Source: Micrococcales bacterium 31B
GTDB lineage: Bacteria > Actinomycetota > Actinomycetes > Actinomycetales > Dermabacteraceae
Direction: 5' to 3'
Assembly (NCBI GenBank): GCA_022803075.1
Contig: JAFFTF010000001.1
Coordinates: forward strand, 219,058-283,057
Length of the DNA: 64,000 nucleotides
How positions within the stretch are numbered: position 1 is the first letter of the stretch; every line of letters starts with the position of its first letter. The notes below the pieces were generated by a model. That model ran no database searches, was not told the origin of the DNA, and saw nothing but the letters and a program-made list of their open reading frames with translations. The position numbers and the translations under genes are program-made. Shown here one piece after another: positions 1 through 64,000 of this stretch.

Positions 1-341
1 TCGGCCGCCTCGTAGAGGTGGGCGATGTCGATGAGGTCTTCGACAACCCCCAGCATCCCTACACGAAGGCCCTGCTGTCGGCGATCCCCACGCCAGATCC
101 CGACCTGGAACGAACCCGTGAGCGGATCCTCCTGGAAGGGGACCTGCCCACTCCGCTCGAGGCGCCGGTGGGATGCAATTTTGCTTCCCGCTGCCCGCTC
201 TACAAGGCACTGCCACTTGAGAAGAAGCATCAGTGCGATGCCACGAATCCGCAACTACTAGAACTTAAGCGCGGGGCACAATCAGTCGCGTGCTTCCACG
301 TGGAGAGCGCCGCAAGCGCAGTTAGCACAGGAGGAAAATGA
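1..341 (+). CDS. oligopeptide/dipeptide ABC transporter ATP-binding protein, 3' end (OppF/DppF type)
   Basis: Only the last ~113 codons are in the window; the reading frame is already open at base 3 and stops at 339-341. The residues GRLVEVG, then VFDNPQHPYTKALLSAIP, are the classic tail of OppD/OppF ATPases (oligo_HPY domain), followed by the Cys-rich segment with CNFASRCP that is typical of this C-terminal extension. The protein would energise peptide import at the cytoplasmic face of the membrane. The stop overlaps the ATG of the following binding-protein gene by 4 bases, so the two are translationally coupled parts of one operon whose permease genes presumably lie to the left. Confidence 0.93.
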   Translation, partial: GRLVEVGDVDEVFDNPQHPYTKALLSAIPTPDPDLERTRERILLEGDLPTPLEAPVGCNFASRCPLYKALPLEKKHQCDATNPQLLELKRGAQSVACFHVESAASAVSTGGK

Positions 342-2095
342 TGAAACGTCGCGAATTTGGAGCAGCCCTCGGTCTGCTCGCCCTAGGGAGCATCGGCCTG
401 AGCGCCTGCACGGCATCGGGTGACCAAACCGGCTCGGGTGGGTCCGGCACGAGCGGCGGCACGCAGTCAGCGGCCACGACGGGCACGGATCTCAACTCAC
501 TCATGAGTTACAACCCACAGGAGCCAGATGCGCTCGACGATGGGGGAACGATCCAACTCTCGCTGAACGGACTCGGAGAAAACTTCAACACGTTCTGTAA
601 TGCAGGTAACGACGTGGACTCGGCTGCGTTGTTCTACCCCATGCATTCGGCCGCTGTCTGGACCCTCACCGCGGAGGGCGAGTACGTGCTCGACGAGAAC
701 TACTGCCTCGATGCCAAGGACGCGATGGTCGACGGCAAGCAGGTCATTACCTACACCTTGAACCCCAAGGCAGTGTGGAACGACGGTACGCCGATCGACT
801 ACAAGACCTTCGAGAACATGGCCGCCGTGCTGAGCGGCAAGGACGAGGCCTATAGCCTGCCGTCGTCGGCAGGTTACGAGGACATCGAGAGCGTGGCAAA
901 GGGCAAGGACGATTTTGAGGTCGTCGTCACGATGGCCAAGGTGTACGAGCCTTACCAAGAACTCTTCACACAGGCGGGTTCGAGCACTGGCCCCGCCCTG
1001 CTGCATCCGGCAGTGAACACTCCCGCTCTCTTCAACGAAGGGTTCGTCAATGACATGAAGATGGATTGGCGTGCCGGTCCGTTCATTCTCGATAATTTCG
1101 ACAAGACGGCGCAGGTGATCACCCTCAAGCGCAACGACAAGTGGTGGGGTGACGCCCCGAAGCTCGAGAAGATCGTTTTCCGCGCCATGCCGTCCAGCGC
1201 CGTGCAGACTGCGTTTAATAATGGCCAGATTGACCTGGCCTCCGTCAGTACCAAAGCGCGACGGGACCAGGTGAAACTGAACGACGCGACCGACGAAATT
1301 CGCAAGGGCCAAAACTTGAGCGTGTTTGGGCGTCTGTTCAATTCCAAATCGGAGGCATTGACGGATGCAGCGGTACGGAAGGCCATCTTCCAGGCGACAG
1401 ACCGTGCTGGCCTCGTTAAGGTGCAGTACAACGGCGTCGACTGGACCGAGCCGCTGCCGAAGAGCTGGTACCAGATGGGCTTCCTCGAGGGCGTCACAGA
1501 CAACTATCCAGCTCAATTCGACCAGGCAGCCGCGAAGAAGACACTGGAAGACGCTGGCTACGCCCTGGGCAGCGACGGGTTCTATGCAAAGGATGGCAAG
1601 CAGGCTGGGTTCAAGTTGGCTATCTACAACGATGACGCCACGAATGCGGCGGTCAACCAGGCGTGGCAGCAGCAGTTGAAGCAGGCCGGCATCAACATGG
1701 TGTTCGACAATCGCAACCCCGACAACTTCGGTACCGACCTCGAGGCGGGCCAGTTCGACGCGGTCAACATCGGATACTCGCAAGGTGCGGACCCGGGCTC
1801 GGCTCCGAAGCAGTACTTGCTTTCGACGGGTGAGGGCAACTACACGGGTGGTGGTGACGCCGAGTTGGACAAGAGGATTCTCGAGGTCAACAGCATCGCC
1901 GACAAGGCCGAGCGCATTGCGGCGGCCAACCAGCTCGAGAAGGAGTGGGGGGCCAAGTACTTTGGGTACATGGCCATTCAAAACGGCCCGAACTTCGTGG
2001 CCATTCGCAAGGGGCTGGCCAACTATGGTCCCAAGTTGTTCCTCACGACCGACTGGACCAAGGTCGGCTGGATGAAGGGCACCAAGCAGGACTAG
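338..2095 (+). CDS. ABC transporter substrate-binding lipoprotein, family 5 (peptide type)
   Basis: 585 residues. The start is the first of two adjacent ATGs, 8 bases after AGGAGG and overlapping the upstream stop. The N-terminus MMKRREFGAALGLL has a hydrophobic core and a lipobox LSAC with Cys24, so this is a surface lipoprotein; the RRxF near the start would also allow Tat export. A Ser/Gly/Thr linker (~25-50) precedes the mature domain, which has the family 5 features: LNPKAVWNDGTPIDYKTF, then WRAGPFIL, KRNDKWWGDAPKLEKIVFR and RKAIFQATDRAGL. It delivers peptides, or possibly another family 5 ligand, to the transporter whose ATPase ends just upstream. The ligand cannot be told from sequence. 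Confidence 0.92.
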   Translation: MMKRREFGAALGLLALGSIGLSACTASGDQTGSGGSGTSGGTQSAATTGTDLNSLMSYNPQEPDALDDGGTIQLSLNGLGENFNTFCNAGNDVDSAALFYPMHSAAVWTLTAEGEYVLDENYCLDAKDAMVDGKQVITYTLNPKAVWNDGTPIDYKTFENMAAVLSGKDEAYSLPSSAGYEDIESVAKGKDDFEVVVTMAKVYEPYQELFTQAGSSTGPALLHPAVNTPALFNEGFVNDMKMDWRAGPFILDNFDKTAQVITLKRNDKWWGDAPKLEKIVFRAMPSSAVQTAFNNGQIDLASVSTKARRDQVKLNDATDEIRKGQNLSVFGRLFNSKSEALTDAAVRKAIFQATDRAGLVKVQYNGVDWTEPLPKSWYQMGFLEGVTDNYPAQFDQAAAKKTLEDAGYALGSDGFYAKDGKQAGFKLAIYNDDATNAAVNQAWQQQLKQAGINMVFDNRNPDNFGTDLEAGQFDAVNIGYSQGADPGSAPKQYLLSTGEGNYTGGGDAELDKRILEVNSIADKAERIAAANQLEKEWGAKYFGYMAIQNGPNFVAIRKGLANYGPKLFLTTDWTKVGWMKGTKQD

Positions 2096-2152
2096 GCACA
2101 CGTCGCGTGCGGCGACACCGCCGCACGCGACCGTTGCCTGCAACAATCGCCA

Positions 2153-2198
2153 ACGTGACAGGGCGGGCCTCCCGAAAGGGAGGCCCGCCCTGTCACGT
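2153..2198. terminator. bidirectional terminator, 21-bp perfect stem
   Basis: Perfect inverted repeat with arms 2153-2173 and 2178-2198 and the loop GAAA at 2174-2177. It sits between two convergent stops (2095 and 2208), so it can end transcription from both sides. There is no strong T-run, as is usual in high-GC actinobacteria. Confidence 0.85.
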
Positions 2199-2207
2199 GC
2201 GTTGCGC

Positions 2208-2909
2208 TTATGCGGCGTTCATCGACGCGACCGTGCGGGGCGTCGGGTAGCCGAGCTGTGCCCATTCGTCGAACGAGAGCGCGTTATGGAACTCGGCGTC
2301 ACCCACGTACACCGTGCTCTGGCCGGCCACCTTGAAGATGTTCATGCCCACGTAGTCCTGCACGAAGCGGGGGTAGCCGAGCGCCGCCCACTGGGCAAAC
2401 GTCAACTTGGTGGTGGAGTTCGACGACTTCACGAAGAGTTCGTCTCCGCTGCCGTACTTGATAACCGCGACTCCGGGCACCGTCTTCGCGACGGTCGGCT
2501 TGGGCGCGCCTGCGGCGAGCCAGCCCTGCAGCGAGAGCTTTTGGGCGGTCGTGGTGCGCGTGGAATCCCACGTGGTCACGGCGAAGACATCCGAGGAGCC
2601 CGCGAGCTGCCGGAACGACTGCTTCGCGCCGCCCCACGTCGAGAACTTGCCGCCGTAGACAGAGGCGAACTCGGCGGGGAGCACCCGGTTCACCGATGCG
2701 ATCTTGGCGCAGCCGGCGACATCGCCCGCGGTGTAGACCACCTGGTAGATGGCGTCACCCACGCCCGTGCTGTAGGCCTTGGCGTCGATGCCAGGGGTGT
2801 AGCACGGTGCTGTTGCGGTGTTGCTGCTCGCCTGCGCGGGGCTGGCTGCGACGAGCAGACCCAGGGCCGTGAGGGCGATGGCGGTGGAGGTTGCGAGCAA
2901 CTTTTTCAT
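2208..2909 (-). CDS. secreted protein with WxxLGxPxP-type repeats
   Basis: 233 residues from the ATG at 2909, chosen because it follows AAGAGG and begins a classic Sec signal peptide (MKKLLATST..., hydrophobic core, ASPAQA-S cleavage region); the open frame continues upstream to 3038 without a signal. After a domain with two cysteines, the C-terminal half carries three ~45-residue repeats, each ending in a hydrophobic-S/T-hydrophobic-xxW-hydrophobic-xxGxPxP signature: LSLQGWLAAGAPKPT, LTFAQWAALGYPRF and LSFDEWAQLGYPTP. The same repeat forms five copies in the secreted protein at 34798-35649. I cannot assign a known family; cell-surface binding or adhesion is a guess. Confidence 0.85.
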   Translation of the reverse strand: MKKLLATSTAIALTALGLLVAASPAQASSNTATAPCYTPGIDAKAYSTGVGDAIYQVVYTAGDVAGCAKIASVNRVLPAEFASVYGGKFSTWGGAKQSFRQLAGSSDVFAVTTWDSTRTTTAQKLSLQGWLAAGAPKPTVAKTVPGVAVIKYGSGDELFVKSSNSTTKLTFAQWAALGYPRFVQDYVGMNIFKVAGQSTVYVGDAEFHNALSFDEWAQLGYPTPRTVASMNAA

Positions 2910-3187
2910 GATGAACCTCTTGTGAGGACGAAGGGTGGATTGGTTAAATTTGATTTTTGCAACCTTTTGGTTTCGCCCGTTTTTGTGGGCGATTTCTTGT
3001 CGCAGGTCAAAGTTAGGGTAATGCAATGTAAAAATCAAGCGGCTGGGCCGCGAAGTGCTGCATGTTTGCGAAAGTGTTATACATCACATTCTGGCGCGCT
3101 GCGAAAGGGGCGGCGACGGGCCCGACTGGTGCCGCCTGCGGCCGTAGATTCACCGTCCAGGTGCCTCGCATTCGCGCGAGCTAGAGT
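2910..3187. promoter_or_regulatory. divergent intergenic region, secreted repeat protein / modA
   Basis: 278 bases without a gene between two divergent starts, clearly more A+T-rich than its surroundings next to the minus-strand gene (2930-3040). The hairpin TCGCCC (2973-2978) / GGGCGA (2987-2992) lies in the expected leader of the minus-strand gene. Promoters for both directions must be here, but no -35/-10 pair was good enough to place. Confidence 0.4.
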
Positions 3188-4033
3188 GTGAGCATGTATT
3201 CACCGGCGACCACATCCAAGGCGACCCGCGGCACCCCCCGGGGAGCCTCCCGCCCCGCCCTGCTGCGCAGCCTCGCCCTGCCCGTGCTCGGACTCACCCT
3301 GCTCGCGCCGGGGCTGACCGCGTGCCAGCCCACCGGAGCGTCCGGAGCCGCCAGTGCCAGCGCAGAAAACAGCGTCACCGAGGTGCAGCTGTTCGCCGCC
3401 CAGTCCCTCGTCGACGTCATGCCGAAACTCATCACGGCCTACCAAGACACCCGCCCGGGGGTCCGCGTCGTCGCATCGTTCGGGGGCAGCGGCACCCTTG
3501 CCGCCCAGATCAACGAGGGCGCACCCGCAGACATCTTTCTCGCCGCCGACACCACCTCCAGCCGGAGCATCACCCGTGCTCTGGCGACCTCCACCCTCAT
3601 CGCATCCAACCGGCTCGTGCTCGTCGTGCCCAGCGACAACCCCGCAGGCATCAAGAGCGCAGCCGACCTACCCGGAACCCGCGTGGCCCTCTGCGCCGCG
3701 ACCGTACCCTGCGGGCGCAGCGCCGCCACGTTCCTTCGCGACGAGAACGTCTCGCTGACCGGCGCCAGCGAAGAAACCGACGTGCGCTCCGTGCTCGCCA
3801 AGGTCACGAGCGGCCAGGCCGACGCGGGTTTCGTCTACGCCACCGACGCCAGCGCGGCAGGCACCGCCGTGCGTAGTCTCGAGCTGCCCCACGCGCCGGT
3901 GAACCATTACGAGGCGAGCGTCGTGGCTGATACTGCGTCAGCGCAACGTAGTGAGGCCACGGCCTTCGTGCGCTGGCTCGCGGGCGACGAGGCGCAGTCC
4001 ATCCTGTCTGCCGCGGGCTTTTCAGCCCCGTGA
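3188..4033 (+). CDS. modA: molybdate ABC transporter substrate-binding lipoprotein ModA
   Basis: 281 residues from GTG 3188; the in-frame ATG at 3194 is an equally possible start. A long basic N-terminus leads to a hydrophobic stretch and the lipobox LTAC (Cys46 with the GTG start). The mature part shows ModA features: LFAAQSLVDVMPKLITAYQ, VVASFGGSGTLAAQI, PADIFLAAD and NRLVLVVPSDNP, and near the end AGFVYATDA. It binds molybdate or tungstate outside the cell. Its stop overlaps the GTG of modB by 4 bases, and the gene heads an operon that continues into molybdenum cofactor synthesis, which supports the ligand assignment. Confidence 0.93.
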   Translation: MSMYSPATTSKATRGTPRGASRPALLRSLALPVLGLTLLAPGLTACQPTGASGAASASAENSVTEVQLFAAQSLVDVMPKLITAYQDTRPGVRVVASFGGSGTLAAQINEGAPADIFLAADTTSSRSITRALATSTLIASNRLVLVVPSDNPAGIKSAADLPGTRVALCAATVPCGRSAATFLRDENVSLTGASEETDVRSVLAKVTSGQADAGFVYATDASAAGTAVRSLELPHAPVNHYEASVVADTASAQRSEATAFVRWLAGDEAQSILSAAGFSAP

Positions 4034-4839
4034 CCCGCGCACCTGCCTGGATGTGGGCCGCCGCCCTCGTCGTGGCGCTCGCGCTCTTCGGCCCCCTCGT
4101 CGCACTCCTCGCCTACGGCTTCACGGGCTCCGCATGGAGCACGCTCGATCCCGGCCTCGTTGGCGCCGCCGTGCGCGTCTCGCTGCCCACCTCGCTGCTC
4201 GCAACCCTCATCTGTTGCGTTGCGGGCATACCCCTTGCCTACCTGCTGGCGCGCGGCCGCGGCACCCACGTGGTCGCCCTGCGCATCATCACCCTGCTGC
4301 CGCTCGTGATGCCACCCGTCGTGGCCGGCGTGGCCCTCCTCAAATTTTGGGGACGCCAGGGTGCCCTCGGTGACCTGCTCACCACCGTTGGCATCTCGCT
4401 CGCTTTCACCCCGGCTGCCGTGGTGCTCGCCCAGGTGTTTGTCTCCCTGCCGTTCATGGTGATCACCGCCGAGGCGGCGTTTCGCTCCCTCGACCACCGG
4501 GTCGAATGGATCGCCGCCGCCCTCGGCGCCTCCCCATGGAGACGCTTTCGCGACATCAGCCTTCCGCTCGCGGCCCGGGGTCTGACCGCCGGTGGCCTGC
4601 TGTGCTTCGCACGCGCCCTCGGTGAGTTCGGCGCGACCATGATGTTTGCTGGCAGCGTCGAGGGTGTCACTCGTACGCTCCCCGTTCAGATCGCACTCAG
4701 CGTGAACAGCGCGCAACCCGACTCCGCAGTCGGCCTCGCGTTGATCTTGCTGGCCCTCTGCGCCGCGCTCGTCGGCGTGCTCAACATTTTGCAGGGAGGA
4801 GCAATCCGTGGCGTTCGCCGCCGCGAATCACTCATATGA
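4030..4839 (+). CDS. modB: molybdate ABC transporter permease ModB
   Basis: 269 residues, polytopic, with about five or six hydrophobic segments. The permease loop region reads FRSLDHRVEWIAAALGAS followed by FRDISLPLAARG, matching the EAA loop that docks the ATPase, and LGEFGATMMFAGS is characteristic of ModB/CysT permeases. GTG start at 4030 overlapping modA's stop; its own TGA overlaps the ATG of the next gene. No ModC ATPase follows and this protein is too short to be a ModB-ModC fusion, so the ATPase must come from elsewhere in the genome. Confidence 0.93.
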   Translation: MTRAPAWMWAAALVVALALFGPLVALLAYGFTGSAWSTLDPGLVGAAVRVSLPTSLLATLICCVAGIPLAYLLARGRGTHVVALRIITLLPLVMPPVVAGVALLKFWGRQGALGDLLTTVGISLAFTPAAVVLAQVFVSLPFMVITAEAAFRSLDHRVEWIAAALGASPWRRFRDISLPLAARGLTAGGLLCFARALGEFGATMMFAGSVEGVTRTLPVQIALSVNSAQPDSAVGLALILLALCAALVGVLNILQGGAIRGVRRRESLI

Positions 4840-6521
4840 ACTCGTTTCAGGCTTCTCAGTCAGGCGCCCCGTCGCGCCCCCGCACGGCGAAAACACGGCG
4901 CGCTCAGGCGGCGTGGGCCGCACTGGCGGGTGTCGTCGCTGCGGGCATCACCTTCGGGCTGGGTGACGTGCTGGCGTACTTCATCGCGCCCGCCGGTCGA
5001 CCCGTGACCGCGGTCGGTGAAGGAGTCATTAAGATCCTGCCCGCGCCCCTGATCGACTTCGCCAAAACCACGTTCGGCACGGCCGACAAGCCAGTGCTGA
5101 TTGGCACGATCATCGCGATTGCCCTCGCGCTGGCCGCCCTCGCGGGCGTCATGGCGTTGACCCGCCGAGCGGTCGGCTACGGCATCGTCGCGGTGCTCAT
5201 CGCGGCCGGCGTGGTCGCGACCGTCACCCGAGCTGACGCCACGATCGGCACCCCGTTCCCCGTGCTCATCGGCGGTGCGGTGGGGCTCGCGGTCTTCGGG
5301 TACCTGATTCGTCGCCTCGTTGACTACGGGTCCGAGGTGGCGGCCACTCAGGTTGGTGGCGTGACGAGTGGTTCCGCGCATGCCGGGGACGCGGAAACCC
5401 AAGGGACGCTGCTGGCGGGCCACGCGGCGTCCGGGATGCCTGCGGCGGCCGCTAGCCGCCGCAGGTTCCTTACCGCAGTGGGCGTGACGGCAGCGGTGGC
5501 GGCCATCGCGACCGTTGCCGGCCAGGCCCTCAATGCCGCCGGCGCTAAGGTGGCCGCGGTGCGCGAGGCACTCAAACTGCCCGCCCCCAGCGTGCCGGCG
5601 CCCCCCGTTCCCGCCGCGGCGCGCATGGACCTGCCCGGTCAGTCCCCCTACTTCAGCCCCAACAACGGCTTCTACCGCATCGACACCTCCCTGTCGCCGC
5701 CGCAGATCGACCCCGCGGAGTGGACCCTCAAGATCACCGGCATGGTCGACACGCCCCTCGAAATTACGTACGCCGAACTCCTTGAACTGCCCCTCGAAGA
5801 GCACGTGGTCACGCTTGCGTGCGTGTCGAACCCCGTCGGCGGCGACCTCGTCGGCAACGCGACCTGGCTCGGGTATCCGATCCGCGAACTGCTGAAGCGT
5901 GCGGGAGTGCAGGCCGGCGCCGACATGGTGCTGCAAACCTCCCACGACGGCTGGACCTGCGGCACGCCGGTCGAGGCGCTCACCGACGACCGCCCTGCAC
6001 TCCTCGCCGTCGCCATGAACGGCGAACCCCTGCCCGTCGAACACGGGTTCCCCGTGCGCTCCGTCGTGCCCGGACTGTATGGATACGTCTCGGCCACGAA
6101 ATGGGTCACCGAAATGCGACTCACCACCTTTGACCGCGACCAAGGCTACTGGACGCCGCTGGGCTGGGACGCGCTCGGGCCCATCAAGACGCAATCACGC
6201 ATCGACACCCCCACGCTCAGCAAGCCACCCGCCGCGGGCGCCGTCACCATCGCGGGAGTCGCCTGGCACCAGGGCGTCGGCATCTCCAAGGTGGAGGTCA
6301 AGGTGAATGGCGGAGACTGGGTCGAGGCAACCCTCGCCGAAGAACTGACCGTCAACTCCTGGCTGCAATGGAAGTACGACACGACCCTCGAGGCGGGCCT
6401 CACGACCGTCAGCGTGCGCGCCACCAACAAGAACGGCGAAACGCAGACCGAGCAGCGCTCCAACCCAGACCCCAACGGAGCGACAGGCTGGCACACCGTG
6501 CAGTTCACCGTGACCGCGTAG
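4836..6521 (+). CDS. membrane-anchored molybdopterin-dependent oxidoreductase, sulfite-oxidase-like
   Basis: 561 residues in three parts. Residues ~20-180 hold about four membrane segments. Residues ~205-235 read SRRRFLTAVGVTAAVAAIAT, an internal Tat-like signal. From ~260 on is an oxidoreductase molybdopterin-binding domain with the conserved cysteine expected to ligate Mo (VVTLACVSNPVGGD, about residue 327), then motifs HDGWTCGTPVEAL and RSVVPGLYGYVSATKWV, and a C-terminal Mo-co dimerisation domain (VAWHQGVGISKVEVKVNGG). This is the layout of actinobacterial sulfite-oxidase homologues with the catalytic domain outside the cell. The physiological substrate is unknown; sulfite or an oxidised sulfur or nitrogen compound is possible. 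ATG overlaps modB's stop. Confidence 0.88.
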   Translation: MNSFQASQSGAPSRPRTAKTRRAQAAWAALAGVVAAGITFGLGDVLAYFIAPAGRPVTAVGEGVIKILPAPLIDFAKTTFGTADKPVLIGTIIAIALALAALAGVMALTRRAVGYGIVAVLIAAGVVATVTRADATIGTPFPVLIGGAVGLAVFGYLIRRLVDYGSEVAATQVGGVTSGSAHAGDAETQGTLLAGHAASGMPAAAASRRRFLTAVGVTAAVAAIATVAGQALNAAGAKVAAVREALKLPAPSVPAPPVPAAARMDLPGQSPYFSPNNGFYRIDTSLSPPQIDPAEWTLKITGMVDTPLEITYAELLELPLEEHVVTLACVSNPVGGDLVGNATWLGYPIRELLKRAGVQAGADMVLQTSHDGWTCGTPVEALTDDRPALLAVAMNGEPLPVEHGFPVRSVVPGLYGYVSATKWVTEMRLTTFDRDQGYWTPLGWDALGPIKTQSRIDTPTLSKPPAAGAVTIAGVAWHQGVGISKVEVKVNGGDWVEATLAEELTVNSWLQWKYDTTLEAGLTTVSVRATNKNGETQTEQRSNPDPNGATGWHTVQFTVTA

Positions 6522-6595
6522 CGTCGCTTGGGAGTCCTGCGCCAGGTGAGCGCCCCGGGCCCTAGGATGAACACAGTCACGAAGGAGCCCACGCC

Positions 6596-7870
6596 ATGAA
6601 CTCGCCCGTCTCGGTCGCGGAACACCGCGATGCGGTTTGCGCCCTCCTGGCCCCCGCGCTAGGCGCGCGCGGGCAGCGGTTGAGCCTGCCCCTCGCGGAC
6701 GCCGTGGGTCACGTGTTGGCGGAATCGCTCGCGAACCCCCTGGATTCGCCGCCCTTCGACAACTCCCAGATGGACGGCTACGCCGTGAACCTCGCCGACG
6801 CGCGGGCCGCGGCCTCCCTACGCGTCGGCGCGACCATCGCCGCCGGCGCCGAACCGGGTCGACTGCCCCCCGGCACCGCGGCGCCCATCATGACCGGCGC
6901 CCCCATTCCCGAGGGCGCCAACGCCGTGGTTCCCATCGAGCGCTGCACCCCCGATCGCTTTGACGACACCCTCGACCGCGTGGCCTTTGACGCGGCATGG
7001 TTACACGACGCCCACGACGGCATCTTCGTCCGGCCGCGGGGCAGCGACCTCCAGGCGGGCAAAACCCTCGTGCCGGGCAGCACGCGATTGGGCGCCGCAC
7101 AGATCGGCGTGATCGCGGGCGCCGGGTTCACGCATGTCACGGTGCGCCGACCCTTACGCGTCGGCATCATCTCGAGCGGCGACGAGCTCGTTGCCCCGGG
7201 AAACCCCCTGGCCAGCGGCAAAATCTACGACGCCAACACGCACATGCTGAGTGCCGCGGTGCGCGAGACCGGCGCTGAGGTCGCCTTCACGCTGCACGTT
7301 CCCGACGGGGTGGGTGATTTCTGGTCGCTCTGGCGCTCCGGGGCTGCGCCCTGCGACCTCCTCATCACCAGCGCGGGGGTATCCCAGGGCGCGTTCGAGG
7401 TGATCAAATCGGTGTTTGCCGACTGCACCTTTTACTCCGTTGGCATGCAACCGGGCGGTCCGCAGGGTCTGGGGCGGCTGCGTCCGGACGCCGCGGGGGC
7501 TGAGTGGGCCTTCGCGGCCCCGATTCCCGTGCTCAATTTTCCGGGCAACCCCGTGAGCGCGCTCATTTCATTCGAAATGTTCCTGCGGCCCCTGCTGTGC
7601 GAGGCCCAGGGGTTGAGCCCCATGCGGGTGAGCACCCTGTTGCCCATCGCGCAGGCGGTTGAATCTCCCCCCAAGCATCAGGTGCGCCGCGCGCGAGTGC
7701 TGCGAGCCGGGGGTCGGCCAATCTCGGTGGCGCTAATGGGCGGTCCCTCCTCACACTTGCTGCACTCCTACTCGGTCTCGGATGCCCTCGTGCACCTGCC
7801 GCCCGAGGTCACCCATGTCCGCGCGGGGGACCCCGTCGAAACCTGGTTCTTGGAAAGGGTCTTTGCATGA
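6596..7870 (+). CDS. moeA: molybdopterin molybdenumtransferase MoeA
   Basis: 424 residues; ATG 6596 follows GAAGGAGCCCACGCC, a good ribosome site. It inserts molybdenum into adenylated molybdopterin. Seen: [14 protein letters not shown] near the N-terminus, [19 protein letters not shown], the fold shared with MogA ([31 protein letters not shown]) and [18 protein letters not shown]. Length and domain order are normal. Separated from the oxidoreductase gene by 74 bases but in the same direction, and its stop overlaps moaC's ATG by 4 bases. Confidence 0.95.
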
Positions 7871-8364
7871 CAGAGCGCCTCACCCACGTGCGCGCCGACG
7901 GCAGCGCACACATGGTGGACGTCACCGATAAGGCCACCACCTCTCGGGTCGCGGAGGCCGAGGGGTTCGTGCGCACTCGTGCAGATGTGCTCGACCTGCT
8001 GCTCGCGGGCGAACTACCCAAGGGCGAGACCCTCGGCGTGGCGCGCATCGCAGGCATTCAGGGCGCCAAGATGACCCCCATGCTGGTGCCGCTGTGTCAC
8101 CCGCTGCCGCTCAGCGGGGTCACCGTCGAGATCGAACCCGAGGTAGGCGGGCCGCACGGCGATGACGGTTCGGCGCGGCTGCGGGTCAGCGCGCGCGTCA
8201 AAACCCGGGGCGTGACCGGGGTCGAAATGGAGGCCCTGACCGCAGTCAGCGTCGCGTGCCTGACGCTGTTTGACATGCTCAAGGCCGTCGACAAGTACGC
8301 GATCATCGAGGGAATCCGGGTGCTGGCGAAGTCCGGCGGCAAGAGCGGGGATTGGCGGCGATGA
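7867..8364 (+). CDS. moaC: cyclic pyranopterin monophosphate synthase MoaC
   Basis: 165 residues. Converts the MoaA product into cyclic pyranopterin monophosphate. Diagnostic motifs present: [15 protein letters not shown] at the N-terminus, [17 protein letters not shown] in the middle and [18 protein letters not shown] followed by [11 protein letters not shown] start overlaps moeA's TGA; its own TGA overlaps the next ATG. MoaA, which supplies its substrate, is not in this window. Confidence 0.96.
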
Positions 8365-8888
8365 CGGACGAGGCAGGGGGCGCCAGCGTGCACGGCGTCG
8401 AAGTGCGCGTCATCGTCGCGTCGACGCGGGCCGCCCGCGGGCACTATGAAGACCGCACGGGCCCCGTGCTCGTCGACTGGGCGCGTTCGCGAGGCTACGC
8501 GTGCCCCGAGCCTCGCGTGGTCGAGGACGGCGAGCCCGTGGGGGCGGCGCTGCGCGAGGCTCTCGCCGCGTCCTGCACCGTGATCCTCACGACCGGAGGC
8601 ACCGGCGTCACCCCGAGCGACCGCACGCCCGACGAGACGGCGCCGCTCGTGGAGACCCGCATACCCGGAATCGTCGAGGCGATTCGCGCCCGCGGCGCAC
8701 GCACCGTGCCCACCGCCTGGCTGTCGCGCGGCGAGGCGGGCCTCGCGACGGGTCCGACCGGTCGCCGCACACTGATCGTCAACCTGCCGGGGTCGCGCGG
8801 CGGCGTGCGAGACGGCATCGCCGTACTGGACGACCTGCTGCCGCACCTACTAGCCCAACTCGACGGGGGAGACCATGACCCAGCCTGA
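8361..8888 (+). CDS. mogA: molybdopterin adenylyltransferase, MogA/MoaB family
   Basis: 175 residues from ATG 8361, whose first bases overlap moaC's stop; an in-frame TTG at 8352 would add three residues and is less likely. Adenylates molybdopterin before MoeA adds the metal. The signature [20 protein letters not shown] is intact, and [25 protein letters not shown] near the C-terminus is typical of MogA/MoaB. The gene overlaps moaE by 14 bases. Confidence 0.93.
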
Positions 8889-9366
8889 ACCGATCACGCC
8901 CCACACTGCGTCCCACGCGGAACCCTCCCGAGTGGTCTGGGCGGTAGTGAGCGCCGAGTCCATCTCCGTCGAACAAGCCGAGACCTACCTCAGCAGCGAG
9001 GCGCTCGCCGCTTCGGGCGCACTCGTGACGTTCGCGGGCGTCGTTCGCAATCATGACCATGGCAAGGGCGTTGAACGTCTCCACTACGAGGCGCACCCCT
9101 CCGCGGCGATCGCGATCACGGAGGTCGCCCACAGTGTCGCATCGCGATTCACGGGTCGCGACCGGGTCGAGATCGCGGTGGCCCACCGGGTCGGCGACCT
9201 GCAGATCGGCGATGCCGCCCTGGTGGCCGTGGTCGCGTCGCCGCACCGCAAGGCTGCGTTCGAGGCGTGCGCCCTGCTCGTCGACGACGTCAAGCGCCGG
9301 GTACCCATCTGGAAGCACCAGCACTTCAGCGATGGCACCGACGAGTGGGTGCACGCCATTGGCTAG
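8875..9366 (+). CDS. moaE: molybdopterin synthase catalytic subunit MoaE
   Basis: 163 residues; ATG lies inside the end of mogA after GGGGGAGACC. MoaE transfers sulfur from thiocarboxylated MoaD to make molybdopterin. Conserved features: ALVTFAGVVRNHDHGKGV, LHYEAHPSAA, VAHRVGDLQIGDAALVAVV, SPHRKAAFEAC and VKRRVPIWKHQHFSDG, where the Lys of the PIWKHQ motif is catalytic. The small partner MoaD is not encoded nearby. About 25 residues of N-terminal extension ([18 protein letters not shown]) are unusual but harmless in appearance. Confidence 0.95.
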   Translation: MTQPEPITPHTASHAEPSRVVWAVVSAESISVEQAETYLSSEALAASGALVTFAGVVRNHDHGKGVERLHYEAHPSAAIAITEVAHSVASRFTGRDRVEIAVAHRVGDLQIGDAALVAVVASPHRKAAFEACALLVDDVKRRVPIWKHQHFSDGTDEWVHAIG

Positions 9367-9412
9367 TGCGCAACGCCGAGGTGAATTGCCGCGTTGGCAC
9401 CCCCTGCGCCGC

Positions 9413-10309
9413 ATGCAACGCGACCTTCGTCGCACCCTCGCGGTGTCGGAGGACGGGCGCGACCCCGAGTGGGTCGACCAGCTCGCCCACGGCACCGACC
9501 GGGGCTACCTCCCGGCCGACGGCGCCGTGTGGTCCGTCCATTCGCACGTGGCGACCGTCATCGGCGGGATCCGCGCTCTGCTCATGCAGGCGCTGCACCC
9601 CGGCGCCATGGCGGGCGTCGCCGAGCACTCGAACTATCGCAGCGACCCCCTCGCACGGCTCTCCGGCACCATTCGCTGGATGATGACCGTAACGTTCGCC
9701 GACACCGCCGGCGCGAGGCGCGTCTGCGAGTACGTGAGGCACCTGCACGAGCCCGTGGTGGGCGATTTCGAGGGCCCGCGTGGCGAGCACCTACGCTATT
9801 CAGCCAATGACGCCTCCCTCGCACGCTGGGTGCATGTGGCCTTCGCCGACTCGTTCCTCGCGGTGCATCTCGCCTACGGCCCGCGCGGAGATGCGCGCAC
9901 CGCCGGGTTCGCCGACCGCTACGTCGATGAATGGGCCATCGCGGGCACCCTCATGGGCGCCGCCGAACCGCCGCGGTCACGCGCCGAGCTGGATGCGTAC
10001 ATCGACGACCTGACGGCATCGGGTGTGTTGCGGTGCGACGAGCGGACGCGCGAGGTGGTGCATTTTCTGCGCAAGCCACCGTTGGCGCCGAGCCTAGGCT
10101 TCGGCTACCAGGTGCTGTTTCGCGCGGCCGTGGCGACGCTGCGTCCGGAACACCGGCGCATGTTGGGGCTGGAGCACCGTGGGGGAACCGTCGTGCGCTG
10201 GACCACTCGGCCGCTGCTCGCGCTGGTTCGCTGCTTGCTGGCGGGCGAAAGTGGTAGCGCCCGTGCCGCCCGCGCCCGCCACGCCCGGCTCGACGCGGAG
10301 GGCCGCTAG
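9413..10309 (+). CDS. oxygenase MpaB family protein (DUF2236)
   Basis: About 298 residues from the ATG at 9413; TTG codons at 9359 and 9386 are alternative starts, and the frame stays open far back inside moaE, where it is only a shadow. The family pattern is clear: DPEWVDQLAHGTDRGYLPAD, then AVWSVHSHVATVIGGIRALL, QALHPGAMAGVAEHSNYRSDP and RYSANDASLARWVHVAFADS. DUF2236 proteins are alpha-helical haem-dependent oxygenases related to latex-clearing protein and fungal MpaB; the His and Arg residues around QALHP and HSNYR are the expected haem surroundings. Substrate unknown. Its place at the end of the molybdenum operon may be incidental. Confidence 0.8.
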   Translation: MQRDLRRTLAVSEDGRDPEWVDQLAHGTDRGYLPADGAVWSVHSHVATVIGGIRALLMQALHPGAMAGVAEHSNYRSDPLARLSGTIRWMMTVTFADTAGARRVCEYVRHLHEPVVGDFEGPRGEHLRYSANDASLARWVHVAFADSFLAVHLAYGPRGDARTAGFADRYVDEWAIAGTLMGAAEPPRSRAELDAYIDDLTASGVLRCDERTREVVHFLRKPPLAPSLGFGYQVLFRAAVATLRPEHRRMLGLEHRGGTVVRWTTRPLLALVRCLLAGESGSARAARARHARLDAEGR

Positions 10310-10357
10310 GGGCGGGTGGCCGCGTGGGCGGGTGCGGCCAGTTGCCGTAGGCGCTGC

Positions 10358-12412
10358 TTACCAGATCTTCCACCAGGGACGTTTGCGCGGCGCGGGGGGC
10401 TGCGGTGCGTCATCTGGCAAGGATTGTGAGTGCGCGGGGGTGGCCTCGAGGTTCGCGTCCCCGGTGTGCTCTGTGTGCTCTGTGTGCTCTGTGTGCTCTG
10501 TGTGCTCTGTGAATGGTGCGGGACTCATCTCTGAGTCTGTGCGCTCGCCGGTTTGAGCGTCGAGAGCGATGCCAGTGGCGTCCCCCTGCCGCTCCGAGAT
10601 CGCCGTGGGGGAGTCGGGCGAGACGAATGATTCAACCTGCTGGGCCGCCCTGCGACCGGATCTGCGAGTACCCGCCGACCTCGAACCGGTCTCGGCACCC
10701 GGGCCACCGTCCGCGGTCGATCCATCTTCTGCGCCCGATCTGCGCGGCCCCGCGTGTTTGCCCGCGGTGGTGGTTCCCCCGGCGAGCACTCCGTCGGGGC
10801 CGAGCACGATGCCGTCTTCGATGTGCTCGACGAGGGGCCTGACGATGATGGGCCCGGTCATCGCCACGGAATCCAGGCCGTGGCGCTCAGATTCGACCGT
10901 CACGATCTCCTGCACCCACGGCACGGCAGAGGCGCCGCACACCGCGCGCAGGCGCTCGACGGCATCGAGCTCCAATTCGATTTGTTCCAACTCGCGATAC
11001 GTTGCCGCAATGTCGCGCAACACCTCGGCCACCACTAATTCGAGATCGCGAGTTGAGGGGACGCCGATGTACTCGACGGCCCGCTCGAAGTAATTCAACG
11101 CGACGGGGTAATCGCCTGAGCGCTTGACCGTCAGCCCCGAATAATGCTGGGCGCGGGCAACCCAAAAGCGCACCTCGGCGTCCGGAGATGCGGACCACCG
11201 GGCCACCAGGGCCCGATAGGCGCGCAGTTCATCGCCCGGGCGGTTCAACTGATCGAGCGTGAGCGCCATGCGAAACACCGCGCGCGCCACAGCCTTTTGC
11301 TCGGTGCCGGGCCCGAATCGATCAATCAGGGCGCGGGCGGCCTCGAGGGAACGCTCGTGTTCCTCCGCAGCGCGGAGTGACGCGTGCGCGAGACTGTAAC
11401 CCTCGGCGAGCAGGGCCTCGTCGCCGGGTTCTACAGCCTCGTAGGGCAACACCGATTCGATCAGCGAGAGGGCGGCATGCGGGCGGCGCGTGTCCAAGGC
11501 GCGCTCGGCTGAGCTTATCTTGCTGCGCAGTTCGTCGCGTAACTCGGGAGTCAGCGGACTGCGCGCGGCGGCCTCCGGGCTGGGTGCCTGCAGGCGGGCC
11601 GCGGCGAGGCGTCGATTGGATTCGGAGGTCTCCAGCATCGCCTCGACGGCCGGTAGGCGCACCGTGAAGGCATGCGAGAACGCCGGATGCTCGACCGGAA
11701 TCGGCTCGCCCGTGTCCTCGTCAAGGGGCGCATCAACAACGGTGGCCGAGTGTGCCGAAATGGCCGTGGCCTCGGGGTAAAGACCCAAGATTGCCGTATC
11801 TCGAGCGTAGCCGCGGTACGAGTCGAGCACCTCGGTGAAGATCTCCAACGCACGCTCGGCGTTGCCGCGCTGCTCAAGTTCGATGTAGCCCGTGTTGAGG
11901 CTCGCCGCGGTGAAGAGCTTGCGCGAGTAGGCGAGGTCGTCTGCGACATCGCGTGTCAGCGCGCACGTGTTGCGATAGTCGGCGAGCGCGCCCGCATAGT
12001 CGCCGAGATCGGACGCCAGGTGGCCCGCGAAATAGGCGGCGGTTGCGCTGGTGCGGCGCAGATTGGGCTCATGCGCCGAGCGGCCGTGATCAATCACCTG
12101 TCGGAACAGCTCGAGGGCGACCTGAGGTTTCGTCTCGCGCACCGCCACTCCTTGCAGGCCCATCACCTGTGCAATCAAGAAGTCAAACTGAGGACCATAG
12201 TCTGCGGCCCCATCGCGCGTAGCGGCGAGCGCCAGATACGCGAGCACCCTGTCGTAGGCGCCCGCGCGGGCGTCAGGGTCGAGCTGAGTCTCCACGACGC
12301 GCAGCAGGGCGTGACCCGTCTGGATGACGACTCGGGGGTCCGTGGCGGGGATGCCGAGGTCAACTCTGTTCTCGGCGTCGGCCAAGAGTGCGTGCCACTC
12401 AGTGTTATCCAT
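10358..12412 (-). CDS. large tetratricopeptide-like protein with low-complexity linker
   Basis: 684 residues from ATG 12412, preceded by AGAGGGG 11 bases away; the ATG at 12457 overlaps ndh and lacks a ribosome site. Residues ~1-480 are helical with TPR-like units (for example TAAYFAGHLASDLGDYAGALADYRNTCAL and KRSGDYPVALNYFERAVEYIG). Residues ~540-670 are disordered, rich in Gly, Ser, Thr and Glu, and contain EHT repeated five times from a 9-bp tandem repeat (10465-10509). The very end is RKRPWWKIW, an exposed aromatic-basic tail. No signal peptide. Probably a cytoplasmic scaffold; I do not recognise a specific role. It lies 31 bases after ndh on the same strand. Confidence 0.8.
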   Translation of the reverse strand: MDNTEWHALLADAENRVDLGIPATDPRVVIQTGHALLRVVETQLDPDARAGAYDRVLAYLALAATRDGAADYGPQFDFLIAQVMGLQGVAVRETKPQVALELFRQVIDHGRSAHEPNLRRTSATAAYFAGHLASDLGDYAGALADYRNTCALTRDVADDLAYSRKLFTAASLNTGYIELEQRGNAERALEIFTEVLDSYRGYARDTAILGLYPEATAISAHSATVVDAPLDEDTGEPIPVEHPAFSHAFTVRLPAVEAMLETSESNRRLAAARLQAPSPEAAARSPLTPELRDELRSKISSAERALDTRRPHAALSLIESVLPYEAVEPGDEALLAEGYSLAHASLRAAEEHERSLEAARALIDRFGPGTEQKAVARAVFRMALTLDQLNRPGDELRAYRALVARWSASPDAEVRFWVARAQHYSGLTVKRSGDYPVALNYFERAVEYIGVPSTRDLELVVAEVLRDIAATYRELEQIELELDAVERLRAVCGASAVPWVQEIVTVESERHGLDSVAMTGPIIVRPLVEHIEDGIVLGPDGVLAGGTTTAGKHAGPRRSGAEDGSTADGGPGAETGSRSAGTRRSGRRAAQQVESFVSPDSPTAISERQGDATGIALDAQTGERTDSEMSPAPFTEHTEHTEHTEHTEHTGDANLEATPAHSQSLPDDAPQPPAPRKRPWWKIW
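10465..10509. repeat. five tandem copies of a 9-bp unit
   Basis: Unit TGTGCTCTG repeated exactly five times. On the minus strand it is in frame and encodes EHT repeats in the linker of the TPR protein, so gain or loss of units would change linker length without a frameshift. Confidence 0.9.
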
Positions 12413-12443
12413 CGAATCGTTAGCCCCTCTGCTACGAATCGGG

Positions 12444-13736
12444 TCAGTCCTGGTCATGCAGCCGCGCGCGCTTATGCGCGGGCAGCGACACCTCGCCGAC
12501 AATGGGATTGGATTGATGCGTGCCCTTCATGCCCACATACAGGCTGAAGAGGTTCATGAACACGGCGCGCCGATTGCGGTGGCCGATGAGCGTCATCACG
12601 TGCACGGCGAGCCACGCGAGCCACCCAATGGTGCCCTTTAGCATGATGCCGTTGGGCAATTCGGCGACGGCCGCGCGACGGCCGATCGTGGCCATAATGC
12701 CCTTGTCGTGGTACGCGAACGGCTCCAACTCGGTATCGCCCGCAATCAACTTGAGGACCTGCGCCGCCGCGTGGCGGCCTCCCTGGATCGCGACCTGCGC
12801 CAATTGCGGCAGGGCATCTTTGGCGGTGCCGCAGATGTCTCCCGCGGCGAAAATGTTGGCGTGACCCTCGACCTGCTGGGTGCCCGTGACGAGGATCCGT
12901 CCGCCTTGCCCCTGCGGAAGGTTCCAATTCTTGACGTGCTCTGGAGCGGTGACACCAGCGGCCCACACCGTGAGGTCCGACCGAATCTCGGTGCCGTCGG
13001 TGAGCGTCACGCCGGTCTCGGTGACCGTCTCGACGCCTGCGCCGAACCGCAATTGCACGCCGCGGTCGGTGAGTGCCTTCGCCGAGAAGGCGCGCAGTTT
13101 CTCGCTAAACGGCTTCAGCACCTCGTCGCCCCGCTGCACGATCATGATGTTGAACGCGTCGTCTTCCAGCTCGGGGTACACGGCGCGCAGCTCGCCGCGG
13201 GCGAGATCAGCGAGGGCGCCCGCCACTTCGACACCCGTGGCGCCGCCCCCCACGACGACGACGTTGCATTGCAGGCGGCCGTTGCGGCGCGCCATTTGTT
13301 CGAGGCCCGAGAAGATGTGATCGCGGATCGCCATTGCCTGCGTGCGCGTATACATGGCCATCGAGTGTTGTTCTGCCCCCGGAACCCCCATGTAATTGGT
13401 GGTCACTCCGGTGGTCACAATGAGGAAGTCGTACCCGAGGCTCGTGCCGTCGGCGAACTCCACTCGGTTCTCCTGCGGGTGGATCGTCTGCATCTCAGCG
13501 TGGCGGAATCTCAGGTTGCGCTGGCCTAGGCGGAGACCGCGCAAAAACATGGTCACGTCGCCCGGGTTCAGGCCCGCGGTAGCGACCTGGTACAACAGGG
13601 GCTGGAAGGTCTTATAGACGTTGCGATCAACGAGCGTGACCTTGACCCGCTGCCGCTTGAAGGCGCGCGCCGCAGCCACGCCACCGAATCCACCACCGAT
13701 GATGACCACGTGAGGGACGCGGTTTGTGCTCGCCAT
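12444..13736 (-). CDS. ndh: type II NADH dehydrogenase (NDH-2)
   Basis: 430 residues; ATG 13736 preceded by AAGAGGTC. Non-proton-pumping NADH:menaquinone oxidoreductase at the inner face of the membrane. The FAD-binding motif VVIIGGGFGGVAAARAF is at residues ~10-26, the NADH-binding motif NVVVVGGGATGVEVAGALA at ~160-178, and IFAAGDICGT (~295) is the second FAD contact. The C-terminus has a hydrophobic membrane-association region (GTIGWLAWLAVHVMTLIGHRNR). Menaquinone genes at the right end of the window fit an electron acceptor. The TPR protein gene follows in the same orientation and may be cotranscribed. Confidence 0.95.
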   Translation of the reverse strand: MASTNRVPHVVIIGGGFGGVAAARAFKRQRVKVTLVDRNVYKTFQPLLYQVATAGLNPGDVTMFLRGLRLGQRNLRFRHAEMQTIHPQENRVEFADGTSLGYDFLIVTTGVTTNYMGVPGAEQHSMAMYTRTQAMAIRDHIFSGLEQMARRNGRLQCNVVVVGGGATGVEVAGALADLARGELRAVYPELEDDAFNIMIVQRGDEVLKPFSEKLRAFSAKALTDRGVQLRFGAGVETVTETGVTLTDGTEIRSDLTVWAAGVTAPEHVKNWNLPQGQGGRILVTGTQQVEGHANIFAAGDICGTAKDALPQLAQVAIQGGRHAAAQVLKLIAGDTELEPFAYHDKGIMATIGRRAAVAELPNGIMLKGTIGWLAWLAVHVMTLIGHRNRRAVFMNLFSLYVGMKGTHQSNPIVGEVSLPAHKRARLHDQD

Positions 13737-14019
13737 GTGTTGACCTCTTGTTGTCGTGCGGTTTCAGTTATGGAGCTGCCCAAGGGCCCGTGCGAGTCTA
13801 TGTTGAACGCACGAGGGATGTCACTTTATGAGTGCCCCTGCAGACTACCCGGGGTTTCGCCCAGGTACGCGAGAATGGGCACGACGCTGGACTGGACCCG
13901 CGCGCGTCCGGACGCCCCACGATATGAATTCGATGCCCGCGGGCGGATATGCAGCAGGGGCGCCGCCCGCTGGTGGCGGCCGGCGCCCCGAAGGACACTG
14001 CGTGAGGTAGTCGTGGGGC
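13737..14019. other. intergenic region ndh / efflux pump
   Basis: 283 bases with no convincing gene. It must contain the ndh promoter. An inverted repeat GGGGCGCCG (13958-13966) / CGGCGCCCC (13982-13990) lies 30 bases beyond the stop of the minus-strand efflux gene and may be its terminator. Confidence 0.45.
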
Positions 14020-15567
14020 CTAGTGGGCGCCGACCGACTCGAGGTCGCTATCTTTCGAAGCCTTCGGCGCTGCGGCGCCGCGGATCGACGTTTGCTTCAC
14101 GAATAGCGCGATCACGAGACCGACCAGAGCGATGAAGATGGCAACCGTAAATACCGACGTGATGCCGTTGGTCATGGCGACCTTAATCGCGTTCTGCATC
14201 GCGGTGGGCAGGCCCGTCATCTGATCGGGCTGCATGGTGGCGAGGCTGGTACCGCCTCCGACCGCCGCGCCCGCCCCGGCGAATCCGTCGGTGACGGCGT
14301 TGGTGAAGATCGAGCCGAACACCGTCACGCCGATGGCGCCGCCGAGCGTGCGCATGAGCGTGGCGCTGCCGGTCGCCGAGCCCATGTCCTTCAGGGGCAC
14401 CGAGTTCTGTGCGATGAGTGTGGTCATCTGCATCAGGAAGCCCATGCCCAGACCCAGCGCGAAGAGATAGGCCGCGAGGGTGAAGGGGCCGCTCGTGGTT
14501 TCCAGCCGCGTGAACAGGTAGAACGAGACGGCCATGAGCGCCATGCCGATCACCGGGAACCACTTGAAGTGGCCCGTCTTGCCCATGATGCGACCGGCCA
14601 CTTGAGTCGTAGCCATGAGGCCGAAGAACATCGAGATCAGCCACAGGCCGGATTCGGTGGCCGACTGGCCCTGCACGAACTGCTGGAACTGGGGCAGGAA
14701 CGTGATGGCGCCGAACAGGGCCACGCCCGTGACCAGGGCCATCGAGACGCTGAGGGTGAAGTTGAGGTTCTTGTAGTGCGCGAGGGGCATGATGGGCTCC
14801 TCGGCGCGGGTCTCGGCCCAGATGAAGAGAGCCACGAGCACGGGGAACGCGACGATCATCGCGACGATGGTGGCCGACGACCAGGCGAACTCGGTGCCAC
14901 CCCACGTGATCATGAGGACGAGGTCCACGATGGCGAGGCTCAGCAGGGCCGCGCCCAGGTAGTCGACCTTGGCCTGCGTCTTGGTTTCGGCAATGTTCAT
15001 GGTGCGCATGATCAAGAAGATGGCGACGGCGCCGAGCGGCAGGTTCACGTAGAAGATCCAGTGCCACGAGATGTGCTGGGTGAGGAACCCGCCGACGACG
15101 GGGCCCGCGATCATCGAGAGTGGCATGACGGCGAACATGTACCCGGAGTACTTGGCGCGGTCCTTCATGGGGATGATGATGCCGATGATCGACAGCACGA
15201 GCACCATGAGGCCGCCGCCGCCGATGCCCTGGATCGCGCGGAACGCGATGAGCTGGCCCATGTTTTGCGAGAGGCCGCACAGTGCGGAGCCCACCAGGAA
15301 GATGACGATCGCAACGATGAACATCTTCTTGCGGCCGAACATGTCGCCGAACTTGCCCCACAGGGGAGTGAAGACGGCGGTGGCCAGGATGTACGAGGTG
15401 GTGACCCAGGCGAGGTGGTCGAGGCCGCCGAGGTCGCCGACGATGGTGGGCAGCGCGGGCGCGACGATGGTGTTGTCGAGCTGCGCGAGGAGCATGGTGA
15501 CGATGAGGCCAGCCATGATCTTGAGAATTTGCTTGTGTTCGAGTTCGGGGGGTGCTTCGACTGCCAC
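14020..15567 (-). CDS. DHA2-family multidrug efflux MFS transporter (14-TM, EmrB/QacA type)
   Basis: 515 residues with about 14 hydrophobic segments. GTG start at 15567 after AAGGATTCTC. Motifs: LDNTIVAPALPTIVGDLGG (DHA2 motif D1 region), WGKFGDMFGRKKMFI (motif A), FRAIQGIGGGGLMVL and MIAGPVVGGFL (motif C). A proton-driven drug or solvent exporter; the substrate is unknown. It is transcribed away from a TetR regulator with two operator-like palindromes in the shared 137-base gap, so substrate-induced derepression is likely. Confidence 0.93.
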   Translation of the reverse strand: MAVEAPPELEHKQILKIMAGLIVTMLLAQLDNTIVAPALPTIVGDLGGLDHLAWVTTSYILATAVFTPLWGKFGDMFGRKKMFIVAIVIFLVGSALCGLSQNMGQLIAFRAIQGIGGGGLMVLVLSIIGIIIPMKDRAKYSGYMFAVMPLSMIAGPVVGGFLTQHISWHWIFYVNLPLGAVAIFLIMRTMNIAETKTQAKVDYLGAALLSLAIVDLVLMITWGGTEFAWSSATIVAMIVAFPVLVALFIWAETRAEEPIMPLAHYKNLNFTLSVSMALVTGVALFGAITFLPQFQQFVQGQSATESGLWLISMFFGLMATTQVAGRIMGKTGHFKWFPVIGMALMAVSFYLFTRLETTSGPFTLAAYLFALGLGMGFLMQMTTLIAQNSVPLKDMGSATGSATLMRTLGGAIGVTVFGSIFTNAVTDGFAGAGAAVGGGTSLATMQPDQMTGLPTAMQNAIKVAMTNGITSVFTVAIFIALVGLVIALFVKQTSIRGAAAPKASKDSDLESVGAH

Positions 15568-15619
15568 GAGAATCCTTGATGTGTAAGGGTGATGCTAAGG
15601 GCAACTTTGGTGGGCTTGC

Positions 15620-15671
15620 TTACCGGTCGGTAATCTGGCCGCTCCAGATATGCTAACCTACCGATAGGTAA
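15620..15671. promoter_or_regulatory. two TetR-type operators between efflux pump and regulator
   Basis: Site 1, TTACCGGTCGGTAA at 15620-15633, has 6-bp arms. Site 2, read on the minus strand from 15671, is TTACCTATCGGTAGG; its core ACCTACCGATAGGT is at 15656-15669. The two share TTACC-N2-TCGGTA, and they are 36 bases apart centre to centre, between the divergent starts at 15567 and 15705. A TetR dimer, most likely the adjacent one, should bind both. Confidence 0.75.
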
Positions 15672-15704
15672 GTGACAAACTTTTTTAGTGCGAGGTGGAT
15701 CATA

Positions 15705-16349
15705 GTGACCGCAGAAACCATTGCGGCGAGTGCCGCGAGCCCTGCTGAGCAGGGCGCTTCGCCTCGCCGGGGCGCCAAGGGCAGCGCCGAAGGCGCCAGC
15801 GACCACGGGAGCAGCACCCGCGAACGCGCCATGAACATCGCCATGCGCAACTTCACCGAACGCGGCTATGATGCGACCAGCATGCGCGAGATTGCCGAAG
15901 AGCTTGGCGTCTCGAAGGCAGCGCTCTACTACCACTTCACGAGCAAAGAAGACATCGTGCGCAGCCTGCTCGACGGCTACATTGCGGATCTCAACGCACT
16001 GGATGCGCGCGTCGAGGCGGGCATGACCTTCACCGAACTGCTGGATGCCTGGCGAGAGTTCACCCTCGCCCGCGGCCTGCGCATCGCGCGATTCAACATG
16101 GTGAACCAGGCCGTCTTGAAGAACTTTGGTGTCAACAAGAGCATGGGCCGCGAACGCCTCAACGGCATGCTCGCCAAGCTCGCCCCCGCGGATTTTCCGG
16201 ACGCCAGCATGGTGCGTTTGCGCCTCGCGTTCTTTATGGTCTCCATCGTCGTCTTCGTTCGCGAGGGCCTCGACCTGAGCGAGGCGGAAATTCTCGCCGA
16301 GGCGCACAGCATGGCTCTCGAAACGATCCACGGGCTCGGGCTGCGCTAA
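15705..16349 (+). CDS. TetR-family transcriptional regulator
   Basis: 214 residues from GTG 15705, which follows GAGGTGG with 6 bases spacing; the upstream in-frame GTG at 15672 abuts the second operator and lacks a ribosome site. A ~30-residue Ala/Gly/Ser-rich start precedes the TetR DNA-binding domain: RERAMNIAMRNFTERGYDA, then TSMREIAEELGVSKAALYYHF, with the recognition helix in LGVSKAALYYHF. The C-terminal ligand domain is variable. Divergent from the efflux gene with shared operators, so it is presumably an autoregulated repressor of that pump. Confidence 0.9.
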   Translation: MTAETIAASAASPAEQGASPRRGAKGSAEGASDHGSSTRERAMNIAMRNFTERGYDATSMREIAEELGVSKAALYYHFTSKEDIVRSLLDGYIADLNALDARVEAGMTFTELLDAWREFTLARGLRIARFNMVNQAVLKNFGVNKSMGRERLNGMLAKLAPADFPDASMVRLRLAFFMVSIVVFVREGLDLSEAEILAEAHSMALETIHGLGLR

Positions 16350-16450
16350 GGGCCACCGTGGCGAACCGGTCGCGCGGCACCGAAGCGTCCAATGTGGCCC
16401 CCGGACGGCCGCCGATCAAAACCCTGGGCCACCCCACGTAGGGTGTTCCC

Positions 16451-17632
16451 ATGAAGTTGCTGCACACCTCCGACTGGCACCTCGGCCGCACCCTACACGG
16501 CCACGACCTGCACTCCTTTCACGCGGCGTTCTTCGAGTTTCTGACCGAACTTGTGGTTCGCGAAGGCGTCGACGCCGTGCTCGTGGCGGGCGACATCTAC
16601 GACCGTGCCGTGCCCGGCGCCGAGTCGGTACGGCTGCTCGACTCCGCCCTGCACAAGCTCTGCGCGGTCACCACCGTCGTGCTGACGAGCGGCAACCACG
16701 ACTCACCCCAGCGGCTGGGCTTCGCGGCAGGGCTGCTGCACGAACGCCTGCGCATTTGCACTCGCGTCGAAGGCCTCGCCGCACCCGTGATTCTGCACGA
16801 TCCGAACGGCGGTGAAGTATGCGTCTACGCGCTGCCTTACCTTGAACCCGACATCGTGCGACCCGCGTTCGCGGCTGATGGTTTTGAAGAGCCCGAACTC
16901 GAACGCTCGCACGAGGCGGTGCTCGCCGCCGCCATGCGGCGAGTGCGCGCCGACCTCGCGGGGCGTCCCGGAGCCCGCTCCGTCGTGCTCGCGCATGCCT
17001 TCGTGGTCGGCGGTAAGGCCAACGAAACCAGCGACTCGGAACGTGACATCCGCGTCGGCGGCGTCGACGCGGTGCCCAGCGGTGTCTTTGCCGGGGTGGA
17101 CTACGTCGCCCTCGGCCATCTCCACGGGGCCCAGGACGTCGACGGGGGCGATACCCGCCTGCGCTACTCGGGCTCACCCCTCGCGTTCTCGTTTTCGGAG
17201 CGGCACCACACCAAGTCAGTCACGCTACTCGACCTCCCGCCCCAGGGCGAGCTCACCGTGCGGGCCGTGCCCTGCCCGGGCCTGCGCCCGCTCAGCGAAG
17301 TCACCGGCCACCTCGACGAACTGCTCGGCGCGGCATACGACGACCAGGCGGAACACTGGGTGAAGGCCACCGTCACCGACGCGAAACGGCCACCCGATGC
17401 CGTCCAGCGACTACGCGCGCGGTTTCCCTACCTCGTGCACACCCAGTTCGCACCCGAGGGCTACGACGCAGCCGCGCGCTCCGCGGGTATCGTCACGAGC
17501 GAGGCCGACCCGCGCGCCGTCACCGCCGATTTCGTGCACTACGTCACCGGCCAGTACGCCGACGCGAGCGAACGAGATCTTATTGGCAGCGTGCACGACG
17601 AGGCACGCGTGCAGGCAGGTCTGGACTCATGA
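16451..17632 (+). CDS. sbcD: exonuclease SbcD (Mre11 homologue)
   Basis: 393 residues. Metal-dependent nuclease subunit of the SbcCD complex, which trims hairpins and protein-blocked DNA ends. The calcineurin-like phosphoesterase motifs are intact: SDWHLGRTLHG (~8-18), VAGDIYDRAVPG, TSGNHDSPQRLG, VLAHAFVVGG and YVALGHLHG. ATG 16451 is preceded by AGGGTG. The stop TGA overlaps the ATG of sbcC by 4 bases, the usual coupled arrangement. Confidence 0.96.
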   Translation: MKLLHTSDWHLGRTLHGHDLHSFHAAFFEFLTELVVREGVDAVLVAGDIYDRAVPGAESVRLLDSALHKLCAVTTVVLTSGNHDSPQRLGFAAGLLHERLRICTRVEGLAAPVILHDPNGGEVCVYALPYLEPDIVRPAFAADGFEEPELERSHEAVLAAAMRRVRADLAGRPGARSVVLAHAFVVGGKANETSDSERDIRVGGVDAVPSGVFAGVDYVALGHLHGAQDVDGGDTRLRYSGSPLAFSFSERHHTKSVTLLDLPPQGELTVRAVPCPGLRPLSEVTGHLDELLGAAYDDQAEHWVKATVTDAKRPPDAVQRLRARFPYLVHTQFAPEGYDAAARSAGIVTSEADPRAVTADFVHYVTGQYADASERDLIGSVHDEARVQAGLDS

Positions 17633-20600
17633 GACTCCTGCAACTGAACCTCTGCGGCGTGGGCCCCTTCGCGACCCTGCAATCCCTTGACCTCGCCACC
17701 GTGGGCCAGACGGGGCTGTTCCTGCTCGAGGGCCCCACCGGCAGTGGCAAGTCCACCCTCATCGACGCCATGGTGTTCGCCCTCTACGGCCACGTGGCCT
17801 CCTCCACGAGCGAAGAAACCCGCATGGTCAGCACGCACCGGCAACGCGACCAGGTGCCGTACGTCGACCTCACTTTCGAGCTGACCTCGGGCGTGTACCG
17901 AATCGTGCGCACCCCCAAGTTTGACCGAGAGAAGAAACGCGGAGAAGGCACCACCCTCGTTAATCAGACGGCCAAACTCTGGCGCCTGCCGCAGTTCACA
18001 ACCGCTCCAACCTGCCGCGAAGACGAACCCCCGGGCGCCGTCAGCCTCTCTACGAGGGCATCCGAGGTCGGCAGCGAGGTGACCCGACTCATCGGCCTGA
18101 ACCGCGAGCAATTCGTGCAAACGGTCGTGCTGCCGCAGGGTGAGTTCGCGACGTTCCTGCACGCTCCGGGAGAAAAACGCCGCGAACTGCTGCAACACAT
18201 CTTCGGCACGCAGCACTACGAGGCCATGCAGGCAATATTTAGCGCGCGCGGTAAGCAAGCCGAGGCCGACACCCTGGCATCCCAGGAGAGCCTCAAAACC
18301 GCCGCGGTCGTGCTGGGACGTGCCACCGAAGCGTCCGATACCGATGCCGCGCACCTCGAGGCCGCTGCGCGCGAACTCGACCTGGCCACCCTCACCCAGG
18401 GAGGCGGCGATCTGGTCGCGGCCGCGCAACGTCGCGCAGACACGGCAGAGGCGGCGGCCGCGACCGCGAGCGCCACCGAATCGGACGCTCGTGTGGCCCG
18501 TGATCGCCTCGCCGCGCAGGTAGAGGCCTTCTCCACGTGGCGAGCGGCCACGCAGCGGGTCGCGAGTCTAGAGGAGCGCCGCCCGTCCGTGGACGCCCAG
18601 CGCACTGCTGTCGCCCTGGCGAGGCGAGCCGCGCACGTCGCCACCGCCCACACCCAGCTCGAACTGGCGAGGGGTAAGTTACGGGCCACCGAGGCTTCCT
18701 GGGGGGAGGCCGTCACGCGAGCCGTCTCGGCGGGGCAGCTCGAGTTGCGCGCGCCTGGGGCGACCGATCAGTCCGCGGGCGGAGCGGGCTCTGCCAGCGA
18801 GGCGGGCGAAGCGGATGCCTCCCGCGAGGTGGGCGGTCAGGTCGCCGCCGTGGCACTCAGCGAGCACCTCACCCCCGATGCCGACCTGCTCGGGCGCCTC
18901 AACGCGCTCGCCGAGGCCTACGTCGCGGCCATCTCGCGCCGCGCGCGGCTCGTGGCCCTCGAACGCGAGCTCCCCGCGCGGCTCGCAGCGTGGGAGCGTG
19001 AAGCGGCGGCGCTGGCGGAGTCCCGCCGTGACATCGAGGCCTTCGCCGCAACGCTCGGCGAACGCACGGCTCAGCGCGAGGCCCTAGACCTCGAACTCAC
19101 GCACTCCAAAGCAGCCGCCGCCGGTCTTGACGCGGCAAACACCGCACATCAGGCCGCCGTCGAACGCCAGCGCAAAGTCGAAGCCCACGCTGCTCTCACC
19201 CGCAACCTGGAGGCCGCGGTGGCCGCTCAACGCACCGCCGAAGCCACGAACGCAAAGGCACAACGCGCGCGGGACGATCTCACCGCGAGGCGCCTGCGCT
19301 ACGTCGCGGGTGAGCTCGCTCCCCACCTTCGAGACGACGAGCCCTGCCCCCTGTGCGGCTCGCTCGAACACCCCAATCCCGCCGGCGACGGAGACAAAGC
19401 CGTCGACCTGAAGACGGTCAATGCGGCCCAACGCGCCGCAGAAACCGCATTCGCCGCAGCGGAGACGGCACGAGGCAACACAGAACGACTTCACCTCGAA
19501 AGTTCGCAGGCTGAGGCAGAACTCGGCGACGACACGGCCGACTCTGTCTCGGCGCTCGTGGCGGCCACCGCCGCCACGCTGCACGCGGTGCGCGCCGCGA
19601 TGACGCGACGGGACACCCTTGACGCCACCCTGCGTGAGCACGATCTGCTCACGCTTAGCCTGCGCGAACAGCACGAAAAGCGCGTGCAGGCCGCCACTCG
19701 CGAGGCCACTCGCCTCGAATCCCAACGCGAGAATCTCACCCATGATCAGGCCGAAGTCTCCGGGCCCGTCACGCAGGCGACACTGCAAGCCGCCGACGAG
19801 GCGGCGAACGCGGTTGCCAAGGCTCTCGCGACGGAATGCCGCCACGTGATCGAGGCGGCCGCCGCAGTCTCCACCGCCATCCGGCACACCGACTCCGAGG
19901 CTGCCGCGCAGGGTTTTGCCACCGTGGCGGACGGCCTCGCCGCGCACTGGCAGACCGAGCGCCTCGACCGAGCAACGGAGGCGATCACGGAGTTCGATCG
20001 CGATCTCACTGCGGCCGTCACCCGACTCAACGATTCGAAGTGCGTAGACATCGCAGGGGTGTTCGAGACGTGGCGTGCGACCAACGGCGCGACCGCCGCC
20101 ACGCTCGGCGAGGTGGCGGAGGCACCCGACGACGCCGATATCGCTGCCTTTGAACTCTCCTTGACCGCTGCTCACGCGGAGCGCACGCAGGCTCACGACG
20201 AGGCCCTGGCTCGCTATTCAGAACTGCGTGACCGCTCCGCACAGGCCAACAAGACCCGTGCCGATGCGGTGCGCGAGAATGCGTCGATGCAAGCTGCCAT
20301 CGCGCTCCACGGTGCCCGCGTGGCCGCCGCGCGTCCGCTGATCCGGCTCAAGGCGCTCGCCGAAGGCAAAGAAGGTAACCAACGCAAAATGACTCTTTCC
20401 ACGTACGTGTTACTGCAACGTTTCGAGCGCGTTGTCGCAGCCGCCAATGTGCGCCTCGCGGGCATGCTGTATGGCCGCTACCACCTCGAAAGTCACGAAT
20501 CGAAAGAAGGAAAATCCCGCAGCCACAACCTCGGCCTCGGTCTCGCCGTCCGCGACCTCCACACCGATACGACGCGCGCACCCAAAACGCTTTCGGGGGG

Positions 20601-20883
20601 AGAAACCTTTTGTGTCTCCCTAGCGCTCGCCTTGGGCCTCGCCGACACGGTCAGCGAGGAGGCGGGGGGCATCGCACTCGACACGCTCTTCATTGATGAG
20701 GGGTTCGGCTCCCTCGACCACGAGGCGCTAGAGCAAGTGCAACGCGAGCTGGACCGCTTGCGCGCGGCGGGCAGGTGTGTCGGCGTCGTCAGCCACGTCG
20801 AAGACATGAAGCAGAGCATCGCCGAGAAGATCTCGGTGCGACGCGGACGTCACGGCACCTCCACGGTCACCGTATGCGCGTGA
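17629..20883 (+). CDS. sbcC: exonuclease subunit SbcC (Rad50 homologue)
   Basis: 1084 residues. ATPase partner of SbcD. The Walker A site EGPTGSGKSTLIDAMVFALYG is near residue 35; two long Ala/Arg/Glu-rich coiled-coil arms flank the zinc hook CPLCGS at about residue 572; the ABC signature TLSGGETFCVSLALALGLAD is near 987 and the Walker B region LFIDEGFGSLD near 1018. All key residues are present. An Ala/Gly/Ser-rich insertion around residues 375-405 interrupts the first arm, an unusual low-complexity stretch for a coiled coil. Confidence 0.96.
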   Translation: MRLLQLNLCGVGPFATLQSLDLATVGQTGLFLLEGPTGSGKSTLIDAMVFALYGHVASSTSEETRMVSTHRQRDQVPYVDLTFELTSGVYRIVRTPKFDREKKRGEGTTLVNQTAKLWRLPQFTTAPTCREDEPPGAVSLSTRASEVGSEVTRLIGLNREQFVQTVVLPQGEFATFLHAPGEKRRELLQHIFGTQHYEAMQAIFSARGKQAEADTLASQESLKTAAVVLGRATEASDTDAAHLEAAARELDLATLTQGGGDLVAAAQRRADTAEAAAATASATESDARVARDRLAAQVEAFSTWRAATQRVASLEERRPSVDAQRTAVALARRAAHVATAHTQLELARGKLRATEASWGEAVTRAVSAGQLELRAPGATDQSAGGAGSASEAGEADASREVGGQVAAVALSEHLTPDADLLGRLNALAEAYVAAISRRARLVALERELPARLAAWEREAAALAESRRDIEAFAATLGERTAQREALDLELTHSKAAAAGLDAANTAHQAAVERQRKVEAHAALTRNLEAAVAAQRTAEATNAKAQRARDDLTARRLRYVAGELAPHLRDDEPCPLCGSLEHPNPAGDGDKAVDLKTVNAAQRAAETAFAAAETARGNTERLHLESSQAEAELGDDTADSVSALVAATAATLHAVRAAMTRRDTLDATLREHDLLTLSLREQHEKRVQAATREATRLESQRENLTHDQAEVSGPVTQATLQAADEAANAVAKALATECRHVIEAAAAVSTAIRHTDSEAAAQGFATVADGLAAHWQTERLDRATEAITEFDRDLTAAVTRLNDSKCVDIAGVFETWRATNGATAATLGEVAEAPDDADIAAFELSLTAAHAERTQAHDEALARYSELRDRSAQANKTRADAVRENASMQAAIALHGARVAAARPLIRLKALAEGKEGNQRKMTLSTYVLLQRFERVVAAANVRLAGMLYGRYHLESHESKEGKSRSHNLGLGLAVRDLHTDTTRAPKTLSGGETFCVSLALALGLADTVSEEAGGIALDTLFIDEGFGSLDHEALEQVQRELDRLRAAGRCVGVVSHVEDMKQSIAEKISVRRGRHGTSTVTVCA

Positions 20884-20922
20884 GGGGTGGCGAATAGTCG
20901 CAGGGGTCGCGCCCGAGCGCTC

Positions 20923-22098
20923 CTACCGCGTCGGGATCAGGGCACAAAACATTGCCTCGAGCGCTAGAAGCGGTGCGACGTTCGCGGCGATGCGCCGCCG
21001 CGCGGCAGACATCGCCTCGATGTGACGCAACGTGGCCTCGGGGGAGCGCGATTGCGCCAACTGCTCAAGCGTCGACGCGAGGTCACCGTTGATGAGGTCA
21101 ATGGTGCTCGCCACTCCGCACTGCAGCAAGAGCACGTCCCTCATCAGCGACGACATGTCGCTGAGGGCACGGTCCAGCACGTCGCGTGTGTGTCGCGTTG
21201 AGCGTCGCTTCTGGTCGTCTTCCAACTGTTTGATCTGGGAGCGCAGCGCGGGAGGAATTGTCGAGGCTTCCTCCAGCCCCAGAGTTCGCAGCAGGGCGGC
21301 TCGTTCGCGCAGATTTCGTTCCTCGGCTCCAGCCTTGGCGTCTTCAGTGGCGATCTTCAGCAACTCGTCGGCGCGCAGTACCGCGTCACCGGGGGTATGC
21401 ACCCGCGCGGGTAGAGACAGTACGTGCAGCCGAGTGTCTCGGGCTGCCTCCGAGCGCGCGAGCCTGCGCGCAATGCCAATGTGCGAGGCCGCCGCTCGAG
21501 CCGCGAGCAGCGCCGCCTCGGGTGCGATGCCATCGCGACGCACGAGGAGCTCTGCCACCTCACGAGGATTAGGAGTTCCGAGCGACACCTGACGACAGCG
21601 AGAACGCACCGTCTGGGCGAGGTCCTCGGGCGACGGGGCGCATAGCAGCCAGACGGTGCGCGGTGGCGGTTCTTCGATAGATTTCAGCAGGACGTTGAAG
21701 GTGCCCGCACTCATGCGGTCGGCGTCCTCCATGAGGATGAGTCGCCAGCGACCCTGCGACGGCGACCGTTGCGCCACTTGGATGAGTGCCCTCACCTCGT
21801 CTTTGCTGATGGTCAAGAGTTCGGTGGCCACGATGCTGACATCGGGGTGAGTGCCTGCGAGAGTCGTGGTGCAGTTCTGGCACTCCCCGCAGCCGGCCTC
21901 GGGACTGCCCGAATAGTCGCACTGCAGGGCCGCCGCGAATGCGCGTGCCGCGTTGGATCGTCCCGACCCGGGCGGCCCCGTGATCAACCATGCGTGCGAC
22001 ATCGCGTCGCGACCCGAGGCCGCCCGCGACAGCATTCCGACGGCACGCGACTGACCCACGATGTCGTGCCAGACGCCACGCTGCATCAGCGGGTCCAT
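20923..22098 (-). CDS. holB: DNA polymerase III subunit delta'
   Basis: 391 residues. Clamp-loader subunit. The fold begins with WHDIVGQSRAVGML; the P-loop is GPPGSGRS (~41-48) with Arg in place of the catalytic Lys, as is usual in actinobacterial HolB; four cysteines of the zinc module follow (CDYSGSPEAGCGECQNC); then LILMEDADRMSAGTFNVLLK and SIEEPPPRTVWLL. The first ATG, at 22098, overlaps tmk by 13 bases after AGCGAGGA; the ATG at 22086 is an alternative. Coupled to tmk, a common actinobacterial pair. Confidence 0.94.
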   Translation of the reverse strand: MDPLMQRGVWHDIVGQSRAVGMLSRAASGRDAMSHAWLITGPPGSGRSNAARAFAAALQCDYSGSPEAGCGECQNCTTTLAGTHPDVSIVATELLTISKDEVRALIQVAQRSPSQGRWRLILMEDADRMSAGTFNVLLKSIEEPPPRTVWLLCAPSPEDLAQTVRSRCRQVSLGTPNPREVAELLVRRDGIAPEAALLAARAAASHIGIARRLARSEAARDTRLHVLSLPARVHTPGDAVLRADELLKIATEDAKAGAEERNLRERAALLRTLGLEEASTIPPALRSQIKQLEDDQKRRSTRHTRDVLDRALSDMSSLMRDVLLLQCGVASTIDLINGDLASTLEQLAQSRSPEATLRHIEAMSAARRRIAANVAPLLALEAMFCALIPTR

Positions 22099-22727
22099 TC
22101 CTCGCTGTGCACGCAGCTAAAGCCCAGCAACTGCGCGGCGCGTTCGCGTATGCGCTGGTGCAGCAATCGGGCGTCCTCATCGGCGTTGAGAATGAGGTAG
22201 GACGCAGGGTCGGCCTCTGCCAGCGTCAGAAACGCTTGGCGCACGCCCTCGTGAAACGTGAGGGATTCCTGTTCGAGTCGGTCGAGTCCGCGCCCCTGCT
22301 GTCGTTCGAGGCCGACGCCGGGGTCGATGTCGAGGAGTACCGTGAGGTTCGGTTCGAGTCGATCGGTTGCCCAGAGGGAGATCTTGCGAACTTCTTTGAC
22401 GCCGAGGCCACGGCCGAACCCCTGATAGGCCGCCGACGAGTCAATGTAGCGATCACACAGCACCACCTTGTTGGCATCAAGAGCGGGGCGCACGACCTCG
22501 GCTACGTGTTGCGCGCGATCCGCCGCGTACAGGAGCGCCTCGGCTCGGGCAGTCATCGAATCGCCATGCAGCAGGAGGTCGCGGATGCTCGCGCCGAGGC
22601 GGGTGCCACCCGGCTGGCGGGTCTCTTCGACCTGCACGTTTTGCTCTCGCAGCCACTGGGCGAGGAGGCCAACCTGGGTTGACTTTCCGGCGCCGTCGCC
22701 GCCTTCGAAAACAATAAACGCGCTCAT
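22086..22727 (-). CDS. tmk: thymidylate kinase
   Basis: 213 residues from ATG 22727, preceded by GGAGG; the open frame upstream to 22886 has no ribosome site and no family similarity. Phosphorylates dTMP to dTDP. P-loop FEGGDGAGKSTQ at residues 7-18, the DRX motif LCDRYIDSSAAYQGFGRG in the middle, LLDIDPGVGLERQQGRG and a lid with RLEQESLTFHEGVRQAFL. Its end overlaps holB. Confidence 0.95.
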   Translation of the reverse strand: MSAFIVFEGGDGAGKSTQVGLLAQWLREQNVQVEETRQPGGTRLGASIRDLLLHGDSMTARAEALLYAADRAQHVAEVVRPALDANKVVLCDRYIDSSAAYQGFGRGLGVKEVRKISLWATDRLEPNLTVLLDIDPGVGLERQQGRGLDRLEQESLTFHEGVRQAFLTLAEADPASYLILNADEDARLLHQRIRERAAQLLGFSCVHSEEWTR

Positions 22728-22960
22728 CTGTCCTCCGCCGGGCTTGCGCCCATATCGTTGTGATCCGCAGTGCACTCTAGGCGGATACCCGAGGCCGGGC
22801 TGTTCAGCTTCGCGGACCGAACAGTCGCTCCAACTACATCGTCGCGTATGCGCCGTGCTCGCGCATCTTTCGCCTGAGCCCAACATTGAACTCAGCGATC
22901 TTTCAGTCGAACACTGCCATACTGTAAAAAATTCGACCTTCTCGCCGCTTTGGGGAATCC

Positions 22961-23608
22961 ATGTATGACGTTCACGCTGCCTCGAGCGGATTCTCCGTTC
23001 TGTCGTTGCTGCACCCCGTTGAGTTGTTGCAGGGCCTCGGCAGTTTCGTGTTGCTGGGCGTTTTCGTCATCATCGTGATCGAATCGGGGGTGTTGTTCCC
23101 CTTCTTGCCCGGCGACTCGCTGCTTTTTACGGCGGCCGTGGCGCACTCCCAGTTGGGTTTCAGTTTTGGGGCTCTCCTGGCCGTCGGCATCGTTGCCGCC
23201 ATTGTGGGCGACTTCGTGGGCTATTGGCTGGGTTCGCGGTTCGGCCGCAGGCTGTTTACCCCGAACGCTCGGGTGCTGAAGACAAGGCACCTGGACGCGG
23301 CGGAGGTGTTCTTTGCCAAGTACGGCGCGCGAGCCATTTTCTTGGCGAGGTTCGTGCCGATCGTGCGCACGTTCGTTCCGCTCGCCGCAGGTATCTCGCG
23401 CTATGACCGGCGCCGGTTTGCCGTGTGGAATGTCGTGAGCGCATTCGCCTGGGTGGCGTCGATGGTGGTCGCGGGGGCTCTGCTCGGCGGCATCCCCTTC
23501 GTCGCGAAGAACATCGATGCGATCTGCATGGCACTGATCGCGATCACGGTGATCCCTGGCCTGATCCATATGTATCGCCGCTCGCGTGCGGAGAAAGCGG
23601 CGGAATGA
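22961..23608 (+). CDS. DedA-family membrane protein
   Basis: 215 residues with about five hydrophobic segments. The SNARE-associated/DedA signature is clear: IESGVLFPFLPGDSLLF, GDFVGYWLGSRFGRRLF, FFAKYGARAIFLARFVPIVRTFVPLAAGISR, the last containing the conserved FxRF[VI]PxxRT-FxPxxAG pattern. DedA proteins are proposed lipid-carrier flippases, including undecaprenyl phosphate in some members; which lipid this one moves is unknown. Stand-alone gene with a 233-base leader region separating it from divergent tmk. Confidence 0.92.
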   Translation: MYDVHAASSGFSVLSLLHPVELLQGLGSFVLLGVFVIIVIESGVLFPFLPGDSLLFTAAVAHSQLGFSFGALLAVGIVAAIVGDFVGYWLGSRFGRRLFTPNARVLKTRHLDAAEVFFAKYGARAIFLARFVPIVRTFVPLAAGISRYDRRRFAVWNVVSAFAWVASMVVAGALLGGIPFVAKNIDAICMALIAITVIPGLIHMYRRSRAEKAAE

Positions 23609-23800
23609 TTCGCTTGACTCGTGGCGTGGCCGCATGACTCGTGTGCAATGTGCCCATTCTTGTCCCCGGCCTCCTGACGGTGCGGTACAAATAGTGACAG
23701 AGCCGCGATGGCTATCGCGGCCACCTGGTCGGTGCGGCACTGTGTCAACGTGGAGACTTATCACGCCGAAATGACCCGGGTCGTACCCCTGAGACGCAAT

Positions 23801-23821
23801 ATCACGTACATCTCTCGTGAT
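23801..23821. promoter_or_regulatory. inverted repeat upstream of urate oxidase
   Basis: ATCACG (23801-23806) and CGTGAT (23816-23821) with 9 bases between, 26 bases before the proposed GTG start. Could be an operator for a purine-responsive regulator; no regulator gene of that kind is nearby. Weak evidence. Confidence 0.3.
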
Positions 23822-23846
23822 CGAATCGATGCATGAGGAGTTCAAG

Positions 23847-24758
23847 GTGCCAACCACCGCCATTTTGGGATCAAATCAATACGGCAAAGCCGAAGTTCAC
23901 GTCGTTAAGGTCAAGCGAGACACGGCGCGCCACGAAATCTCCGACCTCACGGTGACGTCGCAGTTGCGCGGGGATTTCGCGGCCGCCCACACCGCAGGCG
24001 ACAACGCTCACGTCGTTGCCACTGATACGCAAAAGAACACGATCTTCGCATTCGCGCGCGACGGTATGGACGTGCCCGAAGAGTTCTTGATACGGCTCTC
24101 GGATCACTTCACCGCGGAGTTTGACTGGGTATCGGGTGGTCGCTGGGAGGCCCAGGCGGCGACGTGGGCGCGGATACCAGTGCAGGGGGCCGAGCATGAT
24201 CACGCGTTTTACCGGGAGGGCAGCGAGACGCGCACCGCAGTCGTCGTCCGGGATGCCGACACGATCAGTGTCATCGCGGGGTTGACCGACTTGGTGGTGC
24301 TGAAGTCTACGGAGTCCGAGTTTGTGGGGTTCCCCCGCGATAAGTACACGACGCTGGCCGAGGCGACCGACCGCATTCTGGCGACCACCGTAACCGCGCG
24401 TTGGCGCTTCGCGGACGTCGCGCCGGGAGCACCGCGACCCGACTACGACGCAAGTTACGCGGCGGTGCGCGCCGCGCTGCTGGAGACGTTCGCCAGCAAG
24501 CACTCTAAGGCCCTGCAAACCACTCTGTTTGAAATGGGCGAGGCGGCATTGGCTGCAGAGCCCGGCCTCGAGGAGATCAAGTTTTCGCTGCCCAATAAGC
24601 ATCACTTCACCGTGGACCTGACGCCGTTCGGCCTGGACAACCCGAACGAGGTGTTTTACGCCGCCGATCGGCCCTATGGGCTGATCGAAGCGACGGTGCT
24701 GCGGGAGGGTGTTGGGGAAGGTCACGCTGCCTGGTCGGGCATTGCGGGTTTCTGCTGA
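23847..24758 (+). CDS. urate oxidase (uricase)
   Basis: 303 residues from GTG 23847, chosen because GAGGAG sits 6 bases upstream and the next residues ILGSNQYGKAEV start the uricase fold; GTG 23817 and ATG 23829 are poorer. Cofactor-free oxidation of urate to 5-hydroxyisourate. Seen: NQYGKAEVHVVKV, THR-like region VVATDTQKNTIFAFAR (the conserved DT-K-N-T catalytic stretch), LVVLKSTESEFVGFPRDKYTTL and the C-terminal LPNKHHFTVDLTPFGLDNPNEVF. Two tunnelling-fold domains, normal length. Next gene downstream is another purine-catabolism enzyme, but 258 bases away. Confidence 0.93.
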   Translation: MPTTAILGSNQYGKAEVHVVKVKRDTARHEISDLTVTSQLRGDFAAAHTAGDNAHVVATDTQKNTIFAFARDGMDVPEEFLIRLSDHFTAEFDWVSGGRWEAQAATWARIPVQGAEHDHAFYREGSETRTAVVVRDADTISVIAGLTDLVVLKSTESEFVGFPRDKYTTLAEATDRILATTVTARWRFADVAPGAPRPDYDASYAAVRAALLETFASKHSKALQTTLFEMGEAALAAEPGLEEIKFSLPNKHHFTVDLTPFGLDNPNEVFYAADRPYGLIEATVLREGVGEGHAAWSGIAGFC

Positions 24759-25016
24759 CGAGATTACAGGGGCCTTGCGGGCGGCACGGGGAATGGGGTT
24801 CTGCCTAAAGTGATCGTTGGCAGTCGGCGATGATCGGTGCGACCCGCTCGGTTCGGTTGCCGGGATCGATAGGCACCGGCTGGTTGACGTGCGTGGTTTA
24901 GTACGATCTTCCCGAGTGTCATCGAGCACGGTGGTTGTACCTACCTGGTGACCCCGGGCGCTCGCGCGCGCGACACCGCAACCCACGACGAGTTATACCT
25001 TACGAGAGAGGACACC

Positions 25017-25826
25017 ATGCCCACCTATCAGTTCGCCCCCGCGGGGCTCCCGCCCCAGACGGATGTGATGCGTTCGAGCGCCATAGTGACTGAGGCCTAC
25101 ACGGTCATTCCGGCGAGCGTGAACCGCGACATTGTGACTGGACCTCTGCCCTATTGGGAGTCCACGCGCACGTGGATCATTAACCGGCCCGTTGCGGGCG
25201 GTGCAACGACCTTCGCGCAGTACCTTGTCGAGGTGGCGCCCGGAGGTGGCTCTGACCGACCAGAAGAGCAGCCCGAGGTGGAGTCTTTTATCTTTCTCAT
25301 GAATGGAGCCCTGACGGTCACCATTGAGGGCACGGAGCATCAGCTCACGCCGGGTGGCTTCGCGTTTTTGCCGCCTGGGTGCCAGTACACGGTGCGTAAT
25401 GGCGGCGGGGAACCCGCGCAGTTCTCGTGGTTGCGTAAGCGCTATCAGTGGATAGATGGGCACACGCCTCAACCCGTGGTGGGCAATGAGCAGGACCTGC
25501 CCGCCAAGGCCATGGAGGGCACGGACGGCAAGTGGGCGACGACGCGAATGCTCGACCCGGACGACATGACCTTTGACATGCACTGCAACATCGTGACGTT
25601 CCAGCCGGGCGCGTGTATTCCCTTTCTCGAGACTCATGTCATGGAGCACGGCTTGTACGTGTTGGAGGGCAAGGGAGTGTACAACCTCAACAACGACTGG
25701 GTTGAGGTGGAGGCCGGTGACTATATGTCCCTGCGTGCGTTCTGCCCGCAGGCGTGCTACGCCGGTGGTCCGGGCCCGTTCCGTTACCTGCTCTACAAGG
25801 ACGTAAATCGCCAGATCATGCTGTGA
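25017..25826 (+). CDS. allE: (S)-ureidoglycine aminohydrolase
   Basis: 269 residues from ATG 25017 after GAGAGAGG. A bicupin: first barrel around residues 60-130 (EVAPGGGSDRPEEQPEVESFIFLM), second around 190-260 (ITFQPG-like VTFQPGACIPFLETHVMEHGLYVLEG with the metal-binding Glu/His set E-T-H-x3-E-H). C-terminus ends LLYKDVNRQIML, very like AllE/YlbA proteins. The enzyme releases ammonia from ureidoglycine in the allantoin pathway. The steps between urate oxidase and this one (HIU hydrolase, OHCU decarboxylase, allantoinase, allantoate amidohydrolase) are not encoded in this window. Confidence 0.85.
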   Translation: MPTYQFAPAGLPPQTDVMRSSAIVTEAYTVIPASVNRDIVTGPLPYWESTRTWIINRPVAGGATTFAQYLVEVAPGGGSDRPEEQPEVESFIFLMNGALTVTIEGTEHQLTPGGFAFLPPGCQYTVRNGGGEPAQFSWLRKRYQWIDGHTPQPVVGNEQDLPAKAMEGTDGKWATTRMLDPDDMTFDMHCNIVTFQPGACIPFLETHVMEHGLYVLEGKGVYNLNNDWVEVEAGDYMSLRAFCPQACYAGGPGPFRYLLYKDVNRQIML

Positions 25827-25868
25827 GGTGATGTCTGTCGGGGCGGCCGTGGCGAGAGGGTGAGGGTT

Positions 25869-26624
25869 ATGTGTGCTCGATATGTGGTGGCTCGGGCGAC
25901 GCGCGATTTGGTGGCGTCGATGGGTTTGCTTGACGATTCGGGCAGCCCCTTGCAGGTTGAAGAGCGTTACGACGTGCGCCCCACCGCGGGCGTGCCGGTG
26001 CTGGTGGACGCCGTGCGTAAGGACGCAGGGTCCACCAGTCCGCAGCGTACCTGTGCGTTTGCGCGGTGGTCGCTGACCCCGCCGTTTTCTCGGGAACTGA
26101 AGACTCGGTACGCCACGTTCAATGCACGCAGCGAGACGGTCACCCAGAAGCCATCGTTTCGTCATGCGGTGCCCGGGCAGCGGGCGATCTTGCCGGCTGA
26201 CGGCTACTTCGAGTGGCTCACCGAATCTGACGGCACGAAGCGTCCGTTCTACATTCATGCTGGGTGGGGTGCGCCGGGTGCGCCGGGTGCGCCCGGTGCG
26301 ATGAACGCTCCGCTGCTGTTCGCGGGGTTGTATTCCTGGTGGAAGGACCGCGAGGCCAACGAGTGGGTGTTGACCGCGACCATGTTGACGCGCTCTGCCG
26401 TTGGCGACGTTGCTGACATTCATGACCGAACGCCGATGCTGATCGCCCCGGAGGACGTGGCGGAGTGGCTTGACCCCGGCACAGTCGGTACGCAGGGGTT
26501 GATCGATGACTTTGCCGCTCGCAGCGCGACGTGGGGGAAGGCCTTGCAGTTTCATGAGGTGGCCCCTTTGCGCGGTGCGGGTGGGGAACACTGGCTGCGA
26601 CCCCGGGAGTGCGGGACTGTGTGA
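25869..26624 (+). CDS. SRAP-domain abasic-site processing protein (YedK/HMCES)
   Basis: 251 residues. The start ATG 25869 is fixed by mechanism: the family needs Cys2 exposed after Met removal, and the protein then begins MCARYV. SRAP proteins form a thiazolidine crosslink with abasic sites in single-stranded DNA, shielding them during replication. Active-site motifs present: ATFNARSETV (Asn), LPADGYFEW (Glu) and DIHDRTPMLIAPED (His). A 9-bp in-frame repeat (26268-26300) encodes GAPGAPGAPGA in a loop. Convergent with dnaE2, only 3 bases between the stops; both work on damaged DNA. Confidence 0.94.
   Translation: MCARYVVARATRDLVASMGLLDDSGSPLQVEERYDVRPTAGVPVLVDAVRKDAGSTSPQRTCAFARWSLTPPFSRELKTRYATFNARSETVTQKPSFRHAVPGQRAILPADGYFEWLTESDGTKRPFYIHAGWGAPGAPGAPGAMNAPLLFAGLYSWWKDREANEWVLTATMLTRSAVGDVADIHDRTPMLIAPEDVAEWLDPGTVGTQGLIDDFAARSATWGKALQFHEVAPLRGAGGEHWLRPRECGTV
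26268..26300. repeat. 9-bp tandem repeat inside the SRAP gene
   Basis: GGTGCGCCG twice, then GGTGCGCCC and GGTGCG, in frame, giving a Gly-Ala-Pro loop between FYIHAGW and MNAPLLFAGLYSWW of the SRAP domain. Confidence 0.85.
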
Positions 26625-26627
26625 CTG

Positions 26628-29600
26628 CTATGCGGAGGCATAGTGGTCCTCCTCCAGGTGGGCTGCCGCGCTGCGCGCCTCTTGCCAGGTACGCCAGAGT
26701 TCTTTGAGGTCCCAGGCTTCACTCGCTTGGATCGATACCCCCTTGGCGCCCGTGCGTCGGATGGTGCCCTTGATCGCCATGAGCCGTGTGTTGAACAGAT
26801 AGGGGCCGCTGGCCTCCTGGGCTTCGTTGAAGAACGTGGCGTCGGAGCAGCCGGTGCCGTCGTCGAGGCTGATGAAGACGACGCGCTTGCCGGACTTCAT
26901 GGGTGGGGTTTGTGTCGCCACGCGCACCCCCGCCACGACGACCTCGGTGTGGGGCCGAAGCGTGTTGAGCGCCTCGGCGGGTGTGACGCCCATGTCGGTG
27001 AGCATGGGCCGATAGGTTTCAATCAGGTGCTGGTTCAGTTCGGTGCCGAGATATTCGAGTTCATGCGCTGTTCGTTCCTCAGCCGAGACGGGTGGGGCGA
27101 TAGGGATGGGTTCGTCGAATTCGAAGAGAGAAGATTCCTGTGTGAGCGGCGGGCGCGAGGTCGGCTTCGGCACGCTGATCAGATTGCGCACGACTGCCAT
27201 CACGCTGCCGCGTTCGACCTCCGGGCCGAACAGGGAGTCGAAGGCCCCCAGGGCGCCGAGTCGGTGCATCATGTCGCGTGGCGGGGACACGCGGGTGTAG
27301 AAGTCTCGGACGCCGGTGAAGGGCTGTTCCGCTGCGATGCGTTTGAGCGTGGCTTCGGTGATGCCGCGGACGTCTTTGAAGGCACTGCGGATGCCAAGGT
27401 CGCCCGCGCGGGTCGGTTCGCCGAGAGGGGTTTCGACGAGCCGCTCGACGTAGTAGTCGGTGCGGCTCAGATTAATATCGACGGGCAGCACTGGAACCTG
27501 GAGCCGACGGGCTTCGGCGACGAGTAGGCGGCGGGGGTACATGCCTGGGTCATGTTGCAAAAGCCCGCACAGAAACTCAGCGGGATAGTGGGTTTTGAGC
27601 CAGGCAGTCTCATAGGTGGTGTGGGCGAACGCCGCGGCGTGGGCCTTGCAAAAGCCGAAGGACCCAAACCCGGCTACGACCTGCCAGATGCGCTCGATGT
27701 CGGCGTCGTTAAAGCGCCTCCGCCCGTGCTCGTCGAGGTTCGCGGCGGTTTCAGTGCGGAACCGGCGTTCAACCTCCTCAAGGTGGCTACCCATGATGCG
27801 TCTCAGCGCGTCGGCCTCGGAGAGTGACACTCCCATGCAGGTGTGCAGGATACGCATGATGTGTTCGTGATAGATGACGACGCTGCCTGAATCGCGCAGA
27901 AACCCGGCGAAACTGGGGTGGAGATAGTCGGGGCTGCCCACGCCAAGGCGCAGGTTGATGAAGGGCTTAATCATGTCGCCCTTCATGGGGCCGGGCCGGA
28001 ACAGGCTGATGTCAGCGATGAGGTCATCGAACTCGACGGGTTGCAGTTTGCCGACCAACTCGCGTTGGCCCGGCGATTCGATTTGGAACATGCCGATCGT
28101 GTGCGTGGTGCAGATCGTCTCGTAGGTGGCTTTGTCGTCGAGCGGCACGGCGGAAAGATCGATGTGGCCGTCGGGTTTGAGATAGTGCGCGTCGCGGGGC
28201 AGGCCCGCGCTGAGACCCGCAGCGGGGCCGTGCACGCGTGCGATCTGATCGAGAGAGTACGAGATTGATGACTGCATGCGCACGCCCAGGATGTCGAGCT
28301 TGAGTAGGCCCATGTCGTTGATGTCGTCCTTACCGAACTGCGACATGGGTATTTTGAGTCCGCTTGGCTGCACGGGGGTGGTGCTCAACAGGTCTTGGTT
28401 GCCGAGGATGACACCGCACGGGTGCATGCTGAGGTGTCGGGGTAGCCGGTCGATCTTGTGGGCGGAGTCGAGCAGCATCTGAATCTTGGGGTTGTCCTCC
28501 ATCAGGTCGAGAATTGCGCGCAGTTCGGGGCGTTCCCTCAGCATGCTGGTGACATTGCTGGCGTTGAGGCGGTGTACGTTCTTCGCGATCATGTCGATCA
28601 GGTCTTCACCCATGCCGAGGGCCAGGCCAGCGTCACGAATCGCCCCGCGTGCCCGGTAGCGATTTTGCATGGATAGCAGGGTCACGCGTTCTGAGCCGTA
28701 ACGTTTGAAGATGGCGTTGTAGATGTCGTGTCGGCGTGCGGATTCAACATCAATGTCAATGTCGGGCAGGGTCTCGCGGGCGATCCCGAGAAACCGCTCG
28801 AAGAGGAGGTCGTGTTCGAGGGGGTCAACGTGGGAGATGCCCAAGAGGTAGACGACGAGAGACCCGACCGCGGAGCCCCGGGCCTGGTGGCGAACCCCCA
28901 TCTTGCTGATGAGTTCGGAGACGTCCGCAACGGTGAGGAAGTAGGTCTCGAAACTAAAATTGCGGATCACGTCGAGTTCTTTGCCGAGCCGCTCGCGCAC
29001 ACGCTGAATCTGCTGGGGGTCGGCTCTGAAGTACTTGTTAGTGATGGCCCCGTAGGTGCGCCCCGAGAGAATCTCGTAGGGGCTTTGGGTGCCTCGGCGT
29101 CCGCCCCCGATGCCGAGGGCTGCGAGTTCGGGCACCTTAGCTTGCTGCCACTGTAGGTCGGCCTCGGGGTCAAGTGCGCAGCGGGCGGCGATGTCGGCCG
29201 TGGTCGTAATGAGATCGACCGCAGTGTGCGCGGGGACCCCCGCGTGGTTGACGATGCGGCGTGCGACAGTCTCCATCTTGCCGGGAGGTTTGAGCCAGGC
29301 CTGACCGGAGGCGAGCGGGCCCGCGAGGTGGGGGCGCAGTTCGTCGAGCGAGAGCAGCCTGCCGGCGGAATACACGAGGTCTGCCGTCGCTGCGTCACCG
29401 GGTTCGAGCAGACGTACCGAGTTGGTGAGCACCGCCTCGGTTTCGCTGCTGACTGCCAGTTCGAGGAGCGCCGCGGCGTGCTGCAGGGAATGCGCGCTGT
29501 GTGGCCGCGTGAAAAGGCACGAAACTTCAAGGGCGATCGCATGAGGCAGGAGGCTCCGCCAGCGTTTGAGGAGGCGCACGGCGTACTCGTGCTTGCCGAG

Positions 29601-30128
29601 GAGTAGTGCCTCGCCCACATCGGAGCCGGGCCCGAGGAGCACCGTGGCGTAGGGCTGACCTTCTGCTCCGAGCAGGAACGCGGGTAGGCGGCTCTGGTCG
29701 ATGACGGGCCTTGCGGCTTCGCTGCCGCGCTGGGGCTCGGAGCGGGACCCGGAGTGGGGATTGGGGCCGGACGCGGAGCGAGGTGGCGGGGCGTGGAGTG
29801 CGGAGACCACGCGGCACAGTGACGCCCAGCCTGAGCCGCGGTTGTGGCCGTGCGCGAGCACGGTCACGGAGCCCAGGTGTGCGGGGGAGGAGCCGAGGCC
29901 GGGCGAGCGGACCAGCATCTCTACACCCACCACGGGTTTGATGCCGAGGCGTAGGCAGGCCGCCACGTGACGGACCGAACCGTAGAGGCCGTCGCGATCA
30001 GTGAGGCTCGCGACCTCCGCGCCCCAGGAGGCTTGGGCGGCGGCAAGGTTCTCGGGCCATGTCGACCCGAAGTGGGCCGAGAATGCCGAGGCTACGTGGA
30101 GGTGCGTGAAAGGTGAGGTGGTGGACAC
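26628..30128 (-). CDS. dnaE2: error-prone DNA polymerase III alpha subunit DnaE2 (ImuC)
   Basis: 1166 residues; GTG start at 30128 after AAGGGAGC. Order: PHP domain (FTHLHVASAFSAHFGSTWPENL), palm with the catalytic pair in LPDIDIDVESARRHDIYNAIF, fingers (GLLKLDILGVRMQSSI; ICTTHTIGMFQIESPGQRELV), helix-hairpin-helix region, then an OB domain and the short DnaE2 tail. The start, FTHLHVASAFSAHFG with no canonical FVHLHVHTEYS, the ~1150 length and the SOS control are DnaE2-like, not replicative DnaE1. It carries out damage-induced mutagenic synthesis. A perfect LexA box lies 42 bases upstream. Partners ImuA' and ImuB are absent from the window. The last codons sit in a small hairpin (26628-26643). 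Confidence 0.93.
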   Translation of the reverse strand: MSTTSPFTHLHVASAFSAHFGSTWPENLAAAQASWGAEVASLTDRDGLYGSVRHVAACLRLGIKPVVGVEMLVRSPGLGSSPAHLGSVTVLAHGHNRGSGWASLCRVVSALHAPPPRSASGPNPHSGSRSEPQRGSEAARPVIDQSRLPAFLLGAEGQPYATVLLGPGSDVGEALLLGKHEYAVRLLKRWRSLLPHAIALEVSCLFTRPHSAHSLQHAAALLELAVSSETEAVLTNSVRLLEPGDAATADLVYSAGRLLSLDELRPHLAGPLASGQAWLKPPGKMETVARRIVNHAGVPAHTAVDLITTTADIAARCALDPEADLQWQQAKVPELAALGIGGGRRGTQSPYEILSGRTYGAITNKYFRADPQQIQRVRERLGKELDVIRNFSFETYFLTVADVSELISKMGVRHQARGSAVGSLVVYLLGISHVDPLEHDLLFERFLGIARETLPDIDIDVESARRHDIYNAIFKRYGSERVTLLSMQNRYRARGAIRDAGLALGMGEDLIDMIAKNVHRLNASNVTSMLRERPELRAILDLMEDNPKIQMLLDSAHKIDRLPRHLSMHPCGVILGNQDLLSTTPVQPSGLKIPMSQFGKDDINDMGLLKLDILGVRMQSSISYSLDQIARVHGPAAGLSAGLPRDAHYLKPDGHIDLSAVPLDDKATYETICTTHTIGMFQIESPGQRELVGKLQPVEFDDLIADISLFRPGPMKGDMIKPFINLRLGVGSPDYLHPSFAGFLRDSGSVVIYHEHIMRILHTCMGVSLSEADALRRIMGSHLEEVERRFRTETAANLDEHGRRRFNDADIERIWQVVAGFGSFGFCKAHAAAFAHTTYETAWLKTHYPAEFLCGLLQHDPGMYPRRLLVAEARRLQVPVLPVDINLSRTDYYVERLVETPLGEPTRAGDLGIRSAFKDVRGITEATLKRIAAEQPFTGVRDFYTRVSPPRDMMHRLGALGAFDSLFGPEVERGSVMAVVRNLISVPKPTSRPPLTQESSLFEFDEPIPIAPPVSAEERTAHELEYLGTELNQHLIETYRPMLTDMGVTPAEALNTLRPHTEVVVAGVRVATQTPPMKSGKRVVFISLDDGTGCSDATFFNEAQEASGPYLFNTRLMAIKGTIRRTGAKGVSIQASEAWDLKELWRTWQEARSAAAHLEEDHYASA

Positions 30129-30169
30129 CGGGCGCTCCCTTCACTGTGCCGCTGCGACCCTCGCGGCGA

Positions 30170-30185
30170 TCGAACATATGTTCGA
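30170..30185. promoter_or_regulatory. LexA (SOS) box of dnaE2
   Basis: TCGAACATATGTTCGA, a perfect match to the actinobacterial SOS consensus TCGAAC-N4-GTTCGA. It lies 42 bases before the dnaE2 start and 20 bases beyond the stop of the upstream small gene, so dnaE2 has its own damage-inducible promoter. Confidence 0.92.
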
Positions 30186-30205
30186 TTTTAGGGAGGATGC
30201 TCGCT

Positions 30206-30577
30206 TCATGCAAGCGGGCCTTCGGGGAAAATCTCTTCGAGCACCTCCCAGGTTCCGTCGGTGCGCCGAGTGGCGTCGATGCAGCGCTCGCGTCGCGTGC
30301 GCTGCCCGGGCAGGGGGATCAGTCGCAGTCGCCAGGCGATGATGTCGATGCCGCCTGGGTCGACGCTTTCGGCCCTCCACCAGGCGGTATGCCAGATCCA
30401 TTCGAGCGGAATGTCGCCACAGAGGTACTCGATGTCGTCCCACAGTACGCGGTCGGGGGTGCCGTGTGCCGTAGTGAGCACGTGTAGGGGCGGACGCACG
30501 GGCCCCTCCTGCCCGCGCCTGCCAGCGCTGGTGGGTGTGGCGGGGTCGTGCGACCCGCGATCGGCCTCTTGCGTCAT
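30206..30577 (-). CDS. small SOS-controlled protein beside dnaE2 (DUF6504-like)
   Basis: 123 residues from ATG 30577, preceded by GGGAGAGGGAGC; the frame is open upstream to 30679 but that part overlaps the LexA box. Features: PLHVLTTAHGTPDRVLWDDIEYLC, W-rich IWHTAWWRAE, then IIAWRLRLIPLP and TWEVLEEIFP. The W-x-Y...WW...WRL spacing resembles the small DUF6504-type proteins often coded with ImuB/DnaE2 in actinobacteria; that match is from memory and moderate. No catalytic motif seen. With its own perfect LexA box 20 bases upstream and dnaE2 next on the same strand, a role in translesion synthesis is inferred. Confidence 0.75.
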   Translation of the reverse strand: MTQEADRGSHDPATPTSAGRRGQEGPVRPPLHVLTTAHGTPDRVLWDDIEYLCGDIPLEWIWHTAWWRAESVDPGGIDIIAWRLRLIPLPGQRTRRERCIDATRRTDGTWEVLEEIFPEGPLA

Positions 30578-30596
30578 GCTCCCTCTCCCGCTACAG

Positions 30597-30612
30597 TCGA
30601 ACACATGTTCGA
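30597..30612. promoter_or_regulatory. LexA (SOS) box of the small gene
   Basis: TCGAACACATGTTCGA, perfect arms with an ACAT centre, ending 20 bases before the start of the small gene at 30577. A further half site GTTCGA follows at about 30622, without a matching left half. Confidence 0.9.
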
Positions 30613-30680
30613 TTGCGATGTGTTCGATGGTAGGCCGGCGAAGGGCGCCGCACAAGCTGGCAGGTGCGGGCGCACGCAAA

Positions 30681-30716
30681 GACGCCGTCCAGCACCGAGA
30701 GGTGCGGGACGGCGTC
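30681..30716 (-). terminator. terminator of the alcohol dehydrogenase gene
   Basis: Arms 30681-30696 and 30701-30716, 15 of 16 pairs, loop GAGA. It is 30 bases beyond the minus-strand stop at 30746. Confidence 0.75.
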
Positions 30717-30745
30717 AGGAGTTGACTGAGCGGCTCGCGCGATAT

Positions 30746-31789
30746 TTAGATCGTGGCGGCGTCGATGACGAATCGGTAGCGCACGTCGGAGGCCACTACG
30801 CGGTCGTAGGCCTCGTTGATGCTTTCGGCCGAGATCACTTCAATTTCGGGCGTGATGTTGTGTTCGGCGCAGAAATCCAGCATCTCTTGGGTTTCTTCGA
30901 TGCCGCCGATCATGGAGCCGGCGAGCGACTTGCGCCCCCCGATCAAAGAAAAGGCCGAGTAGGTATCGGGGTTCTCGGGAGCGCCGACGAGGACAAGCGA
31001 GCCATTGCGCTTGACGAGCGAAAGGGTCGCGTTGATGTCGATGTTGGCTGCCACGGTGTTGATGATCATATCGAACGATCCGGCCAGTGTGGTGAACGTT
31101 TCGGGGTCGCTCGTGGCGTAGAACTCCTTGGCGCCAAAGCGCAGTCCGTCTTCGAGTTTCGAGAGCGACTGGCTGAGCACGGTCACGTCGGCGCCCATGG
31201 CGGCTGCGATCTTGACGGCCATGTGGCCGAGCCCGCCCATACCGACCACGGCTACCCGCTTGCCGGGGCCAGCGTTCCAATGCTTCAAGGGAGAGTACAC
31301 CGTGATGCCGGCACACAGCAGGGGTGCGGCCTTGTCCAGGGGCAGGGACGCGGGGATCTTCAGCGCGTAGTTTTCGTCGACCACGTGGCCCTGCGCGTAG
31401 CCTCCCTGGGCCACCTCGCCGCTGTAGTGCGTGGCGTTATAGGTGCCCACCATGCCCTTTTCGCAGTATTGCTGGTCACCCTCGCGGCAGGCCGCGCACT
31501 CGCGGCACGAGTCGACGAAGCAGCCGACCCCCACCAGGTCACCGACCTGGTGCAAGGTGACTCCGTTGCCTACGGCGCTGACGACGCCCGCGATTTCGTG
31601 ACCGGGTACCAGCGGGTAGTTGGCTGGGCCCCATTCGTCGCGCACGGTGTGAATGTCACTGTGGCAGATGCCTGCGTACTTAACGTCTATGTAGATATCG
31701 TGTTCGCCCAGTTCGCGGCGTTCGATCTGCATCTTTTCGAGTGGTGCTTTGCCTGCGGGTGCGCCCCAGGCGGATACGGTGGTGGCCAT
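30746..31789 (-). CDS. zinc-dependent alcohol dehydrogenase, NAD(P)-dependent (AdhC/YahK type)
   Basis: 347 residues from ATG 31789, which follows GAGGAG; an ATG at 31801 is less well placed. Medium-chain dehydrogenase of the cinnamyl alcohol dehydrogenase group. Catalytic zinc ligands in [15 protein letters not shown] (Cys, His) and [10 protein letters not shown]; structural zinc cysteines in [15 protein letters not shown]; Rossmann motif [21 protein letters not shown]; coenzyme region VLSQSLSK. Likely reduces aldehydes with NADPH; substrate unknown. A perfect 18-bp palindrome lies 41 bases upstream, so expression is probably controlled by a specific repressor. Confidence 0.93.
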
Positions 31790-31830
31790 GATGCTCCTCA
31801 TTGCAATTCATTGCGTAACGCTTATACGTT

Positions 31831-31848
31831 AATCGTTTCAAAACGATT
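31831..31848. promoter_or_regulatory. 18-bp perfect operator-like palindrome upstream of adh
   Basis: AATCGTTTCAAAACGATT with 8-bp arms and a CA centre, in the A+T-rich leader of the dehydrogenase gene. The size and AT-flanked CGTTT/AAACG arms suggest a LacI-type or similar dimeric regulator; no candidate regulator adjoins it. Confidence 0.7.
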
Positions 31849-31940
31849 CCTGCAGAAACGCATCGCGCAGTGGCCGGTTGCGAGGGCAAAATTCGCAGAG
31901 TGTGAACAGCTCTTGACGCCAGATTCGCAGAGGTGATGGC

Positions 31941-32651
31941 TCAGGTGGCTCGCGTCGCCGTGCTCAGAGCCCACCGCTGTTGGGGGGCGCCGCTGACGGG
32001 TGCGAGAAGCAGAGGAGCCGAGGGCAAGCCGGCCGTGAGGGCGGTGCCCGTGAGCGCAGACTGCAAGACAATGCCTCCGCTCACGGGGCCAAGTGACTCG
32101 AACTGCTGCGCACGCGCATCGCGACACGCCGCGAACGTGAGCGTCGCACCGTTCGGCTTGGTGACCGCCGTGAGGCAGAGCCCGGCACGGGATCGCACGC
32201 GCAGGGAGTTACCGGGCGAGGCCACGGGCTCCAGGGTGAACATCGAGGTTGAGGTGGGCTTCTCCCGACTCACCGGGGCGCCCTGTTCCGTCGCTAACCA
32301 CTGCCTTTGGCCGAGATTGAGTAGACCCACCGGAATATCGGGGCCGGGGAGGGAATGCACACCCGTGGGGTTGAGGTCGGAGGCCGCAGTCACCACCGAG
32401 GACAGCACGCCCTCGGAGGGAAACTCCGGCACGGTGGTCGTGCCGGAGCCGTGCGCGAGGTGGGAGCCCTCGCTATCGTCGACCGCATCACTGAGGTTGG
32501 CCATCAGCCCGCCTACCGCAGGTGGGTCCAAGAGCCACCCCGGTCGGGCATCAGAAAGCGCGGCGACACCAACCACGGCGCCTGCCAAAACTAATGCTGC
32601 CAGCGCTGCCGCGACAACGCGACGAGGCTTCGAGGTGCTCATCAATCGCAT
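31941..32651 (-). CDS. membrane-anchored or secreted ricin-type lectin-like protein
   Basis: 236 residues from ATG 32651 (AGGTAGGACG just upstream). Starts MRLMSTSKPRRVVAAALAALVLAGAV, a signal peptide or membrane anchor. The C-terminal ~110 residues resemble a ricin-B beta-trefoil: SLRVRSRAGLCLTAV, ATLTFAACRDARAQQF and PQQRWAL, with QQF and QQRW standing where QxW motifs occur and two cysteines that could pair. The middle is Pro/Ser/Gly-rich. Binding of carbohydrate at the cell surface is inferred. Not linked to a hydrolase gene, unlike many such modules. Confidence 0.65.
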   Translation of the reverse strand: MRLMSTSKPRRVVAAALAALVLAGAVVGVAALSDARPGWLLDPPAVGGLMANLSDAVDDSEGSHLAHGSGTTTVPEFPSEGVLSSVVTAASDLNPTGVHSLPGPDIPVGLLNLGQRQWLATEQGAPVSREKPTSTSMFTLEPVASPGNSLRVRSRAGLCLTAVTKPNGATLTFAACRDARAQQFESLGPVSGGIVLQSALTGTALTAGLPSAPLLLAPVSGAPQQRWALSTATRAT

Positions 32652-32760
32652 CGTCCTACCTGCACTAACGGATTCACGCCTACCCTGGTGTGTGCGGAAC
32701 CCGACGTACAAGATAACCCCTTGAAAGGGGGTTTCGCGCATTCGGTGGAATGAGGAGACT
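32652..32760. promoter_or_regulatory. divergent promoter region lectin-like gene / pdxH
   Basis: 109 bases between divergent starts. It contains a palindrome CCCCTT-GA-AAGGGG at 32717-32730 that could be an operator or a leader hairpin of pdxH. GAGGAG three bases before the pdxH ATG is a strong ribosome site. Confidence 0.45.
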
Positions 32761-33468
32761 ATGAGCGACAAAAACCAGCCCCGGCTTGACCTATTTGCAG
32801 CGCGCGTTGACTATGCCCAGAGTTTCGATGAAAGTGACCTTGCCCCGAACCCGCTGGAACAGTTCTTGCGCTGGTACGCGGAGGCCGAGGCGTCCGACCA
32901 GATCATTGAGCCTCAAGCCATGATCGCGAGCACGGCGGGTACGGACGGCCCCACCTCGCGAACGGTGCTGTGCAAGTCGGTTACCGCGGAGGGCTTCGCG
33001 TTCGCCACTAACTACGAATCGCAAAAGGGGCAAGATATTGCGGCCGACCCGCGCATCAGCCTGCTGTTTCCTTGGCACGCGCTACAGCGGCAAGTGATCG
33101 TACGTGGGGTGGCCGAGCGCGGCCCCGCCGAGGCGAGTGACGAGTACTTTGCCCAGCGGCCCTACCGTTCGCAAGTGTCCGCCGTGATCAGCGAGCAGTC
33201 CCGCCCGATCGAGAGTCGTGACCTCCTGCATCAACGATGGAACGAATACGAAGCCGAACTGGCGCAACGGGGGAGCGCGCCGCAGCGGCCGGAGACCTGG
33301 GGCTTCTACCTCGTGCGGCCCACCCGCGTGGAGTTTTGGGCGGGGAGCCGGTCGCGGCTGCATGATCGCCTGGTTTATACGCCGACGGGGGTAATTGCTG
33401 AGGTCAACTGCGCTAATCCGCCGCTTGACGATGACCGGGCCTGGGGAATGCACAGGCTGCAACCGTAG
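32761..33468 (+). CDS. pdxH: pyridoxamine 5'-phosphate oxidase
   Basis: 235 residues. FMN enzyme that makes pyridoxal 5'-phosphate. Motifs: NPLEQFLRWYAEAEAS, PQAM-like EPQAMIASTAGTDGPTSRTVLCKS, FATNYESQKGQDIAADPRISLLFPW, RPYRSQVSAVISEQS, and the family C-terminal RLHDRLVYTP with the final RLQP. ATG 32761 with GAGGAG. Length normal. Confidence 0.95.
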   Translation: MSDKNQPRLDLFAARVDYAQSFDESDLAPNPLEQFLRWYAEAEASDQIIEPQAMIASTAGTDGPTSRTVLCKSVTAEGFAFATNYESQKGQDIAADPRISLLFPWHALQRQVIVRGVAERGPAEASDEYFAQRPYRSQVSAVISEQSRPIESRDLLHQRWNEYEAELAQRGSAPQRPETWGFYLVRPTRVEFWAGSRSRLHDRLVYTPTGVIAEVNCANPPLDDDRAWGMHRLQP

Positions 33469-33531
33469 TTATAAGGCAAAATGAACTAGGCGCCAGGGCA
33501 AGGGGCCGCCCGCTTATCCCAGGAGGAATCT

Positions 33532-34221
33532 GTGACTGATCTGATCGACACCACGGAAATGTACCTGCGCACGATTTTGGAACTCGAAGAAGAGGGCGTG
33601 GTCCCGCTTCGAGCCCGAATTGCCGAGCGCCTCGGGCACTCCGGTCCCACGGTGTCGCAGACGGTGGCGCGCATGGAGCGCGACAATCTCCTAGTAGTGA
33701 GCGGCGACCGTCACCTCGAACTCACGGGCGATGGTCGAGTCAAGGCGACCCGCGTGATGCGCAAGCACCGACTCGCGGAGCGCCTGCTCACCGATGTGAT
33801 CGGGCTCGAATGGGAGTACGTGCATGAGGAGGCTTGTCGCTGGGAACACGTGATGAGCGAGCGTGTCGAGCGCCGTTTGGTCGAACTCTTAGGGCACCCC
33901 ACGGAGTCGCCCTACGGCACCCCGATTCCGGGACTGCAAGAACTGGGCGCGCAAAATCGCGAAGAGTTGTTCTTGGACGGCGTGGTCACCCTGATTACTG
34001 CGGCGCGTTCCATGGGGCCCGTGGAGGCCACCGTGCGTCGGCTCGGCGAGCCCGTGCAGACCGATACGCAAACGCTGTCGATCTTGCGCGCTCATGGCAT
34101 CACGCCGGGCTCTCCCGTCACGGTCGCTCGCCCGGGAGCGGTGCTCCAGGTCACCACCGACGCGGGCACACTCGACATCAGTGACGACGATGCCTCGCAC
34201 ATTTTCGTGAAGGTGCATTAA
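33532..34221 (+). CDS. DtxR/IdeR-family metal-dependent repressor
   Basis: 229 residues, three-domain type. GTG 33532 with AGGAGG. N-terminal winged helix: DTTEMYLRTILELEEEGV, then IAERLGHSGPTVSQTVARMERD. Metal ligands typical of iron-activated members are present: Met in TEMYL, His and Glu in EYVHEEACRWEHVMSE, including the Cys-x2-Glu-His set. The C-terminal SH3-like domain begins about residue 150 (ATVRRLGEP, GSPVTVARPG). Probably senses Fe(II), less likely Mn(II). Could regulate iron genes genome-wide. Confidence 0.92.
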   Translation: MTDLIDTTEMYLRTILELEEEGVVPLRARIAERLGHSGPTVSQTVARMERDNLLVVSGDRHLELTGDGRVKATRVMRKHRLAERLLTDVIGLEWEYVHEEACRWEHVMSERVERRLVELLGHPTESPYGTPIPGLQELGAQNREELFLDGVVTLITAARSMGPVEATVRRLGEPVQTDTQTLSILRAHGITPGSPVTVARPGAVLQVTTDAGTLDISDDDASHIFVKVH

Positions 34222-34449
34222 GACCGGGCGGGCAGACGCGAACCGGGTCGGCGCGAACCGCGCCGGGTCACAAAGAGAGGCGTCCGCTCGTCTTCAGCCA
34301 CCGGGAACGTTTCGTTCACCGAACGTCCAGAATGATCCCAGGCAGCGCGCAAGGCAGTACGAGCCAGTGCTAAGCCTTGGGGGGCACAGTGGTCTCACAA
34401 TCGCTCGTCGCGAACATGCGAGGCGGGCCATCGCACGTGAGGAACCATC

Positions 34450-34719
34450 ATGACCACGACCGCCACCAGCAGCATCAGCAAAAACGCCATCACGTCGCCT
34501 CGGTTCTCGCTGCGGCGCGGCGTCTTCGCGCCCCTCGCGCTCACCGCGGCGCTAAGCCTCGGCGCGCTCGGTGTCGCCGGAGCCGGGCACCACACCCCCT
34601 TCGCCGCGGGCGCGCAGGTGGCGACCGTCAGCACCGCCGCGTCGAGCGCTGTGGCGGCAGGTGTCTCCGAATCGGTGACCTATACCTCTGTGATTGCGGG
34701 CCGAGCTCGTAACTCATAG
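34450..34719 (+). CDS. small secreted or exported protein, function unknown
   Basis: 89 residues; ATG 34450 after GAGGAACCATC. The first ~50 residues are a long basic signal peptide (SLRRGVFAPLALTAALSLGALGVAGAG) and the remaining ~40 are Ala/Ser/Val-rich without a domain. It may be a truncated form of a larger exported protein or a genuine short peptide. The 228 bases upstream (34222-34449) are G+C-rich and contain a hairpin CGTTC-ACC-GAACG near 34314; no known riboswitch motif was matched. The next gene starts 78 bases downstream in the same direction. Confidence 0.55.
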   Translation: MTTTATSSISKNAITSPRFSLRRGVFAPLALTAALSLGALGVAGAGHHTPFAAGAQVATVSTAASSAVAAGVSESVTYTSVIAGRARNS

Positions 34720-34797
34720 CTAAGGCGCCGTCACTCACGACAGGAAAACTCGCCGGGCTTGGCCTAGAGTGGAGACACCAACCTTGAGAGGTGTTCC

Positions 34798-35649
34798 ATG
34801 GTCACCGACGACGGCAAGAAAATCCGCTCCACGCGCCGCACCCTCGCCCTTGCCACGGTTCTGACCGCGGCGGTTGCCGGGGTCGTAACGACAGGCATCG
34901 TATTCACGGGTGCAAGCGCCAGCGCGGCGATCGACGCTCGCAGCGCAGCACAGATGCCCAGCGCCTTAACGCAGCCAGGATATTACTCGCTCGCGTACTC
35001 CCCAGACATTTGGTACTACTCCGGTACGGGCTCGCCCTATCACGTGAGTTTCGCGCAGTGGAAGGCTGCCGGATACCCCAAGCCGATCCCAGCCCCGACA
35101 CAGTATGGGCAGGTGCCAGGCGACGGGCAAATCTGGGCGCAGACCCAGTTTGGCAGCGGCAACGCGTCGCTCTTGGTGAGCCCAATGACGTTCAACACCT
35201 GGGCAAAGGCCGGATACCCCAAGCCCACGGTCACCGACCCGACACCCGCGTTCGCGCGCAATGTCGTGCAGTGGGACGGGTCGTCGGACGTGTACTACGC
35301 ATCCGCCACTGCCGCGGAGCCGTGGAAGAAAATTACCTTCGCAACCTGGCAGCAGCTCGGCTCACCGACCCCGCTGAACCTGGTCGATCAGGCCGTGACC
35401 AAGTTGAAGTGGTCAGATACCGTGTCGCAGATGAGTTCGCTCAGCGCCGGCCAGGGAGTGGTCCTGAGTTTCGCGGCCTGGGCTCATCTCGGGGCGCCGA
35501 CGCCTACCGAGGTGGCTGGCTACGTAGGGCAACGCTTCTGCACCCGAGGGGGCTCCGATGTCTACTACTACGGGGGCGGCATCAACGGCATTAAGCTCAC
35601 GTTCCAGCAGTGGGTAGCAGCGGGTGCCCCTTCGCCGACACGCTGTTAA
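34798..35649 (+). CDS. secreted protein made of five WxxxGxPxP repeats
   Basis: 283 residues; ATG 34798 after GAGAGGTG. An N-terminal hydrophobic segment (LALATVLTAAVAGVVTTGIVF) exports or anchors it. From about residue 58 the whole protein is five ~45-residue repeats, each ending in a hydrophobic-[ST]-F-xxW-xxx-Gx-P-x-P motif: VSFAQWKAAGYPKP, MTFNTWAKAGYPKP, ITFATWQQLGSPTP, LSFAAWAHLGAPTP and LTFQQWVAAGAPSP. Before each motif is a variable strand often with (I/V)W/VYY. Two cysteines flank the last repeat and could form a disulfide. Paralogous to the protein at 2208-2909. No family name recognised. Confidence 0.85.
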   Translation: MVTDDGKKIRSTRRTLALATVLTAAVAGVVTTGIVFTGASASAAIDARSAAQMPSALTQPGYYSLAYSPDIWYYSGTGSPYHVSFAQWKAAGYPKPIPAPTQYGQVPGDGQIWAQTQFGSGNASLLVSPMTFNTWAKAGYPKPTVTDPTPAFARNVVQWDGSSDVYYASATAAEPWKKITFATWQQLGSPTPLNLVDQAVTKLKWSDTVSQMSSLSAGQGVVLSFAAWAHLGAPTPTEVAGYVGQRFCTRGGSDVYYYGGGINGIKLTFQQWVAAGAPSPTRC

Positions 35650-36084
35650 ATAACATGAAATAAAGTCAAAAATGTGAAGTGCCGTGCGGCGCACATTCTT
35701 GACCATCGCAGCGCTGGCTCCGCCCGGCGGCAGCACACTTCGCCACGTGATTGCTGAGGCCTCGCTTCGCTCACTTCTTAAAATGGCGCCTGCGCTACCG
35801 AGCAGGCCAACTCGACCTAAAGCAGCAGTTCAGCGCCATACATTGGCGTGTACCGTCGCAGCCTGGCCGCGGCTTCCCCGGGCGCAGACCCCGATCGACG
35901 CGGGAGCGCAGGTTCGCGAGCCCGTCCGGCGACCCTTCATCGCGCGTGAGGGGGGAATTGACATCACATCATCATGTGTTAAATTGTCAGGGTCTGGTGT
36001 GATGAAGCCCCGTTCAGCAAGTTCTTAACATGCTCTCGAGCGCTCATTACCGTCGAAACTGAGTTCACATCGAGGTGACTACAC
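35650..36084. other. 435-base intergenic region with the sugar-operon promoter
   Basis: No convincing gene. Just after the upstream stop is an imperfect hairpin AATGTG (35671-35676) / CACATT (35692-35697), a possible weak terminator. Near the right end is the promoter listed separately, followed by a leader of about 95 bases before the GTG at 36085. Confidence 0.5.
35956..35983 (+). promoter_or_regulatory. sigma-70-type promoter of the sugar ABC operon
   Basis: TTGACA at 35956-35961, 16-base spacer, TAAATT at 35978-35983. The spacer holds an inverted repeat CACAT-CATC-ATGTG (35963-35976), so a bound repressor would block polymerase; the DeoR protein at the end of the operon is the obvious candidate. 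Confidence 0.65.
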
Positions 36085-36726
36085 GTGAAGCAACGACGTT
36101 CACGCGCTCTTCCCCGCATCATTACCGGTGCCGTCATTCTGGTGCTCGCCATCGCCATGGTGCTCAGCACGAAGGTGCTATCGGCGGCCGAAGTCGCGGC
36201 GCTGAACCCAGCCCCCTTCAGCGCTGAAGCGTACGCCAAAGAACAATTGCCGGTCATCACGACCTACGTCGAGGCGAACGCGAAAGACCTGCCCGCCGTG
36301 GTGACGGCCGTGGAGGCCGACGAAAATGCGGCGGGGGAGACGCTGGGAAAGAAGGCCCCCGGAGCGTCCAACGCCGTGATCCCCGTGAAGACCACGGGCA
36401 GCGTGGTAGAAGTTAACGCGAACTTTGTGAAGTTAAAGGTCGAGGGTGTTGCCGACAGCAACACGGTATACGTCGCGATTGGCCAGTCCCTGCAGGGAAC
36501 GGCATACCGTGACGCCACGGGCGAGGTCCAGTTCGGCGACTTTGCCAACCAAACCGACTACCAGGCTGCGGCCAACTCGCTCAAGACCACGGTGCTCGGT
36601 AGCGTGGTGACGCCCCTGAAGAGCGCACAGCCCGGCCAGACCGTCACTGTCAGTGGGCTCTACATCGCGGGCTTTGGAGCCGACGCGACCTACATCATTC
36701 ACCCCGTCGCGGCCACGGTGAGCTAA
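36085..36726 (+). CDS. DUF2291 family protein, exported
   Basis: 213 residues; GTG 36085 after GAGGTGACTACAC. One N-terminal membrane segment (IITGAVILVLAIAMVLSTKVL) and a predicted extracytoplasmic beta-rich domain: AYAKEQLPVITTYVEANAKDLP, ASNAVIPVKTTGSVVEVN, VYVAIGQSLQGTAYRDA and GQTVTVSGLYIAGF. This matches DUF2291, whose members are usually coded with ribose-type sugar ABC transporters, as here. No lipobox cysteine. Its job is not established; an accessory of the transporter is likely because it is the first gene of the operon. Confidence 0.8.
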   Translation: MKQRRSRALPRIITGAVILVLAIAMVLSTKVLSAAEVAALNPAPFSAEAYAKEQLPVITTYVEANAKDLPAVVTAVEADENAAGETLGKKAPGASNAVIPVKTTGSVVEVNANFVKLKVEGVADSNTVYVAIGQSLQGTAYRDATGEVQFGDFANQTDYQAAANSLKTTVLGSVVTPLKSAQPGQTVTVSGLYIAGFGADATYIIHPVAATVS

Positions 36727-36731
36727 CCGCC

Positions 36732-38270
36732 ATGGAGACGAAAACGCAAGCAGAGACCACCATCGGTGACGTCGTACTGCGCGCAGTCGACGTGACGAAG
36801 ACATTTGGCGCCACTCAGGCCCTTAAGGGAGTGAACCTGGAGGCCCGCGCAGGCAAGGTCACCGTGCTGTTCGGCGAGAACGGTGCCGGAAAATCAACGC
36901 TCATGAAGATCCTCGCGGGAGTGCAAAAGCCCACGTCAGGGCACCTTGAAGTGTTCGGAGAGCAACTAGAACTGTCAAGCACCACCGAGGCCGTCGAGAA
37001 GGGCATCTCGATCATCCACCAGGAACTCAACCTGTGCCCCAACCTCTCCGTGCGCGACAACATCTTCCTCGGCCGCGAGCAGACCACGGGTTTGGGCACG
37101 GTGAATTACCGGGCACAGTCCAAGGTCGTCGCCGACGTCATGAAGTACCTCGAAGAGAACATCTCGCCCGATACCCTCATCTCCGACCTGCGCATCGGCC
37201 AGCAGCAGATCGTCGAAATCGCACGAGCCCTCTCCACCAACGCACGCATCCTCATCATGGACGAGCCGACCTCCGCGCTGAGCGCCCACGAGGTCGAGGT
37301 GCTGTTCAAGGTGATTCGTGAACTGACGAGCAACGGCGTCGCCATCATCTATATCTCGCATCACCTCGAAGAGGCCATCGAAATTTCCGACTACGCCGTC
37401 GTGTTCCGCAACGGTGAACTCGTGGCCACCGAGGATTCGAAAAATATCGACCTGCCCTGGGTGGTGCGCCAAATGGTCGGCCAGGACGCCGACTACGACT
37501 TCCGAGACGCCGAGCGCAACTACGGTGACGTCTTGCTCGACGTCAGGAACGCCCAGGTCGTCGACGAAAACGGGCGCGAACGCCTCGCGGTCAACGACAT
37601 CTCGCTCACCGTTAAAGCGGGAGAAGTGGTGTGTCTCTTCGGACTCATGGGTGCGGGCCGCACCGAACTCGTCGAGGCCATCGCGGGCCGCACCAGATTC
37701 GCGGGCGGCAGCGTCCACCTGGGCGATCTCTCCCTCAACAAGCTCAGCATTGAAGAGCGCATTGAAGCGGGGCTCGTGCTCGTACCCGAGGACCGCCAAC
37801 GCGATGGCCTGGTGCAGTCGATGTCGGTGGGGCAAAACATCACCCTCTCGAGCATGCTGAACCTCGCCAAGCGCCTGATCGTGGGCCGTGGCGCCGAAAA
37901 ATCGGCGATCAAGCAGTCGATTCAAGACGTGAGGGTCAAGACCCAGACCCCCGAGCATCCCATCGGTTCCCTGTCGGGAGGTAACCAGCAGAAGGTCGTC
38001 ATCGCGAAGACCCTCCTCACCAAGCCCAAGGTGCTGGTCCTCGATGAGCCGACCCGAGGCATCGACGTGGGTGCCAAGGGAGAGATCTTTTCACTGCTCT
38101 TTGAGCAGGCCAAGGAGGGCCTGGGCGTCCTCTATGTCACCAGCGAAATCAGCGAAGCAATCACTGCCTCCCATCGAATCGTGGTGCTGGCCAAGGGCCG
38201 CATCGTCAAAGAATTCGATCCGCGCACTTGCACTCGCGAAGACGTCATGGCAGCCACCGGCGGCGCGTGA
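36732..38270 (+). CDS. ribose-type sugar ABC transporter ATP-binding protein (RbsA/MglA family)
   Basis: 512 residues with two ABC domains in tandem. First: Walker A GENGAGKST (~49-57), signature LRIGQQQIVEIARAL, Walker B ILIMDEPTSAL. Second: degenerate Walker A LFGLMGAGRTELVEAIAG, signature LSGGNQQKVVIAKTL, Walker B VLVLDEPTRGID. The degenerate second site is normal in this family. It powers import of a pentose or similar sugar. Five bases after the DUF2291 stop; the ribosome site is weak, so coupling to the upstream gene is probable. Confidence 0.94.
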   Translation: METKTQAETTIGDVVLRAVDVTKTFGATQALKGVNLEARAGKVTVLFGENGAGKSTLMKILAGVQKPTSGHLEVFGEQLELSSTTEAVEKGISIIHQELNLCPNLSVRDNIFLGREQTTGLGTVNYRAQSKVVADVMKYLEENISPDTLISDLRIGQQQIVEIARALSTNARILIMDEPTSALSAHEVEVLFKVIRELTSNGVAIIYISHHLEEAIEISDYAVVFRNGELVATEDSKNIDLPWVVRQMVGQDADYDFRDAERNYGDVLLDVRNAQVVDENGRERLAVNDISLTVKAGEVVCLFGLMGAGRTELVEAIAGRTRFAGGSVHLGDLSLNKLSIEERIEAGLVLVPEDRQRDGLVQSMSVGQNITLSSMLNLAKRLIVGRGAEKSAIKQSIQDVRVKTQTPEHPIGSLSGGNQQKVVIAKTLLTKPKVLVLDEPTRGIDVGAKGEIFSLLFEQAKEGLGVLYVTSEISEAITASHRIVVLAKGRIVKEFDPRTCTREDVMAATGGA

Positions 38271-38314
38271 CCTGCCTCCCCCACCTTCCCTCAAACCACT
38301 ACAGGAGACGTACC

Positions 38315-39415
38315 GTGAGCGACACCGCGAAGGCGGCAGCAGGCGCAGCCGTTCCGAAGAAAATCAACCTCGACAAGGTGCTCCTCGAGGGCCGCGCCCT
38401 TATCGCCCTTGTCATTATCGTGATTGTGTTTTCGCTGCTCAGCCCCAACTACTTGCAACCCGACAACCTCATCATCATGACCCGCCACGTCGCGATGAAT
38501 GCGATCTTGGCTATCGGCATGCTGCTGGTGATTCTGAACGGGGGCATCGACCTCTCAGTGGGCTCGATCGTGGGTCTGTCTGGCGTTTTCGCGGGCTACA
38601 TGCTGGAGGGCATGCACATCGGCGGCATCGACATGTTCCTCTACCCGCAGGTGTGGGTGGTGATGGTCTTGTCGGTCCTGTTGGGTGCCCTGCTGGGCTG
38701 GCTCAATGGCATATTCGTCACGAGATTCAAGGTCGCACCGTTCATCGCGACCCTCGGCATGATGTACGTCGCGCGCGGTATCGCGCTGCTCATCACGAAC
38801 GGTTCGCCGTTCTCCGCACTGGCCGGCGATGCCAAGTACGGCAATACGGGGTTCCTCACCTTCCTCAAGAGCTCACCTCTGGGCCTGCCCATGCCCGTTT
38901 GGGCCATGATCGTGATCGCACTGATCTTCTCGTTCGTGCTCACCAAGACCCCGTTTGGCCGCTGGCTGTACGCCACTGGCGGCAACGAACGTGCCTCCGA
39001 ACTGTCGGGCGTTCCCGTGCAGCGCGTCAAGATCTGGATCTATCTGCTGTCGGGCGCGTGCGCGGCCGTGGTGGGCCTACTGCTGACGGGCGACCTGTCC
39101 TCCGCCACCCCCAACGGCGGCCAGTTCTATGAACTCAACGCCATTGCCGCCGTGGTGATCGGTGGTGCGGCCCTCTCGGGTGGTCGCGGCACCATCCGCG
39201 GCACCCTGATCGGCGCATTCGTGATCGGGTTCCTCGTGGACGGCCTCGTCATCGTCGGAGTTTCCGATTTCTGGCAGCAGATCATCAAGGGCGCCGTCAT
39301 CATCTTCGCCGTGGCCCTCGACCAAATGCAGCAGCGCATTCAGCAAAGCCGCAACGCCCGGGCTGCCGTGGCCGCGGCGGCACCGGTTGCGCCCGCCGCT
39401 TCGGCAGCGAAGTAA
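38315..39415 (+). CDS. ribose-type sugar ABC transporter permease (RbsC family)
   Basis: 366 residues from GTG 38315, which follows AGGAGACGTACC; the longer open frame back to 38228 overlaps the ATPase and is a shadow. Eight to ten hydrophobic segments; family motifs GGIDLSVGSIVGLSG, GWLNGIFVTRFKVAPFIATLGMMYVARGIALL, YATGGNERASELSGV and AVVIGGAALSGGRGTIRGTLIGA. The C-terminal tail is Ala-rich. Forms the membrane channel for the adjacent ATPase. Confidence 0.94.
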   Translation: MSDTAKAAAGAAVPKKINLDKVLLEGRALIALVIIVIVFSLLSPNYLQPDNLIIMTRHVAMNAILAIGMLLVILNGGIDLSVGSIVGLSGVFAGYMLEGMHIGGIDMFLYPQVWVVMVLSVLLGALLGWLNGIFVTRFKVAPFIATLGMMYVARGIALLITNGSPFSALAGDAKYGNTGFLTFLKSSPLGLPMPVWAMIVIALIFSFVLTKTPFGRWLYATGGNERASELSGVPVQRVKIWIYLLSGACAAVVGLLLTGDLSSATPNGGQFYELNAIAAVVIGGAALSGGRGTIRGTLIGAFVIGFLVDGLVIVGVSDFWQQIIKGAVIIFAVALDQMQQRIQQSRNARAAVAAAAPVAPAASAAK

Positions 39416-39469
39416 GTCACCTCAAATTCACCCCTCACAACAAAGAAGTCGCTTTAGAAAGGCAACATA

Positions 39470-40474
39470 ATGTCGATGAATCGTCGCAGTTTCTTCTCCG
39501 TTTCGGCCGCAGTTACGGCCACCATCGCGGGCCTCAGCGCCTGCTCATCGAGCTCGGACGCCGGGTCCGGCGCATCCAGTTCGGCCTCCTCGGGTGGAGC
39601 CGCAGGCGGCACGATCTCGGTAATCACCGTTGACCTCGCGAACCCCTACTGGCAGACCGAGGCGGACGCCGCCAAGGCTGCGATCACTGAGGCGGGTTAC
39701 ACGCCGGAGGTCAACGCTCACGGCAACGATCCCGACAAGCAAAACCAGCTGATCGACAGCGCCATCACCAACAAGGTGAAGGCGATCATCCTCGACCCGG
39801 CCGGCGCCGACCAGTCGGTGGCCGCCGTCGAGAAGGCGCTGGCCGCGGGCATTCCGTGCTTCCTGGTCAACGCCGAAATCTCGAAGCAGGGCGTCGCGAA
39901 GGTGCAGATCGTCTCGAACAACGCACAGGGTGCCACGATTGGTGCCGAAGCGTGGGCTGAGGCCATGGGCGGCAAGGGCGAGTACGTCGAACTGTTCGGC
40001 GCGCCCACCGACAACAACGCTCAGGTGCGTTCGGATGGTTACGCGGGCGTCCTCTCGGGCTACCCCGACCTGAAGAAGCTCGGCCAGGAGACCGCCAACT
40101 GGGACCGCGCGACGGGCAAGACCAAGATGGAAGGCCTCCTCGCGGCCCACCCCAACCTGACTGGCGTGATCTCGGGCAATGACGAAATGGCGCTCGGTGC
40201 GATTCAGGCCATCGAAGCCGCAGGCAAGATGGCGCAGATCAAGGTGCTCGGCTTCGACGGCAGCCCCGACGCCGTGCAGGCGGTCAAGGATGGCAAGCTC
40301 GTCGCAACCGTCTTGCAGCCGATCGTGACGGGCACCCAGCAGGCCGTGGCAGACGCGGCAAAGTTCATCGAAACGGGCGAGGCGCCCGCCACCGAGAAGG
40401 TCAGCATCGACTGCGTGCTCATCAACAAGGACAACGCCGACAAGGTCACGGCGCCATTCACCCTCTCGGCGTAG
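39470..40474 (+). CDS. sugar ABC transporter substrate-binding lipoprotein (RbsB-like)
   Basis: 334 residues; ATG 39470 after GAAAGG. N-terminus MSMNRRSFFS has a Tat-like RRxF, then a hydrophobic core and lipobox LSAC (Cys25), followed by a Ser/Gly linker. The periplasmic-binding fold is of the ribose/LacI type: ISVITVDLANPYWQTEADAAKAAI, IDSAITNKVKAIILDPAGAD, IVSNNAQGATIGAEAWAEAMGG and VISGNDEMALGAIQAIEAAG. The ligand is likely a pentose, a polyol or a related sugar; no catabolic gene in the operon identifies it. Confidence 0.93.
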   Translation: MSMNRRSFFSVSAAVTATIAGLSACSSSSDAGSGASSSASSGGAAGGTISVITVDLANPYWQTEADAAKAAITEAGYTPEVNAHGNDPDKQNQLIDSAITNKVKAIILDPAGADQSVAAVEKALAAGIPCFLVNAEISKQGVAKVQIVSNNAQGATIGAEAWAEAMGGKGEYVELFGAPTDNNAQVRSDGYAGVLSGYPDLKKLGQETANWDRATGKTKMEGLLAAHPNLTGVISGNDEMALGAIQAIEAAGKMAQIKVLGFDGSPDAVQAVKDGKLVATVLQPIVTGTQQAVADAAKFIETGEAPATEKVSIDCVLINKDNADKVTAPFTLSA

Positions 40475-40489
40475 TTCCGGGGGCACTTT

Positions 40490-40530
40490 AGGGGCGGACG
40501 CGCGGTCCACGCGTCCCAGCGTCCGCCCCT
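40490..40530 (+). terminator. hairpin between binding-protein gene and deoR-type gene
   Basis: Arms AGGGGCGGACGC (40490-40501) and GCGTCCGCCCCT (40519-40530), followed by CGGGTTT. It should end or reduce transcription from the transporter genes before the regulator gene. Confidence 0.75.
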
Positions 40531-40552
40531 CGGGTTTGCAGATGGGGGATAC

Positions 40553-41314
40553 ATGCAGATGAATATAAGCGCACGTCACCGGGCCATCGCGGACCTGGTG
40601 ACGGAGGCAGGCACGGTCAGCGCCGCTCAGCTGGCAGAGAAGTTTGGTGTCTCGCTCATGACCGTGCACCGCGACCTCGATGCGTTGCAGGCGACTGGTG
40701 TGCTGCGCAAAGAACGGGGCGGTGCCACGGCGATGCCGAGCAATGTCTTCGAGGCGAGGCTTACGTATCGCAAGTCGAGTAACACGACGGCAAAGTCGAA
40801 GATGGCCGAGGCGGCGCTCGCGCTCGTCGAGCCGGGCATGTCGTTGCTGGTGGATGACTCGAGTTCGGTGCTCGGCGTGGTCGATCACTTGGCCGATAAG
40901 GCACCCGTGCATGTCGCCACGTTCTCTCTGGGGGTGCTCTCGTCGCTGCGCGAGGTCAGCGGAATCAAGAAGATCGGCATTGGCGGTGACTACAGCGAGG
41001 TTTACGACGCGTTTCTCGGGTCGAGCACGCTCGAAACGATTTCATCGCTGTACGCAGATATTTCGTTCATGTCGGGTTCGGGCGTGACGGGCGCCTGCCT
41101 GTATCACCAGGAGGACAGCGTCGCGGCCGTCAAGCGCGCGATGCTTGAGGTGTCGCAGCGGCGCTATGTACTGCTCGATTCGACGAAGTTTGAGCGTACG
41201 GCCCTGCATAAGGTGGCGCCGTTGGCCCAGTTTGATGGGGTGATCACAGATTTATCGGACGCAGCGTTGGTGCAGCAATTGCGCAACGAGGGGGTCACGC
41301 TGCTTCAGGTGTAG
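40553..41314 (+). CDS. DeoR-family transcriptional regulator
   Basis: 253 residues; ATG 40553 after GGGGGA (ATG 40559 is an alternative). DeoR winged helix at residues ~5-58: RHRAIADLVTEAGTVSAAQLAEKFGVSLMTVHRDLDAL, then GVLRKERGGA. The C-terminal sugar-phosphate-sensing domain has LVDDSSSVLGVVDHL, VATFSLGVLSSL and VLLDSTKFERTALHKVAPL, the last typical of DeoR ligand domains. It lies immediately after the sugar transporter operon and probably represses it through the palindrome in the 35956 promoter, with a phosphorylated sugar as inducer. Confidence 0.93.
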   Translation: MQMNISARHRAIADLVTEAGTVSAAQLAEKFGVSLMTVHRDLDALQATGVLRKERGGATAMPSNVFEARLTYRKSSNTTAKSKMAEAALALVEPGMSLLVDDSSSVLGVVDHLADKAPVHVATFSLGVLSSLREVSGIKKIGIGGDYSEVYDAFLGSSTLETISSLYADISFMSGSGVTGACLYHQEDSVAAVKRAMLEVSQRRYVLLDSTKFERTALHKVAPLAQFDGVITDLSDAALVQQLRNEGVTLLQV

Positions 41315-41347
41315 GCCCGAGCGGTGTCGCGTGGTCGGAGTTCATGA

Positions 41348-41386
41348 GATCAGGGCGGGAACCCCAGTGGGGTTCCCGCCCTGATC
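41348..41386. terminator. bidirectional terminator between deoR-type gene and tRNA-Arg
   Basis: Perfect inverted repeat, arms 41348-41366 and 41368-41386 with a single central base (in practice a 3- to 5-base loop). It lies between the deoR stop at 41314 and the 3' end of the minus-strand tRNA at 41415, so it serves both. Confidence 0.85.
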
Positions 41387-41414
41387 TGTTGCCGACGCCT
41401 GCACGGCGCACGAT

Positions 41415-41490
41415 TGGTGCCCTCGATTGGATTCGAACCAACGACACCCACTTTAGGAGAGTGGTGCTCTATCCGCTGAGCTACGAAGGC
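41415..41490 (-). tRNA. tRNA-Arg (anticodon CCU)
   Basis: 76 nucleotides with encoded CCA. Acceptor GCCTTCG pairs with CGAGGGC (one G-U pair); D stem GCTC/GAGC; anticodon stem CCACT/AGTGG with loop CTCCTAA, giving anticodon CCT that reads the rare codon AGG; T stem GTTGG/CCAAT with loop TTCGAAT; discriminator A. All arms are complete. Confidence 0.97.
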
Positions 41491-41569
41491 GCACGAAAAT
41501 ATTCTAGGGCGAAGTGGGTAGAGCGTCAGGTGGGTCTCGTGGGCTAGGCGGCCGTAGCCCGGCACGCGA

Positions 41570-41649
41570 GGGCGCCACGCGGGACGGCGCGTTGTGGGCG
41601 CCACGCGGGGGCGGCGCGTCGAGGGCGCCACGCGGGGGCGGCGCGTCGT
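41570..41649. repeat. three tandem copies of a 27-bp G+C-rich unit
   Basis: Copies at 41570-41595 (26 bases, diverged), 41596-41622 and 41623-41649; the last two differ only at the final base. Each begins GGGCGCCACGCGGG. A partial, more diverged copy follows at 41650. Confidence 0.85.
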
Positions 41650-42113
41650 GGGCGGGACGGAGCGCGGGGCCGCGCGTCCGCAAGGCAGAGCCTGCCGCAA
41701 ACATCCGATGTCTGACTGGCGGCGCCCGGTGCGAAGCCGCTCAAAAGCAGGGGGCGCGGCATTCTGCGTTTATCTGTGTTTTGAGAGTGGCTGGCATGCG
41801 GTTCAGGCCATTGGGGGCTTGCATTTAGAGTGCGCGCGACTGCGAAGGCCGGGTTCAGGTGACGTTCTAGGGGTTGGCGGCGGTTCGGCGGGTCTCGAGG
41901 TTCAGTGCGGCAGCCGACATGGCGGGCTACGTGGTGGCCGACACGGCTAAGTTTGGGCTGGCTCGCGCTCGGCGGACGCTCAGTGCGGCAACCTTGCGCG
42001 CAGGAATTTTTCAGCAAGCCTATAAGGTGCGTCACAGTAAAAGCGATGCTTTGCGCGGGAGTCGGCATAAAACGCTCTTGAACTGGGCTTTTGATTGATA
42101 GTTAAATATTCAA

Positions 42114-42217
42114 AGTTTGGTAACTCGGCTTGACTTGTCGGACAAGCAGGGCGCAATATGGGTGACGACGGAGCGCGCCGCTTGCCCCCTGCGTGGCGCG
42201 CTCTGTCTATTTTTTTT
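42114..42217 (+). ncRNA. candidate small RNA ending in an intrinsic terminator
   Basis: Possible promoter TTGAAC (42078-42083), 18-base spacer, TTAAAT (42102-42107), giving a start near 42114. The transcript would hold a small hairpin CTTGTC-G-GACAAG (42134-42146) and end in the terminator stem GAGCGCGCC (42171-42179) / GGCGCGCTC (42195-42203) with a C-rich loop (GCCCCCT inside), followed by eight T residues (42210-42217). About 104 nucleotides, no open frame. C-rich loops in actinobacterial small RNAs can pair with Shine-Dalgarno G-runs. The start point is the weak part of this call. Confidence 0.5.
42171..42217 (+). terminator. intrinsic terminator with U-run
   Basis: 9-bp perfect G+C stem, 15-base loop, then T(8) after TGTCTA. 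It is the only terminator in the window with a long T-run, and no protein gene lies upstream of it on the plus strand. Confidence 0.8.
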
Positions 42218-42412
42218 GCCGACGGGTCGGCTCTGCAAGTCGTTCGGATCGCAATGTGGCGCTCGGTGGGCACTCTCGACGGCCGCAAAAATACCCTTAG
42301 AAGTTCGCTAGCCTTCCCTGTGGCGGCCCGCGGCCCGTGCGGTGAAAATCGTGACGCTCGACTCGCGCAGTGTCTGACTTTCTTTGGTTTTTATTTTTGA
42401 AGTAGGAGAAAT

Positions 42413-42444
42413 CCCCTGCCGCCAAGCGCAGGGCTCGGCAGGGG
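42413..42444. other. isolated hairpin
   Basis: CCCCTGCCG (42413-42421) / CGGCAGGGG (42436-42444) with a 14-base loop, preceded by a T-rich stretch. No T-run follows it in either direction, so it is not an ordinary terminator; role unknown. Confidence 0.5.
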
Positions 42445-43002
42445 CGCTGATATGAAGATCGATTTCAAATCCCCGCGCGGGGAAGGACGTCGGATGGCCA
42501 TTCGGTTATCGAACAACCCGCCATTGCTGAGGGCGGGTCGGGCGCGGGCCGGCAAAGGTCGGGGGCGGCCCGAGGGCGGCGCGGATTGGCCGCCGGACGT
42601 TGCGCGAGAGCTGCGCATGCGCGGATGGACTGCGCGCCAGCTATGACCACCCGTGCGAAACGTCCGTGTTCGTGGTCCCTGTGCTCGGAAACCCTATGCG
42701 CGACGATCGAAGGGCCCGTCACCGGCGCAATTGCGGCGTCAGGCGCATTCGCCTCGACTGGGCGATGCTCGGAAAGTTACCTGCCTCACGATGCTGCAAA
42801 AGTTTCGTCCGAATCACGATGCGATGTGGTCGAGAGAAAAGCACCACCAGCGCGTACTGTTATGGAGGCAAACATCGCGTGACGCGATGTGCCTACACTC
42901 CCCGCGCGCCGCGCACGGCGCGTTGCGGTCGCAGCCCGCATCGAGCGTTCTCACGCGAACCAGCGCGGAGCATCCACATCACGAAGCAACAGGTGGCACT
43001 GA

Positions 43003-46000
43003 ATGTCAGACAGCGCGCAGCAACTGAGCCGCGAGGACCTCGTCGCCCAGGCCATATCATCGTGGCGCGACGAATTTGAAGTATTGACGGACGTCCCATC
43101 GCTGCGACAGCACATTCGCGCGGGCTTCCCCTACCTCGACATCACCACGTCGCACCCCGCAGGTCTCGCCAAGCTCATGGCACAGGGTACCGCTCGACTC
43201 AGCGAAGTAGTGCGTGAGGCTGCAGCTCAAACGGAGGCCCGTCACGCGGCGGCCGAGATTCACCAAGCAGCCACGCATTGGGCTCAGGAATACGGGCTGT
43301 TCACCACCTACCTCAGCATTGGCGAAGCCACCTGGGTGCCGCTTGACGGTCGCGAATCGCCCGTCATGCCCGTCTTGGTACGCGCCGCAGAACTCAGCAA
43401 TCTTGGTGCTGCCCGCCACGACCTAAACATTGCCCTACATTCGGCCGTCGAGGTCAACCCCGAACTGCTGCGGGCACTCCACGACGTAGGCATACATCTC
43501 GACCCCGAAGAGTTGGTCGAAATGACCCAGGGTTCGTTCGGCCTCGACCCTCTCCCCGCCATTAACGCCCTGCGAGCCCTCGGCGAACCCCTGCCCGGGT
43601 TCACCGTGCGCCAGCGACTGGTGCTCACCAACATCGTCGATGTGGGACAGGCGCTACTCGATGAACTCTCGACAGGCGCTTACCGTCTGCAGCGTCACCC
43701 CGTGATCGCGGCCATCGCCGGAGACACGAAGGCCCGCCACGAGGTGCGGGCCAAGACCGAACCGCTTGATCATGCGACGCTGCGCGAACTCGAAGACCAC
43801 CTCATTGTCGATGCCGACCCCGATGCCGCGAGGGCCCTGAATCTCGCGCGCGCGGGCTCGCACGTCGCCATCACGGCCCCTCGCGGTACCCAGCGCGTCG
43901 AAACCATCCTGAACCTCGTCGCAACCCAAATTGCGGCAGGCAAGAAGGTGCTGCTGGTGTCCCCGCAACGGAGCACGCTCGAAGATCTGCACCGCCGCGC
44001 GGCTGAGCTCGATCTCGACCGCCTCCTACTCGACCTGGGGCCGACCCCTCAGTCGCAACTGGAGGCACGCGCGTCGCTCGCGGAGTCCCTTGCCGAGGCG
44101 GACTACGATGTCGACGTACCGCCCGAGCCCCTGGCTGAGCTGCATCGATGCGCCAAGTTGCTCAATGACCACGCCCGTGCCGTGCGCACGGTGAACGCCG
44201 AGATCGGCGTCTCGCTGCTCGACTGTTTAGAGGCGCTCGCGCGCCTTACCGCCGCAGAGGACGCCCCCTCGTCTCAGGTGATCATCCACGACCAGCACGT
44301 GCCGGGAGTCTCCCGCCAGCGTGCCCAGTTGGTCCGCCTCTTGCTGAGAGCGAGTGAGCTGGGTGCCTTCGAAGGCACCATCAAGCCCTCGCCCTGGGAC
44401 GGGTCGACGGTGCGCAGCGCGGCCGACACCGACAACGCCCTGGTCGCCCTGCGGGCCTTGCAGGGCCAGCACCTACCGCAGGTGCGTCAAGTGATTGAGG
44501 AGAATGGGCCGAGCCTTGGGCTCGCCCCCGTGGAAACCCTCGCCGACCTTGAAGAGCGACTCGACCTCGTAGACTCCCTGCGCGATACCCTTATGGGAGT
44601 GCGCGACGAGGCTTTCGCGCAGGACCCGCACGACCTGATCGCCGCCACGGCAACCAAGGAATGGCGCCAGGAGCGCGGCATCGATCAATCCATGTTCTTG
44701 CGCCGCAAACTCGTGCGGCAGGCGCAGGCCCTCGCGATGCCCGGCGCAGAGGCTGACCTGCACGTGCGCTTGCTGGAAGTGAGTGCCCTGAGGGAGCGCT
44801 GGCGAGCGTTCAGCACCGACGGCAGTACCCCTCGACTTCCGCACGGGCTGGGGCATTCGCGCGCCGCGTTTGAAGTGTGCCTCGTGGCACTGCGCAATCT
44901 CGCGGGGATTCTGCCGCAGCACGACGATGGCGGCGGCTTTAAGCACATGACCTTTGACGAGATCGACGGGCTGATTGCTGGCCTCCTCGCCGAACAAGAA
45001 TCGCTCGTGACTCTCACCGAACGCAATGAGTTGGTGGCCCGGCTCGACCAGGCGGGCCTGCGCCCGCTCTGTGAGGATTTCCGGACGCGGTCCGTGTCGG
45101 CTGATCGCATTGACGCAGAGTTCACGCTCGTGTGGTGGTCCAGCGCGATGCAATACATTGTCGGGCGCGAGGAAAGCCTCGAGGTGTTCACGAGTCGCGA
45201 CCTCATTATGCAGGTAGCGCACGATTTCCGGACGCTCGATGAGCAGCACATCAAGAATGGCAAGTTCCGGGTCTTGCAGACGGCTCGCACGTTGCTGCGT
45301 GCTGCGATAGAGGAGCACGGTCAGCTCGACGAGTCGGGGCGTCGCACGCTGTTGAGCCTGCAACGAACCTCTTTGCGCGATCTGCTCGTGCGGTTCGCAC
45401 CTGTGCTGACTGCGGTGCGACCGTGCTGGCTCGTGTCTCCCTATCTGGTGCCGCAGCTGGTTCCGACGCGCGTCATCGGCCAACTCGAGAAGCCCATGTT
45501 TGATGTTGTGATTCTCGCTGACGTCGGCCAAATGTCAGACGCGGCCGCGGTCGCCGCGATGTCGCGCGCTCATCAAGTGATTGCGATTGGTGACCCGCAT
45601 CAGGTGGTGCCGGGGCATCTCAATCGTCGAGTTGCCGCGCGCAGCGCCCTCGACACGTGCCGAGAGATATTGCCGCACATCGCGCTGACCCGCAGCAATG
45701 TGACCCGCTCAGGTAGCGTGCAGGAGTTCGTGCAGAGCCACCTGTTCGCTGGTGAAATGAGTTGTGTGCCGAGCCCGTTCACGGGTGATGCGGACCAAAT
45801 CATGTTCGTCAACGATCGCGGTGGCGCACAGATCTCGCCGGACGGTGTGGTCGAATCGAGCCAGTCGGAACTCCAACTGCTGGGTTCCATCATCCTGCAG
45901 CACGCCAAGTACTTTTCCGATAAGTCGCTCGCGGTGGTGACGTTCACGGAGTCGCACGCCGCCCGCGTCATGGAGCACGTGTTGCATCGAGTGGCCCTGC

Positions 46001-47316
46001 GAGGAGATGTGGCACCGTTCTTCGACCCCTCTCGGCCGGAGCCCTTCGTGGTGGTGGCCGCGGCGCACGCCGGGAGCCTCGAGCGGGATTCGGTGATCGT
46101 GTCGGTGGGCTTCACAAAGTCTCCGCATCGTCGAGTGGTGTACCGCATGGGGCCCCTTACCAGCGAAAATGGTAGAGAGGCGCTCGCGGTGGCGCTCACG
46201 CGAGCGCGGGCCAACACCCTGGTCATCTCTGCTTTGCGGGGCTCCGACCTCGACCCTGAGAAAATTAGGTACCGGGGCCTGGCCGACCTCAAGACTTTCT
46301 TGGAGTTCATGGAGCTGCGCTACGCTCCAGACCCGGTGGACGAGCCCGCCGCGCCCGACGGGGCCGAGGGCGCGCCCGCTGTACCGACCGACGCGCCAGC
46401 AGACGCCTTGGGCGACAACGATCCCACTGTGGCCCGGACCGAGGACGCCGGCGCCGACGCTGGTACGGAGGCCAACGAAGCGTCCGCCTCAGAAACCCCA
46501 GAAACCCGACAAACCCCGGAAACCCCGGAAACCCCGGAAACCCCAGCCGATGTCGCCGCCCCCGGGCTGCACGAGCCGGTCGTCGCGGAACCGGTGGCGG
46601 CGCCCACGGCGCGCGAAGACATCAGCACGACCGCGCACCGCGTGCGGAGCGGTTCGCGCTCGCCGCACCTCTCAGACCTCGACCCCCTGCTAAGCGAGGT
46701 CGCGGACCGGCTGTGGTTCGCGGGCCTCATCGTCGAAACCGAATTCGGCGAGGGCGACGAGCGCATCGCCCTCGCGCTGGGCTCGCAGCGCGTGCCCGGG
46801 CGCATGCTCGTGGCAGTTGAGCCGGATACGCGCGTGCGTCCGCTCAGCCGCAGCGTGCGGGAGCGTGATCGCCTGCGGCTCGAACGGCTCGAGAGGGCCG
46901 GCTGGCAGGTCGAACGACTGTGGGCGTGGCCGCTGTTCCTCGACCCCAAGGGCGAGGCGGAACGATTGCGTGCGCTCGTGGAGTCGCTCGCCGACGACGT
47001 GTTGGCTCCGCCGGCCCCGCCCGAGCCGTTGCCCGCACCGGTGGTGGTGCAGCAGGTTCCGGATCGCGGGCCCAAGCCCATGGTGCCCGACAACACGCCG
47101 CTGTCCGAACTCAGCGAGGGCCTGTGGGACCGCATGCTGCAGTGGATCATGAAAGACGAGGTGCCGCGCCTCGAGGAGGAACTCGCCAACGAATTGCGCC
47201 GCGAAATGGGCTTCACCAAGCGAGGCGTACACATTGACATCTCGGTTTATTCGACGATTCGCCGCTATCAGGCGAGCCTCGATGACGAAGCGCAGAGGAC
47301 GCCCCCTTATGTCTAA
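43003..47316 (+). CDS. decayed superfamily 1 helicase-like / Vsr-fold nuclease-like protein
   Basis: 1437 residues. Architecture follows the large DUF4011-type SF1 helicase-nuclease family, but active sites are lost. Where Walker A should be (about 290-300) it reads ITAPRGTQRVETILNLVA instead of GPPGTGKSQTI, with no Lys-Ser/Thr. Motif II (about 833) is FDVVILADVGQ in place of the DEASQ box. GDPHQ (about 862) and the motif VI region ALAVALTRARANTLVIS (about 1058) are kept. A disordered Asp/Glu/Pro linker with ETP repeats (about 1164-1181) leads to a Vsr-like domain (about 1227-1330): RIALAL where RIDLAV is expected, VAVEPD with E and D kept, then RERDRLRLERLERAGWQVERLW. Probably a DNA-binding or scaffold protein now, not an active motor. 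Coupled to the gene after it. Confidence 0.8.
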   Translation: MSDSAQQLSREDLVAQAISSWRDEFEVLTDVPSLRQHIRAGFPYLDITTSHPAGLAKLMAQGTARLSEVVREAAAQTEARHAAAEIHQAATHWAQEYGLFTTYLSIGEATWVPLDGRESPVMPVLVRAAELSNLGAARHDLNIALHSAVEVNPELLRALHDVGIHLDPEELVEMTQGSFGLDPLPAINALRALGEPLPGFTVRQRLVLTNIVDVGQALLDELSTGAYRLQRHPVIAAIAGDTKARHEVRAKTEPLDHATLRELEDHLIVDADPDAARALNLARAGSHVAITAPRGTQRVETILNLVATQIAAGKKVLLVSPQRSTLEDLHRRAAELDLDRLLLDLGPTPQSQLEARASLAESLAEADYDVDVPPEPLAELHRCAKLLNDHARAVRTVNAEIGVSLLDCLEALARLTAAEDAPSSQVIIHDQHVPGVSRQRAQLVRLLLRASELGAFEGTIKPSPWDGSTVRSAADTDNALVALRALQGQHLPQVRQVIEENGPSLGLAPVETLADLEERLDLVDSLRDTLMGVRDEAFAQDPHDLIAATATKEWRQERGIDQSMFLRRKLVRQAQALAMPGAEADLHVRLLEVSALRERWRAFSTDGSTPRLPHGLGHSRAAFEVCLVALRNLAGILPQHDDGGGFKHMTFDEIDGLIAGLLAEQESLVTLTERNELVARLDQAGLRPLCEDFRTRSVSADRIDAEFTLVWWSSAMQYIVGREESLEVFTSRDLIMQVAHDFRTLDEQHIKNGKFRVLQTARTLLRAAIEEHGQLDESGRRTLLSLQRTSLRDLLVRFAPVLTAVRPCWLVSPYLVPQLVPTRVIGQLEKPMFDVVILADVGQMSDAAAVAAMSRAHQVIAIGDPHQVVPGHLNRRVAARSALDTCREILPHIALTRSNVTRSGSVQEFVQSHLFAGEMSCVPSPFTGDADQIMFVNDRGGAQISPDGVVESSQSELQLLGSIILQHAKYFSDKSLAVVTFTESHAARVMEHVLHRVALRGDVAPFFDPSRPEPFVVVAAAHAGSLERDSVIVSVGFTKSPHRRVVYRMGPLTSENGREALAVALTRARANTLVISALRGSDLDPEKIRYRGLADLKTFLEFMELRYAPDPVDEPAAPDGAEGAPAVPTDAPADALGDNDPTVARTEDAGADAGTEANEASASETPETRQTPETPETPETPADVAAPGLHEPVVAEPVAAPTAREDISTTAHRVRSGSRSPHLSDLDPLLSEVADRLWFAGLIVETEFGEGDERIALALGSQRVPGRMLVAVEPDTRVRPLSRSVRERDRLRLERLERAGWQVERLWAWPLFLDPKGEAERLRALVESLADDVLAPPAPPEPLPAPVVVQQVPDRGPKPMVPDNTPLSELSEGLWDRMLQWIMKDEVPRLEEELANELRREMGFTKRGVHIDISVYSTIRRYQASLDDEAQRTPPYV
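46492..46545. repeat. six 9-bp units in the helicase-like gene
   Basis: Units of the form GAAACCCC[AG], two of them diverged, encoding ETP ETR QTP ETP ETP ETP in the linker before the nuclease-like domain. In frame, so length can vary without disrupting the protein. Confidence 0.85.
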
Positions 47317-47515
47317 TCGAGACGACGAGGCGGACGGCGGGCACAAGGGCGCGAGCGCTCCTGGGCCGCGTCGGCCCGTCGTGTCGTCGCTAACGGGCAG
47401 GCCCATGGAGTTGGACGCAGACGACCCGCGGGGCCCCCGCACCAAGCCGGCCTCGGGCGGCGGAAACGATGCGCGGTTGCTGCGAGACGTGCCCCCGCAC
47501 TGGGGCCGGCAGTAA
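47309..47515 (+). CDS. small partner protein coupled to the helicase-like gene
   Basis: 68 residues from ATG 47309, overlapping the helicase-like stop by 8 bases; longer upstream starts in the frame are shadows. Highly polar and probably disordered (MSNRDDEADGGHKG...), ending in NDARLLRDVPPHWGRQ. The tail DVPPHW looks like a short conserved peptide and could be a docking motif. The overlap implies translation together with the large protein, so a physical partnership is inferred. Its stop is directly next to the convergent radA stop. Function unknown. Confidence 0.7.
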   Translation: MSNRDDEADGGHKGASAPGPRRPVVSSLTGRPMELDADDPRGPRTKPASGGGNDARLLRDVPPHWGRQ

Positions 47516-48997
47516 CTACGCGTCGGGCTTGCGGGCTTGTGCCAGGGTCCAGGCCTCGGCGAGGCTCGCCGCGGTCATCATGCGAAGACCCACTGGGGCT
47601 TTCGGGACGCCATTTTTGTCGGCTGGCACGATCGCATACTTAAAGCCGAGGCGGGCAGCCTCGCTGAGGCGTCGTTCCAGGGCAGTGACCGGGCGCAGTT
47701 CACCCGCGAGCCCCACCTCTCCGAAGGTCACCAGTTCGGCCTTGAGCGGCCAGTCGGCTGCGGCGGAGGCCACCGCGAGCGCGGCGGGGAGGTCTACGGC
47801 GGGTTCGCTGATGCGAGCACCGCCGACGGTGGCGACGTACACGTCGGAGGTGCCGAGGGGAACACCGACTCGGCGCTGGGCGACGGCGAGCAGCATCGCG
47901 ACGCGAGACGAGTCGAGGCCGCTGGTGGCGCGGCGTGGGTTGCTGAGCGTCGAGGGCGCGACGAGTGCCTGGATCTCGGTGACGAGGGGGCGGCGGCCTT
48001 CGACGGTGACGGTGACGCACGTGCCCGGCACCTGCACGGTGCTCTGCGAGAGAAACAGCCCGGACGGGTCGGGCAACCCCTCGATGCCGCTATCGGAGAG
48101 GTCGAAGCAGCCAACCTCGTCGGTGGGCCCGTAGCGGTTCTTCACGGCGCGCACGAGCCGCAGCCGTGAGTGGCGGTCGCCCTCGAATTGGCAGACGACG
48201 TCGACCAGGTGTTCGAGCACGCGCGGACCGGCGATGTTGCCGTCCTTCGTGACGTGCCCGACCAGCAGGGTGGCCATGTTGCGGGCCTTGGCGGCCTTGA
48301 TGAGGCTCGCCGCGACCTGCCGCACTTGTGAGACGCCGCCCGCGGAGCCCTCGACCTCGGCGGCCGCGATGGTTTGCACGGAGTCGACGATGCACAGCGC
48401 CGGGGATTGCTGTTCTATGTGCCCGAGCACGGTGGCGAGGTCGCTCTCGGCGGCGAGGAAGAGCGAGTCGGCGAGGGCGCCGACGCGGTCGGCCCGCAGG
48501 CGCACCTGTGCGGCGGATTCTTCACCGGTCACGTACAGCACGGCCTGCCCCGCGCGGGCGAACGTGGCCGCCACCTCGAGCAGGAGGGTGGATTTGCCGA
48601 CGCCGGGTTCGCCCGCGAGCAGCACCACGGCACCGGGCACGATGCCGCCGCCGAGCACGCGGTCGAACTCGCCGACCCCGGTACTGACGGCGTGGGCTGC
48701 GACGGCGCTGACCTCGCCGATGGGTTGTGCGGGGGTGACCACGCGTGCGGGGGCGACGTCGCGGGGATGGGTGGTGCCGATTTCTTCTAGCGTTCCCCAG
48801 GCCTGGCATTCGCCGCAGCGGCCGACCCACTTGGTGGCTCCCCAGCCGCACTCGGAGCAGCGAAAACCCGCGGGCTTGGCCTTGGCGGGGCCTTTTGCGG
48901 ACGCGCGCGGCGCCGGGCTGGCCGGGGCCGCACCGGTGGCCCTGGGGCTGGGAGCGCTGGGGGGTGTGTTGCGGCGCGCCGCGGCGGGAGAACTCAT
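47516..48997 (-). CDS. radA: DNA repair protein RadA
   Basis: 493 residues. Branch-migration helicase in recombination. An Ala/Pro-rich start of ~45 residues precedes the C4 zinc finger CSECGWGATKWVGRCGEC (47-64). Walker A LLAGEPGVGKSTLL (about 127-140), Walker B LCIVDSVQTI, the RadA-specific KNRYG motif (about 285) and a C-terminal Lon-like domain (GGARISEPAVDLPAALAVAS; FGEVGLAGELRPV). The start ATG 48997 has no strong ribosome site; translation might begin elsewhere in the low-complexity leader. Confidence 0.96.
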   Translation of the reverse strand: MSSPAAARRNTPPSAPSPRATGAAPASPAPRASAKGPAKAKPAGFRCSECGWGATKWVGRCGECQAWGTLEEIGTTHPRDVAPARVVTPAQPIGEVSAVAAHAVSTGVGEFDRVLGGGIVPGAVVLLAGEPGVGKSTLLLEVAATFARAGQAVLYVTGEESAAQVRLRADRVGALADSLFLAAESDLATVLGHIEQQSPALCIVDSVQTIAAAEVEGSAGGVSQVRQVAASLIKAAKARNMATLLVGHVTKDGNIAGPRVLEHLVDVVCQFEGDRHSRLRLVRAVKNRYGPTDEVGCFDLSDSGIEGLPDPSGLFLSQSTVQVPGTCVTVTVEGRRPLVTEIQALVAPSTLSNPRRATSGLDSSRVAMLLAVAQRRVGVPLGTSDVYVATVGGARISEPAVDLPAALAVASAAADWPLKAELVTFGEVGLAGELRPVTALERRLSEAARLGFKYAIVPADKNGVPKAPVGLRMMTAASLAEAWTLAQARKPDA

Positions 48998-49177
48998 GGT
49001 TACACCGTAGCCAGGGTCTCCCAGATTTTAGAATCCGGCCTTTAGAATCCGGTGGGGGGCGTGGCGGCGCCGGGTGGCAGACTGGAACGCGTACGGCCCC
49101 GATGACGCGCAACGCTGTGCCCCCCGTGGGGAGGCGCTGGCGGGCGCCATGGGGCACACGAGCCGAAGGAACGTCAC

Positions 49178-50077
49178 ATGACCGCACCGCAGTCAGCCCA
49201 ACGCACTGCCCAGCCGACCCCCTCGAACCCGGCTGCCAGCGCGGCCACCGAGGCGTCCGGCCCGGCTACCGAGGTGCACGAGATCGTGACGATCAGCATG
49301 ATCGGGGTCGGCAATATGGGCGGGGCGATTGCGCAGGGCCTGATCGCCGCGGGTGTCGATCCGCAGCACCTGGTGGTGGTGGGCAGCACTCCCGAGTCCA
49401 CGGAACGGGTGGCCGCGAAGTTTGGGGCCCGAGCGGGGACGGCGGCCGAGGCCGCGGCGTGCGACGCCGTGATCTTGGGGGTCAAGCCGGCGGGGGTCGT
49501 GCCGTTGCTCGAGTCGATAGCGCCGTCGCTCGGTGCCGAGAGCATTGTGGTTTCGCTCGCCGCGGGGGTGAGCCTGAAGAAGATGGAGCACGTCGCGCCG
49601 ACGGCTCACATCGTGCGCGCCATGCCCAATACACCCGTATTGGTGCGGCGCGGTGCGACCGCACTGTCGGCCGGACGCCACGTCACGGCAGCCCACATGA
49701 CCGCCATCAAACACCTACTCGAACCCACGGGTCTCGTCATTGAGGTCGCCGAAAAAGACATGGACGCCGTTGTCGCGGTCTCCGGCTCCGGCCCCGCCTA
49801 CATCTTCCACATGATCGACGCCATGGCCGAAGCCGGGGTTCGCCTCGGCCTCACCCGACAGGTAGCGCTCGACCTCGCCGTCGCCACGGTCGAGGGCGCC
49901 GGCACGCAACTGCGCGAAACCGGCATGCACCCCGCGCTCGCCCGCGAAATGGTGACGAGCCCCGGGGGCACGACGGCCCAGGCGCTCGCCGTGCTGGACC
50001 GCCAGGTGTTCCGTGGCATCGTCGGGGACGCCATGGAGGCCGCGGCCCAGCGCTCCCACGAACTGGGCAAGAACTAA
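49178..50077 (+). CDS. proC: pyrroline-5-carboxylate reductase
   Basis: 299 residues. Last step of proline synthesis. An N-terminal extension of ~38 residues (TAPQSAQRTAQ..., low complexity) precedes the Rossmann motif MIGVGNMGGAIAQGLI. Family features: PNTPVLVRRGATALSAG, AVSGSGPAYIFHMIDAMAEAGVRLG and PGGTTAQALAVLD. ATG 49178 after AAGGAACGTCAC. The stop abuts the convergent trkA-type gene. Confidence 0.95.
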   Translation: MTAPQSAQRTAQPTPSNPAASAATEASGPATEVHEIVTISMIGVGNMGGAIAQGLIAAGVDPQHLVVVGSTPESTERVAAKFGARAGTAAEAAACDAVILGVKPAGVVPLLESIAPSLGAESIVVSLAAGVSLKKMEHVAPTAHIVRAMPNTPVLVRRGATALSAGRHVTAAHMTAIKHLLEPTGLVIEVAEKDMDAVVAVSGSGPAYIFHMIDAMAEAGVRLGLTRQVALDLAVATVEGAGTQLRETGMHPALAREMVTSPGGTTAQALAVLDRQVFRGIVGDAMEAAAQRSHELGKN

Positions 50078-50740
50078 CTAGGGGCGCTGGCTGAACCGCT
50101 CCAGCAGTTCGGTGTGCCCCGAGACGATCAAGATGTCGTACGAGCTCACCTTGGTCTCCGGCACGGCGTAGGTAAAATCGCGCCCCGGAGACTTCACGCC
50201 GATTACCGTGACCCCGTACTTCTTACGAATGTCGGACTGCGCGAGGGTGAAGCCGATCGCCTCCTTCGGCGGATGCATCTTCACAATGGCGAAGCCGTCC
50301 TCAAACTCGATGAAGTCGAGCAACTTACCGCGCACGAGGTGGGCGACTCGGTTACCCGCGTCTTTCTCGGGGAACACCACGTGATGCGCCCCGATGCGCT
50401 CGAGAATCTTGCCGTGCGAAATCGTCATGGCCTTGGCCCAGATGTTCGGGTGACCGACGTCCACGAGGTTCGCGGTGATCAACACGCTGGCCTCGATCGA
50501 CGTGCCCACCGCCACGATGGCCGACGAGAAGTCGAGCGCCCCCACCTGCGTCAGCGCGTCCATATTGGTTGCGTCCGCCTCCACCACGTGCGTGAGTTGG
50601 CCCGAGTATTCCTGCACGAGCCGCGGGTTGGTGTCCATGGCCAGCACGTCACTACCGAGCAACTCGGCCTTCAGCGCAATGGAGGAACCGAAGCGTCCCA
50701 GGCCAACGACCAAGATGGCGCTGTCTGAATTTTGCCTCAC
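50078..50740 (-). CDS. potassium uptake regulatory subunit, TrkA/KtrA family
   Basis: 220 residues; GTG 50740 after GAGGTCACGGCC. One RCK unit: RCK_N with ILVVGLGRFGSSIALKAELLG and the acidic LAMDTN after the second strand, then ALTQVGALDFSSAIVAVGT, followed by an RCK_C domain (IRKKYGVTVIGVKSPG). Cytoplasmic ring that binds nucleotide and gates the membrane subunit coded 60 bases upstream on the same strand (50801-52270). Confidence 0.94.
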   Translation of the reverse strand: MRQNSDSAILVVGLGRFGSSIALKAELLGSDVLAMDTNPRLVQEYSGQLTHVVEADATNMDALTQVGALDFSSAIVAVGTSIEASVLITANLVDVGHPNIWAKAMTISHGKILERIGAHHVVFPEKDAGNRVAHLVRGKLLDFIEFEDGFAIVKMHPPKEAIGFTLAQSDIRKKYGVTVIGVKSPGRDFTYAVPETKVSSYDILIVSGHTELLERFSQRP

Positions 50741-50800
50741 GGCCGTGACCTCGATTTCATGACGAGCGCGCGAGCCCGCGCGGAGAACTGATGCCCCAGA

Positions 50801-52270
50801 CTAGCCCACAATGGGGCTCTCCTCGGGCAGCCTAATCACTCGCCGCCGATCGCGCAGGGCGAGCGCTGCCGAGAGCGTCATGGTGCCGATGCGACCCAGC
50901 ATCATGAGGGCGATCAGCACCCACTTCGCCGATTCCGGCAGCGTCGGGGTGATGCCCACAGAGAGCCCCACGGTCGCGAACGCCGACAGCGTTTCGAACA
51001 ACACCACGTCGAGCGAGAGGCCCGTGATTTCGAGCAGCGCGAGCGTCGCCGCGAACACCATCGTGGCGCCGATGAAGAGCACCGAGATGGCCTGGCGCAC
51101 CGTCGAGGCGGGAATGCGGCGGTTGAACACTTCGACGTCACGGTCGCCGCGAGCCTCGGCGATGATGGCGAGGGCCAACAGGGCGAGGGTGGTGACCTTA
51201 ATGCCGCCCGCCGTCGAGCCCGAGCCGCCGCCCACAAACATCATCGCGTCCAGCAGCAGCCAGGTGCCCTCATGAGCGTGCGCGAGGTCGATTAAGCTAA
51301 AGCCGCCCGAGCGCGGCATGATGGCGCTGAAAAAGATAATGTTGATCTTCTCACCGACGCCGCGGGGGCCCAGGGTTGCCTGGTTGTTCCACTCCATAAG
51401 GCCAAAACCGATGACGGTCATGAGCACGAGTATCGACGTCGTCGCGAGGGTAATTTTGGTGTGCAGGGTCCACTTTTGCGGAGTGCGCCAGCGCTTGGCG
51501 AGCACGAGCACGACGGGAAAACCGAGCGAGCCGATGAACACCGACAGGGCAATCGGTACCGCCACCCAGGGGTCGCCCGAGTACTGGGCGAAACCCTCCA
51601 CCTCGGGAACGAAGCCCGCGTTGTTGAAGGCCGATACCCCGTAGAAAATGGCGTGCCACGCGCCCTCGCCGAACGATTCGCCGAGCATCCACAGTCGGGG
51701 TAGCAAGACGATCGCCGTGACCAGTTCGCCGAGGGTCGAGGTGATGACGATCGTCGAAATGACGCTACGCACCTCGGAGAGTCGCTCGGCGCGCGTCTCG
51801 CTGGCCGTGATGAGTCGCTGCGTGAGGCCCATGCGCCGTGACACCGTAAGCCCGAGCATCGAGGCGAGGGTCAGCACGCCGAGGCCGCCGACCTTGATAG
51901 CCACGAGAATAATCACGAGCCCCAGGGGAGACCAGGCCGTTGCGGTGTCGACCGTGGTCAGGCCCGTCACGGTCACGGCGGAGACGGCCGTGAAGGCGGC
52001 GTCGACCACGCGAATGTCGTGCCCGGCGGCATGGGCTGCGGGTATGCACAGCAGGGCAGAAATCACGACGATCACGGCGACAAACACGAGCGTCGCGAGG
52101 CGCGCGGGTGAACTGCGGGCCAGGCTTTTGACAATGCGACGGCCGGCGCGCAGCCAGACATCGCCGCGGATCCGGTTCTCCTGGTCGAATTCCTCGGCCG
52201 AGGGTGGTCTATTGGACCGGGAGGGCGCCAAGCGGCGTGGCTGCTTGGGTGGGTCACTGGTCTCGCTCAA
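50801..52270 (-). CDS. potassium uptake membrane subunit, TrkH/KtrB family
   Basis: 489 residues with a polar ~55-residue N-terminus and four membrane-pore-membrane repeats. Selectivity-filter-like segments: AVSAVTVTGLTTVDTATAW, GVSAFNNAGFVPEV, MPRSGGFSLIDLA and LSAFATVGLSVGITPTLP. Imports K+ (or K+/Na+) together with the downstream KtrA-type protein. Divergent from the deacetylase-like gene across a 78-base region with two palindromes. Confidence 0.94.
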   Translation of the reverse strand: MSETSDPPKQPRRLAPSRSNRPPSAEEFDQENRIRGDVWLRAGRRIVKSLARSSPARLATLVFVAVIVVISALLCIPAAHAAGHDIRVVDAAFTAVSAVTVTGLTTVDTATAWSPLGLVIILVAIKVGGLGVLTLASMLGLTVSRRMGLTQRLITASETRAERLSEVRSVISTIVITSTLGELVTAIVLLPRLWMLGESFGEGAWHAIFYGVSAFNNAGFVPEVEGFAQYSGDPWVAVPIALSVFIGSLGFPVVLVLAKRWRTPQKWTLHTKITLATTSILVLMTVIGFGLMEWNNQATLGPRGVGEKINIIFFSAIMPRSGGFSLIDLAHAHEGTWLLLDAMMFVGGGSGSTAGGIKVTTLALLALAIIAEARGDRDVEVFNRRIPASTVRQAISVLFIGATMVFAATLALLEITGLSLDVVLFETLSAFATVGLSVGITPTLPESAKWVLIALMMLGRIGTMTLSAALALRDRRRVIRLPEESPIVG

Positions 52271-52348
52271 GCGTCCTCCCTTCGTGTTCGTGACGCGCTG
52301 AACACTATATTGTCAGCGCGGTGGGCAGCGAAACGTTAACGTTGCCGT
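52271..52348. promoter_or_regulatory. divergent promoter region, potassium transporter / deacetylase-like gene
   Basis: 78 bases. GCGCTGA (52295-52301) and TCAGCGC (52313-52319) flank an AT-rich centre with TATATT, which can serve as a -10 element. A second perfect palindrome AACGTTAACGTT (52332-52343) ends 5 bases before the plus-strand ATG, where a ribosome site would be expected. Both may be operators. Confidence 0.5.
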
Positions 52349-53533
52349 ATGAAACCCGCCGTTCAGGTGTCGTGGGATGAGGGCCTCACGGCGTATGACT
52401 TTGGCCCTGGCCACCCCATGACTCCCATTCGCACCCTGTTGACGGCGCAGCTCTCGCAGGCGCTCGGCCTGTTCGATGCCGAAAACGTGCGGCTTTGCCC
52501 CACAGAGCCCGCTCCCGACGACCTCCTGCTCACCGTGCATACGGCCGAGTACATCGCGGCGGTCAAGGCCTGTTCCCTACCCGGCGCCGCCCCCAACCCG
52601 GCCTTTGGCCTGGGGGAGGAGGACAACCCGATCTTTGAGAACATGCATACCGCCGCCGCCAAACTGGTCGCGGGCACCGTGGCAGGGTGCGAGGCCGTGA
52701 TGCAGGGCAGCGCACTGCGCGCGGTGAACTTCTGCGGTGGCATGCATCACGCGATGCCGGGCAAGGCCTCTGGGTTTTGCATCTACAACGACATCGCGGT
52801 GGGCATCCAGCGAATGCTCGACCTCGGAGCGAAAAAGATCGTCTACGTAGACATCGACGCCCACCATGGGGACGGGGTCGAACACATCTTCTGGAACGAT
52901 CCGCGCGTCGTCACCGTCTCCATTCACGAGAGCGGCCGCACTCTGTTCCCCGGCACCGGATTCGCGCATGAGACGGGGGGTGCCAGCGCCGAGGGCAGCG
53001 CCATTAACGTCGCGCTGCCTGCGGGTACGCCGGACGCAGGGTGGTTGCGTGCCATCTCAGCCATCGTTCCCGCCGTGGTGGCGGACGTGCGCCCTGACGT
53101 GCTGTTCACGCAGCACGGCTGCGACACCCACGTCAATGATCCGCTGGCCAATCTGCGGGTATCCGTGGACGCACAACGCGAGGCCATGCTGATGATGCGT
53201 CAACTCGCCGATCGCGAGTGCGGCGGGCGCTGGGTGGCTGTCGGCGGCGGGGGCTACGACGCGCTGGCCGTGGTGCCGCGCACGTTTAGCCACCTCGTGG
53301 CCGTGGCGTCGGGCCAGGATGTGCCCGTCACCCGCGGCCTGCCGAGCGGATGGATCGACCGGGTCCGCGAGGAGTACGGAGCGGAGGCTCCCCGCTCGAT
53401 GGGCGACGGGGCGACCGTCTGGTTCAAGCCCTGGGAGTCCGGCTATGACCCGAGCGACGAGATAGACCGCGCCATTATGGCGACCCGCCGCGAGGCGTTC
53501 CCGCACTTAGGGCTTGATCCGTGGTTTGACTAG
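52349..53533 (+). CDS. histone-deacetylase-family protein, AcuC-like
   Basis: 394 residues. Zinc-dependent deacetylase fold: the tandem histidine region GGMHHAMPGKASGFCIYNDIAV (about 130-150), metal-binding VDIDAHHGDGVEHIF (about 168-180) with Asp and His ligands, FPGTGFAHETGG, and QHGCDTHVNDPLANL near 260. Resembles AcuC, which reverses lysine acetylation of acetyl-CoA synthetase in Bacillus. No acu or acs gene is adjacent, so the target here is unknown. The ATG lies 5 bases after a palindrome and lacks a clear Shine-Dalgarno sequence, so it may be leaderless. Confidence 0.9.
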   Translation: MKPAVQVSWDEGLTAYDFGPGHPMTPIRTLLTAQLSQALGLFDAENVRLCPTEPAPDDLLLTVHTAEYIAAVKACSLPGAAPNPAFGLGEEDNPIFENMHTAAAKLVAGTVAGCEAVMQGSALRAVNFCGGMHHAMPGKASGFCIYNDIAVGIQRMLDLGAKKIVYVDIDAHHGDGVEHIFWNDPRVVTVSIHESGRTLFPGTGFAHETGGASAEGSAINVALPAGTPDAGWLRAISAIVPAVVADVRPDVLFTQHGCDTHVNDPLANLRVSVDAQREAMLMMRQLADRECGGRWVAVGGGGYDALAVVPRTFSHLVAVASGQDVPVTRGLPSGWIDRVREEYGAEAPRSMGDGATVWFKPWESGYDPSDEIDRAIMATRREAFPHLGLDPWFD

Positions 53534-53725
53534 CGTCGTGGGCGGTCAGTGAGCGAAACATCACTGTGACGCACGGTACCTTGCGCGCAGGGGGCAAGAA
53601 TCCGTGCGGTGGCCTGACGGTGAACACTGTATGATTAATCGCCGAAGGGAATCGTGGAGCCTGCATTAGGGGCCGCGCACAAGCCCCGCCAAATGCGTAT
53701 ATTCGCAGGTAACAGGAGGAACTAC

Positions 53726-53824
53726 ATGGGTTCAGTAATTAAGAAGCGACGCAAGCGCATGGCGAAGAAGAAGCACCGCAAACTGCTTCGTAAGACCCGC
53801 CACCAGCGTCGCAATAAGAAGTAA
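53726..53824 (+). CDS. ribosomal protein bS22 (AURKAIP1/COX24-domain peptide)
   Basis: 32 residues, starting MGSVIKKRRKRMAKKKHRKL and ending RRNKK; almost entirely Lys, Arg and His. ATG 53726 follows AGGAGG with 7 bases spacing. The start is nearly identical to bS22, the tiny small-subunit protein first seen in mycobacterial ribosome structures, and to the COX24-domain peptides annotated across actinobacteria. Followed by a strong terminator. The 190-base gap upstream must hold its promoter; TATGAT at 53630-53635 is a possible -10. Confidence 0.93.
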   Translation: MGSVIKKRRKRMAKKKHRKLLRKTRHQRRNKK

Positions 53825-53845
53825 CGTACTTCTTCGCAATTCGTG

Positions 53846-53898
53846 AAGGCCCGCCGCGCGCCGCAGATCCATGGTTCTGCAGGCACGCGGCGGGCCTT
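53846..53898 (+). terminator. terminator after bS22
   Basis: Arms AAGGCCCGCCGCG (53846-53858) and CGCGGCGGGCCTT (53886-53898), 13 perfect pairs, with a further partial pairing in the loop, 22 bases after the stop. It also lies beyond the minus-strand HAD gene and can act for both. Confidence 0.85.
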
Positions 53899-53957
53899 TG
53901 TCGTGGCGCCACAGAATCTACAGGGTCGCCAGGACCCGCCGGGCCGAAGTCGACCGC

Positions 53958-54740
53958 CTAGCGCGAGAGCAGAGAGCGCAGCACCTTATACGCGAGCCAG
54001 CCCCCGCCGGTCAGCGAGGCGGCCCGCACGCCGCGGCCGAGCGCCATCCGCCGATTGCGAAAATCCAGGATGCTCCACCCCTTGGCCGTCGCATGCCGAC
54101 GCAGTTTGCGGTCGGGGTTGATCGCCGTGGGGTGGCCCACGGTCTGCAACATATAGATGTCATTCGACGAATCGCCGTAGGCAAAGCAGTCCTCGAGGTC
54201 GAAACCGCGGGCTTCGGCGAGCCGCGCCACGGCCACCCCCTTGGCCTTACCGTGCATCAGGTCGCCCTCGAGGGCGCCCGTGTAGACGCCGTCCACGGTT
54301 TCGGCCAGCGTGCCGATCGCGCCCGTCACGCCGAGACGCTCGGCAATCACGCTGGCGACCTCGCGGGGGGTGGCGGTCACGAGCCACACCTCGTCGCCCA
54401 ACTCGAGGTGGCGACTCAGCAGGGCCTGCGTACCCGGCCAAATGCGGCCGTGAATCACGGTGTCGTAGACTTCCTCGCCAATTGCCGAGATCTCGGCGGC
54501 CGTGCGACCCGCAACGATCGAGAGCGCGCGGCGGCGGACATCGGCGATGGTGCGTTCGGTCTCTCCGACAATCTGGTATTTCAACTGCTGAATCGAATAG
54601 CGCAGAATGTCACGATTGGAAATAATGCCGCGCTGTTTGAGCCCCACCGCGAGGGCGAAAATACTGGCCCCTCGGATCACGGTGTTATCCACGTCAAAGA
54701 ATGCCGCGCGCTTCGCGGGGCCGCTGCGTTCTGGGGACAT
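53958..54740 (-). CDS. HAD-IB family phosphatase
   Basis: 260 residues. Motif I FFDVDNTVIRG (14-24) with both catalytic aspartates; motif II VTATPREV; motif III region KGVAVARL; motif IV YGDSSNDIYMLQTVGHPTAINPD. Related to SerB-like and CicA-type hydrolases, with the helical cap of the IB class and a basic C-terminus containing a possible membrane-associating stretch (LTGGGWLAYKVLRSLLSR). The substrate, perhaps a phospholipid head-group intermediate or phosphoserine, cannot be told. Confidence 0.88.
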   Translation of the reverse strand: MSPERSGPAKRAAFFDVDNTVIRGASIFALAVGLKQRGIISNRDILRYSIQQLKYQIVGETERTIADVRRRALSIVAGRTAAEISAIGEEVYDTVIHGRIWPGTQALLSRHLELGDEVWLVTATPREVASVIAERLGVTGAIGTLAETVDGVYTGALEGDLMHGKAKGVAVARLAEARGFDLEDCFAYGDSSNDIYMLQTVGHPTAINPDRKLRRHATAKGWSILDFRNRRMALGRGVRAASLTGGGWLAYKVLRSLLSR

Positions 54741-54855
54741 ACCCTTAGTTAACCAGCATTAGCCCCGGGAGCCTTTCTGCACTGCCGAATCGCTCGAAAA
54801 GTCGCGACCAGCCTCACCACCGCGCCCAGCAGGGGCCGCGAGATAAGGAACCTCC

Positions 54856-55158
54856 ATGACGGATGCGGACCAGGTACCGGACGCCGCGCGCGTCCGTCTC
54901 ATGTCGCGACCCGGCTGCCACCTGTGCGAGACCGCCCGCGCGGCCCTGGAACGCGTGGTGCGCGACGCGGCCCCCGAGGAACGCGTGCACGAGATAGACA
55001 TCACTCAGCACCCCGAGCTGATGCAACGCTACAGTCACGAAGTCCCGGTGGTCGTGATCGATGGCCAGCCCATCTGCGTTTTTACGGTCGACGCGAAGAA
55101 GGTGCGGTCCGCGCTCCGCCACGGACCCGCCGGGCGGAGGCGATGGTGGCGGGCCTAA
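54856..55158 (+). CDS. glutaredoxin-like (DUF836-type) protein
   Basis: 100 residues; ATG 54856 after AAGGAACCTCC. Redox motif CHLC in VRLMSRPGCHLCETARAAL (about residues 14-32) and the cis-Pro region HEVPVVVIDGQPI. Short thioredoxin fold. It precedes the redox regulator Rex by 69 bases in the same direction, a common actinobacterial neighbourhood. Reductant and target are unknown. Confidence 0.9.
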   Translation: MTDADQVPDAARVRLMSRPGCHLCETARAALERVVRDAAPEERVHEIDITQHPELMQRYSHEVPVVVIDGQPICVFTVDAKKVRSALRHGPAGRRRWWRA

Positions 55159-55227
55159 GATAAGGAACATCAGATCTGTGACCGCGGGCGGCGTCGCCGC
55201 GGCACTCGAGAGCGATAGGGGGCCAGT

Positions 55228-55896
55228 ATGCACGGTCACTACGACGCGGCCCCGCAGCCCGAGCCAGCCGCCCTCGCCCCCGCCACGGTGCAGCGCATGC
55301 CCCAATATCTGCGCGCCCTCGGCGACCTCGAGAACCAAGGCGCGCGCACGGTATCTTCTGAGGTGCTTGCAGACCTTATCGGCGTGAACTCCAGCATGGT
55401 GCGCAAAGACCTGTCGCTGCTCGGCTTCACGGGCACGCGCGGCCGCGGCTACCCCGTGGCCACCCTCGCCAGTCAACTCGAAGAGGCGCTTGGCCTCACA
55501 CAATCGCGCAGCATCGCCATCGTGGGCATTGGCCATTTGGGTACCGCCCTCGCCAACCACCCCGGCTTCATCACCCGCAGCTTCTCCATCGGCGGGCTGT
55601 TCGACGTGAACCCCGCGGTCGTGGGAACGACCGTGGCCGGGTCGCGAGTGCGTCACTTCGAAGATCTCGAATCGGTGGTTCAGGGTGCCTTGCCAGACAT
55701 TGGCGTCGTGGCGACGCCGCCCAACGCGGCGCAATACGTCATCGATCGCCTCGTCACAGTGGGGGTGCGCTCGATCCTCTGCTTTGCCAGCACCACCGTG
55801 CAGGTGCCACCCCAGGTAAATCTGCGCAGCGTTGATCTTTCGCACGAGTTACAGATACTCGCCTTCTACAATCGCTCCTTCAAGGCGGGTTCATAA
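55228..55896 (+). CDS. rex: redox-sensing transcriptional repressor Rex
   Basis: 222 residues; ATG 55228 after AGGGGGCCAGT. N-terminal winged helix: VQRMPQYLRALGDLENQGARTVSSEVLADLIGVNSSMVRKDLSLLG, followed by GTRGRGYPV. Rossmann NADH-binding motif IVGIGHLGTALANH (about residue 102), FDVNPAVVG and the C-terminal swapped helix VDLSHELQILAFYN. Senses the NADH/NAD+ ratio and represses respiratory genes; likely targets in this window would be ndh or the cytochrome maturation genes, but I found no clear TTGTGA-N6-TCACAA box near them. Confidence 0.96.
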   Translation: MHGHYDAAPQPEPAALAPATVQRMPQYLRALGDLENQGARTVSSEVLADLIGVNSSMVRKDLSLLGFTGTRGRGYPVATLASQLEEALGLTQSRSIAIVGIGHLGTALANHPGFITRSFSIGGLFDVNPAVVGTTVAGSRVRHFEDLESVVQGALPDIGVVATPPNAAQYVIDRLVTVGVRSILCFASTTVQVPPQVNLRSVDLSHELQILAFYNRSFKAGS

Positions 55897-55965
55897 ACTA
55901 GTCACGTGCCCCGGCAAGCGGGCATAATGGCTGTTCGGGCACATCTCCACAGCAAATGAGGGCAC

Positions 55966-56466
55966 ATGGCGTCGGTCGAGTGGCTTGACGAAGACCAACA
56001 GAAGATCTGGCGCAACTACATTCGGGTCACCGGAATGGTTGGCGAACACCTAGGTTTGGCACTCGAACATCCTGCCTGCGACGGTATGAACCTGCCCGAG
56101 TATGAACTGCTTGTGCGACTCTCTGAGGCACCCGAGCAAACCCTGCGCATGAGCGACCTGGCGAATGATCTGGTGTACTCGCGATCACGCACGACGCACG
56201 CGGTGCGCCGCATGGAACAGCGCGGCTGGGTCGAGCGGCGCCCCTGCCCCGACGATGGCCGCGGCATCCAGTGCACCCTCACGTCCGGTGGCCTCGCGGC
56301 GCTGCAGGCGGCCGCGCCCGTGCATGTGCGCAGCGTGCGCGAGTCGGTCGTCGACCTCCTGGAACCCGATCAGTACCGCGCGCTCGGCGCGATCCTGGAG
56401 ACCATGGTGGAACGCCTCGAACTCTTGCAGGCCGAGCGCAGCGAGGCCCGAAAGGCTGCGGACTAA
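55966..56466 (+). CDS. MarR-family transcriptional regulator
   Basis: 166 residues; ATG 55966. Winged helix with LPEYELLVRLSEAPEQTLRMSDLANDLVYSRSRTTHAVRRMEQRGWVERRPCPDDGRGIQCTLT, where the wing Asp-Asp/Gly-Arg-Gly is typical. Helical dimer arms at both ends. One Cys near position 45 (EHPACDGM) and one in the wing (RPCPDD) could respond to oxidants. Stand-alone regulator with no adjacent divergent gene, so the target is not evident. Confidence 0.92.
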   Translation: MASVEWLDEDQQKIWRNYIRVTGMVGEHLGLALEHPACDGMNLPEYELLVRLSEAPEQTLRMSDLANDLVYSRSRTTHAVRRMEQRGWVERRPCPDDGRGIQCTLTSGGLAALQAAAPVHVRSVRESVVDLLEPDQYRALGAILETMVERLELLQAERSEARKAAD

Positions 56467-56598
56467 GGTCCCCCCGCTCGGCTGCACGGCCGCCATTACC
56501 ACGCTGGGGGCGCAAGATGACGGCAAAACGTGCCCCGCGCGCGTCCAGGAGGCACAAATCTGGGCGATGCATTCAGGCGCGTTTGCAACAATGGGGCC

Positions 56599-57255
56599 AT
56601 GTCTCGAACCATCGTTCACCTGATGCGGCACGGCGAAGTGCACAACCCCGAGGGCGTACTGTACGGTCGCCTGCCGAACTATCGACTCTCCGAGCTGGGG
56701 CATCGCATGGCCGAGCGGGTGGCCGAGCATTTGAGCGGTGCGCTGGGGGAGCCTCGCCGCGACGTGGTCGCCGTGATTGCCTCGCCCCTCGAGCGCGCTC
56801 AGCAGACCGCCACTCCGGTCGCGGCGGCATTCGGCGTCGAACTTGGCACCGACGACCGCATTATCGAGGCAGCCAACCACTTTGAGGGCTTCACGTTTGG
56901 CAAGGGCAAGGGCAGGCTCACAAATCCGCAGCACTGGCCGCACCTGTGGAACCCCTTCCGCCCCTCGTGGGGGGAGCCCTACCAGGAGCAGGTCGATCGC
57001 GTCATGCAGGCCGTCCACGCCGCGCGTGAGCTCGCGGAGGGTCACGAGGCCGTGCTGGTGTCGCATCAGCTGCCCATCTGGGCCACGCGCCTCGCCGCCG
57101 AGGGGCGTCGCCTGTGGCATGACCCTCGTCAACGTGAGTGCACCCTCGCGTCGCTCACGTCGTTCACCTTTCGCGATGACACGTTAACCGGTGTGAGCTA
57201 CCGCGAGCCCGCACGCGACCTGCTGCCGGCCAAGCCCGGGGTGTCGGGGGCATGA
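56599..57255 (+). CDS. histidine phosphatase family protein (phosphoglycerate mutase-like)
   Basis: 218 residues from ATG 56599; the frame is open 69 bases upstream without family similarity. Catalytic HLMRHGEVHNP (RHG motif, 7-17), SPLERAQQTATPVA, the acidic EAANHFEGFTFGKG, and the second histidine in VLVSHQLPIWATRLA. Its conserved position before the thioredoxin and cytochrome maturation genes in actinobacteria suggests a shared operon, and the 4-base overlap with the next gene agrees. Substrate unknown. Confidence 0.92.
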   Translation: MSRTIVHLMRHGEVHNPEGVLYGRLPNYRLSELGHRMAERVAEHLSGALGEPRRDVVAVIASPLERAQQTATPVAAAFGVELGTDDRIIEAANHFEGFTFGKGKGRLTNPQHWPHLWNPFRPSWGEPYQEQVDRVMQAVHAARELAEGHEAVLVSHQLPIWATRLAAEGRRLWHDPRQRECTLASLTSFTFRDDTLTGVSYREPARDLLPAKPGVSGA

Positions 57256-57887
57256 CCGGTTCGGCACCTGGGCGCTCGCGTCGGGGCGTCTTGCGGACGC
57301 TCGCGGGGGCCGGTCTCGTGGTACCCATCGCGGGCCTCGTGGCCGCGTGCGGGGGCAACTCTGACCTTTCTGCGCAGTACAACGCGGGTGACAACAAGGG
57401 TTACGTCGCGGGCGACGGCAGCGTGCTCGTGTTCGCCGTGGCCGAGCGCGGGGCCCCTATCGAGCTCAAGGCCACCGCGTTCGACGGCAGCGCGGTCGAC
57501 TTCGCGGCCTGGCGGGGCCAGGTCGTCGTCATGAACATGTGGTACGCGACGTGCCCACCGTGCCGCCGCGAGGCGCCCGACCTGGTGTCGGTCGCGACCG
57601 AGTTCATGCCGAAGGGCGTGCGCTTCATCGGGCTGAACACGCGCGACGGCGCGGGTGAGGCCAGCGCGTTCGAGAAGAAGTTTGGGATTCCCTACCCCTC
57701 CATGCCGGATACGCAGGGTCAGGTGACCAACGCCCTCGGCGAACAGCATCGCAACGGGCTGATTGCGACGCCGACGACGTGGGTCTTGGATGCCGAGGGT
57801 CGCCTCGCCGCCATCTTTAGCGGGGCCGCCGAGGGCAGCACGCTGAAGGGTGTCGTCGAAGACGTCGCGGCCGGAAAGAACGTCTAG
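57252..57887 (+). CDS. thioredoxin-fold lipoprotein, TlpA/ResA type
   Basis: 211 residues; ATG overlaps the previous stop. Signal with twin Arg (RSRRGVLRTLAGAG) and lipobox VAAC (Cys33). The thioredoxin domain has VVVMNMWYATCPPCRREAP with CPPC near residue 101, and the cis-Pro region IATPTTWVLD. It is the extracytoplasmic reductant that keeps apocytochrome haem-binding cysteines reduced, taking electrons from CcdA coded next (1-base overlap of stop and start). Confidence 0.93.
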   Translation: MTGSAPGRSRRGVLRTLAGAGLVVPIAGLVAACGGNSDLSAQYNAGDNKGYVAGDGSVLVFAVAERGAPIELKATAFDGSAVDFAAWRGQVVVMNMWYATCPPCRREAPDLVSVATEFMPKGVRFIGLNTRDGAGEASAFEKKFGIPYPSMPDTQGQVTNALGEQHRNGLIATPTTWVLDAEGRLAAIFSGAAEGSTLKGVVEDVAAGKNV

Positions 57888-58633
57888 TGGGCGCTGCCTT
57901 CGCCAATGCGGTGCTGTCGGGGCCGATGCTGCTGGCGATCCCGGTCGCCCTCATCGCGGGCATCGTCGCCTTCGCGTCTCCCTGCGTGCTGCCCCTCGTG
58001 CCGGGCTACCTCAGTTACGTGACGGGCCTCAGCGGGGTTTCGCTCGCGCGCCGCTCGCGGGGCCGCATGCTGCTCGGTACGACCCTGTTCGTGCTCGGCT
58101 TCACCGTCGTGTTCGTCGGTTTTGGCATGCTGTTCGGTTCACTGGGCGGCCTCGTAAAGGTGCACAGCGAGCTCATCATGCGCGTCGCGGGTGTGCTGGT
58201 CATCGCCATGGGCTGCATGTTTCTCGGCTGGATTCCCGGCGTGAGCAGCAATTTTTTGAACGGCAAGCGGCCCGCGCCCGGCCTCGTGGGCGCCCCCGTG
58301 CTGGGCTTCGTGTTCGGCCTCTCGTGGGCGCCGTGCATCGGGCCCACGCTCGCGGCGGTGCTGATTCTCTCGGCGCAGTCGAGCGAGCTCTCGCGCGGCG
58401 CGACCCTCGCTTTCGCGTATTGCCTCGGGCTTGGCCTGCCGTTCATCCTCGTCGCCCTGGCCTTCGAACGCGGCATGCGCGCCGTGACGTGGCTCGGGCG
58501 CCACAAGGCGGTGCTGACCCGCTTGGGTGGGGGGCTGCTCATCGTGATGGGGGTTCTGCTGGTCTCGGGCCTATGGCTGCGGTGGACATCGTACTTGCAG
58601 GGCACCATCGCCTTTTTCGAGCCGGTCGTGTAG
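57887..58633 (+). CDS. ccdA: cytochrome c biogenesis membrane protein CcdA
   Basis: 248 residues, six membrane segments; GTG 57887 shares its first base with the upstream TAG. The two redox-active cysteines are present: ASPCVLPLVPGYLSYVTG (segment 1) and LSWAPCIGPTLAAVL (segment 4). Carries electrons from cytoplasmic thioredoxin to the adjacent lipoprotein. Confidence 0.95.
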   Translation: MGAAFANAVLSGPMLLAIPVALIAGIVAFASPCVLPLVPGYLSYVTGLSGVSLARRSRGRMLLGTTLFVLGFTVVFVGFGMLFGSLGGLVKVHSELIMRVAGVLVIAMGCMFLGWIPGVSSNFLNGKRPAPGLVGAPVLGFVFGLSWAPCIGPTLAAVLILSAQSSELSRGATLAFAYCLGLGLPFILVALAFERGMRAVTWLGRHKAVLTRLGGGLLIVMGVLLVSGLWLRWTSYLQGTIAFFEPVV

Positions 58634-58673
58634 CGACCTGCACGAGTGACAGAACGGAAATTACACGAATCCC

Positions 58674-60473
58674 ATGGGAACACCACCTAGCTCCCCTGAA
58701 CCCGACGAGACCACCGCGGCCGCGTCCGGCCGGTCGGCCCCGGAGGCAGTCGCCGCTGCCGCCCGCGCTCCGGGTGGCGCGAGCGTCCAGCAGGCCAAGG
58801 CCGAGGCAGAATTGCCGAGCCTCGGATTCATGGGTTGGTTGCGGTTCTTGTGGCGCCAGCTCACCTCGATGCAGACGGCGCTGTTCTTGCTGTTGCTGCT
58901 GGCCATCGGCGCGCTGCCGGGCTCCTATTTTCCGCAGCGCAATCAGGACCCCTCGAAGACCACGGCATACCTAGAAAGCCACGGCGACTGGGCCACCTGG
59001 CTCGACAAGATCGGTTTCTTCGACGTCTATTCGAGCCCGTGGTTTTCGGCGATTTACCTGCTGCTGTTTGCCTCGCTGATCGGTTGCGTGGTGCCCCGCG
59101 CGATCCATCACTTCAAGTCGGTGCGCTCGCGCCCACCGCGCACGCCGTCGCGGCTCGCGCGGTTTGCTCACTACCGCCGGTGGGAACTCGACGCAGATCG
59201 CGTCGCCGCCGCGGGCGGTTTCGAGGGCGACGCCTTTACCGCGGCGGCCTCTGCGGCCCTGCGTAAGCGCCGGTATCGAGTGGATCGCCACGAACGGGTC
59301 ACCCCGCACGGCACCGAGTATTCGGTGTCAGCCGAACGCGGCTACCTGCGCGAGACCGGCAACCTCGTCTTTCACCTCGCGCTCGTGGGCGTGCTGTGCT
59401 CCATCGCGTTCGGCTACCTGTTCAGTTACAAGGGTCAGGTGATCATCGTCGAGGGCGAGGGTTTCTCGAACAACATCGCCAACTACGATTCATTTAGCCC
59501 CGGCCCCTGGGTCGATACGTCGACGCTGCCGAACTTCCAGATCGTGCTCAACGCTCTGCATGTCGCGTATGAACAGCAGGACGTCTACAAGTTGGGCGAG
59601 GCCCGCAGCTTCGACGCGGACCTCACGGTGTCGCTCCCGGGGCAGAATTCTTTCCAGCAAAACGTCCTCGTCAACAACCCACTGCGCCTGGACGGGGTAA
59701 ACGCGTACCTGCTTGGCAACGGCTACGCCCTCGACGTCACCTACACCGACGGCTCCGGCCACGTCTTCGAATCGCAAACCGTGTCGGTGCCGCTCGACGC
59801 CAACTACACCTCCAACTACGTCAACAAACAGCCGGACGCCTCGCCCAGCAGTATCGCCTTGACCGGCCTTTTCATGCCGACGGGCACGCTCGAAACCATG
59901 CCACCGCAATCGCAGTACCCCGACCTGTTGAACCCGCTGCTGTTGCTCACGGCCTACACGGGTGACCTCAGTGAGGAGTCGGGCCAGCCGAGCAACGTGT
60001 ACCTCGTAGACACCAGCAAACTCGACAGCGTGCTGGCCGCCAACGGTGACATCGCCCGATTCGCGATGACCCCGGGGCAGACCATCACGCTGCCGAACGG
60101 ACTGGGCACGGTGACGTTCAACGGCGCCAAACGCTACGCGGCGTTTGACATCAAGTATGACCCCGCTGGTCAGGCGGCCCTGATCTTCATGTTCGTCTCC
60201 ATCGCGGGCCTGATCACCTCGATCTTCGTGCCGCGCCGGCGGATGTGGTTCAAGGTCGTTCCCCTCGCGGGCGGCGCGTTCGCACTCGAAGCGGCGGCGC
60301 TCGCTCGCAGCGAGGATCCCTCGCTCGAGACCGCACTCGACGACATGGCGGAGCGCCTCGGGCTCGGCGTTGGGGCTATAGGCCTGATGGGCGTGGCCGA
60401 TGGCATGGATAATAAGAGCAACGCACAGACGCGGGGCGAGGCCGACGGGGCCGGACCCTCCAAGGAGCAGTAA
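58674..60473 (+). CDS. resB: cytochrome c biogenesis protein ResB (Ccs1)
   Basis: 599 residues. Polar ~55-residue N-terminus, then ResB membrane segments: RFLWRQLTSMQTALFLLLLLAIGALPGS, PWFSAIYLLLFASLIGCVVPR, LVFHLALVGVLCSIAFGYLFSYKGQ, a large extracytoplasmic domain, and a last segment ALIFMFVSIAGLITSIFVPRRR. Conserved SYFPQRNQ after the first segment. With CcsB it makes the System II cytochrome c synthase. The stop overlaps ccsB's start by one base. Confidence 0.94.
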   Translation: MGTPPSSPEPDETTAAASGRSAPEAVAAAARAPGGASVQQAKAEAELPSLGFMGWLRFLWRQLTSMQTALFLLLLLAIGALPGSYFPQRNQDPSKTTAYLESHGDWATWLDKIGFFDVYSSPWFSAIYLLLFASLIGCVVPRAIHHFKSVRSRPPRTPSRLARFAHYRRWELDADRVAAAGGFEGDAFTAAASAALRKRRYRVDRHERVTPHGTEYSVSAERGYLRETGNLVFHLALVGVLCSIAFGYLFSYKGQVIIVEGEGFSNNIANYDSFSPGPWVDTSTLPNFQIVLNALHVAYEQQDVYKLGEARSFDADLTVSLPGQNSFQQNVLVNNPLRLDGVNAYLLGNGYALDVTYTDGSGHVFESQTVSVPLDANYTSNYVNKQPDASPSSIALTGLFMPTGTLETMPPQSQYPDLLNPLLLLTAYTGDLSEESGQPSNVYLVDTSKLDSVLAANGDIARFAMTPGQTITLPNGLGTVTFNGAKRYAAFDIKYDPAGQAALIFMFVSIAGLITSIFVPRRRMWFKVVPLAGGAFALEAAALARSEDPSLETALDDMAERLGLGVGAIGLMGVADGMDNKSNAQTRGEADGAGPSKEQ

Positions 60474-61489
60474 TGGAAGTCAACCTGGAACTCGCCAACC
60501 TGGGCAATCTGCTCATGTTCGGCGCGGGCATCATGTACCTGTTCTCGCTCGTCTTCACGGGTGTGGACCTCATCCAAATGGCGAATCGCCGCGGTGAAGC
60601 GCGCATAGAGGAGGCCACGCGCGAGCGTGAACTGGTGGGAGCGGCGACGCAGTCCGGCGGGGCCACGATTGCGGGGCTTGGCGCCACGCTCAAGGTCTCG
60701 ACCCATGATCGCCGCTTCGAGGGAGGCACGAAACGCGAGCAGCGCCAACTCGCGAGCGTCGGCCTCATCTTTATGGCCATTGGTTTCGCCGTTCACGTGG
60801 CCTCCGCGAGCCTGCGGGGTGCCTCGGTTCACCGCGTGCCCTGGGGCAACATGTTCGAGTTCTCGCTCACCGGCTCGTGCGTGCTGGTGGGTCTATTCCT
60901 CATCATCAACCTGTTCAAAGACATTCGCTACCTCGCACCGTTCGTCGGGGCTAGCGCCTTCTTCACCCTGCTGGTGGGGTGGCTGTTCTTTTACGTGGCG
61001 CCCTCGGGCCTCGTGCCGTCGCTGCAAAACACGTGGTGGCTGCGCACGCACGTGTCGATCGCCATCCTCAGCTCGGGTCTGCTGGCCGTGGGCGGCATGG
61101 TTGCCCTCATGCAGATCTTGCAGCATCGCCGCGAGGCGAAGGGCGATTCGCCCCTGACGTTCCTGCGCGCCATGCCGAGCGCGAAGGCGCTCGAGGGCTT
61201 CGCCTACCGGCTGCACTCCATTGGCTTCGTGACCTGGACGTTTACGGTGGTCTTCGGAGCCATCTGGGCCGAGAAGGCGTGGGGCACGTACTGGTCATGG
61301 GACCCCAAGGAAGTCTGGTCGTTCGTGATCTGGGTGGTCTACGCGGCCTATCTGCATGCGCGCACGACGCGGGGCTGGCGCGGTGAGCGTGCCGCGTACT
61401 TTGCGCTCGCGGGCTTCACGTGCATTATTTTGAACTTCACCGTGGTGAATTACGTGTTCAGCGGCATGCACTCCTACGCGGGAGGCTAA
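60473..61489 (+). CDS. ccsB: c-type cytochrome synthase subunit CcsB (CcsA/ResC family)
   Basis: 338 residues, about eight membrane segments. The haem-handling WWD motif is WGTYWSWDPKEVWSFVIW (about 270-287); conserved histidines occur in RTHVSIAILSSGLL, in HSIGFVTWTF and at the end in YVFSGMHSY. Presents haem outside the membrane for attachment to CXXCH apoproteins. An N-terminal segment and charged loop of ~90 residues precede the core, as in actinobacterial CcsB. Confidence 0.95.
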   Translation: MEVNLELANLGNLLMFGAGIMYLFSLVFTGVDLIQMANRRGEARIEEATRERELVGAATQSGGATIAGLGATLKVSTHDRRFEGGTKREQRQLASVGLIFMAIGFAVHVASASLRGASVHRVPWGNMFEFSLTGSCVLVGLFLIINLFKDIRYLAPFVGASAFFTLLVGWLFFYVAPSGLVPSLQNTWWLRTHVSIAILSSGLLAVGGMVALMQILQHRREAKGDSPLTFLRAMPSAKALEGFAYRLHSIGFVTWTFTVVFGAIWAEKAWGTYWSWDPKEVWSFVIWVVYAAYLHARTTRGWRGERAAYFALAGFTCIILNFTVVNYVFSGMHSYAGG

Positions 61490-61518
61490 AACACGCACAG
61501 GCTCGCAACCTGCGCACT

Positions 61519-61554
61519 GTATCGCGCACCATATCGCGCACCATATCGCGCACT
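61519..61554. repeat. three tandem 12-bp repeats between convergent genes
   Basis: Units GTATCGCGCACC, ATATCGCGCACC and ATATCGCGCACT, 30 bases after ccsB's stop and 23 bases before the stop of the minus-strand gene. TATCGCGCA occurs three times; function unknown. Confidence 0.8.
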
Positions 61555-61576
61555 GTGGAATGCCTGCGCTGGTTGC

Positions 61577-62041
61577 CTAGTTGCGTGCGGCCTGGTCGCC
61601 GTCGCGGTCTTCGTCTGTGCTGCGTTCGGGCTGCTCCGTGGACCCCGAGGAGTCTGACTTCTCGGTAGTACCCTCAGCGGCGCCAGCCTTCCGACCCGGC
61701 GCGTCGACGGGCGGCTGCTGCCATACCGGGGGCAGTGGTACGGGAGGCGTAGGCGGAACCGACGGGCCCGGCACGGGGCCCGGCTGCGGCTTGCGCGTAC
61801 GCAACGACGCGAGGAAGTCCGGATCGTCATCGGGAGCCACCTGGCGTGGGCTCGGCTTATACTCGCGCACCTTGCCAAAATACAACCACGCCGCCGTGCC
61901 CACGATGGGCACGATCACGGCGATCACGGCCCACGTGGACTTCGACATATAACGGCACCGATGCGCGGGCGTGTTGATGATGTCGGTGATGCCGTAAACG
62001 GACATCCCCAACCACAACAGAATGAACAATGCGCGTGCCAT
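61577..62041 (-). CDS. PLDc_N domain membrane protein
   Basis: 154 residues. Two membrane segments: ALFILLWLGMSVYGITDIIN and STWAVIAVIVPIVGTAAWLYFGK, which together form the phospholipase D N-terminal-like module without any catalytic HKD motif. The rest is a Pro/Asp-rich cytoplasmic tail. Such proteins are commonly found next to menA/menE and ccsB in Micrococcales. Function unknown. Confidence 0.88.
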   Translation of the reverse strand: MARALFILLWLGMSVYGITDIINTPAHRCRYMSKSTWAVIAVIVPIVGTAAWLYFGKVREYKPSPRQVAPDDDPDFLASLRTRKPQPGPVPGPSVPPTPPVPLPPVWQQPPVDAPGRKAGAAEGTTEKSDSSGSTEQPERSTDEDRDGDQAARN

Positions 62042-62182
62042 ATGACCAGCCTATACGGTGTCACTCCGTTGGCAAAAGCCAGAATTGCAGCAAATCGCGC
62101 CGCGGGCTCTCCTGGTTGTCGAGTCTTGTCACGGCGGGACCTAAGCCGCAGCGCGCCACGCGCCGCACAGTATCCTGAACCC

Positions 62183-62485
62183 GTGGCTTTTCTTCTCTAC
62201 GCAGTCCTGCGGCTGCTCGCGTTCGGTATCCCCTTCGTTGTGATCTACTGGCTCGGCGGGGGCCTTTGGCTGTCGCTCGGACTCGCGGCCCTGATCGGCG
62301 TGATGCTGTCGTATCTGCTGTTGCATCGACTGCGCAGCCGTGCGCTGGAGCAGTTTGGGGCCCGCGTCCACGCGCGGGATGCCGGGGCGCCCGGGGCAGA
62401 CGATGAAGACATGCACGCCGAGGACGCGGTGATCGACCGCGCCGGGCAGGCAGACGAGCCCGGTCAGCCGTCGCGCGACCGGTAG
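62183..62485 (+). CDS. DUF4229 family membrane protein
   Basis: 100 residues from GTG 62183; earlier starts in the frame lie in sequence antisense to the PLDc_N gene. Two membrane segments (FLLYAVLRLLAFGIPFVVIYWL and WLSLGLAALIGVMLSYLLL) and then RLRSRALEQFGARVHARD, followed by an acidic tail. The pattern fits DUF4229, a small family that sits beside menA in actinobacteria. Role unknown, possibly linked to menaquinone enzymes by location only. Confidence 0.82.
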   Translation: MAFLLYAVLRLLAFGIPFVVIYWLGGGLWLSLGLAALIGVMLSYLLLHRLRSRALEQFGARVHARDAGAPGADDEDMHAEDAVIDRAGQADEPGQPSRDR

Positions 62486-62492
62486 CGGCTGC

Positions 62493-63368
62493 CTATAGCC
62501 GCGCGCCAATCTGCAACGCGACGAGCAGTAATAACGCATAGACGAGTTCCAGGCGACCCGTGCCACCGAGGACAGCGATGAGGTCTCGACCACGGGCGCC
62601 CGAGAGTACGAGTCGCACGGGAGCCACGGCGAGGGGCGCACACAGCAACGTGAACCACGCGAGGGGGTGGGCCGCCGCGATCACGATCGCCGCCGCGAAG
62701 GCGACGCCCACGAGAGCGACATAGAGGGTGCGCGTGCCGCGATCCCCGAGTCGCACCGCGAGCGTGATCTTGCCGCTCACCCGGTCGGTGGGAATATCGC
62801 GCAGGTTATTGGCCACCAGAATGGCGCATGCGAGTGCCCCGACGCCCACCGAGGCCGCAACGGCCGCCAGCGTGAGGGACCCCCGCTGCGTGTACGTCGT
62901 GCCGAGCACCGCGACCAGCCCAAAGAACACGAAAACGAAGACTTCGCCGAGGCCCAAGTACCCGTAGGGCCGGCGGCCTCCCGTGTAAAACCACGCCGCC
63001 GCGATCGCCGCCGCGCCCACCAGCACGAGCCACCACTGGCCCGAGAGCGCGACCAGGGCAAGACCAAAGACGGCACCCACGCCGAGCGAGAGTAACGCCG
63101 CGCGTTTGACCGCGGCGGGCTCCGCAGCGCGCGAACCGGTGAGGCGAAAGGGGCCCACCCGATCATCGTCCGTGCCGCGAATACCGTCGGAGTAATCGTT
63201 CGCGTAGTTCACCCCGACCTGCAGGGCCAGGGCCAGGCCCAGGGCGAGCAGGGCCAGGCCCACATGTGCGTCCTCAAGAGCGGCGCCCGTGCCCGCGGCG
63301 ACCGGGGCCACGGCGGCGGGAAGTGTGCGCGGGCGTGCGCCTGCGATCCATTGCTGCAGAGTGGCCAT
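62493..63368 (-). CDS. menA: 1,4-dihydroxy-2-naphthoate polyprenyltransferase
   Basis: 291 residues with about eight membrane segments. Attaches the isoprenoid chain to DHNA to form demethylmenaquinone. First Asp-rich motif NYANDYSDGIRGTDDD; second region NNLRDIPTDRVSGKITLAVRLG. N-terminus WIAGARPRTLPAAVAPVAAG is typical of MenA. Divergent from nothing close; convergent with the DUF4229 gene (7 bases between stops). Confidence 0.95.
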   Translation of the reverse strand: MATLQQWIAGARPRTLPAAVAPVAAGTGAALEDAHVGLALLALGLALALQVGVNYANDYSDGIRGTDDDRVGPFRLTGSRAAEPAAVKRAALLSLGVGAVFGLALVALSGQWWLVLVGAAAIAAAWFYTGGRRPYGYLGLGEVFVFVFFGLVAVLGTTYTQRGSLTLAAVAASVGVGALACAILVANNLRDIPTDRVSGKITLAVRLGDRGTRTLYVALVGVAFAAAIVIAAAHPLAWFTLLCAPLAVAPVRLVLSGARGRDLIAVLGGTGRLELVYALLLLVALQIGARL

Positions 63369-63434
63369 GGTGTCCTTGACAAACGGGGGCCGCGAGGGCC
63401 GGGTGCAGAGGTGGCGACGTTCGCCCCGGAAATC

Positions 63435-64000
63435 TTACGCGAGCCGGCGCTCGGCCCAGGCTGCTGCCTCGCGCCGGTCCACTTTTCCGGACGCCAGCAC
63501 GGGCAGCGCCTCGATCGGCACGAGATCTCGCGGCGCGCTCGCGGCATCAATCTCCGCGAGCACCCGTTGCCGCGCCCGACCCAGCAACTCGGGAACGGGG
63601 GGAGCCGCGGCATCCAGCACGGCCACCGCGACGACCCGCTGGCCCCACTGGGCGTCCGGGATGCCGATGACCGCGACATCGAGGATGCCGGGCAGGGCCG
63701 CGAGCGCCGCCTCGACCCGTTGCGGCACGACGTTGCTGCCGCCGCTGATGATGATGTCGTCGAGGCGGCCGTGCACATGCAGTCGGCCGTTTGCGTCGAT
63801 CTCGCCAGCGTCATTGGTGGGCAGCCAGCGGCCGTCCTGGAGCACGATGCAGGGGTCGACGAAGCCGTAGTGGGCGCCCACTTCGCCCTCCGCGGTCAAT
63901 TGGGAAATGTAGCCGTCGAGCAGCATGGGCCCGGCGAGATGCACGCGGCCCTCGACGATAGACACGCGCGCACCGGGCAGGCTCGTGCCGTCGTAGACGC
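63435..64000 (-). CDS. menE: o-succinylbenzoate-CoA ligase MenE, C-terminal part
   Basis: The gene runs off the right edge; ~188 C-terminal codons are present, stop at 63435-63437. Acyl-adenylate-forming enzyme features: GPMLLDGYI, the GRLDDIIISGGSNVVPQRVEAAL hinge and motif, AVIGIPDAQWGQRVVAVAV, and the catalytic lysine in LPVLASGKVDRRE. Adjacent to menA on the same strand, upstream of it, so the ligase is MenE and not another AMP-binding enzyme. The 66 bases between the two genes show no terminator. Confidence 0.9.
   Translation of the reverse strand, partial: VYDGTSLPGARVSIVEGRVHLAGPMLLDGYISQLTAEGEVGAHYGFVDPCIVLQDGRWLPTNDAGEIDANGRLHVHGRLDDIIISGGSNVVPQRVEAALAALPGILDVAVIGIPDAQWGQRVVAVAVLDAAAPPVPELLGRARQRVLAEIDAASAPRDLVPIEALPVLASGKVDRREAAAWAERRLA

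What the first reader, a model, noticed from the sequence alone, without database searches (positions are those of the whole stretch)
43003..47316. Helicase-nuclease family protein with lost ATPase motifs
The 1437-residue protein keeps the layout of large DUF4011-type SF1 helicases with a C-terminal Vsr-fold domain, but Walker A reads TAPRGTQRVET where GPPGTGKSQTI is expected, the DEASQ box reads ADVGQ, and the nuclease RIDLAV reads RIALAL, while GDPHQ and the motif VI Arg region are intact. A frame this long that stays open after losing catalysis implies selection for another role, such as DNA binding, a decoy or a regulator.
Basis: partly seen in the sequence, partly recalled or inferred. 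Interest (0 to 1): 0.72.

Follow-up and report, generated by a model that had tools for sequence, protein, structure and literature searches.

The report
Order-wide helicase that lost its motor
This gene encodes a large relative of DNA helicase-nucleases that lacks the residues for splitting ATP, as do nearly all of its counterparts sampled across one order of actinobacteria (Bifidobacterium included); sampled counterparts are under selection to stay intact, so it likely works as a nucleic-acid-binding scaffold rather than a motor.

Summary
ORF 43003-47316 is predicted to fold as an SF1B (Upf1/Dna2-like) helicase plus a Vsr-fold nuclease domain; Walker A has no Lys (TAPRGTQRVET), motif II reads ADVGQ, and the first nuclease acid is Ala. 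It belongs to Dermabacteraceae. A match turned up in 72 of 73 genomes searched in its order, and 19 of 20 families share marker neighbours (tRNA-Arg(CCU), mscL, fmdB), so this is one ancestral locus. Of 49 aligned order rows covering Walker A, 46 lack the Lys; three keep all motifs and sit at the same locus. Trees reject a single origin of the inactive state. All 239 further hits examined from two searches are inactive too; the NCBI-named Bifidobacterium ones are called "helicase". dN/dS of 0.04-0.44 in 16 inactive pairs shows purifying selection. In Dermabacteraceae, conservation is weak at the P-loop and strong in 1B, Vsr and C-terminal parts. Best reading: a former (possibly antiviral) helicase-nuclease, now a core pseudohelicase that likely recognises a nucleic-acid structure as a scaffold, as AddB/RecC and Deinococcus PriA do. 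Binding, partner and phenotype are untested. New variant of a known kind.

The parts
43003..47316 (+). Pseudohelicase-nuclease gene, 1437 aa
   Evidence: Open frame, codon-position GC 0.73/0.46/0.78, matches in 58 of 58 genomes (own genome included)
43303..43647 (+). Residues 101-215: beta-rich 1B-like domain, among the most conserved parts in Dermabacteraceae
   Evidence: AlphaFold model, strands 102-110, 121-134, 140-151, 201-210; mean identity 0.72 among 12 relatives; domain name inferred
43873..43905 (+). Degenerate Walker A (TAPRGTQRVET, residues 291-301), no Lys
44038..45417 (+). Residues 346-805: long helical insertion between the halves of RecA1
   Evidence: model secondary structure
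45517..45531 (+). Degenerate motif II (ADVGQ, residues 839-843)
45589..45603 (+). Motif III remnant GDPHQ (863-867); Asp864 kept in 49 of 54 inactive rows
45703..46332 (+). Residues 901-1110: second RecA-like domain
   Evidence: SF1 fold matches spanning to residue 1110
46195..46212 (+). Motif VI region LTRARA (1065-1070), kept here and in Dermabacteraceae, lost in several other families
46678..47022 (+). Residues 1226-1340: Vsr-fold (MTES_1575) domain
46762..46779 (+). RIALAL: Ala1256 at the catalytic Asp position
46810..46830 (+). VAVEPDT: Glu1273 and Asp1275 kept
47023..47313 (+). Residues 1341-1437: C-terminal three-helix domain
   Evidence: model helices; mean identity 0.74 among 12 Dermabacteraceae relatives
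41415..41490 (-). tRNA-Arg(CCU), divergent, conserved upstream neighbour
   Evidence: upstream in 28 of 53 loci from 12 families, on the opposite strand in 22 of the 28
49178..50077 (+). proC (P5C reductase), downstream neighbour in 17 of 17 Dermabacteraceae loci incl. this one

Best explanation
A helicase-nuclease gene, found at one conserved chromosomal locus in most families sampled of an actinobacterial order, lacks its ATPase residues here and in most lineages sampled, and its product likely acts as a non-motor scaffold that would bind a DNA or RNA structure and present it to a partner, much as AddB, RecC or Deinococcus PriA do. SHOWN by sequence and calls: missing Walker A Lys and motif II; predicted SF1B fold; conserved locus; more than one loss on the trees; purifying selection in relatives; 1B, Vsr and C-terminal parts as the most alike ones in Dermabacteraceae. 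INFERRED: that ATP hydrolysis is absent; that nucleic acid is bound in the old track and by the Vsr fold; that a partner supplies catalysis; that the ancestor was a defence enzyme that settled beside tRNA-Arg(CCU) and became a housekeeping gene.
Against: No binding, partner or phenotype was tested. No conserved neighbour points to a DNA or RNA process (mscL, fmdB, 5-FTHF cyclo-ligase, GNAT, proC). Motifs III and VI also decay in several families, so the old track may not be in use everywhere. The constraint comparison is of mean identities between sets of different depth, not a formal test; in the Bifidobacterium and Cellulomonas-type sets P-loop and Vsr parts are about level (0.66 v 0.69, 0.60 v 0.63). 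The AU groups were chosen by motif state after a first tree had been seen, and long branches are present. This copy has a long branch (1.06-1.15) and no close relative.
Confidence: 0.55

Rival explanations
1. The protein keeps an antiviral role without a motor: a sensor, decoy or guard descended from a ProA/Hhe/PDC-S37-type defence helicase-nuclease.
For: Family matches are to defence models: PDC-S37 2.1e-97, ProA 2.7e-87 and Hhe 1.3e-42, rising to 9.6e-283 (PDC-S37) and 3.2e-274 (ProA) in the motif-intact L094; a tRNA gene upstream, a usual landing site for mobile DNA (recalled). Being core does not rule defence out: a DUF4011 gene is core in P. aeruginosa and flanks a defence hotspot (PMC10250203, passages).
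Against: Found in 72 of 73 genomes of the order, mostly at one locus with vertical descent, unlike patchy defence genes; dN/dS well below 1; the two curated defence cut-offs are missed.
Confidence: 0.2
2. An ATP-independent nuclease: the motor is lost but the Vsr-type domain still cuts.
For: In Dermabacteraceae relatives E or D stands at the RID position in 27 of 27 aligned sequences, and the Vsr domain is among their most conserved parts.
Against: This copy has Ala1256; in 119 of 119 and 120 of 120 hits from the other two sets Pro stands there and 1273 is mostly Leu (108 of 119, 84 of 120), so cutting cannot be the shared function.
Confidence: 0.12
3. A decaying relic on its way to pseudogene.
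For: Several catalytic sites lost, long branch for this copy, two relatives (L013, L026) with the frame split near the nuclease domain.
Against: Open 1437-codon frame with coding signature, dN/dS well below 1 in 16 of 16 inactive pairs, presence across the order.
Confidence: 0.06
4. A working ATP-driven helicase with a non-canonical P-loop.
For: Motif VI and the Asp of motif III are kept here; a Glu-to-Asp change at 840 leaves one acid in motif II.
Against: No Lys and no Ser/Thr at the P-loop pair (R298, V299), Ala at the Mg-binding Asp, and the Lys position is variable among inactive relatives (A, V, T, G, R, S, L, Q, I, H and others), which a working pocket would not allow.
Confidence: 0.04

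Closest known systems
NCBIfam ProA (NF058533) / Hhe (NF042953) and PADLOC PDC-S37
   Same: Best profile matches; motif-intact relatives match the same models more strongly
   Different: Far under the curated cut-offs of ProA and Hhe (293.7 v 1500; 145.5 v 2000 bits); catalytic motifs lost; order-wide locus
REase_MTES_1575 (PF18741), named for Microbacterium testaceum MTES_1575
   Same: Vsr-fold domain over Pfam cut-off (45.4 v 38.2)
   Different: First catalytic acid is Ala here; the namesake is a protein of over 2000 residues with HEPN and transglutaminase domains (PMC3710099, passages)
AddB / RecC inactivated SF1 helicase domains (PMC4824097, passages)
   Same: SF1 fold that lost most motifs
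   Different: Here Upf1/Dna2-like (SF1B) with a Vsr fold; no AddA/RecB-like partner found beside it, no Chi link tested
Deinococcus radiodurans PriA pseudohelicase (PMC4504706, abstract and passages)
   Same: Motifs I and II lost clade-wide in an otherwise intact helicase
   Different: Unrelated helicase family; several losses here; binding and partner known there, unknown here

Membership tests
Active SF1 (Upf1/Dna2-like) helicase | SF1B fold with two RecA domains and 1B insertion | tested here: met
   [not shown]
Active SF1 (Upf1/Dna2-like) helicase | Walker A Lys and motif II Asp-Glu | tested here: not met
   R298, A839-D840; no P-loop pattern elsewhere
REase_MTES_1575 (PF18741) | Profile over curated cut-off and Vsr fold | tested here: met
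   [not shown]
REase_MTES_1575 (PF18741) | Catalytic acids D...ExD as in motif-intact relatives | tested here: not met
   A1256, E1273, D1275
Anti-phage ProA (NF058533) | Curated cut-off 1500 bits | tested here: not met
   293.7 bits
Anti-phage Hhe (NF042953) | Curated cut-off 2000 bits | tested here: not met
   145.5 bits
PADLOC PDC-S37 | Profile match (no cut-off shown by the tool) | tested here: inconclusive
   325.4 bits, E 2.1e-97, in three stretches; 804-940 bits in four motif-intact relatives
Pseudohelicase (helicase descendant without catalysis) | Descent from a motif-intact helicase with motifs lost and the gene kept by selection | tested here: met
   (selection tested in relatives, not in this copy)
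Pseudohelicase (helicase descendant without catalysis) | No ATPase or unwinding; nucleic acid still bound | not testable with these tools
   needs purified protein
AddB/RecC-type recognition subunit | Complex with a motor subunit and recognition of a specific sequence | not testable with these tools
   no motor gene among the shared neighbours examined

The most novel reading that the evidence does not exclude
An antiviral helicase-nuclease landed beside tRNA-Arg(CCU) in the ancestor of an actinobacterial order, was taken over as a housekeeping gene, and then lost its motor (and mostly its nuclease) again and again in separate lineages because the cell uses only its ability to read a nucleic-acid structure: a repeatedly evolved, order-wide core pseudohelicase, annotated plainly as 'helicase' in Bifidobacterium.
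Probability: 0.35. Interest if true: 0.8.

Novelty: new variant of a known kind. Interest (0 to 1): 0.62.

Why it matters
Pseudohelicases are known one at a time (AddB/RecC, Deinococcus PriA; Utp25 by the search listing). Here a single orthologous locus offers motif-intact, newly inactive and long-inactive versions side by side, in tractable hosts such as Bifidobacterium, so the question of what a helicase does once the motor is gone becomes directly testable. It also shows that an annotation carried by many commensal genomes ('helicase', 'DNA helicase') likely names an activity the proteins do not have, and that defence-profile hits of this kind need a motif check.

Tried and rejected
Recent decay in this species alone: rejected, since 30 of 30 Dermabacteraceae sequences share it. 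Alternative P-loop elsewhere: none in this chain; in the set 2 of 120 proteins (P0189, P0275) have the pattern at an unrelated position, in the set 0 of 119. One ancestral loss: rejected by AU tests, with the caveats that long branches are present and that the groups were named by motif state after a first tree; holding the three motif-intact order rows as one clade is rejected too (p 0.039, 0.0054). Unordered parsimony gave 3 changes and 4 in a wider row set. If the Lys cannot be regained, the tree needs losses in L090, in L080/L081, in the large clade and once or twice in L126/L128 (other orders). The place of L090 varies: beside L048 at 90/88, outside L048 and f5. Motif-intact copies as later imports: disfavoured, as L036, L079 and L048 lie in the same mscL/fmdB slot, though in-place gene replacement is not excluded. 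Partner among neighbours: none suggestive. The own genome has a motif-intact distant relative, 2443 aa on another contig; only 7 of 58 genomes list such a second long frame (1831-2443 aa), but at most 10 candidates per genome were scored, so an obligate partnership is unlikely rather than excluded. AddB and RecC chains are not among the 50 rows shown, which does not exclude likeness. B. breve essentiality: the main text of PMC5514069 has no word 'helicase'; gene tables were not open to me. Foldseek alone for the Vsr part gave nothing at E under 0.001; the second look gave Vsr-like matches. No Rfam match but the tRNA in 41300-43100. Print search: DUF4011 is in 3 papers of the library, of which I saw passages of one and the listing of two; 'pseudohelicase' is in 3 papers, none on this family by title and abstract; PDC-S37/DUF3320 in 1; a combined search found 0; two broader searches gave nothing on it in the rows listed. 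Subscription papers are not covered. First genome-contig scan found no relative.
Full report
OBSERVATION. The frame 43003-47316 (+) encodes 1437 aa without a stop. The quoted motifs are there: TAPRGTQRVET at 291-301, ADVGQ at 839-843, GDPHQ at 863-867, LTRARA at 1065-1070, RIALAL at 1254-1259 and VAVEPDT at 1270-1276. The Lys position holds Arg298, the two motif II acids read Ala839-Asp840, and the first nuclease acid is Ala1256. No P-loop pattern [AG]xxxxGK[ST] exists in the chain. Codon-position GC is 0.73/0.46/0.78 overall, with the second position lowest in every 200-codon block, so the frame looks coding throughout.

WHO HAS IT. The genome's family (f1) includes contigs identical in length to named Brachybacterium, Dermabacter and Helcobacillus records, i.e. 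Dermabacteraceae. A match was found in 58 of 58 genomes (own genome included) and in 38 of 39; these overlap, giving 73 distinct genomes of the order with 72 matched. The one miss (G117) is 62% complete, and one match (G123) to this protein is only a fragment at a contig end. Outside the order it is rare: of 40 genomes of the class 8 match, 3 of them in the order and only two others (G134, G146) at E under 1e-80; of 60 in the phylum 7 match, two of them in the order. Through identical proteins and equal contig lengths the order includes Bifidobacterium actinocoloniiforme (G038) and Occultella glacieicola (G047).

THE LOSS IS ORDER-WIDE AND REPEATED. In Dermabacteraceae 30 of 30 sequences lack Lys and DE. 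In the order-level table, 46 of the 49 rows that cover Walker A (one row per genome) lack the Lys; L036, L079 and L048 keep Walker A, DEASQ, GDERQLPPT and the first nuclease Asp. The inactive ones differ from each other: position 298 shows A, V, T, G, R, S, L, Q, I, H and others, and motif II reads AD, DA, LD, LE, DD or others by family. Two inactive genes, L090 (family f17) and L080/L081 (f5), group with the motif-intact ones of those families (five-row clade 99/99; L048 with L090 at 90/88). With motif columns left out of the tree, holding the order's inactive rows together is rejected (p-AU 0.00097, careful tree with site mixture), as is holding all inactive rows together (0.00028; 0.0066 in another row set). 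The groups were named by motif state after a first tree, so the p-values are somewhat flattering. Two genes from other orders of the class (L126, L128) are inactive by yet other changes. Among further protein hits, 0 of 119 (one search set) and 0 of 120 (one search set) have Lys or DE at the aligned positions; in the set 36 of 63 have both and 27 neither. The and 77 sets are the best listed of 536 and 830 hits. In the set the Bifidobacterium proteins that carry an NCBI name are called 'helicase'.

ONE LOCUS. Of 53 loci examined, tRNA-Arg(CCU) lies upstream in 28 (12 families; opposite strand in 22), mscL downstream in 19 (12 families), fmdB in 21 (14 families), 5-FTHF cyclo-ligase in 12 and a GNAT gene in 13 (identities). 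Nineteen of the order's 20 families sampled show at least one of tRNA, mscL and fmdB; f20 (L078) shows none. The motif-intact L048 has the tRNA, mscL and fmdB; L036 and L079 have mscL and fmdB. In Dermabacteraceae the tRNA is upstream in 13 of 17 loci including this one (41415-41490), and proC downstream in 17 of 17, while mscL and fmdB are not seen there. The two relatives from other classes (L094, L095) show none of this. Vertical descent at one place is the plain reading. Some loci are short contigs, so absences are not informative.

SELECTION. Nei-Gojobori dN/dS in 16 pairs of inactive orthologs is 0.042-0.438, in the one motif-intact pair (L036/L079) 0.261; the pairs are not all independent, and dS exceeds 1 in three, where the ratio is rough. 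In 6 of 8 Brachybacterium pairs the fourth fifth of the protein (about motifs II-VI) has the lowest dN. Mean identities by part show that in 6 motif-intact rows the P-loop part is tighter than the Vsr part (0.68 v 0.48), while in 12 Dermabacteraceae rows the P-loop part is 0.48 and 1B, Vsr and C-terminal parts are 0.72, 0.71 and 0.74; in the Bifidobacterium and Cellulomonas-type sets the two are about level (0.66 v 0.69; 0.60 v 0.63). This is descriptive, not a formal test. One Vsr residue, Asp1275, is kept in 50 of 54 inactive rows (3 gaps, 1 Glu), 120 of 120 and 118 of 119 hits, while the RID acid is Pro in 120 of 120 and 119 of 119: the fold is held, the cutting site is not.

MECHANISM. The combination of a held SF1B fold, a freed ATP pocket, a held Vsr fold without its acids, and presence throughout the order fits a protein that binds rather than works. 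AddB and RecC are the nearest worked example: their inactivated helicase domains keep the SF1 topology, lack most motifs and scan ssDNA for Chi (PMC4824097, passages). D. radiodurans PriA lost motifs I and II clade-wide, has no ATPase, and still binds DNA and DnaB (PMC4504706, abstract and passages). I therefore hold a non-motor recognition scaffold most likely (0.55); which nucleic acid, which partner and which process are not shown. A retained immune role without catalysis is the main rival (0.2); an ATP-independent nuclease is possible for Dermabacteraceae relatives but unlikely for this copy and the other sets (0.12).

ORIGIN (inferred). The closest whole-protein profiles are defence proteins, and the ancestral place is next to a tRNA gene, a usual landing site for mobile DNA (recalled). 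A defence enzyme fixed in the order's ancestor and then put to housekeeping use is the boldest reading the data allow. Against it, the flanks are core genes and no mobile-element trace was sought at the locus. A DUF4011 gene is likewise core in P. aeruginosa, beside a defence hotspot (PMC10250203, passages), so core status alone does not decide between housekeeping and defence.

NOVELTY. Pseudohelicases are a known kind; a repeatedly inactivated, order-wide helicase-nuclease locus did not turn up in the searches named (open-licence PMC papers only, mostly seen as listings). I rate it a new variant of a known kind.

Noticed in passing
G000:C26, L077:5962-13290 (-): The same genome carries a distant relative of 2443 aa with all motifs intact (GPPGTGKSQTI, DEASQ, GDSRQMPP, ITRARR) and DUF4011, AAA_11/12, MTES_1575 and a below-cut-off DUF3320 match.
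   Followed up: partly
41560-41654: Tandem array of 3.6 copies of a 27-base GC-rich unit in the 1.5-kb gap between tRNA-Arg(CCU) and the gene.
   Followed up: no
L126 (G134), L128 (G146): In two other orders of the class, relatives have Lys-to-Arg in Walker A and altered motif II (MDAHQ, DDAAR): further losses outside the order.
   Followed up: partly
L013 and L026: Two Dermabacteraceae relatives have the frame split near the nuclease domain, with a second frame continuing it; real break or assembly error not settled.
   Followed up: no
residue 1275 (window 46825-46827): An Asp of the Vsr domain is kept in nearly all inactive orthologs although the other nuclease acids are mostly gone; reason unknown.
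   Followed up: partly
[not shown]
   Followed up: no
36732-41314: Predicted ABC transporter set (ATPase, permease, periplasmic binding protein) and DeoR regulator upstream.
   Followed up: no
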